A stretch of DNA of 64,000 nt from Flectonema sp. DT1601 (lineage: Eukaryota > Euglenozoa > Diplonemea > Diplonemida > Diplonemidae): contig OZ025788.1 of the NCBI GenBank assembly GCA_964019425.1, forward strand, positions 992,001-1,056,000, given 5' to 3'. A model generated the notes under the pieces. That model saw nothing but the letters and a program-made list of their open reading frames with translations, was not told the DNA's origin and made no database searches. Positions 1 through 64,000 of this stretch are shown in pieces (the stretch's first letter is position 1; the number at the start of each line of letters is the position of its first letter). Made by a program: the position numbers and the translations under genes.

Positions 1-847
1 GATAACGTGTGAGTTCTAAATGTCATGTGTTGTGTAGCAACTAATCTCTGGATTTCTGTTTCTAAATTAGCCTTCTCCGACTCACGGGCTTGCCTCTCTT
101 CAGCAAGAGCAGTATTTGCAACATGTTCCTTTTTAGTAGAATCCATTCGATATTTCTCTGCGGTTTGTTGTTTGTCTCTTGCCTCTTGAAGTTGTTTTTG
201 AGTACTTTGAACAAGTAAAGTAGCATCCTGTAACTGCTTATGAATATCAGTAGAAATTGGGTGTCTGGCTTTAGCCAGGTCTACCCCTGCTTGATCCACA
301 CGTGTTTGAAGATCAGAAATAGATTGCTGTTTGTTACTAATCTCACGAGCAGCTGATGCAAGTTGTAGTTTCAGTAACAAACTATCAGCTTTATGAATAG
401 GACCAGATTTAGATAAATCAATAAGAGATTGATGAATCGCTTCTATTGTTCTCCAAGTATGTCGATGAGCAGCCAACAGAGTAGTTGCTACTGAGGGTAC
501 ACAATTAATATTACTTCCTAATTGATCACTAGTAGTTTCATGTTTTATAGGTAAAGTCCCTTTATTCAATTGCATGAGTAGTGCAGTAGCCCTTACAGAG
601 TCTTCAGTACTAAATCCGATCTCTGCAAGACCGTCACCCATCATCTGAATCCTCACTCCCCTTACTGGAGCGAGGAGATCTCGTAAGTCAGATTCACCCC
701 ATCCACTGGGAAGGTGTAACTCTAAGCAGGGCCCTTCAGTATCTGGCATCGCATATCTAAGAATTGTAGCAGCCTTGAAAAAGAGATTATTATAACAAAG
801 ACCTCCAACCATTAAAAAAAAATAAAATACACCGAATCATGCCGCAT
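1..847 (-). CDS. RRM-like / coiled-coil protein, 3'-truncated by window edge
   Basis: The minus-strand frame is open from 773 to the window edge, giving at least 257 codons with no stop, so the C terminus lies outside. The first about 75 residues look like an RNA-recognition-motif fold: a hydrophobic strand (CLELHLPSG), a helix (ESDLRDLLAP), a strand pair (GVRIQMMGDGLAEIGF) and a helix (SVRATALLMQLN). The rest is Gln/Glu/Ala/Lys-rich with heptad spacing, probably coiled coil. Start choice is uncertain. I prefer ATG at 847, a five-codon first exon (833-847) and a 59-nt intron (774-832, donor GTGTAT, acceptor TTTTTCAAG), which keeps frame. An unspliced ATG at 812 is also in frame. A strong acceptor (TTCGAATTCAG) lies just upstream of 851. 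An ATG at 851 opens only a four-codon ORF. No specific family was recognised; RNA binding is inferred from the fold-like pattern. Confidence 0.55.
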
Positions 848-1938
848 CCATGGTAGTGTAACCTGAATTCGAAAAAAGGAAATTCTGCAAACATTCTCAG
901 AGTACCTGAAGAGACGATAACCAGTACACTTAGCCAGGTCTGTTTCCGTTTGTAATTTCAAAAAGTTATAAATTTAAAGGGGCAGGGCTAGGGAGGTTAA
1001 CCTTAAAGAAACTTAGCATAATAACGATAAGTTTATCTAATTTAGATTATTCAAAAGCCAATCAAGAATTTTTCGGCCGTTTCCTGTTACTAGTTAGTAA
1101 ATCGAACAAGAAAGAACTCGGTAGCTAGTTGGTACACTTTCTTTTGCACTGGCAAAAAAAAGCGTTTGGAGAGCTCTCCACAGATCAAAACTTACTGAGC
1201 TTAAGGAGCACCCCTCTACTATTATTAATTTGTACAACAAAAACAACACAAGAAACACAGCGTCCCATCACCAACAAGAAAACTTGATTAGCGGTACATA
1301 TCCCAAAAGACGGAAGCTCGGAGGAAAGAAATAACACTCTCAAGAAATTAGTGAATAGAAAAAAGACGGATAAACTCCAAAAGGAGAGAAGTCCCCATTG
1401 AAAGAGTTAACACGTCGAACTAGAAAGAATATAAGTCGTGAAGAAAGAGGGGAGACACAAGATTAGTTTCATTCCGACGGAAAACAGCCAATCAACTACT
1501 CTGTTGCAGATTTTCAAGGCAAGTCGTTAGATCGAAATGGGAGCCACTCACGTTGGTCTACGAATTATTAATTATTATATACAGACACGAAATCTGATTT
1601 CACACACTGGCAGAGTAAAAACCGATAAAGAAAACCTTTGCCCAACAAGCTTGAGATGCACATGAAGGCAATAGAGAGCTGTGAATAGGATCACCTGTGG
1701 AAAAGCCAAGGCGCCCGGTTCTCTATACCAGACGCCTTTAAGTGGCACCTTTGTAATTGAAAATCGAGAGAAACAGAGTTTCCAGCTTTGTAATTTGTTG
1801 TTATCTTAACAGATAAGGTAAGTCGGCCAGATCATCGTCCCAACAGGTAGACTGTAGTTTTTTGGCAAGTGGGGCGAAAGGAAACGTAGCCTTCTATGAC
1901 GATCAAGAGATAAACTAAAAAAGTCGGGGCCCGGCAGA
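848..1938. other. Gene-free spacer upstream of the RRM gene
   Basis: About 1.1 kb of AT-rich DNA between the start of the RRM-like gene and the plus-strand tRNA. A plus-strand ATG at about 1537 opens about 42 codons with no recognisable content. I see no supported gene, and no further repeat was recognised. Confidence 0.6.
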
Positions 1939-2011
1939 TCCCCCTTGGCGCAGTCGGTAGCGCGTCAGGCTGTTAACCTGCAGGTCGTTGGTTCGAACCC
2001 AACAGGGGGAG
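1939..2011 (+). tRNA. tRNA-Asn (GTT anticodon)
   Basis: The sequence folds as a full cloverleaf without an intron. The acceptor arm TCCCCCT pairs with AGGGGGA, followed by discriminator G. The D stem is GCGC/GCGC. The anticodon stem has four pairs plus a T-C mismatch at 27-43, around loop CTGTTAA with anticodon GTT, which reads Asn codons AAC/AAU. The T arm is GTTGG-TTCGAAC-CCAAC. A and B box sequences are present and a T run follows at once. It is the only gene seen on the plus strand. Confidence 0.96.
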
Positions 2012-2012
2012 A

Positions 2013-2021
2013 TTTTTTTTT
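2013..2021 (+). terminator. RNA polymerase III T-run terminator of tRNA-Asn
   Basis: Nine consecutive T residues begin two bases after the tRNA discriminator base, as expected for Pol III termination on the plus strand. Confidence 0.8.
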
Positions 2022-2271
2022 CTTTCTTCAAAAGTTGTTATTTTTACCAAACAGACATGTGCCCAAAATTTGAGCAGCACAACAGAGCCTCAAATGAAAA
2101 CAAACCAGGTCATAACTGGACCAAATGTTATGAGAAAAATTAACAAACTAATAAAATAGAATTCGTGAAGAAGCTTGCAAAGCAACATGATATTCCTGTA
2201 CAAAGCACTTGATTTGATTCTTGCTTGCTAAGTTGATTCAGTTTTTTCAATTCAGGCCAGACTTTAGGATT

Positions 2272-4671
2272 TCACTCTTCGATCTCCTCAGGTTCAGAAT
2301 TTGTCAAGGTTTCCTGCTGCACTTTCCACATCGCGTCATATTTTCCACCTTTTCCACGCAATGTCTGGTGTGTCCCCTCTTCAACCACTTTTCCATCTTT
2401 AATTACAACGATCTTGTCAGAATCTTGAATTGTCGACAATCGGTGGGCAATGACCACAAGGGTGCGACCTCGCAAGCACTGGAGAACTTGAAGGATTTCT
2501 TTCTCTGTGTTTGAATCAAGTGCAGAGGTAGCCTCATCAAGAACGATAATGGGCGGGTTTTTGAGAAGACATCTGGCGATGGCAACACGCTGCTTTTCAC
2601 CACCAGACAGCCTGAGACCTCTCTCACCAACTTGAGTGTCCCAACCCTTTGGAAGCTTGTTTACTACTTGCAGCAGCTGTGCGTCTCTGGCAACTTTCAT
2701 CAGGTCCTCCTCGGTGGCCTCAGGTTTTCCATACATGACATTGTGCCGTAAGGTGTCATTAAAGAGAACCGTGTCTTGAGGAACAATCCCAATTGCACTG
2801 CGCAGGGACTGCTGTGTGACTTTGCTAATGTCTTGGTCATTAATTAATATTTGCCCTTCGATGAGATCATAAAAGCGGAATAGCAACCTTGAAATTGTTG
2901 TCTTTCCACAACCCGTTTCTCCAACGATCGCAAGCTTTTTTCCAGCGGAAATTCTTATGTTGATGTCTTGCAAACCAGCTCCAGCATCAGCACTTGGGTA
3001 GCGAAAGAAAACGTTTTTGAATTCAATAGGAACCTTAGGAAGATGCAAGGGTGTCTTCTTTGTTCGTGAAAGCTGAGTCACAGCTTCGTTCACAAGCAAA
3101 TGACGACTTTCATCGACACTTGAATCACTTGAATATCCGTTGGACTGCTGAGGTGTGCTGTCTTCACCTTGAATGCCTATCAGTACATGATCCTTCTCAG
3201 CCTGAAATCCATCCATGAGTAAATTTAGAGGAATAGCATCACTGCTATCTTGCACATCAGGAGATTCACTGAGTAAGTCAGCAAGATGTTGCATGTTTAC
3301 AAAAGCCATTACCACAGTATTGTAGACAGATCCTAAGAACGTCAGAGGTGTGAAGAGCTGCATCACGTATGCTTGAATAGCAACAAAATCACCCACCTTG
3401 AGAGATCCATCCAGTACTGATTTTGAACTTACATACAAGGATGAAAACAAACAACCGTATATGATCAGCTGCTGAGTAAAATTTAACGCGGATAGCGTCA
3501 TTTGGATCACAACACCATATTTCTGATAACCTTTAACAGATGTCACGAACGATTCACGTTCTCTTGGTTCTGCAGTGAAATATTTTACTGTTTCGAAATT
3601 CATCAAACTGTCAGTTGCCTTTGTGTGATAATCGTTATCTTCATGATTCATTCCTTCACGCAATCGGCGTCTCCAAGCAGTCACTACAGATGTCAGTATG
3701 ATGTACACGGCAAAGCTTAGTAGACAAATAGCAGCCAAGTCTGGCTTTCCAAAATGTGCATAAAACATTGCAAACGTTACTATACATTCAAGTATAGTTG
3801 GAATCAGGTATAAAAACAGGTACGTGACAATGCTGTCAGCAGCGGCTGTACCTCTGTCCATCGATCTGATTACTTGACCCATCTTCTTTCTTAAATGCCA
3901 CTCCAGTGATAGACTGTGTATGTGGTGGAAAACATGTTCTGCCATTTCCACAAAGGCGACTTGTTTTACTTTTACGTATATTACATTTTGGGCTTCCTTC
4001 AACCCTTTAGCAAGGAGTGCAACACAACAGTACGTTAGAAGGTCGGCAGTGGCGGATTCACCTGTTGAAAGATCAGTGATAATCCTCCCCATTATCAATG
4101 GAATATAAATATTGCAAATTTTGGCACCGATAATTGAAACCCAGGTCATGACTGCTCTAATCTTGTTGATTGCTCCCTTTGGCAAAAAATAAGGACGCAA
4201 GATTACTATTATGTATTTCATGGTCGGCATCTTCTTACGGGTCCCATTGACAGTTGATCTGCACAACAGTAGGTGCAGTGTAGTTGTAAAAAGTATCGAT
4301 ATCAGCATTGCTTGTTTCAATCCCTTATGAGAATCTGGAGACCAGTCAGAAGCAATAGCCTTTGAGGCTACAATAATAGACGACAGCACAACAGTGGCAT
4401 AATATAGTGATTTGTTCATCTTAAACTTCAGGAAGCAGAATGAAATTGCTCTTATCCATGAAAACACCACAATATCCATTGTTCCTCTCGCGACAGTGTA
4501 GGGATGATGGTTCTCAAAATGAGTCATTCCCCATAACCCCGTGATAGCAATAACTTCAACTAATGCCACGACGGCAAATATCTTAGCGACTGATCTGTTT
4601 GCCGTCACTGCAACAACATCATTTTGTGGACTAAATCCTCCCGCTGCACGTCCCATGCCGGTCCTTGCCAT
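2272..4671 (-). CDS. ABC half-transporter, ABCB6/HMT1/ATM1 subfamily
   Basis: Single exon, 799 aa. An N-terminal membrane region of about 150 residues precedes the six-helix ABC transmembrane domain (about residues 170-470) and one nucleotide-binding domain (about 570-790). Visible motifs are Walker A GETGCGKTT, signature LSGGEKQRVA, Walker B IIVLDEATSALD and switch IAHRLST. The extra N-terminal helices and motifs such as SLNFETVKYF-like DSLMNFETVKYF and GIVPQDTVLFNDT match the ABCB6/HMT1 branch better than ABCB7. Known members are half-transporters that dimerise and move porphyrins, glutathione or phytochelatin conjugates across organelle or vacuolar membranes; the substrate here is not visible. 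ATG at 4671 is chosen because acceptor TTTTCAG ends 15 nt upstream (AG at 4687-4688). The frame stays open upstream through that acceptor, which would add ten unlikely residues. The stop is TGA. Confidence 0.93.
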   Translation of the reverse strand: MARTGMGRAAGGFSPQNDVVAVTANRSVAKIFAVVALVEVIAITGLWGMTHFENHHPYTVARGTMDIVVFSWIRAISFCFLKFKMNKSLYYATVVLSSIIVASKAIASDWSPDSHKGLKQAMLISILFTTTLHLLLCRSTVNGTRKKMPTMKYIIVILRPYFLPKGAINKIRAVMTWVSIIGAKICNIYIPLIMGRIITDLSTGESATADLLTYCCVALLAKGLKEAQNVIYVKVKQVAFVEMAEHVFHHIHSLSLEWHLRKKMGQVIRSMDRGTAAADSIVTYLFLYLIPTILECIVTFAMFYAHFGKPDLAAICLLSFAVYIILTSVVTAWRRRLREGMNHEDNDYHTKATDSLMNFETVKYFTAEPRERESFVTSVKGYQKYGVVIQMTLSALNFTQQLIIYGCLFSSLYVSSKSVLDGSLKVGDFVAIQAYVMQLFTPLTFLGSVYNTVVMAFVNMQHLADLLSESPDVQDSSDAIPLNLLMDGFQAEKDHVLIGIQGEDSTPQQSNGYSSDSSVDESRHLLVNEAVTQLSRTKKTPLHLPKVPIEFKNVFFRYPSADAGAGLQDINIRISAGKKLAIVGETGCGKTTISRLLFRFYDLIEGQILINDQDISKVTQQSLRSAIGIVPQDTVLFNDTLRHNVMYGKPEATEEDLMKVARDAQLLQVVNKLPKGWDTQVGERGLRLSGGEKQRVAIARCLLKNPPIIVLDEATSALDSNTEKEILQVLQCLRGRTLVVIAHRLSTIQDSDKIVVIKDGKVVEEGTHQTLRGKGGKYDAMWKVQQETLTNSEPEEIEE

Positions 4672-4688
4672 TGTAAGTTGTTTTGGCT

Positions 4689-5587
4689 GAAAAGAAAACA
4701 ATTGATAGTAATAATTTGATCATAAGTGCAACTTTCCCTTTTGTCTTCTAGCCATTGTTCAGACGCGACTTATTTGTTGTTCGATACTTGATTTGTTTAA
4801 TTTCCTCCCGCTGTATTGAATTTTTAGAACTTTATCACACTTACGCACACTCTTCATAAACATAGTACTATATCAACGGGGGGTAGTATAATGAACACAA
4901 AGTGGGGGAAATGGAAAACAAACTCCTGGAAGAGGAATACTAAAAGAAGACGAAAAATAGTTCGAAAAATAGAAAAGGGGAAAAGGTTTTTTTTGTGGGA
5001 TATTCGCAGTGGTTTCGTTTTTTGTTTTAGCTATTCGCGGCAAATATATATTTTTGTTCAAATCGCAAATAACTAAAACCGAAAACCCTTTCCCACAGCG
5101 AAAATTCCTTCTTTTTTTTTTTTTGACACATGTGTGGGTGTTGTATTCTTAGTCAACAAATATATTTGTAACGCTCTCTAATTTGCATCAACAACAAAAC
5201 GGAAAACGAACGTTGAGAACCAAATCCCCAGAACACAGGGGTTCGACTCTAGGTTTGCAGGCAACACCCATAACAAATAAGAAAAGGAAAAAAGAAAAGG
5301 AAAAAAGAAAAGGGAAAATAAATAAATTTCTATTAATGTGGCTCTGTCCAGAAAAAGAAGAAAAAATAAAAAATATAGGCAAAATCTACGGCTTTAAAAA
5401 TACAATTGTTTGAAAAATAATCTAACGAGGGACTGTCACTACATTCCTTTTTTTCTCCCTCCGCCAACCCCTCCATCAAAAAAAAAAAAAAAAAAACATC
5501 CGATGGAGGATCCTGAGGGTAAAATTGTTGTTCGCCTTACATTGGACAACCTTCTTTGAAGAGACAAGTCTATGGAACTTGCAAAGC
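4689..5587. other. Gene-free spacer between ABC transporter and Tudor-like gene
   Basis: About 900 bp with A-rich simple sequence at about 5280-5330 (repeated gaaaaggaaaaaa) and an A run at 5480-5497. The only open frames are short low-complexity K/R- or F-rich shadows. No gene, RNA or mobile element was recognised. Confidence 0.6.
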
Positions 5588-6418
5588 TTACATCAACCGG
5601 CTGTCTCTGTAGCTTGCTGAGTAACCCGATTCGGAATAGTTGCGGTCGCGTTGGTATTGTGGAGCTGGGTCACGTCTGCGAGATTCACGACCATGATGAT
5701 CGCGAGAGTATTTTGATCTGTCCCTATCCTGATCACGTCGGTCATGTTGGGACTCACGTCTGTGATGATCATGGGACTTGTGCTCATCGTACAGAACAGC
5801 ATGCGGAGCATTCTTCGCAACACTTGAGGAAGGAGAAGCTCCTCTTTGAGCAGACTTTCTTATAACATCACCAGGTGGTGGTAAAGGACCTTTCGTAGTT
5901 TCTGAATAGTCCACAGCAGAATAAATATCAGTTGCATTCATATGTGGATCAAAGCCACCATCGTCAAATTGAACAGCGTAGGTTCCATCCTTGTTAATTT
6001 CTGAAATATGTCCACGATAAAGGTCAGCAGACCCGTGCCAGCGAGCATCAACACGTTCATCAATACAGAAACGTCGAACCATTTTTTTTGTGGTAGTCCA
6101 TTCTTCTTCTCCATCTTCGTATCTGACTAGATATTTTTGCTTTCTGGCATCTATATTTATAATCCATCCTGGGTACATTCCCCCACCCTTCCAACATGCT
6201 TCAACTTTCATTCCTAATTCTAACTCATCACTAAGTCCTTCAACAGTACTGCCAGGTGTTGGTGATCTCTTCTGATTAGTAGTGGGAGGTCCCAAAGCAC
6301 CAGACTCTATTTCATACATCTGTCTTGCTGAGTCTACTTGTCCCTGTCCCTGGATGCACTTCGAGTAATCAACTTCCTCCCCAACCGTTGATTTTTCGTC
6401 AGACATACAGCAACCCAT
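5588..6418 (-). CDS. Tudor-like domain protein with N-terminal MGCC acylation-like motif
   Basis: Single exon, 276 aa, TAA stop. Two consecutive Tudor/Agenet-like modules occupy about residues 68-165. The first has GMKVEACWKGGGMYPGWI followed by YLVRYEDGEEEWT; the second has RVDARWHGSADLYRGHI followed by YAVQFDDG. Such barrels usually bind methylated Lys or Arg tails. The C-terminal about 80 residues are rich in Arg, Asp, His, Ser and Tyr, typical of a disordered, possibly RNA-associated tail. The start MGCCMSDE has Gly2 followed by Cys3-Cys4, a pattern for N-myristoylation and palmitoylation, odd for a presumed nuclear reader. If translation began at Met5 the motif would vanish. Acceptor CATCTTCACAG ends at 6439, 20 nt before the ATG, and no other ATG intervenes, which supports the upstream start. 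Confidence 0.75.
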   Translation of the reverse strand: MGCCMSDEKSTVGEEVDYSKCIQGQGQVDSARQMYEIESGALGPPTTNQKRSPTPGSTVEGLSDELELGMKVEACWKGGGMYPGWIINIDARKQKYLVRYEDGEEEWTTTKKMVRRFCIDERVDARWHGSADLYRGHISEINKDGTYAVQFDDGGFDPHMNATDIYSAVDYSETTKGPLPPPGDVIRKSAQRGASPSSSVAKNAPHAVLYDEHKSHDHHRRESQHDRRDQDRDRSKYSRDHHGRESRRRDPAPQYQRDRNYSESGYSASYRDSRLM

Positions 6419-6727
6419 TGTGAAGTGTATGTTGTTTCCTGTGAAGATGAAATAATGAGAATTCAGTCGCTTATACTTCTAAATTAGTTTCACAAGAGGC
6501 GTGATGGACGAAGAGACATATTAAGCGTGAGTCCTGTTGTGTGACGAGTGTAATATTTATGAAATCATTCAGTTTCTAAGGGAAATTAATGATCGGAATG
6601 TACTTAACTTTCTTTTTCGTTCGCGAGCTGATGCGATTCCAGCGATCCTTCGTCAAGAAGACCAAAAATTACAGCAGCTTGGTTGTGCGTAATGCTCTTG
6701 TCGTTGTCTTCAAGTTTCGTCAATATA

Positions 6728-7624
6728 TTAGACTTTCGCAGCCTTCCTCCTTTTCCGAATTGCAAATATATCGATGCCTCTATTTTCAATGGGGGTGTCA
6801 TCTTCATCGTCTTCATCATCAGAGTTGTCAGCCTTTCGTTTTTCCTTATCATCAGACGTTATCTCATCACTAAGCTTTGAAACACGAGAGAGAAGTTCAA
6901 GCGGCTTAGCCCCAGCTGTGAAGACTGAAGCCGTGTGCAAATTGCACCAGATTTCTGGAAGATGGTCCTCAACGAATCTGAGTGTAAATTTTATATTATC
7001 TTTCAACTCTGATTTGGTCAGGAGCGTTGAACCAACCCTGACACTTAACGAACCTTTACCTACTTTAATAGCAGTGCTTTTGAGACCCCACTCAACACGT
7101 CTTCTGAATGATTTAGGATCACTGCAGTCAATCTTTGCTAATATTTTGCTACGTATAAGAACAGGTGTATCTGACACTGTTCTGTTGTCGCAGAGTATAA
7201 TAGGAAACTCATCGAGTACGCGGTTTATTTTGTTCTTAGTGATGTCCAAGTTGCTGTGGTGCAGCGATTTTACGTTAATTATCTCATTTACGGTCTTTCG
7301 TTTGTTATTTTTCTTTGTGAGTCGGTGTGCTTGTGCTCCTACCAGCAAACAGCTTTTCTCTCCCTTGAAAGGGGAATGCGCCAGTCTTATAGTTCTTGTT
7401 CTTATAAACTTTTCACTGTCAGTATGGCCGTCAATGCATGTCCACGTCAGGAAAATATTTTGAGGTTTCTGTCGCTCTCCTGCAACAGGCTCTGGTTCAT
7501 TGGGTCGGAGTTGCTTTGCCATCATCATCACAGCGCAGCAATTATCTAGTCGCTGTTCATCTAATTTAGATGAGATGGGACCTACAGCTGCTGCTTCTTC
7601 AGTACTCACACCGACTAAAGGCAT
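6728..7624 (-). CDS. Ribosomal L1-fold protein, possibly Utp30/RSL1D1-like
   Basis: Single exon, 298 aa. The middle and C-terminal half fit the two-domain ribosomal L1 fold as found in RSL1D1/Utp30/Cic1 nucleolar proteins. Strand-rich FPIILCDNRTVSDTPVLIRS is followed by the L1-type stretch with VRVGSTLLTKSELKDNI, then FVEDHLPEIWCNLHTASVF. Relatives act in pre-rRNA processing or large-subunit assembly. The N-terminal about 90 residues show no recognisable domain. The C terminus has an acidic run (DDEDDEDD) and then basic KRRKAAKV, a plausible nucleolar-localisation signal. ATG 7624 is the first in-frame Met; a candidate acceptor (CTCCAACAG) lies about 24 nt upstream. Family assignment rests on pattern recognition only and is moderate. 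Confidence 0.6.
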   Translation of the reverse strand: MPLVGVSTEEAAAVGPISSKLDEQRLDNCCAVMMMAKQLRPNEPEPVAGERQKPQNIFLTWTCIDGHTDSEKFIRTRTIRLAHSPFKGEKSCLLVGAQAHRLTKKNNKRKTVNEIINVKSLHHSNLDITKNKINRVLDEFPIILCDNRTVSDTPVLIRSKILAKIDCSDPKSFRRRVEWGLKSTAIKVGKGSLSVRVGSTLLTKSELKDNIKFTLRFVEDHLPEIWCNLHTASVFTAGAKPLELLSRVSKLSDEITSDDKEKRKADNSDDEDDEDDTPIENRGIDIFAIRKRRKAAKV

Positions 7625-8512
7625 TTATTTGTTTTAAAGCTGTTCTGTTGGAGAATGTTTTGATGGTAGAAAGCCAAAGATAAGAAGACTGCAGTCATAC
7701 AATGCCTGTTTAATAAAACAAAATAAAAAAATTAACTACTCAAACACTAACAAAGATTACAACAAAAAAACCTGACAGCAATACCGTTGATGAAGAAAAA
7801 GAAGACTGAATAATCACGAGGATCAAGAGACCCTACTTTGTTATTTTTTTTTAAAAAAAAATTCGTTCCTTCGTTCTTTCGTTTTTTTTTTTTTTTTTTT
7901 TTTTTGTTATTTTTTCCCTCCGACTCGAACTGATTTAAAAAGTCCTCTTATCGGAAGTTTTGCTCCTGTAAAATACCTGATTACACAGAGTAGTATGAGC
8001 GATTAATAGCCTTGCAAAAAAAATAAAAGGGAAAAAATAAATAAATAAAAAGGACAATGGGACGTTTTCTACCCCCACGCCTTTAGCCCCTTCTTAAAGT
8101 TATTTGCGTTAGGAAACCCTTTGCCCAGTAATAATAAAGGAAAACAAAAAGATACCTTTTCTTCTTTTTTTTTCTTTTTCTCGTACAAGAAACTTTCAAA
8201 GCGATTTTTGCTTCTTCTTTTTTCTGAGTACTCGCACCTTCTAAAGTTTTAAATTTTTTTTGTTGATACGAAGGCGACCACTGACTAAAAAATAAAAAGG
8301 GAATAAAAAAAGGGGGAAAAGAAGAACACTAAAAAACCACCGAAATGATAACTGACGAATGCCTGTTTTTTTTTTTTTTTTTTTTTTTTTTCCCCTTCTC
8401 TCTCGACTCTTAACGTAATCCATCAACTACTAGGCAATAACATACACAACACTCACAACGTCCAGACGAAGGTAACTATGGAGAAGTGTGGTCCCAACAA
8501 CTAACGCCAAGC
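7625..8512. other. Gene-free spacer rich in poly-T runs
   Basis: About 890 bp between the L1-fold gene and the last exon of eIF3L, with T runs at 7881-7905 and 8367-8390 and A/T-rich filler. Open frames here are homopolymer artefacts. No gene recognised. Confidence 0.6.
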
Positions 8513-10245
8513 TTAACTGTAGTGGACTCTTGCTTGCTTAGTGAAGATGTCATGTGGGCTGAGTCCCTGTAGATATTTTTTTTTTTTCTGCAATTACTTC
8601 ACTAAACACTTAATGAAAATAAAGTAACCGACCCAACGTTCATAGCTGTAAACGTGTGTGATATTTGAATACATACTCTGGTGGCATTTCTAAGGGTTTC
8701 AATATGGCTGACAAAGTAGCTGGAGTTAGCTTGTGGACGACGGAAATCAGCATCGATGTGAAGGATTTCTTTGTCGAAGTAGAAGTCAGCATCAGACAAA
8801 CACTTGTATGACCCGTCCAATGGGGATCCCTGTGACCAGGAGAGCTGACGAGACTTGTGTTTGAGGCACATAAGCTCTCTGGTAAGCGATTGCTTTTCGG
8901 TGTCCAATGCATCGGCCTCACCACTGTCGGTAGCAGTACGAGCAAGTTTATCAAGAGTAATTGTTGAGTATAATTTCAAGTATGATCGGAGGATTGGAAG
9001 TCTTAACTGCTGACGAACCTCTCTCAAGAACAAGTTAAGCTGAGTGAACAAAGACTCGTTCTTTCCGGCTTCGCATACTTCGATGTCTGCGAGGGCAGAG
9101 CTTGGAGTGAAAAAGCGAGGGCAGGCCTGCATAAACAATGACCTGAATGTAGCGATAGAGTCTTCGTTACCCTGCTTCAACATCTCGCGATCCTCACTCT
9201 TAACACGCTGGGCCAGAAGTCCAGCAACAGTCTCATCACCCATCATTTGAGGACGGCACCCGGCAAGTTCAAGTGCCATGGCCAACAACTTCGCGCAGTT
9301 CTCTCTCATTTTCGCAATGTTGCTCACAGTCTGGTTGGTGGTTTGTGCGGATTCCAAAGATCTGCTTCTCAAGGCCTGTAGCAGAATTCTCACGGCATCG
9401 TAGTGTCTTCTCATCATCATGTACGCAAATCCAGCGTAGTATAAAATGGTAATGTGACAGGCCTGAACCTTTTTGAAGATCTTTTCACCCTCTTTCTCTG
9501 GAGTGAAGTCAATGTTTGCGACACACTTCAATGCCTGGTAGTAGTCTCCTACAAGGACGTGGATTCTCAGAAGACCAACCATTGCGAAGTATCCCCAAAC
9601 ACGTGATACGTGCATAGTTCCAGGCGACAACACATCAGCAGCTGTAAGTTTACCCTGTTTAATCTGAGTCAGGACAACTGTGATGTCAGACTTTCTAATT
9701 AAACGCTGAAGGTACTTAATACCAGTTACTGGGTCCCAAATCTTTGGGAATCTCTCGAGTTCCTTAAGACGTTCAGCCTCTTCAGCGCTGTCCTTCTTTG
9801 CAGCAGGTCCGTGACGGTCAGCACAGTATCTGCAGTACTCTTGAAGTTGGTAGACAAACTCGTCAATGATGTCGTACAACCATCCGTTTGGAAGATCAAA
9901 TGTAACACGGTCACCTTCACATTCAAGAACCTTATTAAAAAGAGACAAATAGTTGTGCCAAGCAGCAGCACGATCTTCAATACGAATCTCATCTGGTTTC
10001 TTAGTTGAGTAAAGGTGTCTGGTGTGCAATTCTTTGTACAACAACATGACTAAGCTGTCAGCATCGTAACCCATCTTCTTCATTACTGCGTCTGGCTTTG
10101 CAACATCTTCCTGTGCAAGGTCAGTGAATCTGCTTTCCTTAAGCTCGTGAATCTTCAGTGCATCTCTCTCCTTGAGTGCAGTGTGGAGCTCTTCGACAAA
10201 CTTCTTTGCACGATCGCTGACTGTCTCGTCTGTGAATTGCGACAT
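8513..10245 (-). CDS. Eukaryotic translation initiation factor 3 subunit L
   Basis: Two exons: 8677-10245 and 8513-8566, with a 110-nt intron (donor GTATGT, acceptor ATCTACAG), giving 540 aa. The protein follows eIF3L (Paf67 family) along its length: an N-terminal helical region with LYKELHTRHLY, central blocks PKIWDPVTGIKYLQRL and ILYYAGFAYMMMRRY-like YYAGFAYMMMRRHYDAV, then the PCI-like C terminus. Human eIF3L is 564 aa. Reading through the donor would add 24 unrelated residues, while splicing gives a short C-terminal exon ending TAA. The product is a subunit of the eIF3 scaffold that holds mRNA and the 40S ribosome in the cytosol. Start ATG 10245 begins MSQFTDETVSD; acceptor CTCATCAG ends 58 nt upstream (10304). 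Family call is strong; the last exon is modelled by eye. Confidence 0.92.
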
Positions 10246-10305
10246 TTTATGTTTTTAGATTATTGATATTATGGACACTTCTTAATAACCGTTTCTCCGT
10301 GATCT

Positions 10306-11294
10306 GATGAGAGGAGTGAAATAAATACATCTCAATAACGTTAAACAATTAATTCCATCACAGCAGTGATTGCCTCTCGGATCCGTGACCTGTATGATAA
10401 CATAGGTGAATTGTAGCAACAAAGATGACTACTCTTTTCGGTTTTTTTATAAGTTCAATAGTTTAATAAGCTAGGCAGGTGGAAAGCTGAAGATTGGTGT
10501 TCATTAATATTTATAAAAGTTAAGTTACATCTCTTCAGTTGAAGCTAGCTCAACAACCTATATGCTGAGCTGAGACTTCGGAAACAACTACAGATTAAGT
10601 CCTCTGTTGTTGTGAGTCATCTAACTCATAACAACGTCAGATTTAAAAAAAGAAAAATTTAAAAAAAAAAAGATAAATAATTAACTATGGAATTAATAAA
10701 AACCAGCCTGACTTTCACGAGTGGGTTTTTTACCGAGTGAGATAAAGAAACAAGTTAAAAATACCCACAAGTGGAAATCTTGTATCTGATTTTGCATCTA
10801 AACCGTCGTCTTATTTTACGATAGGAGGCTTCGAAGGGAAAACTTACACCTGCATGTCTACGGGCCTTGCTGCTCCACAGGCAGGTAGCTCTGCTTGCCC
10901 CTGTGAGATCATGGGTGAGAAATCCCTCAAAAAAAAAAAAAAAGAATTCCACTTCAGAAGAATGAATCTCCTGTTAAAACATCCCCAGGCGTGAAACATT
11001 GTTACATTATTTCACGCTCGCAACGGCCATAACCAAAATACGTGCAACTAAATTGGCAAAAGAAACTTCACGCTCAGCCGGAGTGAAATACTCACTTTCT
11101 GATTCTCACTGCAAGTGTAAATTTTCCCAAAGAAGCCAAGATGGAGTAAGATGAAATAAATAAATACACTGTTAACAAACAAAACACTCGTAGAGCATCA
11201 TATTAACGCTAGATTGGCAGCAATCCCTTTCTTGAATCGATCCGAGTAAAATCAAGAACTGATCTTCTACAGGAATGAATTAAAATGTTTGTTT
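10306..11294. other. Gene-free spacer between eIF3L and lectin gene
   Basis: About 990 bp. Mostly AT-rich, but 10840-10915 is noticeably more G/C-rich and on the minus strand reads as a short open frame ending at a possible donor (ATGCAG|GTGTAAG, around 10848-10855). I cannot tie it to a gene. No repeat or RNA was recognised. Confidence 0.5.
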
Positions 11295-12580
11295 TTATAC
11301 GAATATCAGTTGCAATAAACATCTGAGATCAGACTTGTTTTTTTTTTTGTTGAAGTCGGAAGTCACAACCTCAGGGGAAGGATAACGGTATGTCTTCTCA
11401 CCTGTTGGTACTGATGTCGGTATCGCTGTTCCAACCGGTGCCAGTGTTGGTACCAACGTTGGTTCCAGTGTTGGTATCAAAGTCGGTGCCAGTGTGGGTA
11501 CCAACGTCGGTGCTAGTGTTGGTACCACAGTCGGTATTGCCGTTGGTGCGATAGTTGATGGGATACAACTCCCCGCCCAAGTACACAAATCTGTATCCCG
11601 ACATGCTGTCTCCACAAGGAATTCCTCACAAGATGAAAAGATAACTATTGTCTTAACAATGTCTGATAGGTTACTATTAAGAGTACCAACCCCTCCCCAT
11701 TCACACAAGTACTTTTCATTTAAGTTTGAAATGAGGGGGAAGTCTGACCATCCTTTATCAGAATAAGTGTATAAATAATCCTCACCAGTTGTAAGGCAGG
11801 ATCCGCTGAATTGAGAACATAGACTTCTTTTATTATTTGGTTCACCAAGTCCAGTTACTGAAAAGAATATTCGATCCTCCCGAACGGAATAGACTGCCTT
11901 GTCCACATTGAGGATATGCTGCGCTATCGCAGCCCATCATTTTTCTTGCAATTGGTCCCATGTCGCAGCTGGAGCGGGCTGCTGATGTGAGGCTGGTGTT
12001 GTAAGGAGGACAGCCTTCTGGTCCAGCGGCCCAAACCCAATCTCCCTCTACGGCAGTGTCAGTTCCTCCAGTTATCCCGCTGAGGTCTTTTTGCCGAATA
12101 AAATCGTTCTCGTTTTGAGACGTCACAGTCACCAAATATCCCACCAGCCCAAAGTAATCATTTGATGCTAACGAACACATTGTTCTCGCTTCTCCCCAGT
12201 TACATGTCGGGTTACAAGTTGCGGAACCATAAAAGTGTTGATTCACACTATTATAGAAAAGTTTTCCTCAATTATATCTAATTGTTCTAGTGCCGTTACT
12301 TACTGCTTTGAATTTGATATCCCTCAGAATAGATGTAAACTGTTTAACTGTTCCTGCACCGTTGAGGATATATCGTCCTCCTTGAGAAACTTGAAAAACA
12401 CAGTTTTGACAGAGAATATCATCTCCGGGAATGAATCCATCAATAACTTCTATCGTGACTCCATCTATGATTTCATTGCAGGCAGCTCCACAGTCGACGT
12501 TTGGAAAGAGTTTTCATGAATACATCCGTACTATACATCACACTCAGAGTGATCGGGAGTAGTAACGCTATCCCCGACAT
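11295..12580 (-). pseudogene. C-type lectin gene with three reading-frame breaks
   Basis: The minus strand encodes a signal-peptide-like start (MSGIALLLPITLSVMYST, ATG 12580), then in a second frame a beta-sandwich-like module with DGVTIEVIDGF and GTRTIRYN, then a C-type lectin domain with CNWGEARTMC, GYLVTVTSQNENDF and EGDWVWAAGPEG. After a frame change come GEPNNKRSLC, EDYLYTY and YLCEWGG, a Cys/Trp module (CTWAGSC) and a stalk of PTLAPT/PTLVPT repeats. Breaks: a +1 shift near 12510-12520, an in-frame TGA at 12268-12270, and a +1 shift near 11845-11848 that splits the canonical FSNW...GEPNN motif. No conventional intron in the right phase repairs any of them. The intact protein would be a secreted or surface glycan-binding protein. 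It may be a recent pseudogene, carry sequencing errors, or use recoding. The 3' end is also uncertain: GTGAGA near 11399 could be a donor. Confidence 0.65.
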
Positions 12581-15321
12581 TGTCCATTGACTGAAAGAGA
12601 GAGATAGAGATAGAGAAAGAACATTAAATTTAATTTGAGAACTCGGGATCCATCTTGACAAAATATAACCTGTTGTAAGAAAATAATACGGAATTATCAA
12701 AATAACACGAAAGAAAAAAAAGATTTTCTCATTGAGACAGGAAAAGGAGGACTTTGGGAATTATGACCGGGGGGGATAACTTCGCAAGTATGGCAACTGG
12801 AACCAAGCCAATAAGAATTCCAGTAAAGATAAATCCTTTAATTCCAACAAAAAGCAAAAAGGTGAATTAAATGATGACAATGCTAGACTGACATGTTCCC
12901 AGATTGCGGAAAAAAAAATAACAACCTCCGTAAAAAAAAAAGTTTCTTTTTTTTTTTTAACAATAATTCCCAAAGCCAAAGAAAAAAAAAAAGACACAAC
13001 AAGTCCTCCCATCACATAATTTAAGTTGACGGCTTGAAACCCCTCAACATAGAGAATATATCAGGGGGGAAGGGAAAGGGAAAAGAAAAGGGAAAAAAAA
13101 AAACACAGAAACTGAAGGTCACTTGCGCAGAAAGATAATAAGGGTACTTAGATTAGGAGAGGAGAATAACCAAGAAGAGGTTTTCACCCCTAACTCAGTT
13201 TCTGGGCTTAGTGTGCCAAAACCGTTGCTGATGCCACAGAAAATAAACAGGTTCTGCAAGCTACCAACAAAATATTTTCAGCTAAAGGAGAATAAAAAAT
13301 TATTGACAAACAGCCTTACCTCCCTCCTGTAAGTGAAGTCAACTTCAATTTTGCAGACAAAAAGGAGTAAAAATAGAGAGGAAGACTTTGCAAGCGAACG
13401 ACTTCAGGGAAAGGGAGGAAAATGGAGGGGGGGGGAAAAAAGTCCTACTTAAAGTACTAATTAAAAAAATTGCAAAAAAAAAAAAAAAAAAAATTAAAAA
13501 TTTATATTCTCCTCTGTTGCCTTTCTTGTTATTGTTTTTTTTTTGTTTTTTGCTGTCGCATTATACCTTTTTCCCAATAACACTACAAGCTGTTGCAGAA
13601 TTGAAGAAAGAAAACACTTTTCATCCACCACTCGATAGATAGATGGATAGATTACTCACTATCAAAATCTCGAATTGGATGAAAAAAAAAAAAAAAGAAA
13701 ATGTAAACCCTTTGAGAAGACAGGCAAGGAAATACAATTTAAAACAAGAAAAGAAATTAAACCGGTTGAAGCAAACAATTGTTTAAGCAAGCCTTAGTAA
13801 AAATCAAAAAAAAAAAAAAAAAAAAAAAAACTGCCATGGAAAGTAATGACCTAATGCGCGTCTTCAATATGTCATTCAACAATAACAAGCTGCTACGAAG
13901 TATTACTACGACCAAAAGAGAAAAAAAAAAAAAAAAAAAAAAAAAGTCCGAAACGCAAGACAGGGGAGGTGGGTTCAAAACCAACAAACAGGTTAGCCTC
14001 TGATAAGAATCATCCTTTCATTATTAGTTCCTGGCACCGCAGTGTGTTAATACACTTGACAACCAGAAAAATTAAGTTACAGAAAGTCAAAAGAATGAGA
14101 ATTCACTAATTTGATTGTCGTTTTCCCTCACAAAAAAAATTCTATTCTTTTTTTTTGTGCTACCATAACTAATTGGGGGGGAAAAAGAAAAAAAAACTAG
14201 AAAAAAGAAAACGCATCCCCCACTTGCCACGAATTTCCTTTTTTTATTTATCAAAAGTCAGGGCAGACAAAACCTCCGAAAAAGCTCACAGGTGTGTAAA
14301 CCATTCGGTACTACAACGTGAGACTCACAGGCGAGAAGATATGAGGAAAAACCAGAAACTAATGTCTACCCAGCCCCACTGCATGCACGAAGCAAGCAAT
14401 GTAAGATGTTTATTATTGTGACAGCTACTAATAAATTGAATACATGGAGAAGTAATTTTTTATTATTATTATTTTTTTTTGTTGCACGCCATGAGAACTC
14501 ATAAAGCAAACAACAACAGCACCCGCACGTAAACATCTAAAGGGATACTTGAGTCTTTAATAAAAAAACGTTACAGCATCAATTATGAAGCGTCGACAAC
14601 AAAAAAGGAAAGAACCGAAGCAAACCGAGGATGGGAAAAAGAAATATGTTCACTATTGTTTGAAGGGGAAGGATAATTTTTTAAGGGGGAAAAGTTCACA
14701 AATATGAAACTTATTCCAATACATGATGTTTAAATAAGCATATTTTGTGATCTTTGTAAGAGCTGGGTGATACACATCAAAATATCGATTTTTTTGCAAC
14801 ACCCTGTGTCTGCAAAGTGGCTAGAACCATCTGAGATAGCTTTGTTTTCCCGTTGCCTAGGCTCATTTTCCAATAGTAGTCGGCAGACAGAGATATGTGA
14901 AAAGTTCAAATCTGAGGGGGAAAAACAGGAGGGAAAAGAGCAGTCTGCAGGCCATATGGTCTTTTTTTTTCGGTAACAATAACGAAAGATTTCACGCGTT
15001 TAATTGACCGAACTGTGTTCCAGAAATAATTACACGCAGCCCTGCAGTTAAAGAAAAGTATCAACGTAATTCATACAGGCTGATCTGAACAATACTTGTC
15101 ACACAGTTTATTAGTTATTGTCTTCAATGTATTTTCTGGGGCACGTAAACATCAGAAATAATTAAAATCCGTAAATCCGTTGCGTTCCTAAACATAAATT
15201 CCTTTTCCCCGAATTGTTTGAAGCCTTAGCTCAGAAGAAGGAAAGAAAGCGAAACAGGTATTGCAATGGAAAAAGGCCGAGTATAACATAACAAAGAAAC
15301 ACTCAGGCCAAACAAGGACTA

Positions 15322-15445
15322 TTAAGATTGCCTTATATTTCGTTGAACGCAGACAGAATCCTGTCGCACAGGGGAAAATAAATCATGACCCTAAGAAATA
15401 ACGGCTTTTCAAACTGAGTAATGTCTCTTCCGACTACGTCGGTAC
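15322..15445. repeat. Dispersed repeat family R1, copy A (ends in CCGAC-TAC-GTCGG hairpin)
   Basis: About 125 bp align by eye with 46156-46284 on the same strand. Shared landmarks in order are GCCTTAT-TAT, CGCACAGGG, AATAACGGCT/AATAAACGGCT, CTGA-TA, then TCTCCGAC/TCTTCCGAC and the inverted pair CCGAC...GTCGG (15430-15434 and 15438-15442). An A run follows directly. Past the A run, GAACACC and a T run ending in CGG also recur. No coding content. The hairpin plus A tail suggests a retroposed small RNA or SINE-like element, but only two copies are visible. Confidence 0.6.
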
Positions 15446-16127
15446 AAAAAAAAAAAAAAAAACAGCTGAGGAACACCGTTTTTTTTTTTTCTTTTTTTTT
15501 TTTCGGTAGCTAATATAAGAAGCAAAATCAACTGCAAGTACCCCTTTCACAATCACAAATAGTCGATGCTATAAGATGCTCTCGACTTTGATATAAGAAT
15601 ACCTGTTTGATATGAACATTAAAATTATCTTTTTTTTTTTTTTTTTTCTTTTAAGAGTTCAGTTGGCGTGCTGGGGGTTTATTCACATGTTTGCAAACAT
15701 CATCCTCGCAAAGAACAAAAGACGCAGAAGATTGCACCAGTTGAACGGCAAGAGTGCAGCACTGAAGGAAAGACGATTACTTAATTAGAAAGAATTGAAG
15801 AAAAAACAGACACAAAAAAGGAGAAAAAAATTAACGATTTCAAAAAAAAAAAAAAAAAAAAAAAAATGGCATTTCTCAATCCCCACACACACAATGAACA
15901 ACAGTTATAACACTATTCGTATCGGAACTGTTGTTACGAGACGTGTTATCAGTGGAAAAAAAACTAAAATGCTATTTTGCCAATCCACTTAGCGTGCCCG
16001 AAGGCAAACCGCCTGATCAGCCAAGGTTGCTGTCAGGATCTTCGAATTTGCAACCAATAGGTAGTTGTAAAAGGAAGGTAAGGGTTAACAGGATGAGCAT
16101 ACTTATAAAGACATAAGTATATTTATT

Positions 16128-16160
16128 GTATCAAGATTAACTAATATAAAACATTAGTAA
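16128..16160. repeat. Dispersed repeat family R2, short fragment
   Basis: The stretch starting GTATCAAGATTAACTAA and including AAAACATTAGT resembles the left end of the copy at 21508-21690 (GTATCAAAGTTAACTAAAA, then AAAACGTTAGT). Only this left end is recognisable. Confidence 0.4.
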
Positions 16161-17156
16161 TGTATGAGACAATGGATAGTTGGTTTAAAGGGAGGGAGAG
16201 TGGAGATAGGGGGGAAAAAAAAAGTACACAAACAATACTGCAATTGGTTTGCAGATGGAAGAAACTATTTTTAAAAATAAAATCCCATCATAGATGGGAA
16301 GGAGAATGCAGAGCAATCAAGGTCACTACATCAGAACCGGGCTCAAACATGAGCCCAAGCACCGATAAAGCAACTAGGCCAAGCATGCGAGTGGTGGGTT
16401 GGGTTTCTTAGAAATAATTGTTAGAAGCAAGTACAAACAATGTGTTATTTTTTATTTTTTTTAATAATATTATTTTTTTCTTCGCACTACTATGAACCCC
16501 TGTCAGAAGAAGAGGGATCGAGCATCGCAAAATTAAAAAACTAAAACTCCAGGACATATTCTCAAGGAGAATTTTTTTTCTTTTTTTTTCAAGAATCTCA
16601 CTTGTTGACATCAACGGTACAATCGTCAGCCTCCAATGGTGCCTTCACGTTCCACCTAAAGGGTAAAATGCTAGTAGAGCCACCAAGCTGATAAGAAAAT
16701 CAGCCAAAGACACATCGGCAGTATGACGGCTAGTGAATGTTTCAAGTGCTCATAGGAGCTGGATAGACACCCGGAATAGTTTTTTTCCGTCGGCAAAAAA
16801 CAAGCTTCCTACCCCTCAAGTCCCATTGGGTTCGAAGGTAAGAAATATTTATTGGACAGAAAAACGGATTTCTCCGCGATGGGGGATAGAGAACATAAAG
16901 GTCAAGTAAACCATAAAATCGATATCGGTACAGTAAAAGATAAAGCAGGTTTTTGAGGCTTGGGTTGGGAGGCACAGAATACACAGCGATTATTTGGCGA
17001 CACTAAAGTCTGTCGCACTCATAGTTAGCCTCACGACCCTCTTGAGTTGCAAATAACGTGTGGGATGTCCGAGGCAAGCATCAGTAAAGTTTTGCAAGAG
17101 TATTTTTCTTTTTTTTTTTGATTCTGATTTTCTAAAAAAAGATCTTTTTTAAACTG

Positions 17157-17190
<34 letters not shown>

Positions 17191-17629
17191 CTGTATTTTT
17201 CTTATTTTTCTATGTTCTCTTCGTTCATGATATTTCTTACTCTCTGTTCCCTGTCTAGTCTAAGCTTAAGCAAAAAAAGTAGAAGAGGGCAGAATGAGAA
17301 TGAAAAGTAAAACAAAATAAAATAAAACAAAATAAGTGGCAAAGAAGCACTTAGACTGATGAGGGAACGCAATCATCAATATCACCCACAGCTTATGCAG
17401 CTAGCGAGCAAAGTAAGCGTAAAAATAAAAAGGTAACGCATGAGACAATATCTTAGGCATGCGAAGAAAGAAAAAAAAGAATTAAAAAAAGATATCCTCT
17501 CTCGTCCATTTAAAAGGACGAGAAAAAAAAAAAGTAATACACTGGTATTTATAAAGTTCTTTCTAAAGTACAATTTTAATAACTTTTTTTGGTTCCGATG
17601 GAATAACCAAATCTGGCTAGAGAAAGGTT

Positions 17630-18595
17630 CTAGACGAGTGGGTCCTCTTTGTCAGGCCCGTTGTTTTCGTTTTGCTGAACCTGCTCTTCTTCGTTCAACT
17701 GAATTGGCTCTTCTTCTGGGGCCTTCTTGTTGAGCACTAAAGCCACGACACCGACAACGATAGCAATTAGTGCTGCGCTTCCAAAAGCAATTCCAAAGAT
17801 GGCTCCGTATGAAAGATCATCCCCAGAGCTTCTGTTGACAATGACAACACCTGTACCATCTGGTTGTGGGACAGCTGTTGCAACAACACCAACTGGAGGA
17901 GTAACAACACACTGAGATGGAGCAGTAATAGATCCTGATGTAACAAGAGTGAATCCAGTAATACAACTTAGAGGCTGACACAATCCATTAATCAATACAG
18001 TTGTAGCAACTGGTGAAACAGCGGTACAGGTAGGAGCCAAAATAACCTTCTGACCAGTAACAACAGGTGCTCCAAATGGGTTGTTGTTGTCGTTAGCAAG
18101 CATCTCAGAGAAACCTCTCTTACCAGCCAACCGAGTCCTTCCCTTAATAGTCATGTGAATGGATCCACAAAGGACTGGAGTGAATTCTAAGTTTGTAAGT
18201 TCGAAGAAGGCGACTGCTGCTTCGACGATAGCAGCATCAAAGGCAACTGGTCTGTTCTCGCAATCGATAGTCTGCGAGTTCCATACAATGGCGTAAATCA
18301 TATCAAATTCAGTAAATCCTGCGTTCTGAGGAACACAAGCCCAACCAGTGAAGTCAGCGCCCAATGCAATACCTGGATCCTCGTATGATCCTGAGCAAAC
18401 ACAACTACCAGAATTACATTGAATATCACTACCAGCATCCGCTGGGAAGTTACCTACAAAACAATTCTGAGCGGTACTGCACCAACCCTGAAAAATATCC
18501 CTACCGACTTCCTCAGGGGCAACATCTTCAACTGGCGCGTCCTGGGCATGGGCTGCCATCAATAAGACAGCTGCGGAAACAATACGAAGAGACAT
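17630..18595 (-). CDS. Cys-rich type I membrane protein, paralog A of a two-gene family
   Basis: Single exon, 321 aa, TAG stop. It has a signal peptide (about 1-17, ending AAHAQ), a Cys-rich ectodomain (about 30-100, with DIQC, SGSCVCSGSYEDPG and FTGWAC), a second conserved block (about 120-225) with CGSIH, GFSEMLA, NPFGAP and GLCQPLSC, a short Pro/Val linker, one transmembrane helix (about 265-288) and an acidic 33-residue cytosolic tail ending NNGPDKEDPLV. The gene at 22874-23836 encodes the same layout with nearly the same length and clear identity throughout. I do not recognise the family. The spacing and cysteines suggest a disulphide-bonded surface protein; function is unknown. Acceptor CTCTCCTAACAG (AG 18631-18632) lies 35 nt before the ATG. 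Confidence 0.85.
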   Translation of the reverse strand: MSLRIVSAAVLLMAAHAQDAPVEDVAPEEVGRDIFQGWCSTAQNCFVGNFPADAGSDIQCNSGSCVCSGSYEDPGIALGADFTGWACVPQNAGFTEFDMIYAIVWNSQTIDCENRPVAFDAAIVEAAVAFFELTNLEFTPVLCGSIHMTIKGRTRLAGKRGFSEMLANDNNNPFGAPVVTGQKVILAPTCTAVSPVATTVLINGLCQPLSCITGFTLVTSGSITAPSQCVVTPPVGVVATAVPQPDGTGVVIVNRSSGDDLSYGAIFGIAFGSAALIAIVVGVVALVLNKKAPEEEPIQLNEEEQVQQNENNGPDKEDPLV

Positions 18596-19252
18596 GGTTT
18601 GTTTTTTGTTGATAAAAATTAACTAAGTAGCTGTTAGGAGAGAGCGATAACTTCAATGCAATATACGACACTACGAAATGAGCAATTAATTCCACTTCAC
18701 TATTGAGTAACTATTCATATGAACACCTGTTAAGGGACAAGAAGTATAAGCGATCAGGAATACGATCAATTAAGCTTGCAAAAAAGGATCTGCTTCTTCG
18801 AGACGATTGCCGTATTGTTGGCTTCTTAATACGATCCGTTCTCTTCATATCTCTCTTCAGTTGTTCTCAACCATCTCGAACGGTGAAAATAATTCACTTC
18901 AAAAATAGTGATAGAAAAAAAAAAGAGAGGAAGGAGAAGGAAACAAAGAAAAAGAAAAACCACAGCAGTCGCAATTTCATTTCAATTCACTTAAAATTCT
19001 TTTTTTTCTTTTTTTTCCTTTTTTTTTTTTTTTTTGGGTTGCATTTACTGTGGAAGTCGCAACGTAAGAAAACCGAAAAAAAAAAAAAAAGGAAGCAATA
19101 GGATAAAGGCGTTCTGCAACCCCAATCCTTATGCTTCTACTATTCCAACACTAGACTGTAGTACAATAAGTCAGCCACTGATTCGACAAGTTGCGTCAAT
19201 CAGTGTAACGACTTTGTTCGTATTAGCGAGAGTCATCACAAATAAATAAAAT

Positions 19253-19278
19253 AATCAAATCAAATCAAATCAAATCAA
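19253..19278. repeat. (AAATC)n microsatellite
   Basis: Four consecutive AAATC units preceded by a partial AATC, directly downstream of A/T-rich filler. Confidence 0.85.
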
Positions 19279-19324
19279 TAAAATCGTAAAGACATTAACT
19301 AATAATGGTTTTTTTTTGGTTTCT

Positions 19325-19380
19325 AAAAAAATTTAAAAAATATTTTTCTTTTGGACCATTACCCCTTAACTCTACTCATC
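19325..19380. repeat. Dispersed repeat family R3, copy A
   Basis: The landmark CTTTTGGACCATTACCCCTT followed by an AC-rich stretch matches CTTCGGACCATTCCCCCTT at 21925-21947, both preceded by an A-rich stretch. Same strand, clearly diverged. Confidence 0.5.
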
Positions 19381-21487
19381 GTGTTTGCCGCAGACTACAC
19401 CAGCGTGATTAAAAAATTATTACGTCACCATCTAATGCTATCTTGCAAGTCACCAGTACCAATGACTGGGTAATTAGCACCAGTACATGACCCCATCACG
19501 GAGATTAGGTTTTCCTTTCAAAGTTGCAGCAGGAAGCATTAAATTCTAGCTGTCTACCTTGTCCAGAATTAACAGGTTCAAAACAACAAAGAAAATAAAT
19601 GATCAGGGGGGGAATTTAAAACGATACGAAAAGGGGATACTCGGATAAATAAAGCAAGGGGAGATTTGATATGATACGAAAGGATTCAAAAATAAATCAA
19701 GGGGAGGGGGTATAATGTTAGTTAGCAAGTCCAGAGCTGATGACTACGAGGGGTCCGGGTAGCCCGCATCAGTAAGGACTCAATCGCGAAGATTTCAGTT
19801 TTATAGTTTCGGCTGGAAGTGATCGAGCTCCCACCTTCCAGAGGCTAACAGGTTGAAAATAACTAAAGAAAATAAAAGAGAAATGATCTGGGAATGAGGA
19901 AAGGTGAAAAAAAAAATGATCTTTTTATTCCATAAACATCTTTTTTTATAATACGACCATGCGTGCCCACATTCCACGAAAAAAAATAGAAACCCCCGGA
20001 ACCAGTGCCGAGGATAGTTCACCCCAGCATTATAATTGTACCGTGGGCTTACCGAAAGCTTTAGAAAAGCACCACAAAAATTGGGCAGCACATAGTTTTA
20101 TCACTCAGCAAGAAATGAAAATCAAAAAGATCAGGTAAGGACAGTCAGTTTATAGTCATAACTGCGTCGGACGCTATATTTAAATTAATACAAGAGCAGT
20201 ATCAAAGTTGATCAGGAGAAGGGATGGGAAATAAATAAAGTTTCGACATAAAAACCTTTCTTCACATGTGTCGAATGCTGTCATACCACTAAAGGAAATT
20301 TAAATAAAAACCCCCAGAACATCATCAGGGACGGTCGTCCCTAATTGTCCGAAAATATTGATATCGCAAGGGGCTCAAAGGCTTTTAAATAAAAACTATC
20401 ACACTATTCCCAGTTTGAAAACATCAGTTGGGAAGATATTTTTTTTTAAAAAAAAATGGTCATCTCTCATTCACTCTCTCGGAAGACCAATCTTAAATTA
20501 ATCAACAGCACAGTTTTCGACTTGGACTACGAAACTAAATTTACTCCGAAAAAAATACACAAAAAAGTTCATGACATAAGTGAGAGCCGATGATACCAAG
20601 TGTAGTCCCCTACGCTAATCAACTACCTCAACATGAACCACTGTAACAAAACTGATCACATAAAAATGGCTAACCGGAAAAAAAAAAATTAATGGAATAA
20701 TAGGAATTAATTGATTCTGTAGTTTTTTGTTTTTTTTTTGGAAAAAAAAAGAAAAACGAAATGGTTTAGTATATGGGTAACCAAAGAGTGGACTACCATA
20801 AAAAGCAGCAGCCTTGACAGGCTCTTCATTGGAACTACCCGTCACTGCCACAACGAAATTCTTTATTGTTTGGACAACGGTTTTTCAAGATGAGTTTTTT
20901 TTTCTTTTTTTTGTTATAAATCATTGGCGAGATTCAAAAATAAAAACCCATAACACTACTCATTGCGCATCACCGATGTGCATCACGCATACAGAAACTA
21001 TGAAACATCATGTAAACTCCATAGGCTACGAAGCAACACCAACAAAAGGAACATAAAAATTAATTGGTATATTATTCTGAAGGATAATTTGAAATAAGGA
21101 CAGATAAGGAACCAATACAGCATCGCTGATACAGTAAACTAAGGGGCGGCTCTTTAGAGCAAAGAGGCAACAGCAACGTAATTAGACCCAATCTTAGCAT
21201 TGCTAGGACTGTTATGGTGTAGCTTAGGCTGACGGTATGCCTTTGTCAGCTTTCCATCATGTTTGAGGAAGATTATAGTTTGAAAGCGTATGATAAAATT
21301 GAGGTTCTGTTTGTGGGTCTCACACACCGAGAGATTAAAACTGTCAGCGGCAATGTTAACTATTGTAGGGAGGAAAAAAAAAAAAAAAAAAAAAAAAAAA
21401 TGAAGACTGAATTTAACAAATAGATAACATGATATAGACGGGGTGTTGAATGTTTTGAGTATATTTAAGAAAATAAAAAAATATATA

Positions 21488-21507
21488 GATTGGATTGGAT
21501 TGGATTG
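21488..21507. repeat. (GATTG)4 microsatellite
   Basis: Four exact GATTG units placed directly before the left end of the R2 repeat copy at 21508. Confidence 0.9.
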
Positions 21508-21690
21508 TATCAAAGTTAACTAAAATAAAACGTTAGTCAGTTATGATCTAAATAGACTAAAAAATTAATATTTAGAAAAGGTAAACACCCCGCAGATGAC
21601 GTAAAGGATTTTCACATTATAAATAATGGTTCTGCACATCTCCTTTTTTTTTTTGCGAGTTATCATTTAGTGATCGAGGGGGGAATTATG
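21508..21690. repeat. Dispersed repeat family R2, copy C
   Basis: Aligns by eye with 38185-38345. Shared landmarks in order: GTATCA, an A-rich segment, ACACCCCGCAGATGACGTAAA versus a similar block with GACGTAAATA, CACATTATAAATAATG versus ACATTATAATAAATG, TTCT, a T-rich stretch, and GTTATCATTTAGTG versus GTTGTCATTCAGTG. No coding content. Confidence 0.55.
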
Positions 21691-21816
21691 GAAGTTCATT
21701 GTAACAAGCTTATAAAGAGAGAACCAACCTGATTTTCTTAAGTACAGGTATAAAATTCTTCTTCCTCAGCAGCAACTTACACAAATGTGTCTTAATCTAG
21801 CTTCATTGGACTACAA

Positions 21817-21842
21817 CAACAACCAAGAACCATAGTTAGAAT
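21817..21842. repeat. 26-bp exact direct repeat, first copy
   Basis: The 26 bases beginning CAACAACCAAGAACC recur exactly at 22018-22043, 175 bp further on. The flanks differ. The second copy follows the R3 copy B at 21908-21956. Confidence 0.9.
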
Positions 21843-21907
21843 TAATGATTATCAGTCAAAAGAAGGGGGAAATTCAATCGAATGCAAAAGTTCGTAGTGG
21901 CTTCGGG

Positions 21908-21956
21908 CTAAAACTAAAAAATCTTTCTTCGGACCATTCCCCCTTACCTAGCCTCT
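21908..21956. repeat. Dispersed repeat family R3, copy B
   Basis: Partner of 19325-19380 through the GGACCATT-CCCCTTA landmark. Sits between the two copies of the 26-bp direct repeat, so those may flank an insertion. Confidence 0.5.
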
Positions 21957-22017
21957 TCAGCGAAGAAAGTAAGGGGGGCACTGCGGTGTCAGGCCTGTCC
22001 TACTTATCGCTTTTGCC

Positions 22018-22043
22018 CAACAACCAAGAACCATAGTTAGAAT
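22018..22043. repeat. 26-bp exact direct repeat, second copy
   Basis: Exact match to 21817-21842. Confidence 0.9.
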
Positions 22044-22873
22044 AGTTAGTAAACTATACTCCAATGAAGAGAGGAGGGAATAATAATTTCTTTGTCAAGA
22101 TACCAACGAGGAAAAATCTCATTGTCGCTCGAATATTTAAAGAAAAAGGAAGAGGAAAAAAATAAAGCTGCAAAAAAAAAAAAAAAAAAAAAAAAAGTTG
22201 TTCGTTTGCGCGTGAAACATAATAGTTTTCAAAATTGCTGCCAACCAACATTTCTTTTTTCTTTTTTTTTTAGTCAAATTTTATAATAAGAATATAACTT
22301 ATGTTCTTATTATTATTTTATTTTTCCCTTTTAAAAAAAATGAAAACGCCTTCTACAATTAGGTTGTCGAGGACAGAAGGGTGCGGGAGAGAGAGAGAGA
22401 GAATACAGAAACGAACGATACTCTCTGCAATATAATATTCTGCACTTTCAACTGTCGAAAGTAGGGGGAATGAATTCAACCGGCGATGATAACGACAGAC
22501 GCCCTTCCATTCCTGTACAATATGAATGATCGCAATCAGCCATACGGAAAGAAAAAAAAAAAAAAAAAAAAAACAGAAACAGCAACAGCAACTGGAGACG
22601 TGTCTCACAGAAAAGAAGTCTACATAAATATAATTTTCATTAAAAAAAAAAATTGCCAAAAGGCATGAAAAAGGATTGAGAACAACGGGAGTGGGAGGGA
22701 GAAGGGAGAGAGGAAATTGAGTCAAACTCGCATAACAAGTTTCACTACTGAAAAATAATGCTCACAATTAGGCCAATCCGCCTAAAATCTGCAGGCATGG
22801 ATTATAAAAGGAAAACAGAGAGGAATTTAAAAATAAAAAACAATAAGAAAGGAGGCTACTCCAATCATATATT

Positions 22874-23836
22874 TCAAACAATGATGTCACCTTCCTCAGT
22901 GTCCGGTCCGTTGTTTATTTGAATTTGAGTGCTTGGATATTCGTGATGCTCTACAGTTTGTTTATCTCTTACACAATACGCTACAACAGCGATAATAGCT
23001 GCAACGAAGACTGCAGTTCCGAATGCAATTCCAAAGATACCAGCAGTCGATATACCGTCATCAGATACTGGGACGACACGAACACCAGGAGACTCACCTG
23101 GTTGTGGAGTTCCTGGTAAAGGTGTTGCTGGAGGAGTTACCTCACACGTTGATAGTTTAGTGATGTCACTAGACACTAATAAGGTGTTTCCACTAACACA
23201 CGATAGAGGTTGGCACAACCCAGAGAGTAAGGCGCTCGATGCAACAGGTGCTACAACATTACATGATCTCACAGCTATCGCTACTCTTTCTCCTGTTACA
23301 GTTGGAGCTCCGAATGGATTAACGTTGTTGTTCGCAAAGAAGTTTGAAAAACCAGTCTTACCAGCCATCCGAGTCTTTCCTCTTCCGATAAAATGAATAG
23401 ATCCACAATACGCTGCTGACAAAAAAAAATCAGTCATTTGAAAGAAATTAATAATTTCCTGTAAAAGAACAGCATCAAATGACGGTGGTCTCCTTCTGCA
23501 GTCGAGGTTTGCATCATTCCAAGCAAATGTGAACTCCATGTCAATCAATGGAGGCTGTTCACCTTGAGCAACGCAAGCCCATCCAGTAAATTCAGCACCC
23601 AGTGTGGCTCCAGGGTCTTCATAAGATCCAGCACATACACATGAACCAGATACGCATTGGATGTCATTTCCAACATTAGAAGGGAACGTTCCCTCAAGGC
23701 AATCAGATGCAACAGTACACCAGGGTTTGAAAACATCACCTCCTAATTCCTCAGGTGCTACTTCATCTGCTGGAGGATCATCCAGTTGACTCTGGACGGC
23801 CACAAATAATGCAACAGCTGCAGTAAAACGGAACAT
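22874..23836 (-). CDS. Cys-rich type I membrane protein, paralog B of a two-gene family
   Basis: Single exon, 320 aa, TGA stop. Homolog of the gene at 17630-18595: signal peptide (1-16), the block with DIQC, SGSCVCAGSYEDPG and FTGWAC, then FDAVLLQEI, CGSIHF, GFSNFFA, NPFGAP and GLCQPLSC, then a transmembrane helix with IFGIAFGTAV and a short tail ending NNGPDTEEGDIIV. Cysteine positions are conserved except local additions. Divergence is substantial, so the duplication is not recent although the genes lie only 4 kb apart. Both keep the NNGPD tail and a C-terminal Val, which argues for a cytosolic partner. Acceptor CCCCATTCAG (AG 23866-23867) precedes the ATG by 29 nt. Function unknown; a surface receptor or adhesin is conceivable but unproven. 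Confidence 0.85.
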   Translation of the reverse strand: MFRFTAAVALFVAVQSQLDDPPADEVAPEELGGDVFKPWCTVASDCLEGTFPSNVGNDIQCVSGSCVCAGSYEDPGATLGAEFTGWACVAQGEQPPLIDMEFTFAWNDANLDCRRRPPSFDAVLLQEIINFFQMTDFFLSAAYCGSIHFIGRGKTRMAGKTGFSNFFANNNVNPFGAPTVTGERVAIAVRSCNVVAPVASSALLSGLCQPLSCVSGNTLLVSSDITKLSTCEVTPPATPLPGTPQPGESPGVRVVPVSDDGISTAGIFGIAFGTAVFVAAIIAVVAYCVRDKQTVEHHEYPSTQIQINNGPDTEEGDIIV

Positions 23837-24214
23837 TAAAATTTAGTTTTAGAAGTTTAAGAAAACTGAATGGGGAGAAAATATAAATTCAACTTACTTC
23901 ATCAACATCCACATTAGAAACAATACCAACACAGCAACAACACTCGTGACAAATCTATATTATGTTCTGATAACCTTGTTGTGAATAAAATAAAAATAAT
24001 TTTTTTTTTTTTTTACCTGGAAAAAAATTTAAGGCAGCCTATTAAAGCAATGATTAAATAATAGTCTGCTTCGAAAATATTTAGAGAGAGAGGGAAAAAA
24101 AAAAAAAAAAAAAAAAAAAAACACACGTTTTTTTTTGGCAACTGCTGTATAGAACATAAAGTAATGACGCGATTGAACAGTAGTTCAGTCACTACTGTAA
24201 CAGTAATCAATTTA

Positions 24215-24943
24215 TCAATTTTTGTGTTGATTACAAAGAGAAAACACATCGCAAATATCTGTCACTAAATAATCAGCATTTGGATAGTCCGGTGGAGACT
24301 TGGTAACAGAAGGACGCTGACCAGGTGCTAAGTCATTACACACTAAAACAGTTAACCAACCCATTGATTTTGGTACCTTTAAATTAGCATACGAATCGTC
24401 CGCAAAGCATATCGGGAGGTCAGTCCCATTTATAAATGATAACGCGGTATGGTAGGCTGGCTCAGCTGGTTTGTTTACCCACTCTGAAGGCGGTGGAAAT
24501 GGCTTTCCCTTAGTTGGAAATAACCCCCACTGATCGTAACACGAAATGATACGATCAAACACAGAAGGAAATCCCAAAGCCTGTAAACACTTGCTGGCAT
24601 GTTCTTGCGTTCCGTTGGTGAATATAAATACAGGATGAGGATAGTTCTCAACTGCTTCAACTAATTGTTCATTTTTTAATATCTTTTTGTGATGTTCCAT
24701 TTTATTATTATGAACAAAATCAAGATACTCCGTAAGATCACTCAGGCCACACTCTGCAACATATCCAGCTACCGCTAAACCACACTTTTTATAGTATTGG
24801 TTTGTAGTAATATCAGCTTGCTCTGGTGTTAGTCCAAGTGTCTTTGTTCCAAATTGACGGATATTTTCACCCATCTGCTTTGCAATACCACTATCTCTCC
24901 TGTACATACAGTTGTCAAGATCAAGTAATATACGATGAGTCAT
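24215..24943 (-). CDS. HAD-superfamily hydrolase, pyrimidine 5'-nucleotidase (SDT1/PHM8) type
   Basis: Single exon, 242 aa. The four HAD motifs are present in order: motif I DLDNCMY (residues 8-14, nucleophile Asp8 and acid/base Asp10), motif II FTNGT, a motif III region, and motif IV CFADDS with following AN. The DxDN-x-[LM]Y form and length match fungal SDT1/PHM8 and plant relatives that dephosphorylate pyrimidine nucleotides, lysophosphatidic acid or related small phosphates. The helical cap lies between motifs I and II. It is probably cytosolic, as there is no targeting signal. Acceptor TTTTATCAG ends 12 nt before ATG 24943, behind an ATT-rich pyrimidine tract. The exact substrate cannot be read from sequence. 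Confidence 0.88.
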   Translation of the reverse strand: MTHRILLDLDNCMYRRDSGIAKQMGENIRQFGTKTLGLTPEQADITTNQYYKKCGLAVAGYVAECGLSDLTEYLDFVHNNKMEHHKKILKNEQLVEAVENYPHPVFIFTNGTQEHASKCLQALGFPSVFDRIISCYDQWGLFPTKGKPFPPPSEWVNKPAEPAYHTALSFINGTDLPICFADDSYANLKVPKSMGWLTVLVCNDLAPGQRPSVTKSPPDYPNADYLVTDICDVFSLCNQHKN

Positions 24944-25358
24944 GTTGACTGTTTACTGATAAAATAAAAATAATAATAATAATAATCACTACTAACACTC
25001 AAGATAGTACCGTAGTATCTCCTTCGGATAATGGTTTTATGTAATCTGTTACTGCAATAAAGCTTATCAAAGTGGTACGAATAGTTAACACAGGCAGGTG
25101 CATAATGTTGTAAATAGCGTCAGGTGACATGTTGTCACTACAGAATAAAATAATTAAAAAAAAGTGAGAGTTAATCGGCAGGCCCTTGAGACCGGCTCCA
25201 TTTCATATTCGCTGCAAGTCCCTGCAAAGGAAATGCGAGAACGGAGGGTTCCTTTTGTAGAACTAATTCCAAAGAAAGAGAAAAAAAAAAAAAAGAATAC
25301 GTTAGAAATATTGCTCATAACCAGTGAGGTTCTATGCGACAGATGGGAGGAAGAATTA

Positions 25359-26546
25359 CTACTCTCCGATAGTAAGCAACAGCATTAGAGAATCGTGTGA
25401 GTGAAGCTCAACTTCTATTTTATCATTTTTTATTTCTCCGATATCGCTGTGTTTCCACAAGTCTCTTCCTTGAATAATCGAACCAGATGGAAATAACTTT
25501 GAAATATCAGAAAACGTTATCTTCTTAACGTCATCATGAAAGTTAATAAGCAAGACTGCAATACCTGATGAACAGGTTTTAAACCAAACAGCCCCGGGAG
25601 TTGTTCCTGAGAATTCTGTTGTGTTGGCTGCTAGTGCCATCTTACCCAAAGCATCTTGATCTACAGCAACGACTTCTTTATTAGTATAAATATCTAAAAC
25701 TGTTTGAGTAAGGTTACGGATATCTACTGCAGACCATAACGGAGCAGCAGCCATCGCCCACATACTGAAGTGAGTTTTCCATTCAGTCGGAGACAGGCCA
25801 TCCATTCCAACTATAAGCATGTCTGGGTCTTGCCAGGCTCCAATTTGAGTTGAATTAGGGTACTGAGTATCACCAATAAAGTTACGTATCATACGACTCC
25901 AAGTCGCATGACCTGGTGGACAAATATCTAACGTTGTTCTCCAAATGGTTCCAATGCTTGGTCCCCATTGATATACATTGTCACTCCCCCAAACGCACAT
26001 ATAAAAAGCAATCTTATGACCTGTTTTATTATGTGCATTCTCTATAGCCCTGTGCATTCTTGTATATAATTGTTCATAAGAATAGTTGTCGGGTTTGTGA
26101 CAAGCATCTTCTTCTATAAGATCGATTCCCCACTCGGCGTATGTCAGAGCATCAATTTCTTCATAATTAAAACTACCTTCATACCCAGCACATGTTTGTG
26201 ATCCAACATCAGTATAGATACCAGCAAGTAGACCCTTGCTGTGAATGTAAGATACTAAATCTGACATTCCGTGAGGAAACTTTTCTGGATCTGGCATTGG
26301 TCTTCCCATAGCATCTCTATGACCAGTTTTTGTAATGCATTCTTGTATTATTATTGTTTTGTATCCAACGTCTACCATCCCTGAAGAGACTATTGAATCA
26401 GCCATTTGACGTATCACCGAGTCGTTGTAATTACAACCAAATTGATTCCAGTTAGCCCAACCCATCGGAGGTGTTGGAAACATGTTGTGAGGATCCCATG
26501 CGAGTGAAATCGACAAAGCAGATAACACTGACGTCAAGCGAAACAT
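25359..26546 (-). CDS. GH27 glycoside hydrolase (alpha-galactosidase-like) with altered sugar pocket
   Basis: Single exon, 395 aa, TAG stop. A signal peptide (1-16) precedes a full GH27 barrel: PPMGWANWNQFGC, FPHGMSDLVSYIHSKG, GIYTDVGSQTCAGYEGS and DPDMLIVGMDGLS, then VVAVDQDALGK and a C-terminal beta domain. The nucleophile Asp (D147 in EEDAC) and acid/base Asp (D242 in DPDM) are kept. Several galactose-contact residues known from human GLA are changed: the DDCW motif reads QECI (68-71), the Lys before the nucleophile is Glu145, and the Glu203 equivalent falls in FYMCVWG, apparently Val. A Glu in place of the second pocket Asp is known in GH27 beta-L-arabinopyranosidases. It is likely lysosomal or secreted. 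Specificity is open, and it may not act on alpha-galactosides. Confidence 0.88.
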   Translation of the reverse strand: MFRLTSVLSALSISLAWDPHNMFPTPPMGWANWNQFGCNYNDSVIRQMADSIVSSGMVDVGYKTIIIQECITKTGHRDAMGRPMPDPEKFPHGMSDLVSYIHSKGLLAGIYTDVGSQTCAGYEGSFNYEEIDALTYAEWGIDLIEEDACHKPDNYSYEQLYTRMHRAIENAHNKTGHKIAFYMCVWGSDNVYQWGPSIGTIWRTTLDICPPGHATWSRMIRNFIGDTQYPNSTQIGAWQDPDMLIVGMDGLSPTEWKTHFSMWAMAAAPLWSAVDIRNLTQTVLDIYTNKEVVAVDQDALGKMALAANTTEFSGTTPGAVWFKTCSSGIAVLLINFHDDVKKITFSDISKLFPSGSIIQGRDLWKHSDIGEIKNDKIEVELHSHDSLMLLLTIGE

Positions 26547-27258
26547 GTATTGAGATAGGTATAACTTTTTAGTTAAATAATATAACCGTTGTTTGTTTGT
26601 TTGTTTGTTTTTTTTTCATTCTCTAAACTAGAACAGACAACACACATACAAAAGGGTACTAGCAAATTGCTACCAGCCTTGAACAACGTGTAAATGCAAA
26701 AAAAAAAAAAAAAAGAGGGGTAAAAAAAAAACGCAAAAGGGTATTCATAAGGAAACACCAACACCGTACTGAAGACTGAGAACAAGTCTTAAAATAATAC
26801 CAGTGCAATGATAGTATGGCACATCAAAATATTCTGTAAAGAATAGTGACTGCGCGATGGCATGATATGCTTACAAGAAATTAATAATAGCACACTGTGA
26901 AGCACGCCAGCTGGCAAAAAAATAAAAAATAAAATAAATAATTGACCAACTTCTGTTGTGCGCAACTGGTACAAAAATCCTAATAAAGGAATAGGTTGCC
27001 ACAAATTATCTTTGAATAACGGGTTTACAAATATATATAAAAAAAAAAGAATCGGCAAACTTGACGTTTTACTTTTATACAAAAAAGAAAGAAAAAAAAA
27101 CAGCAGGCACAAAAAGATTTTCAGAGTACCGTAGCAGTATAACAGTCGCGTCGTACTCAACGAATACAAAGCGAGCAATAGAATCAAAATAACAGACCAA
27201 ATAAAACAGATGTCAGCGTACTGAAAGCACGCCCGTAAGAACAGGTATGAAAGAAATA
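26547..27258. other. Spacer downstream of the Patched/NPC1-like gene
   Basis: About 710 bp. A hydrophobic Phe/Leu/Ile-rich frame runs 27307-26789 on the minus strand but starts from GTG, overlaps the preceding stop in another frame and has low-complexity composition; I do not call it. (GTTT)n lies at about 26590-26612. Confidence 0.55.
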
Positions 27259-30200
27259 TTATAATGGAGGCAGTATCATGTGGCTGATAACAAATCTCGG
27301 TAAACACGACAACAGAGCAGGAAAGAAAATGAATCCGTGAATCATACCAAACAATATGGTCGCAAATAACATTTTAAAAAATGTTAGAAAAGTTTCACTA
27401 CTAGCGAGGGAGAGGACTGCAACTCCAAGAAGTGTACTCATACCACCAGCGAATATAGAAGCACCAATTTCTTCCAATGCTCTTCTGACATAAAACCATG
27501 AAGGTTGAAGCTCATGGTCGGTATTTGCTCCTTCTGTGAGTCTGCTGTTCACAAATGCGATTCCAATATGAGCACAGTAATCAACACTGATACCTATAGA
27601 CATCGCTATAACAATATAGCTTACTGGGTTTTGACTAATCCCCATGAAATACATCCAACCAAGTACCGACACATCAATCATTGCGACATTAACCGTAACT
27701 AAAATAGCCATACTGGGAGGCATGAATAGGATCAGAGCAGCAAGAACTGCTAATCCACTATATATTAAATTCTGTCTAATCAAGACATCAATAGTTCTAT
27801 CTCCATCAGTAAAAGCATACCAGTCTGCTATTATGTAGCCACTAATACCGGTTACTTCACTCCATGATGAGAAAGCAGCTCTAGCAGCCAGCATGTCATC
27901 TGCCTTTCCCCACGTGTCATCCGATATACGTTGAAGACCAGTGAACTTTGCTTTTATAATTGTTTTAGTCACTGGGTCTAGGACTACTTGAGAATAGAAG
28001 TGGGGTGTTTCGTTGAGAAATTGCTGTTTTTTTTTTTTTTTGAGTTTAAAGCATCACTAAGAAGCTTATTAAACAAACAACACATACAAACAACAATGGA
28101 TAAAAATTTTCCCCTGTTGGATTACTCATACGCAGATACGTATCAACAAGATTAGTTGAAACGTAGCTTTCCCTTCTGAGGTTTGCCCAAACCCTAAACG
28201 ATAGTAGCCAAGGGTTGAAAGCAAAGATGGATTCTTGCCGTTCAAGGTCAACCTGTTTAGTTATTTCTCAATTTCATGTTATTAAAAAGAAAATTAAAAA
28301 AAAACAAACCTTCAACCTCTCCACTACATCAACAATATTCTGAGATGACCAATCAATACGTGAATCCTCAAGAATGACATTAACTTCTGAAGGAACTCCT
28401 TGAAAGTATACATCTTGTTGATCAAAATAATCTCTCACGTATGAATCTGAAGGAAGTGTTTCAGTTAGAGCTAGTCCTTGTTTTAGATTTGGTATCTGTG
28501 AGGCACAGATGATCCCCCAAATTATGAAGAATATAACAATAAAACCCTTTCCTACTTTGTGGGTCACAGCTGGGGCGTACATCTCTCTCATAAATTTGCT
28601 GATTAATCTGATTTGATAATTTGAAAGATATTTTGATAATTATTTAAAGTATTATTAAGAACTTTAACATACGATGCTGACTCTTGGGAATTTAGATCGC
28701 TTCCTTCATCGTCAGATCCTGAGTGGTCAGAATCGGAGTCCACTGATATTAACCCATCTCCGGATACTTCTTCCGTAGTGCATGGTGTTGTCTGTCGCTG
28801 TGTTGAAGTTGGTGCGCCCAACTTATCGCCAGTAATACATTTAAGCAAGTCTGACCGACTAACTGGTTTCCCAGTTAGAACACTCTTACGACGAATTCGA
28901 CTCGATGGTACTTCCAATCCTAATGATTCTTGTCGGAGTGAAAGCCTAGGTCCGCAGTGCCGTAGAACAATCTGATCTTCCTTTGGACCGTCACTATCCA
29001 AAGAATGGATTACGTGGTCACCTTCTTCACTAATTGTGTTTATAATTTCAGGTATTTCCGTGTTGTCGTTTTCTTCTATTCCGTTTTCTTTTGAAGGCGG
29101 TAATAACGGCAAAGGAACCACTGAAATCTTATTAGCTGTAGCCTTCGTATCAATAAGAAGCTGTTTATCACAACCCAGGAATTCCTTAGCTGTAGTGTAT
29201 CTATCCGGAAGAACAATGCAAAACAACACATCAATGCGATTGCTTCGAATTCGTCGCTCATCTAGGTCGAGAGCGATCAAAAAAACTGTGACTTGAATAT
29301 AAAAATCCCAACAAATAACTAAAAATGCCACAATTGTAAACGACCTGACTGCCGGCATCGTCGCAGTAGCTCCAACAGCGAAGGCAATGATATCCGTTAC
29401 AGTTGTTAAAGTAATGGGTGGACCAGAGACTCCTAATGATTTAGACATTCTGGTCTTTCGATCAGAAAGATGGAAGTGATTATTATAACAATCAACAATT
29501 ATAATAATATCATCTACACCGATACCAATTAATACAAATAATACAAGTGGTGTGATGGGTGTCATCTTCTCCCCGACGAGACCTAAACATCCCAAACCAA
29601 TTCCAAATGCCAACAACATAAAGAAACAACCAATAGCACCTAATAGCAATCTTGATCCGACAAGAGTGAGATCACCAAGAACGACAGAACAAAATATAAT
29701 AACGAGGAAGATGGAGACTGCTACGAGTGCGACGTCCTGGTTTACAACTCTTTCCAATTCTTTATTTATACTACTTGAAGCGAAGACTGCAGCATTTACA
29801 CCTGGAACCTTAAAATCACTGTTGAAATAGTTTATAATTGTGTCCTCAACGTTAGAGAGTGTTGACTTATCAGCTGGAGAGTATGCCCATGCGTCTTTAC
29901 AAGCAAGTAGAGATATTACCTTACCCGAGTCAGATCGTTCAACGTTAACAAAATCCTTTAAATACGAACCATTCCCTCGCAGTGAGTCATCATTCATAAA
30001 GACGGTGAGTGTAACATGAAGATCAGGATCTGATATTACTATGTCTCTGTTGTATCCCCACACTGCTAGAATTGACTGTCTTGGACAGGGCCATTTTTCT
30101 GATGGTCGGTGACAAAGTTCTTGAAATCGACCTTCTGTGTCAACCAACTCATGAGCATCCAGTAGTCCATAAAGAAATTCTTTCGTTAAAATATCAACAC

Positions 30201-30696
30201 CCGCAGCAGTTGGATAGTATAGCACTGCTGTTCCTTTTGGTTTTTCGAGAAAGTCTGCTTTGTATCTTTTCATTTCTTTGTATCCTTTCATGTCGATTGG
30301 GTTCCATAATTCAGAGGATTCGGTTTCTGATTCGAGTAATACGAAAATAGAAACCCCACTAAAGATGACTAATAGAACGAGTATCATAATATAAACACAT
30401 GGATGGTTTAATACACTAGTTGCTAGTCTACTGAATCCTTTGTGAAGTGTTTTCGCTACGAATGCTGGCAGAGGCCATGCAGACTTCGTCACAGCAGTTT
30501 TTGCAAACATTTGCGCAACTTGGACATTTCCTCTAAAGTGTTGTTGGATTCTTTTTAAATTTGCGAGGCATTCCAGAGCGAAATGAGCATCTCCAAACTC
30601 AACATCCGCCTGCATCACAACAGACCTGACCCTTCGCAGGGATTTTGATCTCTTTCTCATGGATATGTTTGGAGGTGGTTTGAGATCGTGAACCAT
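27259..30696 (-). CDS. Patched/NPC1-like sterol-sensing-domain transporter
   Basis: Four exons: 28673-30696, 28310-28598, 28088-28252 and 27259-28023. Introns are 74, 57 and 64 nt (donors GTATGT, GTTTGT, GTATGT), giving 1080 aa with phase kept throughout. It has the RND two-half plan: TM1 at about 100-120, an extracellular loop, then a five-helix sterol-sensing domain (about 320-480) with GIGVDDIIIIVD. A long Ser/Asp-rich hydrophilic loop (about 500-675) leads into KFMREMYAP and TM7. A second extracellular loop (exons 2-4) ends in six helices with GISVDYCAHIGIAF. Both GxxVD motifs, thought to sit on the proton or ion path, are present. Exon 3 (55 codons) is short but joins both neighbours in phase. 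It is likely a sterol or lipid transporter or Patched-domain protein of the plasma membrane or endosome. Substrate is unknown. Confidence 0.88.
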
Positions 30697-30869
30697 TTTA
30701 CAATTGTCTTCTTTTTTTTATTTCTTTATTCTTTTTGAATGTGTATTAATATTGAAAAAACGGATTCAAATAAATTAAATCAAGGGTAAAAAAATAATGT
30801 TAGAAACAGAAAGTAATAGTATAGCAAATAAATAAATAAACAAAAAAAGAAGTGTAAATAATAAAAAAA

Positions 30870-31490
30870 TCAGACAATATCAGTTTGTTCTGTTTTTTTC
30901 TTTGGAGGAGGTCTAGGAGGCCATTTCGTATCAGTTTGTATTTTATAAGACTCAGTAGTCCTTGCGGCTGTAATAACACCAGCAGTATATCCACTTAAAT
31001 ATGTACCTGAGAAGTAACTACCAGTATTATCAACGTAGACTGTACTGGTTCCAATCCATGTTTTTGGTCGAAGGTGGGCATTACCTAGATGGGATTTAGT
31101 GATTAGCCTTTGACTTATTGAATACGCTGGACCATAAATATGTTTCATAGAGAACTCTACTAAATATATCACCGATGAATCTTTCATCATGGCGACTTCT
31201 CCAGTGCCGTGGAATCCTGTTCCGTCGCGTGAGAGGTGTATTGAGATTCTGGTTTTGTTTGTTTTTTTTTCTCTTTTTTTTTTTTGAATCATTTCGAAGT
31301 AAATAACAACTCAATCAACAAACCTCGTAGTTTTCATAGGTGAAGGCAGTTGTTGGATTACCCACCACCCGGACACATCTATTGTTTTATTGGATGCTTC
31401 AAGCTCAGTGAGCGCAGCTTCAACTCTGACACCACTCGGAGGTGGGATGAATTCGTCATCACTGCTCTCATCACTGTGAGTGGCAAACAT
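30870..31490 (-). CDS. Hypothetical two-exon protein
   Basis: Exons 31324-31490 and 30870-31248 with a 75-nt intron (donor GTTTGT, acceptor AAAACCAG), 181 aa. It starts MFATHSDESSDDEFIPPP (acidic, disordered). A compact region follows with SGWWVIQQLPSP, DGTGFHGTGEV and FSMKHIYGPAYSISQRL, and a Gly/Thr/Tyr-rich segment that could form a beta barrel. It ends KWPPRPPPKKK and a short tail. I do not recognise the family. ATG 31490 is only three bases past acceptor AATTCTTCAG (AG 31494-31495). The frame upstream of that acceptor, across a 46-nt candidate intron, could instead connect to the SARAF-like gene at 31669-32067, but only through an in-frame TGA. Confidence 0.55.
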
Positions 31491-31668
31491 ATTCTGAAGA
31501 ATTCGTTTTTAAAAAATATAAATTTAAAAAAAAAGTTACCAAATAAAGTATTCCTCTCATTCCATTCTGTAGTAAGAAAGTGAAGGTTACAATCACAAAC
31601 ATGACGGGATAATTTCTGTTTTTTTTCCCAGATATAACAGATGAATTGTGATGCTGCACTTCTAAAGT

Positions 31669-32067
31669 TCACAGTTGGTGGTCAACTATCGTTGTTTCAA
31701 TAGAATATCTAAGAATACAACTGTCATTTCTAATATAACCTTGACGAGGTATCTCACAGGAGTCGCAAGTAATTTCGTATTCCCTGAGACGGAGTAGCTT
31801 TCCTCGTGAGATCTCTTCGCCATCACATGCAAACCGACCAGTTGTAGTTTGCTGACAGACAATATTATTTATCACACCGTGTCTACAGGATTCACCATCA
31901 CACATGAGCTGTAGGTCGTCTTGTTCTTTGCGAGTTTTCTTTATTTTCCTGCCTTCTTCAAATGTTAACTCAGTGAGACTAGCCATAGGAATACAGCTAT
32001 CGATCACTGCCAATTCCGTGGCAGACAGAAGTGAAGTAATTGCTAGTAATAAAATAATGTATTTCAT
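31669..32067 (-). CDS. SARAF-like Cys-rich secreted/luminal domain protein
   Basis: 132 aa with a signal peptide (MKYIILLLAITSLLSA). The remaining domain follows the luminal part of SARAF (store-operated calcium entry regulator): LQLMCDGESC, then VCQQ, a pair around FACDG, EITCDSCE and NDSCILRYSIE, matching the cysteine spacing and final SC-x-L-x-Y pattern. SARAF proteins have a transmembrane helix and cytosolic tail after this domain; here a TGA comes first (31669-31671). The same frame stays open for about 36 codons past the TGA and includes a hydrophobic stretch, so either this is a short secreted form or the model lacks a splice. A donor at ATA|GTTGAC with acceptor TTACTACAG would skip the TGA in phase but the donor is weak. 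Confidence 0.5.
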   Translation of the reverse strand: MKYIILLLAITSLLSATELAVIDSCIPMASLTELTFEEGRKIKKTRKEQDDLQLMCDGESCRHGVINNIVCQQTTTGRFACDGEEISRGKLLRLREYEITCDSCEIPRQGYIRNDSCILRYSIETTIVDHQL

Positions 32068-32533
32068 TTTTTTTTTTTCATAAGGTTTTTACACCTACCT
32101 TAGTTAATTTCACCGATCAACACCATTTAATCGAATAACTGTAATAAAGATGGGTAGTGACTTGATCTCATTTTTTGATCGTATTTTGTGTCGTTTTATG
32201 ATGTTTGTTCTGTTTCCCTTTTTTTTTTTTTTTTTTTTAAATTTTTTTTCGCAATCTAAAACACGGTAACGAAAACTAATGTATACAGCTACATCGATAC
32301 CGCGTGAGCGAAATAAAAAAAGAGGGAATAATAATAATTCAGAATAAGAAGAATAGCGAATGCTACAACACAAGAAAAATAAAATAATCTAACGTCGAAG
32401 AAGTGATAGTTTGACAATTGTAAAAAGAAAACAGGCAAAACTCGACGCACTAAATATGTCAGATGATCAAGTTCCAGAATGGAACAATCGACTATCAGAA
32501 TGTATCAATTAGAGTTGAGATGCTGATTGCTAT

Positions 32534-33474
32534 TCAGGTATCAGATCGCATAGTTTCCATGAAATGTTTAAGTTGATCACCACCTGCAACTTGAGCAATA
32601 GTTGCCCAGATACTTAACAAGACTCTTGGTACACCACCTCTAAAAAAACCGTATACCCCACTCCCCCTATAGATATCAGCAGCAGCTTCTCTCATTGATA
32701 TAGGTGTTGAAGATATTCGTGAAAACTTCTGTTGCTCTACCCGGATTACTTCTACAGGATTATTCCAACAAGCTAACGTTCCTCCCACTGTTGAGGAGAT
32801 TACCTTCAACAGGACAGGTGGGCGTTCACCTGCTTTCGGTTTTTCAAAAAACGGTTCTATTGCTGACTCCGTAGCACGCGATATACCAAAACGAGATCCC
32901 CAATTTGTCATTTGTCGTAGTGCTAGGGCGTGTACACCCTTGTACATCCCAAGGATGCCTTGTAGCTTGATTACATTGAGAGCTAATTTTATTGTTGACG
33001 AGCTGGCTTCGGTTCTGGTAACCGCAACAGTTGTCATGAATGTTGTGACACCCATCGTTGTGTATGATTGTGCAATTCCTCCTGCCATTCCTGTTTTTGT
33101 TTAATTATACGACAAACTTCAATACGTCTTTAAGAAAACAGATCCATCAATAACATACCTGCAACAGCTCCAGCAGCCCCTGCAGAAGCTCCTGAACAAA
33201 GCAGTCGATATTCAACTTCGCTACTGGTATATTGAAGAACTGCCCCTTTTGTTGCGCACTCAACCCAACCCCATGGGATAAGTCCCTGATAGAATCCTAA
33301 AATACCTCCTCTACTCCAAAAGTGAGCCATGCAATCTTTTAAACCAGCTCCTCTGTTAACACCCATGTAGGTTTTCATTACTTTTAGAGGTTGTCCCAAA
33401 GTTGATATTTTAATTAAATCAGCAGCGCCACCGACTGCCAAGCTGTCGAGTGCGACGGGTTTGCGACGGGGCAT
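32534..33474 (-). CDS. Mitochondrial carrier, YHM2 (citrate/2-oxoglutarate) type
   Basis: Exons 33159-33474 and 32534-33090 with a 68-nt intron (donor GTATGT), 290 aa, the standard SLC25 length. It matches yeast Yhm2 strongly: TLGQPLKVMKT, WSRGGILGFYQGLIPW, ATKGAVL, RQMTNWGSRFGISR and WNNPVEVIRVEQQ. Yhm2 exchanges mitochondrial citrate for cytosolic 2-oxoglutarate and feeds an NADPH shuttle across the inner membrane. The atypical first carrier signature (QPLKVMK instead of PxDxxK) is a family feature. ATG 33474 is chosen because acceptor TTTTTCTTTCATAG (AG 33491-33492) ends 16 nt upstream. The intron falls in the Gly/Ala-rich helix GAAGAVAGMAGGIAQ and is required for the match. Confidence 0.9.
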
Positions 33475-33492
33475 ATTCTTACGCAATCCCCT

Positions 33493-34937
33493 ATGAAAGA
33501 AAAAGATAATATAAAAATATCTAAACGAGGGTGCAACGGCAGTCCAGCGTTGTCGACGCAGGCAAGTAAACTATAAAAAGGAAGGGTAAAACAAAAGAAA
33601 AAGAAAAAGAAAAAAGAGATAAATAAGAAGACGAAAAAGGGGCTGACAACAAGACGTGCTGAGACTGTTTTGTTTTCTCCCCGGGTTTCGAATTGTAGTT
33701 GCTGTTGTGTTTTCTGAAGAGACCAATGCAAGCTAATAAAACACCAAAACAAAAACTATGTATAAGTCAGGTAGAAAACGCAGTTCTCAAACACGTTGGT
33801 TCGTTCTCTCGTTTTGTTTTGTTTTCTCGTTTTTTTTTTTTTTTTTTTTTTTCTTTTTTTCTTCATTGCAGTGATACCCAGGAATATCGGACTGCTGCAG
33901 AGTAGGGAAACCTCTTCTTTTCTTTCTTTCTTTTTTTCATTCTCTCCCCTTGTGTGCGTTCCTTGCTTTCGAAAGCTTGTCGTCTCCTAATTAAAGGTAG
34001 AAAAACCAACCCTCACTTGGGCTATGGAGTCTCATAAGAGAACAGCATCAAGGAAGAGAGAAAAAGACGAAGATAATAAATTTAAACACAATATTTCCGC
34101 ACCAAAAAAAAAACAAGAAACGAAAACTTTTTTTTTTTTTTTTGGATGCGGAAATAACTGCGAGGGTTGCCAATCAGGTTTTTTTTTTTTTTTTTAATTG
34201 AACCGCACCAAGAAAATAGGTTAAAATGGCAACTCTGATTTATCGCTATCTTCCTATGTATCGGCCACCACACGCAGAGGGGGGCGGGGAAGGGTTACTT
34301 CTCAACAGGTACACATGCAATGCTCAGTTATCAAGCAGAGGAGCGCACCCAGATCAAAGTAAATACAACGAGACTCTGTTTAAAAAAAATCGAATACCGC
34401 ACACACAGTAATCAAAAGCAAAAAAAGAGGGGAAAATAAAGAAAGAAAGAAAAATAGCATTCACAATCTCCCTATTGGACGGGTCACAGATTTCTTTTTT
34501 TTTTTTTTTTTTGTCAAAGCGGTCTCTCATACAGCAATCCAGCAACAATAATTCGGCTAATGACATAAATAGTAACAAATTAATGAAGATGAGATGATGC
34601 CGCTTTGAATACCGGAAGTCTGATGAGAACCTTTTCTGCATTAATCACCTCATCGGTTATTACAAATAAAGTAACGACAACTATCGTACAAAATCAACTT
34701 GTCAATACAGAGTTAGATTAACAATTCCTTTTGAGCAACGTATAGAGCAATTTATATATTTGGTATGAATCCCTTTTGTATGTTTTTTTTTTTCTCTTTT
34801 TTTTTCTTGCTCACATAGGAACTATAGGAAACTTGAAGACGATAAAGACGAGCACGTTGGCCATGCAGTCTAAGTCTCTGGATAAGACTCCAACGTATAC
34901 TTGATGCCAATTAGAAATGGAGACTGTCAGAATGCTA
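33493..34937. other. Gene-free spacer between carrier and lactate dehydrogenase fusion
   Basis: About 1.4 kb of poly-T-rich DNA (runs at 33831-33851, 34131-34143, 34180-34195, 34496-34512). No gene recognised. The first about 130 bp below 34937 could hold a small terminal exon of the upstream fusion gene (see that entry). Confidence 0.55.
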
Positions 34938-37277
34938 TCAAAGGAAAGAGGAAAATAAATTGACCTTGACACGAGTGGTATCACTAAGAACAACAATTGA
35001 CTGATAAGCCAAAAACAATATTGAAACACTCATTGCTACTGCCAAAGGAAGGAATAGTTGCCCACCAGTGGCAGTGAGAACTTTTCTTTTTTGTTCTGAG
35101 AGATCCATCTTTAAGACTGTCTTTGGCCATCCGTGTTTCAAATGAATTAAAATAGCACAAAACGCTGTGATATACAATGCTACTTGAGCAGGGTCCTGAA
35201 AGAGTTGTAATTGCGCTGAATACACATCACGGATACCATCCTTTGTAACAATAGCATCGTTCCATGCAAAATGGTAATAGTGTGCAAATAAGAAGAATGT
35301 GATGAAGATTCCAGAGTACAGCAACTTACCAGACGATGGATTGTTCAAAAAGAATCTCATTTTCGACTTACTCAAATACATTGCCGCCGCACCGTGAATC
35401 AAGAACGCTGCAAGAATAATTTTCTCCGTTATAAAATGGATTGGACTCTTTCTGATGTTGTGATAAATAAAATTGGATTTATCCTTTCCAAAGTAAACAC
35501 TACAGTTAGTGACTGTGTGACAAAACAAATATAATATAAGAAAAACAGCTGATCTGTGAAGCATTGCAGATGTGGTGTTTGGAGCTTTAGTTTTCTTTTT
35601 TAAGAATGACAGAAGCTGCTGAAAAAACAACGGGTAGTTGAATGATGATGTAGTCCCACCCATGGAGTTGAGTTGGCTTTGAAGTTTTGCAATTTCAGAG
35701 GCGATTTCTTCGCGAGTTTTTGTCTCAGGCAATGCTGGGGATCTGACATTCTTTTGACTAGCCTTACTTGCAAAAGGACTTGCAGGGATTGGTGCTACGT
35801 CAGTGTGTCTCCTTAAGGATTCAATGTCGATCATTGTTGGTCGTAGGTCTTTAATACTACGTGCGCCAATGAGTTGCATGGCCTTTATGAATTCCTCTTT
35901 TAATACAGCAAGCATCTTTGCGATACCATCATCACCATACGCAGACATACTGTAGACTGCTGGCTTACCAAGTCCTACTCCAGTTGCTCCAAGGCAAAGT
36001 GCCTTTACGATGTCTGTTCCTCGACGGATTCCACCATCGATGTAAACTTCAATCTTGTCGGCTAGTCCTCGTTCACGAAGTGCTGCCATGACTTCTGGAA
36101 GTATCTCAATACCAGATCTAGAAGTGTCAAGGTTACGACCACCGTGATTAGATAAGATTATCGCTTTACATCCTCTCTCAGCTGCTTCTACAGCATCATC
36201 ACCACATTGAACACCTTTCAGTACAATTGGGATGTCTGTGTTGTTTTTAAACCACGTTAAGTCTTCCCAGTTCAATGAAGGATCTCTGTTGGCATAATTT
36301 CCAGCCTTTCTTGGTTTAGCATCAGTTGCTGCAGACTTTTGTTGAGATTGTTGTCCCAAAGTCATCGCTATTTTATTTCTTAAATCACGTTCACGCTTTC
36401 CTGGTACAGCGCTGTCTACTGTAATACAAAGAGCCTTGATGTCGTGAGTTTTGAGATCTTTTAATTGAGAAAGAACAACATTCTTATCAGGGTTTACGTA
36501 AATCTGAAACCAACTTTTATGACCTTCCTTAGCAGAGTTAGCAATATCAGAGAAGCTTTTTGATGATAAGTTCGGAATCATAAATGGTACGTTAGCCATT
36601 CCTGCAGCACGCATCCAAGCGCACTCTCCGTCTTCATGACCCATTCCACACATAGCAACAGCCGAGAGATAAACAGGAAAGTCAGAATTAAATCCGAGCA
36701 TTGTCTGCCTTGTTTCAACATCTTTAACGTCTACCATGATACGTGGTTTCAGCCAAATTCTTTGAAAGACATTAACGTTCTCATTGTAAGTAAGTTCATC
36801 ATCAGCTCCAGAGGAGTAGTAGTCCCAGGCTTGTTTCTTTCCAGTGAGAATCATCTTTTTTTGAGCGACTGCTTCAAAGTCGTGAAGGTTAAGAACTGCT
36901 CCAAGAGGTGGGATCTCATCAGCTGATAATTCTGGTGCTGGTCCTGCCTGAGCAGCCTTCTTGATAGCTGTGTCTGGAACAGTTACCATGTCAACCTCAC
37001 CCTTGAAACACTTTTCAAGTCCTTTCACGCCAAGTGTCAAAGTCATAATACTTTCAGGATGTGCGTGCAAGAAGGAGTCAGTTGCATTAAAACCAGCCTG
37101 TTCAGTAATTACTCCCTCTCCTCCTGGATGTTCCTTTGCGAAATCTGTTAAGTCGTAAACCTTCCCACAGATAATCATCCAGCAGTCACCTGCTGTGTTG
37201 TGTTCTTTGACTTCTTGGTAAGATATCTTTCCTGGAGAGAGCATCCCCATAGCACGTGGTGAGAAGTCTTTCGGCAT
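34938..37277 (-). CDS. Cytochrome b5 - FMN L-lactate dehydrogenase - SdhC-like cytochrome b fusion
   Basis: Single exon, 779 aa, three modules. Residues 15-95 form a cytochrome b5 domain (heme ligands H50 in HPGG and H73). Residues about 120-500 form an FMN alpha-hydroxy-acid dehydrogenase like yeast flavocytochrome b2, with Y260, D288, K354 (VLKGVQ), H378 and R381 (SNHGGRN) all in place. After a short Lys/Ser/Gln-rich linker, residues about 570-765 hold five hydrophobic segments with paired His in the pattern of the b558-type succinate dehydrogenase cytochrome b (SdhC): H587, H628, H666/H669 and H712/H715 (HLKHGW). This predicts lactate oxidation with electrons passing to a membrane diheme and perhaps quinone. 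No obvious mitochondrial presequence. Acceptor AATTCTCAG (AG 37306-37307) precedes the ATG by 28 nt. The last about eight residues may be intronic if GTCAAT is a donor. Confidence 0.88.
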   Translation of the reverse strand: MPKDFSPRAMGMLSPGKISYQEVKEHNTAGDCWMIICGKVYDLTDFAKEHPGGEGVITEQAGFNATDSFLHAHPESIMTLTLGVKGLEKCFKGEVDMVTVPDTAIKKAAQAGPAPELSADEIPPLGAVLNLHDFEAVAQKKMILTGKKQAWDYYSSGADDELTYNENVNVFQRIWLKPRIMVDVKDVETRQTMLGFNSDFPVYLSAVAMCGMGHEDGECAWMRAAGMANVPFMIPNLSSKSFSDIANSAKEGHKSWFQIYVNPDKNVVLSQLKDLKTHDIKALCITVDSAVPGKRERDLRNKIAMTLGQQSQQKSAATDAKPRKAGNYANRDPSLNWEDLTWFKNNTDIPIVLKGVQCGDDAVEAAERGCKAIILSNHGGRNLDTSRSGIEILPEVMAALRERGLADKIEVYIDGGIRRGTDIVKALCLGATGVGLGKPAVYSMSAYGDDGIAKMLAVLKEEFIKAMQLIGARSIKDLRPTMIDIESLRRHTDVAPIPASPFASKASQKNVRSPALPETKTREEIASEIAKLQSQLNSMGGTTSSFNYPLFFQQLLSFLKKKTKAPNTTSAMLHRSAVFLILYLFCHTVTNCSVYFGKDKSNFIYHNIRKSPIHFITEKIILAAFLIHGAAAMYLSKSKMRFFLNNPSSGKLLYSGIFITFFLFAHYYHFAWNDAIVTKDGIRDVYSAQLQLFQDPAQVALYITAFCAILIHLKHGWPKTVLKMDLSEQKRKVLTATGGQLFLPLAVAMSVSILFLAYQSIVVLSDTTRVKVNLFSSFL

Positions 37278-37955
37278 TTTTCCCGTAACTTTTTCAAATA
37301 GGTGCCTGAGAATTAATGTAAATAAACATCCATCGCCAACAAAAACACGTCCACCGTATCCTGTACAGCTTTAGATAATAGTATGAACTAGTTGAGTAGT
37401 GTCACGCTGTGCGTCTTTTTTTTTTTTTTTTTCTTTTTTTTGTGTTTTGAATGTGATTCAAATATCATAGCTAATCATCGCTATCGAACACACGACCGAC
37501 TACAAGTATCAACTCATAACTTGAAAAGGGGGAAAGAAACAGTTTGCGAAATACGCAAACTCCTCGAAGTCCAGCAAGAAAACATAAACAGGCTTTTTAC
37601 GCATCACACGGATATGTCAACAAAAAGAGCGACGGTGGAACATACAGAAGCCCGAATTCTCTTGATATTTCAAAAGCAAGAATACATACGCAACCCCCAT
37701 TACTCACCAGTCTGTAAAAGACTTGTTTTAAGTGATGGCAATGGGGGAATAGCGCATTGGTAAGGTTGACTGACTTATTCGTTTGTTTCCCTATTCTAAA
37801 TATTCTCACAAAGGAAATAATAACTTATCGGTTGCGTGTAATGTTATTTTATTTATTTATTTTTTCCTCATGTCTGTCGAAGCTTTTAAAAAAGAAAATA
37901 CTTAGCATCACGTAAATAAAAACAATAAAATAAAAAAATTCGGCACCAGTTTGCT

Positions 37956-38049
37956 CACAATTGTTCCCTCAGACCTTTTATACCAAATAATATCACAACT
38001 GTTACCTCAGACCTTTTATACCAAATAATATCACAACTGTTCCCTCAGA
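37956..38049. repeat. 38-bp tandem repeat, about 2.4 copies
   Basis: Units at 37956-37993 and 37994-38031 differ at only two positions; a partial third copy runs 38032-38049. Each begins CACAA(T/C)TGTT(C/A)CCTCAG and contains TTTTATACCAAATAATAT. Very low divergence suggests recent expansion. Confidence 0.92.
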
Positions 38050-38184
38050 ACAAGAGATCACTTGGTGTTTTCTCGTTTACACAAAGAATATTTTTAACAG
38101 AAATCATTAGGTAAAAAGAGGTACAAGAACTGGAGGGAATTAACTGTTCGATTTTGTACGTAAAATAATACAACACATTTGTAT

Positions 38185-38345
38185 CATAAACAACATAACG
38201 ATAATTTAACATTAGTTCTGAGATACAGTGACTAAAGGTAATGTTAGTGTATACACTCTGCGATTGACGTAAATACTTTACATTATAATAAATGTTTCTA
38301 ACTTAGCTGCATACACAACTCTTTTTCCGTGTTGTCATTCAGTGC
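38185..38345. repeat. Dispersed repeat family R2, copy D
   Basis: Partner of 21508-21690 through GACGTAAAT, ACATTATAATAAATG and GTTGTCATTCAGTG landmarks, in the same order and strand. Lies close to the 38-bp tandem array. Confidence 0.55.
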
Positions 38346-38826
38346 AGTACGGAATCGAGTTATTCAATTACGAATTAATAGTGAGCCCTGGGAAACCAAG
38401 AACTGGGGGGAGAGAGGCGATAACACAACAAACGATAAATTGACCTTAGTAGACATGTGCAGTATACTACACTGCTGGATTCGTTAACCGAACACAGCGG
38501 GTGCTACGATTGGATGACACGTGCAAAACAACTTATCAAAAAAAAAAAAAAAAAAAAAAAAAAAGTGCTACTAATAGCACACGCACTAATGTCAGGACAA
38601 AAAGAAAATATATTCCGAGAAACAAACAAACAAACACCAAGTGTGATTAGTAAGAATGTAATTAATTATGAACTGATGCATTCACGCACTCTTATCTATG
38701 GATGCGACGCTGTTATTCGATGACTGAGAAGTCACAAGACAGGTATTTGATTCGATTGTCGACATAAAATCACATCCAACTAAACTAATATTGAAAACGT
38801 ATTCACAATAATGAGAATCATATTTA

Positions 38827-40241
38827 TTAGTTGAGAAGTTCTTCACCCTCGTCGTCTGTTCCGTTTTCGTGAATATCAAAACACCAGTTGCTTATAAACC
38901 ATATGATTGTAGCTACCCAAGATAGGACAGCTACGTATTGAAAATTTGTTGATATTTGTGTTAAGATAGCTCCAAAGACCTGAATCCACCATTCAACAGC
39001 TCCACCAGACCAAGAATGTGAAATAGGATGAACACAAGCACATGCTCTGGAGAGAGCAGGTCCAATGAACCCCAATGAAGTAATCCCCGAGATACTCATC
39101 AATACCAAGTACATTATAAACACAGTATGTTTACTGAAATGACTCTCAACGTGAGATACCACAACAATCAGAGTCAAACTAATGGAGCAAACAAGAAAAC
39201 AAACTGAGAGAAAAGTATTAACATATTTCTTACTAACAAACGCTCCAAAAAGTAAACCTCCAGTTACACCTGAAAAGACGAATGCGAAGTTAGTCCAAGC
39301 AGTTTGATGATTACTGAAGGAAACCTTGTTGTCATCACTTCCGAAAACTTCTCCCTGAACAGCAGGGATGGCAAAACTAATGCCACCAATAGCAGAGTAT
39401 ATCGCTAATTGGATTATAAAAGATTTACTTGACCACAAGTGTTTCATAACAAATATAAATTCTTTAATAAAACCAGTCTGTGCAACAACACTTTCCTTAT
39501 CATTATTTGAAGGAGGGACTTCCTCATCATTCACTTCCTCAACAAGTCCTGGTGGTGCTTCTCTGTGAAAGAGGACGAATAAAACTAATGAACAGGAAAC
39601 AACAAATGCCTGAATGAGCATTAACTTCTTAAAGTCGTCTGGTGTATTTACAATGTACGGCAGGAGGACTGCTCCTGCACACCAACCAGCGTAATTAGCC
39701 TGGACACCAATTGACGTTGCAAGAGATCTTTCCTCTTTTCGAAACCAAGTTCCCGGAACATTCGAAACTGAAGTAATAATAACAGCAGCTGAAAGACCAA
39801 TTAGAATAGAGCTAGCTAAAGCCACAACATAACTTCCAGTAATGGCTGAGACATAGCGAAGCCAAGCTCCAGCAACGTTGCAAAATACTCCCATTCCGGT
39901 GATGAAATAATTCTTTCTTGACAACAAATACGAAGCCGGAAACGCATAAGGCAATACAGCTAACAATGACGCACTGTACAACCAGTTTAGCGTCCCATCT
40001 GACAAAGGGTGCTCCTTGGATCCCCAGACTTCCTCGGTAACACTGTTGGTAGTGAGTTATGCTAACAATTAACAAAACAAATCAAAAAAAAAACTTTTTT
40101 TTAAAAAAAAAAAAAAAAAAAGACATACTCCTCAACCGTAGATATATTCATAAACATGAAACTATTGCAACAAGTATTAAAGCTAAACGCCAACAAAACT
40201 AACCATTTCTGATAACTCGGATAGGTAGTCGAACGATCCAT
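38827..40241 (-). CDS. Major facilitator transporter, FLVCR/SLC49-like
   Basis: Exons 40129-40241 and 38827-40042 with an 86-nt intron (donor GTATGT, acceptor CTACCAACAG), 442 aa. The splice restores the classic first loop: MNISTVED followed by VTEEVWG. Twelve hydrophobic segments follow, with LNWLYSASLLAVLPYAFPA, a TM4-5 stretch GLSAAVIITSVSNVPGTWF and a loop with RKEERSLAT, typical of the FLVCR1/2 and DIRC2 group (heme, choline or related solute export/import). There is a central hydrophilic loop (about residues 215-240) between halves and an acidic C terminus. ATG 40241 follows acceptor TTATTTACAG (AG 40265-40266) by 23 nt. Substrate not determinable. Confidence 0.87.
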
Positions 40242-40439
40242 GTCTGAGGTGTATGGTTTATTTACTGTAAATAAATAATAAACAAAAGAGACGTACTTCT
40301 CGATTAGTGGGAGTTTACCCATCTCTGAGCAAAGTGTGTATTATTCACAAAACAATAGGGAGATGTAGGAATGGAGAACAAAAACTCATAAAACAGATAA
40401 TAAAATAGTCGTATCCAAAATCAACGACTGTTAAGGACG

Positions 40440-41868
40440 TTAGATGCGCGGATCATCCCCTAGGAACTCGTTTTCAAATTGCGTACTGTAGAATATCTGT
40501 CTCCTCAATTTATAGTCTTCATCTTTTAATAATTTCTTTATAAGAGTTCTTGCTGAAGGAAGTTCAGCTAACAATCGTATGCACTGATTGGTATTGATAC
40601 AAACAGCTGTTAGGTTCTTGAACTCAGTCTCACTCTCTGGTGGGATTGCAGCACCTGATTTCTGAGCCCTCAGCAGTGGTTCGTAAAGACTGTTTGCCTG
40701 CTTAAGTAATTTTAAAAATAAAAACTGAAGATCAATCGTCTCTCCGTTTATTAGTTGAGGAGGTGTATAAATACTTTTGACTGCAGTGTGTTTTATCTCA
40801 GCTTTAACTAACAATGTTGACAGAGCACCTGTTACAGCTGCTTTGACGTGACTGAGTCTGTCAGGATATGTAACAAGTTGATGTAGTAGTGTTCCAAGGG
40901 TTTGAGGAACAAGAGGAACTTCACAAGCAACATCCTTACCAAGGTTATCTAAGGCTACATTCCATACGACAGTAACAGCTTTGTGAACTATTTCAGTTGA
41001 TTTAGTATCGAAAAGCCAATTATCACTTTTTGAGTTTACGAATTTATCGATAATTCTATTCAAGTCTCTAAAGATTGCTTCACAGAGTGCATGTTGTAAA
41101 CCTCTCTCAACAGTAGTCATTGAGTCTAAACAACAAAGTGCTGATAGTTGTAAGTCTGCGTTATCTACACTCAGACTGTCACATAACTTTGATACGATTC
41201 TCTTTCCTTGTTCAGATCGTTTGAACAGAATCTCATCTCGCTTTTCTGGGTCTTCAATTCTATTGGCTGGGTCGACGATGCTTGTGGACATCATTCCTGT
41301 TTTTAATTTATAAAGTATTGTGAAAGGATGTGATAAGTGTAATAAGAATAGAAAACATACCTTCAGGTGGCTGCTCATCCAGTAGCAGTGCTCTGCCATT
41401 CCAAACGTCAGCAATTTGACGGATTGCGTCAGCAGCTGCAACTTTACACTTTAAATCATCTTGCTTCTCAAGGATATCAACCACAGTAGTACAACAACCT
41501 CCATAATACATTGCTGCTAATGATGTTGGTAACATTGCAAGCTGACGACATATTTGTGATACTAATTTATCGCATTTCACTGATGTCTTTAGTGCGACTT
41601 CATTCAGAGCTTCGATAAGATCATATTTAACGAGCCTGGACTTCATGTCTGCTGAGCTCAATTGACAAAGTATGTGATTTAGTGCTCTTTCTTTATCGGA
41701 AGCATTCTTGTTTGGATTTCGGACTGTGGAGATTGAATCGCGTACTCCGTTCAGTCCAAAGCCACAACCTCCTCCTCTGACACTTACTTTTGTATAGTCA
41801 CAGCTGTATGGATGTCGATCTCGTAGAGCATCAGACACCTGATGGGAAGTGCTTCCATCGATATCCAT
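40440..41868 (-). CDS. Armadillo-repeat protein, possibly radial spoke head 14 (RSPH14)-like
   Basis: Exons 41361-41868 and 40440-41296 with a 64-nt intron (donor GTATGT, acceptor AAAACAG), 454 aa. The N-terminal about 55 residues are disordered and Gly-rich. The rest is all-helical with armadillo/HEAT spacing: KERALNHILCQLSSADMKSR, LVSQICRQLAMLP, CKVAAADAIRQIADVWNGR and VKAAVTGALSTLLVKAEIK. LAELPSARTLIKKLL near the C terminus resembles the terminal repeats of RSPH14/RTDR1, a flagellar radial-spoke component. It is longer than human RSPH14 (about 350 aa), with insertions between repeats. A general armadillo scaffold remains possible. A pyrimidine-rich acceptor ends AAAAG 14 nt before the ATG. 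The following gene starts 199 nt downstream. Confidence 0.65.
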
Positions 41869-42122
41869 ATTGTTATTCAGTCCTTTTGAATAATAATAAA
41901 AAACAAACTTCTATCAAAACTCACTAATTGTGGCCTCGTATGACTCATCAATACACGTTGATGGCGATCCACTTTTTTTCTTTTTCTTCATTTTTTTTTT
42001 TCTTTTTTTTCTGCTGCAAGATTATTGTTCATTTGAACGGAAACAATATTCCTGAAATCCACTTTTTTTTTTTTTTTTTTTTTTTTTGCCACTCCGAATA
42101 TTTTCTTTAATCTAAAGAAAAA

Positions 42123-43940
42123 CTACAGCTTGCTAGTAAATCCGTATAATTCAGGTTTGTACCACTGTTTGATTACTTCATTAATTAAGACGGCTAGCTG
42201 GTCTTTACCATCACTGCTGTTGGATACTAATTCTGAGTAATATTTAATTTTTGGTTCCGTTCCAGAAGTTCTAATAGTGACAACAGCACCATTCGCAAAT
42301 GTGAAGGAAATCATGTTCGCTGGAGACCAATCTTCTACACTAGTGACATCAATGTTAGCAAGAGACTTTGGGTGAGTCGACGTGTTATTCCAATTGCGAA
42401 GTGCTGCAAACATCGCATCAGTTTTTGTAGAAGATGGGGATAGTAAATAGCCGTTCTGAGTCGTATGTTGACCATATTTTTTACTCAACTCTGAAACATA
42501 CTGCTTTAGTGTACTTCCGTTGGAGTAGGTCTCACCAATTAGTTGAGCTGCGAATATCGCTGCAGAAACACCGTCCTTGTCTTGGACACCTGGAGGTCCG
42601 ACCATGTACCCTAAGGCCTCTTCGAAGGCAAACAGTATGTGATTTTTTGGATTTTCAAGAAGTAAATCCCTCGCCTTCCCTCCAATATATTTAAACCCAG
42701 TGAGAGTAGTGTGGTGTGTGAAGCCTTCTTTTGTTGCCATAGTTCCTAAGAATCTGCTACTCACAATACTTGCAATAGTGTGACATGAAGACAATGGGAT
42801 GTTTGGATTTTGTTGTTTAAATATTTGAACAGAGTACGCACCTAACATGGTACCGATGTCATTCCCAGAGAATCGATGCCATGACTCATCTGATGGCGAG
42901 TATTCTGCGATTGCTAAACGATCAGCATCGGGATCGTTTGCAAGAACAACACGACATCCGTTTTTTTCAGCAAATTTCATCGCCAGATTCAACACGCCCT
43001 TCTCTTCAGGATTTGGGAAACTCGCTGTTGGGAAATCCGGATTTGGATCACCCTGCTCTGGAACCACTAGTAACTCTGCTAATCCATCGTACCTTTCAAA
43101 AGCTTTCTTTACAACTTCTGTTCCAACTCCATGAACTGGAGTATAAACAATTCTCCCAGCAGAATATTTCATAGGCTGGATCTGAGTGTGTAAGTTCTCA
43201 ATGTACTGAAATACTTGTGCGTCGTAAAATGGAGTTTTTCCACCTGAAGGAGATTTTAAAAACCCACCTCTGGAACTGATATATGTTGGCAAACTGATAG
43301 GTAGTCGAGACTGTGGTGTGGAAGCGTATTTTTGAACTGGTTTTTGATCAGTCTGAGTGAAGGCAGCAGACCAAGGCTGGCGATTAGAATTAATAAACTT
43401 CTCAATGTGTGAATCTAAAGGTGGTGATATCTGAACACCATCAGACCAGTAAAGTTTATAACCATTATCAGTCTTTGGATTATGAGATGCTGTGATCATT
43501 ATTCCAAAATCAGCACCTTTTTGTATTACCGCAAACGGCACAAGTGGAGTTGGTACTATCTTCTCAAACAGGTAGACGTCTCCTCCGGCAAACTCAACAA
43601 CTTTTTTTGTAATTGTCGCCCATCTGTCAGAGTTATACCTTGCATCGTATCCAATTACACATGTTATTTTTGTTTTCTTTGTGACTTCTTTAATGTACGC
43701 AGCCACTCCTTGTGTTGCCTGAATAATCGTCAAATCGTTCATCCGACTCGGACCGGGTCCCATCTGAGATCGGAGTCCAGCTGTTCCGAATCGCATGGCC
43801 TTTGATGGATCGAACATTTGATTTAATTCCTTAATGTTTTTATCTTTAACAGCTCTCTCGATTTCACTTCGTGTCAATGCGTTTGGATCCCATTTCAACC
43901 ATTGAGAAGCATAAGAATATAGCTCTTCTGGTGTAGACAT
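42123..43940 (-). CDS. Phosphoglucomutase/phosphopentomutase, PGM2 type
   Basis: Single exon, 605 aa, TAG stop. All alpha-D-phosphohexomutase motifs are present: FGTAGLRSQMGPG near the N terminus, the catalytic phosphoserine loop TASHNPKTDNGYK, the metal-binding loop DPDADRLAIAE, the sugar-specificity loop FAFEEALGYM and the phosphate-binding RTSGTEPKIKYY. Length and the GLR/EEALGY forms fit the PGM2 branch, which interconverts ribose-1/5-phosphate and glucose-1/6-phosphate in the cytosol. ATG 43940 (MSTPEELYSY) is chosen over an upstream in-frame codon because acceptor TTTCCCCTCAATCAG (AG 43950-43951) ends nine bases before it. Only 106 nt separate this ATG from the stop codon of the preceding gene, with a T-rich tract in between. 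Confidence 0.94.
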   Translation of the reverse strand: MSTPEELYSYASQWLKWDPNALTRSEIERAVKDKNIKELNQMFDPSKAMRFGTAGLRSQMGPGPSRMNDLTIIQATQGVAAYIKEVTKKTKITCVIGYDARYNSDRWATITKKVVEFAGGDVYLFEKIVPTPLVPFAVIQKGADFGIMITASHNPKTDNGYKLYWSDGVQISPPLDSHIEKFINSNRQPWSAAFTQTDQKPVQKYASTPQSRLPISLPTYISSRGGFLKSPSGGKTPFYDAQVFQYIENLHTQIQPMKYSAGRIVYTPVHGVGTEVVKKAFERYDGLAELLVVPEQGDPNPDFPTASFPNPEEKGVLNLAMKFAEKNGCRVVLANDPDADRLAIAEYSPSDESWHRFSGNDIGTMLGAYSVQIFKQQNPNIPLSSCHTIASIVSSRFLGTMATKEGFTHHTTLTGFKYIGGKARDLLLENPKNHILFAFEEALGYMVGPPGVQDKDGVSAAIFAAQLIGETYSNGSTLKQYVSELSKKYGQHTTQNGYLLSPSSTKTDAMFAALRNWNNTSTHPKSLANIDVTSVEDWSPANMISFTFANGAVVTIRTSGTEPKIKYYSELVSNSSDGKDQLAVLINEVIKQWYKPELYGFTSKL

Positions 43941-44046
43941 GTTGAACTGCTGATTGAGGGGAAACAAAAACTTTTATAAAAAAAAAAAAATATATAAAAA
44001 AAAATCCCAAATACATTAACAAAGAAAAATACTTTTTATTCTCCCA

Positions 44047-44424
44047 TTATAAATCATCATCATACGAAGACTGCCATTGTTTTACGATAATAATAAATTC
44101 CTCATAAGCAGTTCCCGCAAATATGTACGGCGCGCAAACCAATTCATCATTTGCATCGCTAATTGAGAATAGCTCTTTCGCTAGTCCTTCCATTGTTAAA
44201 ATATCATTTGTTTTAAAGAGCGGATCTAATATATCATTTTCAATCATGTCGCAGTATTTCTTATAAATTTCTGTATAAACATGTTGGTGTTCCCGATTGC
44301 TATCAGTATCAATAAATACAGTATTAACCATTGCTATTTCATGCATGAATCTACTAATACATTGCTGGACAGCATCACTACGAAAGTGATCCTCAACTAT
44401 TTCTATAGAGGATGATAAAGGCAT
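44047..44424 (-). CDS. ARL2BP/BART-domain protein
   Basis: Single exon, 125 aa, essentially one BART domain as in ARL2BP and the N terminus of CFAP36: IEIVEDHFRSDAVQQCISRF, then YTEIYKKYCDMIENDILDPL, LAKELFSISDANDELVCAPY and a final helix. Relatives bind the small GTPase ARL2 or ARL3 and act in mitochondria, centrosomes or cilia. ATG 44424 (MPLSSSIE) is the first in-frame Met; the frame is open upstream but with no earlier ATG. An acceptor (CTTCCAAACAG, AG 44515-44516) lies about 90 nt upstream, and the leader holds a tiny ORF (44484-44495). Confidence 0.75.
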   Translation of the reverse strand: MPLSSSIEIVEDHFRSDAVQQCISRFMHEIAMVNTVFIDTDSNREHQHVYTEIYKKYCDMIENDILDPLFKTNDILTMEGLAKELFSISDANDELVCAPYIFAGTAYEEFIIIVKQWQSSYDDDL

Positions 44425-44483
44425 CTTATGATATGAAATAATCACTGGAGGGTGTAAATTAAATAATAATTTTTTTTGTTTGA

Positions 44484-44495
44484 TCAATCGTCCAT
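44484..44495 (-). promoter_or_regulatory. Minimal upstream ORF in leader of the BART-domain gene
   Basis: ATG GAC GAT TGA sits between the leader acceptor and the main ATG, so scanning ribosomes would meet it first. Its context (ACAATGG) is good. It might dampen translation; this is inference. Confidence 0.4.
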
Positions 44496-44777
44496 TGTAT
44501 CTGTTACGTAATATCTGTTTGGAAGAAAAAGAAGAAAAATAATTAGTTTAAATTGATATTTTCGAAGTGTTTTTAAGTCTCAACAGACTAGCTGGATTAC
44601 TGAAATCGAGTTTGTAACTAACGCGATGGAATTCAACGAGGGGGTAGAAAAAAAACCGATGAGCAAGAACAGGACAACATCCTTACTTGACAGGCGAACG
44701 TAGCATCATTTGGTAAGTGTAACCGTCCACACTCACTATAAGTCGTTGTTGCAAATATCTTATAAGTAATAAAACAA

Positions 44778-45057
44778 TTACTTACCACCACCACTACCTC
44801 CTCCCATTTTTAATGAGTGCCCAAGAGCGACCTGTTTTATTTAATTTTGCTTATTCAAACAAAGCGTGATTATTAAAAATAGAGCAGCATACCTTATGCT
44901 CGATATTTGAATTGAGTGCTCTTATACCTAACACAAGCTGAGCATTCTCTTGTTTAAGCGCCTTATTGCGATCCATTGCTTGACCGAAAAATGAGTCTAA
45001 CTCTTTCCCGAGAGTCACTGGTAACTTGATTACTTTTTTAACTTTTTGAGCCGGCAT
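44778..45057 (-). CDS. Small coiled-coil protein
   Basis: Exons 44893-45057 and 44778-44831 with a 61-nt intron (donor GTATGC, acceptor AATAAAACAG), 72 aa. The basic start MPAQKVKKVIKLPV is followed by an amphipathic helix with LDSFFGQAMDRNKALKQEN and LVLGIRALNSNI. After the splice come VALGHSLKMG and a Gly-rich end GGGSGGGK. The spacing suggests a short coiled coil and perhaps a subunit of a cytoskeletal or vesicle complex. No family was recognised. The ORF is short, but the donor and acceptor are of local type and join in phase. A GTAAGT at the stop codon could be a further donor, but I found no acceptor in correct phase. Confidence 0.5.
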
Positions 45058-47895
45058 TTTGATGTGTGTAGTGTAGCTTTGTGGTTTTATTATAATAAAA
45101 TAAAAAAAAAACGTAAATTATTTAATTTAACCCCGACAGAAATATTGAAAAACCAAAGCCAATAGACTATTTGAACTTGGTAGAATGACAACAACTTACA
45201 AACACAATATGAATCTTAATAAGATAGAAGTAGGAACAGAGAAATAGAAAAAGTTGGTTTGCTCTCTCTGCAGAAATATTTCTCATTCCCTTTTTTTTTT
45301 TTTTTTTTTTCTTATGGGGAAAGTAAAAAATTTAATCACGTCTCTTCATCTTTTTTAGGAAAAACTAGTGTTATTATCTTTCACTTGTTTGAATCTCGTC
45401 GATGTCTTCTACATCGCAATCTTTTTTTTTTTTTTTAAAAAAAAATGAAACCACCGATTAGATCCGAGTTGGGGGGAAAAACAAGAACACGCAGTTGTCT
45501 TTTACTCACAGAAAAAACATGAAAAGAACGCATAAAGATCGCTGTGGGAAAGAGCTCAAAGTACCACAATAAGTATCAATCCTGCCTGGGAAGCACAAGA
45601 CGAGATAGCTGTAAGGGCAGAAGACAAAACAAGATAAAGTGAATGGGGAAATAAAATAAACTTTGTCTGTGAATACAATTTCAGACATCTGCTTTGAAAT
45701 CGAAAAAGGTCAACACAACCTTTTCTAAATGGAAAGGACACTGCGAGTCTTCACTATGATTGCGCAGCCTAAATGATGGGAATTTTTTTTTAACTCTTAG
45801 CTCGTAAAAATTGCTGGAATTTGAATGACACAGGAAAACGGGAGAACAATAAAAAAAAAAAAAAAAAAAATGACTTCTTTACAAAGACAGCGAGGAGTGA
45901 AAGAAAAAAAGTTTTTTTTCCGTTCTTTATACCATATCTGGAATTTCCAGTTCTGCGATTCGCTTGAAAAAAAAATTCTCTAAATTCAAATTCTGTTGTT
46001 TTTTTTTATTGGCCCACCTTTGATTGATGTCTCTGTGGGAGTTTTTTTTTTTTTTTTTTTTTTTTCTTTTTTTCCCCTTCCTCAAAAACATAGAACACCA
46101 TCCCAGGTTAGTATTTATGTTCATTAGCTAATTCAGAGAAACCCCACAAAAAACCATTCAGATAAGCCTTATTATATTTTGTTGATCGCAGCTAGTTTTA
46201 CTGACGCACAGGGAAATAGATAACATAACATAATAAATAAACGGCTCTTAATCTGAATAGTTTCTTCTCCGACTTCGTCGGTGCAAAAAAAAAAAACGAA
46301 CACCAACAAATATTTTTTTTCGGATCATTTAGGGGATTCGAACATCAGCATAAAATATTAATAAGACGTAATTGTCTCTGCAGGGATTTTTCAAAGTACA
46401 AAAAGCTGAGAAAACGGAGAAAGGGAAACAAAAGACACAATTAGCATATGATAGCTCCTATATGAGTTTATTGTAAAAAAAAAAAAAAAAAAAAGAGAAA
46501 AAGAGAAAAAGAGAAAAAAAAATGCATTTCAAGAAAACAAGATAAAACATTAAATAAATTATTGTGGCTGTTCTCAACAATGCAGTAGTGGAAAAAACGT
46601 AGTTTTCAGGCTGTAATCATATCTACTTCGACCCTTTTTTTTTGGTCTTCAAAAAAGTTCAAGGGACTTTATTTCAAAGTCTGGCACATCAGTTCCAATA
46701 GTGGTTCTCGTTTTTTAAAATAATAATAATAAATATAAATATAAATATAAACAAATAATAAACAAGTATCCAATGAAGGCTATGTGCGGTTCAACGGGAA
46801 CGGGACAGCGTTCAATGTCTTCTTCCTCTTTCTTTTTTTTTTTTTCCCCCTTTTCTCTCTCCTTTTTCTTTTTTTTTTTCCCTTTTGAACGCAAATACAC
46901 CAGTTTGCCCAATAAATGGCCAGAGGCTGCTACAAATTCCCTTACACGACCACATTAAGAAAAAGTTTTATACTTCACCAGCTAGTAACATTACTTGTTG
47001 CTCAAGGGGAGAATCGCTGTTGCGTTCCTCTAGTCTTGAGTGAGGGCAGCTGAAGACAGTTTATCGCGTTACAGACGCTATACCGCCAACGAAATTTTGA
47101 CTGTTGTAACGTGTTAGGCAATATATATACCTACATAAGGACAATAAGACAGATAAAAGAAGGAAAAGAAGAGATACGTAGCCCAGCTGCTGCTTCTTGT
47201 AGCTCGCAGCTGTCGGCAGGTACTCTCAAGAGGGATGATCACAACAAAATGTAACTCGTTCACGTATACAATAAAATATTAGGGCTTCATCCCTTTTTCT
47301 TCTTTTTGTATCTGTCGTTCGTAATTAGACGTAATAAGAATAGTAATAATTACTGAAATCAGATAATTCGATTCTCGGCACACTGACAGCCAGGTTTTTC
47401 ATTTCTTGTTACTGAAGAGAGAATAATACTCCCCCTCAATGAAAAAATAAAAAAAAGTTCAATTAACCTCGCTGGGTCCAAGTATGCTACTTGAGTAATT
47501 CAGTTTGTTTGTTCTTTTTTTTTTTTTTCTTTGTTCTTCCCATTCGTGAAATCCACTCGAATACAGCCGACGTTAAACTTTTAGCTCGCACATGTTTAAT
47601 TTGTAAGGCAACGTGTTTATGTTGTTGGCTAACATAACTTGAAAAATCTGAACAATAATTTGGGGGCTGAGAATACAGATTTAAAAGTAATCAAAAAAAG
47701 ACAAAGGAGAAAAGACTGTACATAACTTTCATACAGTAAGCCGAGTCAATTTCAAAATGAAAAACAATTTGTGTGAATACTTCTATTTCCACATCGGCTA
47801 CTGAAAAAGAAAAATAGAAAAGAAACGAAAAGACAAGACAAGATAGATATTCCAGTTTGTTTCTGTGAGCGAGGTATTTGTTTGGCCACAAAAAT

Positions 47896-47931
<36 letters not shown>

Positions 47932-48340
47932 GGAGGAAAGAGGGAAGGTAACTTGATACTGTAATTAAATATAAAGCAACTTGAAACTGGCTAAAACTAA
48001 AATAGGGTTGCCATGTAATATAATAACAACAGTTGGTATACGCGCTGTTGAATATGGGGCACGTACTTCACGTTGAGGGGTTGGGGGGGGAACACAATGA
48101 AAGAACAATAACACAACAAACTGAACAAAAATAAAGCAAAATAGCAGGGTGGGGGGTAGGAAGATGGAAAGAAGAAAAAAAAAATAAAAAGAAGCAATGC
48201 CTCTCTTCTTTCTTTATTTTTTTTTTTTTTTTCCCCTACTCCCACGAACGCCCCAAAAAAGTAAAGGAAAAAAGAAAACAGTAAGACAAAACGAACTGAC
48301 GGAATCTCTACAGAAGATTCTCCGATAAGAATACTACTCA
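45058..48340. other. 3.3-kb gene-poor region
   Basis: No supported gene. A/T tracts dominate, including a very long A run at 47898-47928 and a (GAGAAA)n-like stretch at about 46494-46520. R1 repeat copy B lies at 46156-46284. Short hydrophobic frames reflect T-rich sequence. Confidence 0.6.
46156..46284. repeat. Dispersed repeat family R1, copy B (ends in CCGAC-TTC-GTCGG hairpin)
   Basis: Partner of 15322-15445, same strand. The terminal inverted pair CCGAC (46269-46273) and GTCGG (46277-46281) is fully conserved between copies while the loop changes from TAC to TTC. An A run follows directly, as in copy A. Confidence 0.6.
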
Positions 48341-51300
48341 TCAATCTACAATAACTTGCCTGACCGCTATTTCACCAGACCCACTGTGAGGTGTGTCTGG
48401 TGCAATATTGTCATATCCAACTTCCAACTTCAATCCCCGATGACTCTTCTTCTCCATCGACAATCCCGGAACTGGCGCTGGCGGTGGAGAACTCTGACCA
48501 ACATACTGAGACTGTTTTATTTATTTTATTTTTTTCTCTTCACATAATAATTAAATCAGATATTATTCAAACCTCCTGCTCATAGCTGCCGGACGCACTA
48601 CTTGCAGAAGAAGAGGTAAAGGTCTGTATTGGTTTATTTCTTTTTTAATTTTGTTAGCAAATAACAACCCAAATCATACAAATAACACATACATGATTTC
48701 TACTTACATTTATACCCTGATTGAGGTAAGAGTTTATTGAGGGTGGAGGTACGTTCCTCGAGCTGTCTGGAGGGGTAGCTGGTTCTACATTAGTACTGGC
48801 GGCTTGCTGTATAAAGTTATTTATATATGATGATAACGTAAAGTAAATATTCACACATTATAACACATAAAACACATACAGCAGATGGTTGTGGAATTGG
48901 TAAGTCTCCGAGTTCCCGAAGACGTCTCCGACGGTCATTGCGTTCATCATCAGCGGCCTTAGCTGCGTGTTGAATAAGCGCCTGTTGTTGTCCTTGATGA
49001 TATTCTTCTTGAATTTGCAGCATCGTTTTGTCTTCGGAGAGACTAGTGGAATTTGGTACTGCGGTCACTTGTTCAGCAACTGGTGCTGACTGAACTTCTT
49101 CAGAAGTTTTATCAACCAACTCCACAGCATTGTGTGAAGCATCAGTTTGTGAAATATCAGACGATTTGACTTCAGTACTCTCAGGTACGGTCACTTGTTG
49201 ATGATTCTGTGCTGCTGGTGAAGTTAGAACTGGTGGTGCTGGCGGGCTGATTTCGGGGGTTTCAAAATCTGTTTGCAGACTAGCTATCGAGGGAAGGTTA
49301 AAACCATTCGTAGTTATCCCATTTACACTAACACCAGGTGTTGGTGAATGAAGTTTTTGAGGAAGAGAAACAGGCATCACATCAACTTCTGCAACCGACT
49401 GCGATGACAATCGACCCGCAGGAAGTGAATGCTGACGAACAGAAGCGGGAGGGAGACCTCGTTGGATTCGAAGAACCTTTATCTGCTCTTTTAGAATTAA
49501 GATCGTTTCCTTTAATGATCTGTTCTCACTTTGAACAATACGAAGTCTCTCATGAGCTATTCTCCTCGACCTTTCTGATTCTATAGAATTAGGAGAACCT
49601 GGTGACGCACTTGAGTAAGGACTTCCAGGAACAGTTTCTGACTCACAACATGAGCCATCATACCTCCCTTCTCGATATCCACAACTTCTTAAGACTCTTC
49701 TAAGGAGTGGTGTTGGTAGTCCTGTTTCTTTCAATTCACTAAATGTAACGTCAGAGAAATCTTTTATTCCTCTGATTGCTAATTGTTCAAATTTACTCAA
49801 ATCATTCTCACCAACTCCACAAACTACTAAAACAGATTTGAGATCGTCGCTCATCTGAGAAGGCGCTGGATTGCTGTTGGTGGTGTTGTTGGTGGTGTTA
49901 TTTGCGGCGTTATTTGCGGCGTTATTTTCTAGTTGTTTAATTTGATCTCTCAGCTGCTTCTCAGTATTCTGAGACTGAAGTTTTGTCGTTTCCAGTTCAT
50001 CGTTGATGTGCGTAACGAGAGTTTGTAGTTCGTTACATTTAACGTCGGATGCATTCAATTTTAATATTAAATCACTACTACTGCTGCTGGCAGTATTAAT
50101 GTAGTCACTGTTACTGTTATTAGTGTGAGTAGGTGATGACGTCTGTGGGAGCATCAGTGGCGTCTGTTGACCAGTTCGCTGGGCTACTTGCGAAGCGTCG
50201 AAAACTTGTGTAATTACTGCCGGACTCTGGGTAGTCTGAGATAAGTGTGTATTACCTTGAGGAGTTCCCATTTGAAACTGTTGCTGTCCTGACACTTGAG
50301 GAACAACTGGAGGGGTTGACGTCGACGGGAGTGGAGGTATCTGTGGAGTTCCCTGATTCTGCGAAGGCATTTGGCGAGTCCCCTGACTGTGGTCGTTCGT
50401 AGGTTGTGGAATCACTTGCTGAGGTTGCTCAATTTCCCGTTGGTTAGATTGTGAGAGCACCTGAGGCTGCTGACCCTGCGAGAGCATCTGTTGAGTCTCC
50501 TGGTGGTCAGATTGAGAGAGCACCTGAGGCTGTTGTTGGTTCTGTGCTGCTTGCTGAGCCCTCTGATGGTCAACATGTGGAATCATTTGAGACTGCTGTC
50601 CTTGTGGGATCACCTGAGTAGAACCTTGCTGTCCCTGTTGAGGAGTTCCTTGGTGTTCAGGGACTACTTGTGGGAACATCTGATCAGTTTGTGGAACTAC
50701 CTGTGGAGTACCCTGAGTGATTACTTTCTGGTCTTGAGGATGTGGAGTTATTTGAGGACTCACTTGAGGCTGGTCCGACTGTGGGAGAATAACCTGCTGC
50801 TGACTCTGCTGAGGCATTTGTGGAGTTCCTGGCTGTCCGTAGACCTGCGGGGGCATCTGGGGGGTGCCCTGTGCATTCTTCGGAGTCTGAGGTTGGTCAG
50901 GTTGTGGCATCTGCGGCGTACCCTGAAGCTGACTGGAGACCTGAGAAACTACATCCGGGTTACCTTCCAACTGATTAGGAGCGCTCTGAGACTGTTGACG
51001 CTGGAGTTCCATCTGTAAACCAGCCTGTTGGACGAGAGAAGTTTGGCTGCTGAGTGGAATGGAATCGTTTTCTGGTACCGGTCGCTGCAATCCATTCACA
51101 GCCGCACTACTGGAAACAGACTGAAGTGACATGTCAGCAACGTTCTGACTGCTGACCGACAAGCCCTGTTCATCAGCAACGGGTTGGAAGTTTGTAGCTA
51201 CAGGAACTGCAGGATTGCCCAGCCCTTGTCCAAATGTTGCGATCGACATCACATCCACATCACTTGGAACTTGAATGGTTTCTAAATTGAATCCACAAGA

Positions 51301-54300
51301 CTGGATTACATTCTTTAACACACCAGAGATGAATTTACTCTGATCTGAACTTTCAAATTGAATCACAATATCAGAACTAGTCGATGATACCACTAACATG
51401 TTTGATTGATGAGGACATGACATGCGAGTCACGTCCTTCAACTGTAGCTGTTCAATGATAACATCACTGGTACTGCGTAATAGTATTCCAGCATCAGATG
51501 TGATTTGAATAGAAGAAGGAATCCCTGGGACACCTGCCGCCTGAAAACAAATTACTTGACCTGTGCACTTTAGATTCGTTGAACTTCTATTTTCAATATA
51601 ACTCGAAGGTGAAGTCTTTGATGCGATCGTACTCAAAGATGACAACAACGAGGGAAAACTCTTATCATCTCCTGGGAGGGCTATCAATCCGGTACTTCGT
51701 TCAGACTTTTCAGAAGAAGAAATAATACTCAAGACTGTTCCCATTGTTTTGTTCGTAAAATAAAATGCGACGACATCACTCACTTCAGCTTTATGTACAA
51801 TCCCAGGCCGAACTGGGTCACCCTCCGGCATTGCGACAATAAAGGTCGACGCTGTTAATACCGCACAGCATTGAACACTACATGTTGTTGAATTGCAGTC
51901 AATAATACACAAAGGATTACCATAAATTGAAAATAACGATGACAACCATTTCTTGTCGTCATCTAAAATAACAGCAGCTAACCCTGTAACTGGGCACTCT
52001 GTACCAAGAGCGTAAGGAGCTATTGATGCGCGTCTTTTTTGAGGAGCAGTTCTGTGAGTTCGAAGTTCATCCAGGCTTTGCGTCTCTATATAATCAGCTG
52101 ACAGTACTCTTGCCTGTAGAATGCTCTGCAATACAGATAACAAACTTGGTACGTCCGTGTCAGTTACTGAGAACCACATGTCTGGATCTCCTATTTTGCT
52201 AGTCAGTAAGAAATGCTGAGTCGAGAAATATATAATTTCTTTGATCTGCTCGTGAGGTAAGAATCGCTTGACTTGACGGCCACTAGGCTGAGTGAGATCA
52301 CAGGCAACAATAAAGTGAGCTGTAACGATAAGAGTGCGGTGATGACTTATAAATGATCCGACGGGGTTGACGACATCCTTGTGTCGATCTACAGAAGCTT
52401 TGTATAAAATTATACAATTCGCAAGACTTTGATCGCAGTTTGGTGGATTTGGAACTCTCTCCAAGCAGCTCAACTTTTGCATCGCCTCCAATGACAGAGG
52501 AGTAGCACTGTTTAGCAACGTTGGAGAAACAGGCGGACTTTCCCCAGAGTCGTACTTCTTTCCTTTTAATGCGCTATTCAATCTCATTGGGGATTGTATA
52601 TCAGATGATCGTGAGTCTTTTCTTTCAAGAGGGGAGTCAGCGAGTTGCTGTAATTCATGAGGTGCTACTTTTCTAATAATTACAACATCCGAATGAGAGA
52701 TTTCTTTCCAAACTGCTTCAGCTACTTCAATAAAACGACTCTGACTCACTTCTTGTTGCATTCCTCTGGTACATTGTGAAAATAATATATCATCTTCATA
52801 CTGATTACCCCTGACTAATATTTGAAAATATGGTCGTTCTTCAACGCCTTCTATGGAGGCGTAGAGGATTTCTTGTATCTTAGAAAAGTGAAGTGTAGAT
52901 TTTATTTCAGAACCATCAGGAAGATAAACCAATAAAGCATCGTGAGTGAGTACCAACAAACGATTAGTTGTCGCTCCGCTTTGTTGTTGATGCTTGACAA
53001 TCATTCTCATGAATGAGAGAGTTTCGGTATCCGGTAGATCTTTCATCCATGATGGACGGGCTAGTATTGGGATCTTTGATCCCATAGGTGTATTACCTCG
53101 ACTCGGTATCGGTGATTCACCCTCTCGAATTACTCTCAAATTATTTCCATTCGCACGTGCTATTCTCGACATTAAATCGCAAAGTTTATTTGTTTCACTG
53201 ACGGTATCCAATCCGGTGTATTCATTTCTGCTGTCGTTTACTAGTTCCACTGTAATGGATCCCATAATTATCTTTTTACCGTCCACCATTTTTATTGTCA
53301 TCAGTTGTCCAAATTTCATTGAGGTTATCATTGCTTTTTCTGGTACGGTTGCGAAATTTATTCCGGTTCCCGTTATCAGTAGAGCAGCACGTTGCGTTTG
53401 CTTATCGGAAGTCGTCACGTCAACGATTCTTGCGTATCTGTTTTTTTTTTTTTTGTTTTTTTTTTTGAGTATTTTGTTTTTCTTTGTTTTAGATAAAATA
53501 AAAACACAACCTCCTGATAGAGATAACACATACCTTATGCTATGATTAGGTTCATTAAATGCTGAGAAAACACCCGAAAGCTTTATAGGTGGAGGTAGGA
53601 GCTGAGGTGTTGAAGTTGAGGGTGCTGTGCTATACATCGAAGAATTGAAAGATTCATTCGGAGATCCAACCTCAGAGACAAGAGCACCGAAGGCAGTGTC
53701 AACAGGTGGACATGACTTTCCTCGATTTTTACCTTGTACCGAAGGATATCCTTGAGTACTTGTTGCGGGGGATGACGGTGATAAGCTGGCAGTTGGCGAG
53801 CTACTTTTACTGCGAGATCTAAAACTATTTAAGGCCCGTGAAAGAGGAGATCCAGAATCTGACCCATCTGGACCTAGTGATCTACGCCGAACATCTAATC
53901 GTTTGTGAGGTGATTGGCTCTTTTCAGCTTTTCCTTTTTCAAGTTGAGCCTCAGCAGTCAACCTGTCAAGAGACGGAGCTTTGAAATATTTAACTGAAAC
54001 ACCGCGAGTATGTAGAATTTTACGAAGAACAGTCAGAAATGAATCTTGAGGTAGTGCTCCATTTCTTGGATCACTACATTGACTGAACATTAAATCACAC
54101 TCATCATGTCTTTGATTGTTTCGTTCAGTTGGATTAAATTTTAATAAAAACGAAAGCTGACCTGTTTTCGCATCTTCAAAATAAACCACTTCACGCATGG
54201 TGTCAATAGGAACAAATTTCTTAATCTTAGGAGGGTCCTTCAACTCACACAGTACTAAATTAGTGTACCGCAACACTAAAACTCTCTTTTGCCCAAACCC

Positions 54301-54420
54301 CCTGCTACTTCTTTTTTCTACTACCCTCAAGAATAGACATGTGCTGCTTTTAAATTGTGGCAATTTTTCGAGCCCCGCAATTGGCAGGTCCGTGTGCGGG
54401 CATTTGGGCACCGTTTCCAT
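48341..54420 (-). CDS. Giant PH-like-repeat / SAM-like / coiled-coil scaffold protein
   Basis: Five exons: 53534-54420, 48880-53437, 48708-48806, 48573-48623 and 48341-48511, giving 1921 aa. Introns are 96, 73, 84 and 61 nt. The first about 1050 residues hold about six PH-like modules, several with the pattern basic strand, then P-x-x-x-I-x-E-(I/V)-x-Y, then a D-(L/I)-(M/L)-F-(S/T)-Q block and a helix (for example KKFVPIDTMREVVYFE with CDLMFSQC, and STLHFSKIQEILYA with DDILFSQC). A Gln/Pro/Thr-rich stretch follows (about 1110-1420, with repeats of QGTPQMPQ type), then a coiled coil, a SAM-like domain (VLVVCGVGENDLSKFEQLAI) and a second coiled coil (about 1610-1650). The Pro/Ser-rich tail is built from three small exons and ends AVRQVIVD. 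It is probably a cytoskeletal or membrane-associated scaffold. ATG 54420 follows acceptor CTTCCTACCAG by seven bases. Confidence 0.85.
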
Positions 54421-54429
54421 GATTGCCCT

Positions 54430-56441
54430 GGTAGGAAGAGTGGGGTGAAAAAAAAAAAAATGATATTTTGCTTTCACTAATTACAGTGAAATGTGAGCTA
54501 AAGAGGTTCTTACGTCTGAGGGATGTATTTAAATGCTGCTGTAGCGAACGAAGTAATTAATTCCTAATCGTGACCGAACATTATTTTTTTTTTTTTACTG
54601 CAGTTAAAAAGTTTCGGGACGCATTCCATCCCGTTGTTTTATTTTACCCGAGTGGTTTTTTTTTTTTTTTTTTTTTTTTTTCTTCTCGTTTCTTTTTGTC
54701 ATCATTTCGTGTTTCGTTATGTAGGTTCCCCCTCCCCTCCTTCACTCTGCTCGGGTTCTTGTTTGACCTACGGCCAAATAAAGGCAATAATACGAGTTGT
54801 TGCTGAGGCTGGCAGGGCTGTATCTGTACTTTTTTTTTTCTTCTCCTTCCATTTGTTGTTATTCTTGTAATCTTCGAGTGAGTGCAAGTAAGGTCCAACT
54901 TATCTTCAATTTTGGAACTCGTGGGGAGGGACCACTCTTTTATTGAAAAAAGTTTTTTTTCTCATTATTTTTTTTTCCCTTCTTTTTTTATATATCTGTA
55001 ATCTCTCTTTGTGCGTTTTTTTTTTTTTTTTTTTTTTTCTTTTCAATTTTTCTTTTCTTTTCTTTTCAACACGAGATATCGAGAGGCTTTAAAAAGAAAA
55101 GAAAAGGGGAAAAAAAAAAAAAAAAAACAAGAAACGTAAAACATAGATCCCACTTACCGGTATTCAGATGCGTGGTATGAGTCTCTGCTATGAATTACAT
55201 CCGCCTACAATGCAGTTGGCTCAAAAAAAAGAAAAAAAAAGGAAAGCTATTTATTTCTTGTTCAGCAAGCGCGGTGGGAGTGGAGGAAGGAAAATGGGAA
55301 CGGGAAAAAAGAAAAAGAGAGCGGGAAATCAATTGCAAACACTTCTCCTTCCTCACGTATATCGTAAGCACGATAAATAAAAGTTACTGGCTTTTTCTTT
55401 TTCTTTTCTTTTTTTTTTTTTTTTTTTCTCAGCTTGAGACTCAAGAAGTTTTAAAAAAAAAAAATTAAAAAAAAAAGGATTCGACCAATAGCGTTTACAC
55501 TGTATTTTTTTTTTTTTTTTTTTTTTCCTTGCTTTTTGCGATCTTTTGAAAAACAAAGGTATCTCGAGATTTGAGAGAGAAAGAGAGAGAGAAGGGGAGA
55601 AAAAGGTACCAGGAACACTGCATGGTCATCCGGTACCCCGTAATGCTGTCATTAAATTATTTTACATTAGATTTGAACAACTGGCATAGCTAGAGCGCAA
55701 GTAGTACTTTATGATATCCCTGCAACATTACACCAATAGTGTTGCACTCAGCCGTGGTTGACTTAAACTAAAAGAGGTGCAGTTTAAAATAAGGAGATAA
55801 AAAAAAGTGAAGAAAGTGTTGCAACTGGGAAGGGGTAAGGGAAATATTGAATTTTTTTTTTTTTCTTCTTTTTTTTTTCAGAGAAAAAAAACTAAACGCC
55901 TGGCATCCACCTTGTTTGTTTTATTTCTCCCACCACTATCATTTGTTCACTACCGTTCGTCCAGAATATATATTTTTTTTTTTTCTTTTCAATTCAAACC
56001 CACAAAAAAAAAGCAAAGTGTATGTGTCTATAAAAACATGGATTTTGGGAGGGTGTGATCAAACGCTAATTTTTTTTTTTTTATTTTTTTTTTCCCTCAA
56101 AAATCTCGTGCACATCCTGTCCCGTACCAACTACTGTCACCTTCCTGTGAATTTGTGCGAGTCGAAGGAACTAACAGAGTGAGAAGCTCTACTGAAGTAT
56201 TACAACGTAGAAAGATCTCAGTGACGTCATAGGCGGTGTTTCCGCCAGCCCACACATCACCCGATTGTGATAAAACAACACGACAATAAAAGCAACGAGT
56301 TAAGGCGTTGGAGTGTATTATGCGCAGAAACGATTTTTTTTTATTTCCCCCTATTTTTTTCAGATTCTTTTTCTTTTCTTTTTATTTTTTTTTTTTTGTT
56401 CTTTTTCTTTTAAACCACTTAATGCGAGCAGTCTGGTCGTC

Positions 56442-56478
<37 letters not shown>

Positions 56479-56758
56479 CGTATTTTAGCTTCGACAGCTT
56501 TCGGCTGCGTTGTACTTCTCCGCCCCTTCAGAAACAGAAATGTAGCTATGAGGAAAGCAATTCCGGTCAATCGGAAATGATTTGTTTTTTTAAAAAGAAA
56601 GAGGAAAAAAAAAAGAAAGAAAGGTCGTATGTGTGATTGTATTTGCAACATATCCCGTCAATATTTTTTTTTTAACCCGCAGTGCTTTTTTTTCAAATAA
56701 CGAAATGCAAACAAGATTAAAAAGAAAGTTAAGTCCTCAGGGTTGCTGCCTTTCCTTT

Positions 56759-56789
<31 letters not shown>

Positions 56790-57786
56790 GTTTTTTAAAT
56801 TTAGATTCCTACTTTTTTTATATTTTTTTTTTTTCAAATTCAAAAAAAAAAAGAAGAAAAAAAATGCATAAAGATTTGAAGGACGATCATCATAAAGTTC
56901 ACCGTTCAGCTGTCACTAAGCATCCCGGGCAGATTAAGGTCCAGCAGTGGAGTGGAAAAAGAAAAAATGGGGAGGGGAAATTGTGTGGTTGAAGGGAATT
57001 TTCAAAAAAGGTAAAAAAAATACTCACGGAATCTCATAAAACAGGATGTATAGATTACCCAGCTCTGCAAGCTGAGGTCACCCAAAGAATAACTGAAGGG
57101 GCAAGCTTGGAGAAGGTGTGGCACTATAACACTAATGAAAGAAGAAAATGAATTTCTTTATTTTTTTTATTTTTTCGAACCCCTCCCACCAAACCCGAAA
57201 GCAGACAGTCGACTGGATTTTTTTTTCCTTTTTGTTTTTTTTTTTAATTTTCTTTTATTCGGATAGGTTTGGGTGTGTTTTTTTTTCTTTTTTTTTTTTC
57301 TTTTTTTTTTGTTTGTTTGTTTTTCCCACAACACGTCTGTATGTGTAACTTTTTTGCTCCCCTTCACTGAATTCCATTTGTATTTCTTTTTTTTTTTTTT
57401 TTTTTTTCTCTCTTCCATGAAAAACAGTTCTTGTAACCGAACGTGCCTACGGACGCACTCCAAGTCTGTCCAACAGGCCGCCCAATGCACCCCTTGGGTA
57501 TTACAAGAGATAAAAAAAAAATTATTTTTTTTCCAAAAAAGAAAAAGGAATTCATGGACGAAAGGAGAGGAGAAAAGACAAATGGGCAGAAAAGCAAGCA
57601 ACCTGAAAAAGCTTCCCCGTTCGAAGAATGTTAGCTTGCGACTGGAGTCACAAGCAGTCCAAGAGGCAGCATGAGGTAATTGAGTGCAGCTTTGTGAAAA
57701 AACAAGGGAACTGACAGGATGCAGGCGGACATGAATTTAAAAAGATTAGATATGTCGCAAAGAAAATACGGGAATTGAAAATGTTT
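54430..57786. other. 3.4-kb gene-free, homopolymer-rich region
   Basis: Dominated by T runs (54657-54681, 55018-55039, 55402-55427, 55506-55526, 56444-56478, 56761-56789) and A runs. All open frames are Phe/Lys homopolymer artefacts on both strands. No repeat family or RNA was recognised. Confidence 0.6.
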
Positions 57787-60711
57787 TTAACGTCCCATGC
57801 GGCCGGCAGGGAAATCCCGAGGGTCAGCAGACAGAGCGCCTGCAGACGGATCAGCATGGCGGCTGCCACCTACTCCAATTACTTGGAAGGTTAAAACGTC
57901 TTCAGATTTGAACCATCCATACAACTGATCAGTAAGTTGAGGGAATGCGTATCTTTTCTTGTAGTTAAACATTGGGTCAGTGCTTCCCTTAATTTCGCTC
58001 GACTTATAGAATTCCTTCTCTCCCCACTTAAATATATACTTACAGTGAACACTTCCGGAGAATGGCTTTGGAATTCCCTTTGCCTGAATTACATCAACGA
58101 CGAAATCCATACGACCGTCATCAGGCTTTGGCTGACCCTTCTTTGCTTCATAATTGTAGATGTGAACGATCAACTGTGGTGGGCAGAGGGGATCGATCTG
58201 AATGGCAGCATCGCACTGTTGGTTTTGTTATTTTATTAATAAACGTGAATGAATTACTACAATAAATCGTAATAAAAATATCAACACTGAGACATACCTC
58301 AAGAGGAAGAGTGTGGTATTTTGAAGGACTGTTTCCAGACACCAAGAACTTAAGTGATATCGAAGCACGGCCGACGAACATCTGTTTTTGTTTGTTATGA
58401 GAGGTTGGTCTTCTTCAAAAAAGAAAACTAATATGAATAAAAAGCACATACTGAGCCACTACCTCCCTGGGTAAGTTGTTCATCAGTTGGCCTGCTTGAT
58501 GATGGCATACTTCCAATGTTGCTGCTGAAGACGTCAGCTCTTGGAGTGGCCATGGCGGAACCAATAGCTTCACCCTTTTGTTGTTGCTTAAGAGTGTTAA
58601 TTTGTGCCTGAATCTTCTGTGCTTCAGCAAAGTCTTCCTGTGCGATAGCACATGCGCGAGCTGCCATCAAATCGTTGATAGAAACTTGAGGAGTAGATTG
58701 CTGTGCTTTAATCTCTTCATTCAATCTTTGAGCCTCTGCGAAGTCTTCATTATCTATCGCACGTTTCTTTGCCTGCATTAATTCTTCGATGGTGGAACCA
58801 GCATCAACACTGACCTTTTTAATACCTCCTTCATTTCCTGTTCCAATCCATGCACGGGATGCAGACTTACCCTGTTTGTGAGATTTATTTATTAATACAT
58901 TTGAAAAGAATGAGATGAAATAGGTCAATTGATCGTTAGGAAGTACATACCGTGGCGGTCTCCCAAAGCTGGTTGAAAGACTTCTTTCTAACGAAGGAGC
59001 CTGATGACTCAATCTTGTTACGCCAGTCCAAACCTGTTTGTGGATTGTTATAATTTCAAATAAACATAAAAGTGGTTTTAAATAAATACGAAGACTGCAT
59101 ACGTCTCAATCTTTCTTCTGCAGAGAGTGATTTGTCATCAACCATATCCTGAATGGCAGATTGCTTCTTTCCACCCATTCCTTCTGGTGAAGGGGTACGT
59201 AGGTGAGAACTGCTGGTCTTCGCTTTGCCCATTGGAGGTGGAGCTCCTGCACCTGATGCGCCTGTTAAAACATTTTGAGTTTCGAGTTCCTTCATCAGAC
59301 GAGCAACCTTCGCCTTCTCCGCATCCAATTCGATACGAAGCTGATCAGCAACTTCACTTGTGAGACCGGCAGCGATAGTCGCACGCAGATCGACTTCAAC
59401 CTGTTCCTTCTCTGACAACTTGGCTTCAAGTTCAGCATTTGCCGTGCGAAGGTCTTCCAGTTCCTCAGCAAGTAGCACATTTGCTTCCTTTGCCAATTCC
59501 TTAGCGCGCTCCTGCGCCTTGTCGTTTGCTTCAGCTAATTGGTCTGTTAATTTAGCGATCGTCCTCTCTAACTCTTTGTTCATTTGACGCTGTTCTCCAA
59601 GTTCGAGTTGACGAGCCATTCTATTTTGCTCAGCCGAGTTGGTGATGTTCTTGGCGTTAGCAGCGTAGTCCAGAGTACTCTTTGTTTCAACCATGTTGTA
59701 TGGGGAAGCACTGCATGTTGCAATCATCCAAGTCTTTGAGTTACCTCCAAATGATTCCTTTAGTAATCTAGTCAGCTTTGAATCTCTCAAAGGAACGTGA
59801 GCAGATGCACCCTTCTCTCCGAAGGCGTGGATAGCACGACCAAGCATGAGAAGAGATTTGTTGATGTTCTTCGCTTCAATAAGTGTTTCACCCTCAGCAC
59901 CAGTCTTATCTTGACGCTCAGAACCAGCTAAGTCAACAATGTATAAAAGAGCTTCAGTGTCAGGCTTTGAAGCAGAAGGTGGATCGTATGTCACCTTAAT
60001 CCTCAACATAACAATACTGTGACTTCTCGAAGACACTTCGTTCATCTTAGTAGCGGCAGTTTCACGACGTTCATTACCAATCAAAAGATGCTTAATAATT
60101 TGATCACAGGTGATACACTTCTTCCATGAAAGACCCTCAACGAAAGGCTTATGTTTAGCATCCTCACGAACTTCTAAGTTGTTAGCTTTACCTCCAATCT
60201 TTGGGACGAGAAGATCTCTGATTTGCTCGTTATAAATTTCAAGGTATGCCATATCAACACTGGTGTTGGCTGTACTGTCTTCGTCAACAAGGTTGGTAAC
60301 ATTCTCGATAAGATATTCAGCAACACGTGGAGTCAGTCCCTTGTGCTTCTCAATATCATAATCTTGACCTTGGCGGACACCTGCACCAGGAAGACCCTGG
60401 ATTGTATAAGTTTTGCCAGATCCAGTCTGACCGTATGTGAATAAGGTCACATTGTATCCTTGCATCGCTGTGTCAACCATCGGCCGTCCAATTTTCTCAA
60501 AAACATCAATCTGTTCAGCAGTTGTCGTGAAGACGGTATCAAAACTGAAAGACTTCTCTCCTCTCCTACCATCCGGATCCTTAGCAATGATCTCACCAAA
60601 CTCAGAGTCGATAGTCAGACAGTCTCTGTTATCTCCTCCATCAGTTTTTGTGTGAGGTCGGACACGAATGGCAACGTTCACATTGTCCGACGCTTTCTTC
60701 TTTGCCGGCAT
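57787..60711 (-). CDS. Kinesin with two UVR-like motifs and C-terminal C2-like domain
   Basis: Five exons: 59103-60711, 58951-59033, 58452-58871, 58298-58381 and 57787-58215, giving 874 aa. Introns are 69-82 nt; three have donor GTATGT and the first GTATGC. The N-terminal motor domain (about 10-360) has P-loop GQTGSGKT, switch I SSRSHS and switch II DLAGSE, followed by the neck and a coiled coil (about 385-480). The Ser/Pro linker and the block DWRNKIESSGSFVRKKSF come next. Two helical hairpins follow: IEELMQAKKRAIDNEDFAEA and INDLMAARACAIAQEDFAEA, both UVR-motif-like. The last about 170 residues look like a C2-type beta sandwich (MFVGRASISLKFLVSG, FVVDVIQAKGI, CKYIFKW). It is a plus-end N-kinesin; the tail suggests membrane or protein cargo binding. 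ATG 60711 directly follows candidate acceptors at 60713-60714 and 60722-60723. Confidence 0.92.
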
Positions 60712-60723
60712 CCTGGAGCTGCT

Positions 60724-62445
60724 GAAGGGTAGAAATAATAAAAATATAAACACGACAAGTGACAAGTGATAACCAAATTAATCGATCAATATTGTATAGA
60801 AGCTGAAAGAAGAATTGTTGTAATCTTTTAGAATATTCTTTTTATTTTATGAAGGAAAACTAATCACAGACTACAAGAAGCGAGTTCTGTTTTCTCATCT
60901 GAATTGTCTCAAATGTGAATAAACAGAAATGTCGGAACAGAAAACAGAGAACGGCACGCAGGGGGATTACAAGGTAATTTAAGTGGCGCCACTCTCTTTT
61001 TCTGACGGCGTCGATTGTTTCTTTCTTTTTTGTTATTATTTTTGTTATTCTTTTTGATATAATTATCACTACAAGAAACCTTATTCTGTTTTTCTGGTTT
61101 TTTTTTTTTTTTTTTTTTTTGTCTTTATCAACCAGCTTTCCGTTTACAGACACTGTTACTTGTTTTTTACCTAAACAGTGAGCATGAACAGAACTTCGCC
61201 TTTACATAAGGGATTTCCCAAAGTTATTGTAATTGTGATTGCTTTTAGTTGTTGTTGTTTTACTTCTTTCATTCTGTTCAATGCGTTATTTTCTTTTATT
61301 TTTCATTCAAAACCTAACAAAGAAAAAAAAAAAGGGGGGGAAAAAAATGAAAAAAATACAGAACGCGAACAAACAGTTCGCTTGGAGGAGGGGAAGAGGC
61401 ACACAAAATAAATTTAGTTTTAACGCAGAGATTAGTATTCCCGCAGGTAATTAAAAAAAAGAATAAAGAATAAAGAATAAAGAATAAATACAGTGATACA
61501 CACGGGAACAGGATCCGTACAGGACCCTTAACAACTACTCCCGCAGGTGTTTATTAAAATAATTAATTTATTACTGTTTGAAGTGTCCAGTTAAAACACA
61601 AACTCCTTTTTTTCGATACTTTCGGAGTCAATTATCTCCAATGGATGTCAATGGTAACAGTGTTGTGGATGAACCAAAGGTAACTACAGTAGCTGACCGC
61701 CTTTGGTTACTCCACTTTTTTTTTTTTTTTAAATATAAATATCATCGCCTTTCAGTAATTTCAATTACACAAAATAAAATAATTCAAACAACTCCAACGA
61801 CAGCCATCAATTTTTTTTTTTTCTGTTTTTTTAATTCCAACTTCCAGCAAAAAAAGCAGGGCAAAAAAAAAAAAAAAAAAAACAACAACATTACAACAAA
61901 GAGTCAATAAAATCTATCAGAGCCAATCATGGAGGCAGTTCGCACTACGTAGACATATGCATTGAGGAAATTAATTGAAGCCACGGAGAATTTTTTTTTT
62001 TTACTACCCGCACAAAGCTCCATAAGAAAAGGTTGTAGTCTGAAGAAATAAAGTGAGGGAGAGGACGCGGGATAATGAAGTTAACATCGTTCCTAATGAC
62101 GAGTAAAAAACTTCACATTTGTTAAGAGAAAAAAAAATCATAGTACAAATACTAAGTTATTTTATTTAGGGTAAAGCTACTGACAAGTTACGGTGAAGTT
62201 GCATGTGCGTTACGCAGCACTCGCAATCTTCAACACCATTGTTAACGTTCAGAGGAATAAAAAGAAAAAGGGGGAAGATGAAGTTGTTTAGGTTTGATTT
62301 ATAGCCCATACAATTCTCCAACATCTTAAAGAGGGAACAGAAAAACACACAACACAATAAATAATAATAAACATTAAAAAGAAAAGCCCATCACCAGGGG
62401 GGGGCTTTATAATATAAAACAGGAGAGTTATTATAAAGAAGTGTT
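60724..62445. other. Gene-free spacer between kinesin and SLC25 carrier
   Basis: About 1.7 kb of A/T-rich DNA with a heptamer array (61458-61485), T run at 61099-61120 and A run at 61864-61882. A short inverted pair AAAGCCC/GGGCTTT at about 62384-62408 lies downstream of the carrier stop. No gene recognised. Confidence 0.55.
61458..61485. repeat. (AAAGAAT)4 heptamer microsatellite
   Basis: Four exact AAAGAAT units followed by AAATA. CCCGCAGGT occurs just before (61439-61447) and again about 90 bp after it. Confidence 0.9.
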
Positions 62446-63294
62446 TTAAGCAGAACACAATTCATATCTGTCGGCAATATCTCTCATTCCCTCAATTGTA
62501 GTCCACATGATAATCACAAAGGGTAAAGTACGTGCCATTTCTGCCCGACCTCCTTTCCAGAGACCTGCAAGACCACCAGAACGTACTTGATTTGAAATAA
62601 GTATTGAGGGAGAGTTAGTCTTTGTGACCTGAAGCTGTCTTCGAATAACATCAAATGGATAAACAGTTAGAGAGGATACTCCTGATATAACTGAAGCAAA
62701 CACTACTGAATATTGTTTTGAGAAGTATGTTGAAAAATAATCTCGAGAAGTTTCATACACAGTCATTTGAAGAGCTACTTCTGGTACCTTTTGAAACACT
62801 GAGACACCCATCCCTTTATAAAAACCAGACACACCAAAATTCGATACGATTGACTTCGCAATTGACGCGACTGATCGACGAGCTCCAACCGACATGTGAG
62901 TTCTTAATATGTCAAGAGGGTAAGTAAATACCACCGCTCCTGCTCCTGCAACACATCCTGAAATAGCCCTATCGGTAGGTGTTAACGTTTGAATTTTTCG
63001 ATGAGAAAGCAGAAGCTGTTTCGATTTTTCATAAAGTAAAAATGAACAACCAGAATAAGGAACTCTATGAAGTATTGTGATTAGGTTCCCTCTCCATAAA
63101 CTTCGAAGACCTTCAGAATTTGATATTCTTCTCAACGACGTTATTATTTTACTTTCATTAACTTCGTTCAGTTGTTGCATTATAACCAAACGTTGAATGG
63201 GAGCTGTCGCTGTTTTTGCTGCTCCACCACCTGCTCCACCGCTCATCAAATCGAACCAAACTGGTCGCTTTCTCTCTGCGATAGAGACAGTCAT
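62446..63294 (-). CDS. Mitochondrial SLC25 carrier, SLC25A16/A42/ATP-Mg-Pi-like
   Basis: Single exon, 282 aa from ATG 63294. Three SLC25 repeats carry signatures TAPIQRLVIMQQ, YPLDILRTHMSVG and YPFDVIRRQLQV, each followed by the acidic or aromatic W/Y-(K/R)-G motif (LWRGN, FYKGM, LWKGG). Length is standard for the family. The first signature with Ile/Gln after Pro and the second half resemble nucleotide or coenzyme A carriers, but substrate cannot be fixed. The frame is open for 87 more codons upstream; that part is hydrophobic, Phe/Leu/Lys-rich and unlike any carrier extension, so I start at MTVSIAERKRPVW. A weak acceptor (ATGTCAAG) lies about 29 nt upstream. Confidence 0.88.
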   Translation of the reverse strand: MTVSIAERKRPVWFDLMSGGAGGGAAKTATAPIQRLVIMQQLNEVNESKIITSLRRISNSEGLRSLWRGNLITILHRVPYSGCSFLLYEKSKQLLLSHRKIQTLTPTDRAISGCVAGAGAVVFTYPLDILRTHMSVGARRSVASIAKSIVSNFGVSGFYKGMGVSVFQKVPEVALQMTVYETSRDYFSTYFSKQYSVVFASVISGVSSLTVYPFDVIRRQLQVTKTNSPSILISNQVRSGGLAGLWKGGRAEMARTLPFVIIMWTTIEGMRDIADRYELCSA

Positions 63295-64000
63295 ATTTTG
63301 TGAAAAGAATAAAACACCAACTTGACATAAAAAAGAAATAATATACAACGAGAGAGGTCCAACCGAAAAAAGTAGAATCACTATAAAGAAACCTGACTCA
63401 CAACAGGTTTTTGCGTGCCATAAGAAAAGAGTAAAATATCTGGCAAGGTTAGATAACCGTTTGAATTTATGAAATACAACTACACACAATGAATTATGGT
63501 AATGCTTTAGCCTTTTGAAGTAACTTTTAGGTTTTGAGAGTAGTACCAATCTCAATAAAACATATTAGGCAAGGGGAGAGTGATACTCCGCAACAATGAG
63601 AATCTGTAACTCAGAAATCCATATCCGATAGCAATGAAAAGTATTGAAACAAGAAAAAAAAAAGAAAACCAAACCAAAACTATTATAATATAACACAGTT
63701 ATAGGGTGAACAGGATAGGAGGTACCCCCTTTTTGTTAAACAGACCTGGTGACTAGCAGTCATTCACCGAAATGGTGTACTTAAAAAAAAAACAAATGAG
63801 AAATAAACTCATATAAACTCTCAAAGAGAGAACGCAGACAAGGCACATGTTCTGTAATTCCATAACTACTTTGTGACTAACAAACCCTTCGTTAGCTCTA
63901 AGGACGTTGAGGATTTGTTACCTAAGATGAGTAGGCTGATTGTTCTCCAAAGACAGAGTGAACATAACAATTAAAATGTTGGAGTTAAATACGAAAGAAA
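63295..64000. other. Upstream flank of SLC25 carrier to window edge
   Basis: The minus-strand open extension up to 63555 is probably non-coding. The remainder is AT-rich with no recognised gene, RNA or repeat. Confidence 0.5.

Follow-up and report, generated by a model that had tools for sequence, protein, structure and literature searches.

Flavocytochrome b2 fused to an SdhC-like diheme membrane domain in diplonemids: a probable single-chain lactate:quinone oxidoreductase

The window analysed here, a stretch of 64,000 nucleotides from a diplonemid genome, encodes a protein in which a cytochrome b5 domain, an FMN-dependent 2-hydroxyacid dehydrogenase and an SdhC/FrdC-like diheme cytochrome b domain follow one another in a single open frame. 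This three-module architecture is near certain, and we think that the protein probably acts as a single-chain, membrane-integral L-lactate:quinone oxidoreductase of diplonemids, a reading in which the substrate, the heme occupancy, the electron path, the acceptor and the inner-membrane site are inferred. The frame occupies 34938..37277 and runs over 779 codons plus stop from an ATG at the 37277 end to a TGA; an earlier note on this DNA had given these coordinates exactly, and the strand is here corrected to minus. About 30 bases 5' of the ATG, a candidate spliced-leader acceptor AG was spotted by eye (37306..37307, minus).

Searches of approximately 5.8 billion proteins, queried with the C-terminal part of the window protein (residues 500-779) and with residues 560-770 of P0004, yielded six other fusions of this FMN-b558 type. 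Four of these relatives are full-length (777-799 aa) and share the module order, namely P0002 (777 aa, 78% identical to the window protein in alignment A4), P0004 (799 aa), P0005 (782 aa) and P0006 (787 aa). P0007 is a 657 aa gene model with the FMN-b558 join present and the b5 part missing, and P0003 (576 aa) stems from a 1790-base metagenome contig and is cut inside the FMN_dh domain. P0005 carries the source label K00101/lldD and the name Hpha, which in excerpts of PMC7052976 is the short form for Hemistasia phaeocysticola, and the fusion is thus found in related protists, where the earlier note had suggested to look for it. A search with A2, whose range does not include the lengths of the FMN fusions, returned 20 shorter proteins and no FMN_dh fusion. 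Three proteins of the source 'merc', which we take to be a marine eukaryote catalogue, combine an N-terminal b5 with a b558 domain, namely P0010 and P0011 (406 aa) and P0021 (306 aa); they gave no dehydrogenase match and lack the FMN dehydrogenase, and P0010 and P0011 fall within the larger b558 group that includes the fusions. Thus b5 and b558 have been paired in more than one manner.

The N-terminal two thirds of the protein had been read in the earlier note, for residues 1-500, as a flavocytochrome b2 with its catalytic residues, and this agrees well with the comparison to the yeast enzyme. The Cyt-b5 domain covers residues 20-95 (36993..37220, minus; PF00173, 5.5e-20) with H50 and H73 as putative heme ligands, and the dehydrogenase covers residues 148-483 (35829..36836, minus; PF01070, 8e-108) with the b2 catalytic residues present. 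Among proteins of solved structure, yeast flavocytochrome b2 (1fcb) matches residues 15-494 at E 2e-113, with 194 of 476 positions in the alignment identical (41% identity). At 17 inspected yeast positions, 15 residues are identical, those that we take to be catalytic, substrate-contacting or b5-ligating among them; they include H50 and H73 (aligned with yeast H43 and H66), Y153, A208, L237, Y260, D288, R295, K354, H378 and R381; the two that differ are yeast S228 and T229, presumably non-catalytic, which are replaced by P235 and N236. Y260, D288, R295, K354, H378 and R381 are invariant in all seven fusions.

The C-terminal membrane domain, residues 569-765 (34983..35573, minus), is related to the b558-type anchor of succinate dehydrogenase. 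The NCBIfam profile TIGR02046 (sdhC_b558) matches the C-terminal 229 residues with E 4e-14 and 52.7 bits, and residues 577-719 in a search with the whole protein with E 4e-13 and 49.4 bits, which is about half of its curated cut-off of 96 bits; the profile match that the earlier note had proposed as a check was obtained, but under the curated threshold. The Pfam family Sdh_cyt matches weakly (0.005 for the whole protein, 1.8e-4 for the C-terminal part alone, both below the Pfam cut-off), and the profile A3 finds non-Chloroflexus anchors weakly as well, at E 1e-4 to 0.05, with unrelated receptor chains appearing from E 0.2. Together with Pfam Cyt-b5 and FMN_dh and with the order shared by the relatives, the sub-cut-off TIGR02046 match bears out that three modules lie in one frame. 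AlphaFold2 predicts for residues 540-779, at a mean pLDDT of 86.4, one short and five long helices (569-596, 612-638, 647-671, 696-722 and 728-765), so that the diheme fold anticipated earlier is predicted in its b558-type form, but with five long helices instead of a four-helix bundle. The full-length model (pLDDT 59.4) is too poor for judging domain contacts, and a helix at 522-538 occurs in this low-confidence model alone. A chance hydrophobic tail was considered and is rejected by the profile match and the predicted fold.

Four histidines of this domain are the likely heme ligands: H587 in helix 1 (35517..35519) and H666 (35280..35282) for the distal heme, and H628 in helix 2 (35394..35396) and H712 (35142..35144) for the proximal heme, all on the minus strand. 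All four are unchanged across the seven fusions and the 25 rows of A3, and together with the five helices, which are predicted to span the membrane, they make up the hallmark of an SdhC b558. The histidine pairs that had been proposed at b558-typical positions are thereby upheld for these four residues and not for H669 and H715, which are histidine in just one and two of the seven fusions, respectively, and were therefore rejected as conserved ligands.

In the electron path that we propose, L-lactate or a close 2-hydroxyacid would be oxidised at the FMN of the flavocytochrome b2 module, and the electrons would leave one at a time to the b5 heme and/or straight to the proximal heme (H628/H712). 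From there they would pass through the membrane to the distal heme (H587/H666), which would reduce a quinone. The direction is suggested by the loop charges, counted over the seven fusions with loop bounds chosen by hand: the N-terminal side, with the segment ahead of helix 1 and the loops 2-3 and 4-5, carries +85/-15 charges, and the far side, with the loops 1-2 and 3-4 and the C-tail, +39/-41. Under the positive-inside rule, such a bias suggests that the b2 part faces the matrix or the cytosol, positioned towards the b558 domain as SdhA/SdhB are towards SdhC, and that electrons enter at H628/H712 and exit at H587/H666. The transfer from lactate to ubiquinone is downhill by redox potentials, and it is the family resemblance of the b558 fold that points to a quinone as acceptor. 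With the FMN on one side, the distal heme on the other and electrons flowing across the membrane, lactate oxidation would be tied to the membrane potential. It is tempting, if tentative, to regard the protein as an additional respiratory entry enzyme of diplonemids, a one-chain transmembrane L-lactate:quinone oxidoreductase whose lactate oxidation responds to or uses the membrane potential; we know of no flavocytochrome b2 that does either.

The mitochondrial inner membrane would be the site of this reaction. By charge count alone, the first 25 residues of the five complete N-termini have a net charge of +1 in two cases and are negative in three, and a positively charged presequence common to these homologues was not found, which gives the mitochondrial site no support. 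We also count against the lactate:quinone reading the TIGR02046 score, the N-terminal charges, the cytochrome c gene of the host and the nesting of the stand-alone P0009 in the fusion group, as well as the search of the host genome in which COQ7, an enzyme of ubiquinone synthesis, was not found and menD gave nothing above the cut-off. Finally, no word starting with 'lactate' occurs in the main text of PMC12699882, a diplonemid mitoproteome study from 2025 whose excerpts do not describe the fusion, and this is counted in the same direction.

One alternative, which we consider unlikely, is a membrane-tethered flavocytochrome b2. Its b558 domain would serve only for anchoring or as a side branch, while cytochrome c of the intermembrane space would still receive the electrons from FMN via b5. 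The b5 module with its ligands is indeed present, and the one cytochrome c gene found in the host genome means that the classical b2 acceptor is also on hand. However, a plain anchor would have no need of four histidines that are invariant over 25 diverged rows, and the loop charges put the b2 part on the matrix or cytosolic side, away from the intermembrane space. An export of electrons outside the mitochondrion, by an enzyme in the plasma membrane, the ER or the glycosome that would pass the electrons of cytosolic lactate over the two hemes to a far-side acceptor, in the manner of ferric reductases or cytochrome b561, appears improbable to a similar degree.

It was also considered whether alternative spliced-leader addition yields two proteins from the frame, additionally or solely: an anchorless b2 and a separate b558 with M572 as its first residue. 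An acceptor-like AG with 13 pyrimidines among the 16 upstream bases lies inside the frame just 5' of M572, where the b558 domain starts (35619..35620, minus), and the stand-alone P0009 (272 aa) belongs to the fusion group. On the other hand, 2.7% of the minus-strand AGs in the window score equally high or higher and another pyrimidine-rich AG occurs in the same frame at residue 746, so that chance suffices as explanation for the AG at 35620. Moreover, the frame is conserved in seven proteins, as is the linker between the b2 part and the membrane domain (residues 495-568; 35574..35795, minus) with its motifs PIPxSP and NVRxPxxP (A4). P0002, P0004, P0005 and P0006 carry Trinity transcript names, from which it follows that assembled RNA spans the join in these four, and transcripts across the join, for which the earlier note had asked, are in this way found as assemblies in relatives. 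The fusion is thus transcribed in relatives, and we regard separate products from this frame as very unlikely. An assembly chimera of two adjoining genes can be dismissed as next to impossible, since six further fusions, four of which stem from transcript assemblies, have the same join; the fusion is a real and conserved feature and not an assembly accident.

With respect to the origin of the anchor, a prokaryote collection was scanned with five fusion C-termini (A5), which gave 203 relatives, of which 80 were kept with loci of 3.9 to 10.6 kb, some ending at contig ends. Neither b5 nor FMN_dh was detected beside the bacterial b558 in any of the 80 loci (tblastn, E 0.01). The next gene was SdhA of the TIGR01811/PRK07573 type in six of six loci subjected to an HMM scan, which had been chosen among the 80 for clear downstream frames, from eight with frames listed, and SdhB followed SdhA in the one locus tested. 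A tree of 41 b558 domains comprised 15 rows on the fusion side (seven fusions, two stand-alone proteins and six related proteins that we infer to be eukaryotic) and 26 others, of which 20 are named prokaryote records and six come from the protein search, two of them with bacterial names. The 15 rows split from the 26 at 100/99; the seven fusions group with P0009 at 98/95, and the six related proteins at 99/95, two of these having b5 without FMN_dh. The window protein and P0002 share a long branch (1.9). As P0009 is nested among the fusions, a later split and a repeated joining fit alike. As part of the one-chain transmembrane reading, it may be proposed with some hesitation that the anchor is a recruited bacterial-type succinate dehydrogenase b558 module.

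The host genome that was searched comprises 89.5 Mb in 92 contigs. It contains 27 matches to paraflagellar-rod domains and 718 copies of the spliced-leader core, many of which, among the matches listed, form tandem arrays. All four opened loci read ACCAACGATTCTAAAGCTACAGTTTCTGTACTTTATTG, which we take to be the diplonemid form of the spliced leader, and these arrays identify the host as a diplonemid. Tandem spliced-leader RNA arrays among the matches listed begin on contig C16 at 1432 kb (repeat of about 623 bases) and on C20 at 1248 kb (about 610 bases). In the window, 20 of the 21 frames of at least 180 aa with an ATG (span 3-63294) lie on the minus strand, which resembles a polycistronic cluster. 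Two of the minus-strand frames, 17630-18595 and 22874-23836, encode similar proteins of 321 and 320 aa with a secreted or single-pass look; a Pfam scan of the 321-aa protein gave no match.

Only one of 32 matches of the fusion protein in this genome covers its whole length. A second b5+FMN_dh protein of 446 aa (L002 1264-2604) gave no membrane-anchor match and represents a natural control for the fusion, and a further protein (L003) consists of FMN_dh only. Besides the fusion, a search with TIGR02046 found one other match, a stand-alone b558 protein of 231 residues, which is encoded on another contig (L006 1408-2103; C6, at about 615 kb) and scores 54 bits, below the cut-off. This protein has the same four histidines as the fusion and sits on a long branch; to our knowledge, a b558-type anchor is not expected in the complex II of eukaryotes. 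Two matches to AOX and five to Ldh_1_C, to which malate dehydrogenase belongs too, were found as well.

Searches of open-licence PMC papers brought up no description of the fusion, and the three-module enzyme is apparently undescribed as such. The excerpts of PMC7052976 and PMC9512073 do not describe it. For Diplonema papillatum, excerpts of PMC8611851 report a single LDH with a possible mitochondrial location, whose oxidation of lactate costs no NADH, and list AOX together with enzymes of menaquinone and ubiquinone synthesis; the fusion is unmentioned in them. In diplonemids, which are abundant and species-rich marine protists with a little-known energy metabolism, a flavocytochrome b2 has apparently been rewired into a complex II-type membrane cytochrome, which would probably offer a direct route from lactate to quinone and onward to AOX. 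The gene is a candidate source of the lactate dehydrogenase activities that are bound to membranes in the mitochondria of euglenozoans, and the diheme anchor of succinate dehydrogenase would be a portable electron-transfer module, here with another dehydrogenase.

The fusion is a new variant assembled from two known families. Flavocytochrome b2 is a textbook example of a soluble enzyme that passes its electrons to cytochrome c. As in yeast CYB2, the L-lactate:cytochrome c oxidoreductase (1fcb/1kbi), b5 precedes FMN_dh in a single chain with the same catalytic residues, but the fusion has about 285 additional C-terminal residues, predicted to form a five-helix membrane domain of the diheme type and at odds with a soluble protein of the intermembrane space, and its homologues lack a common charged presequence. 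LldD-type L-lactate dehydrogenases are quinone-linked FMN enzymes of the same family as the dehydrogenase of the fusion, which scores 179.4 bits with the NCBIfam LldD model against a curated cut-off of 550. In the membrane-bound bacterial enzymes of this family, excerpts of PMC3344892 link an internal insertion to membrane association, whereas the fusion has gained a separate integral cytochrome instead. To the SdhC/FrdC diheme b558 anchors (TIGR02046; 9lay_C, 2bs3_C, 5xmj_C) it is similar in helices and histidines while scoring below the curated cut-off of that family, and its partner is the fused FMN dehydrogenase instead of SdhA/SdhB.
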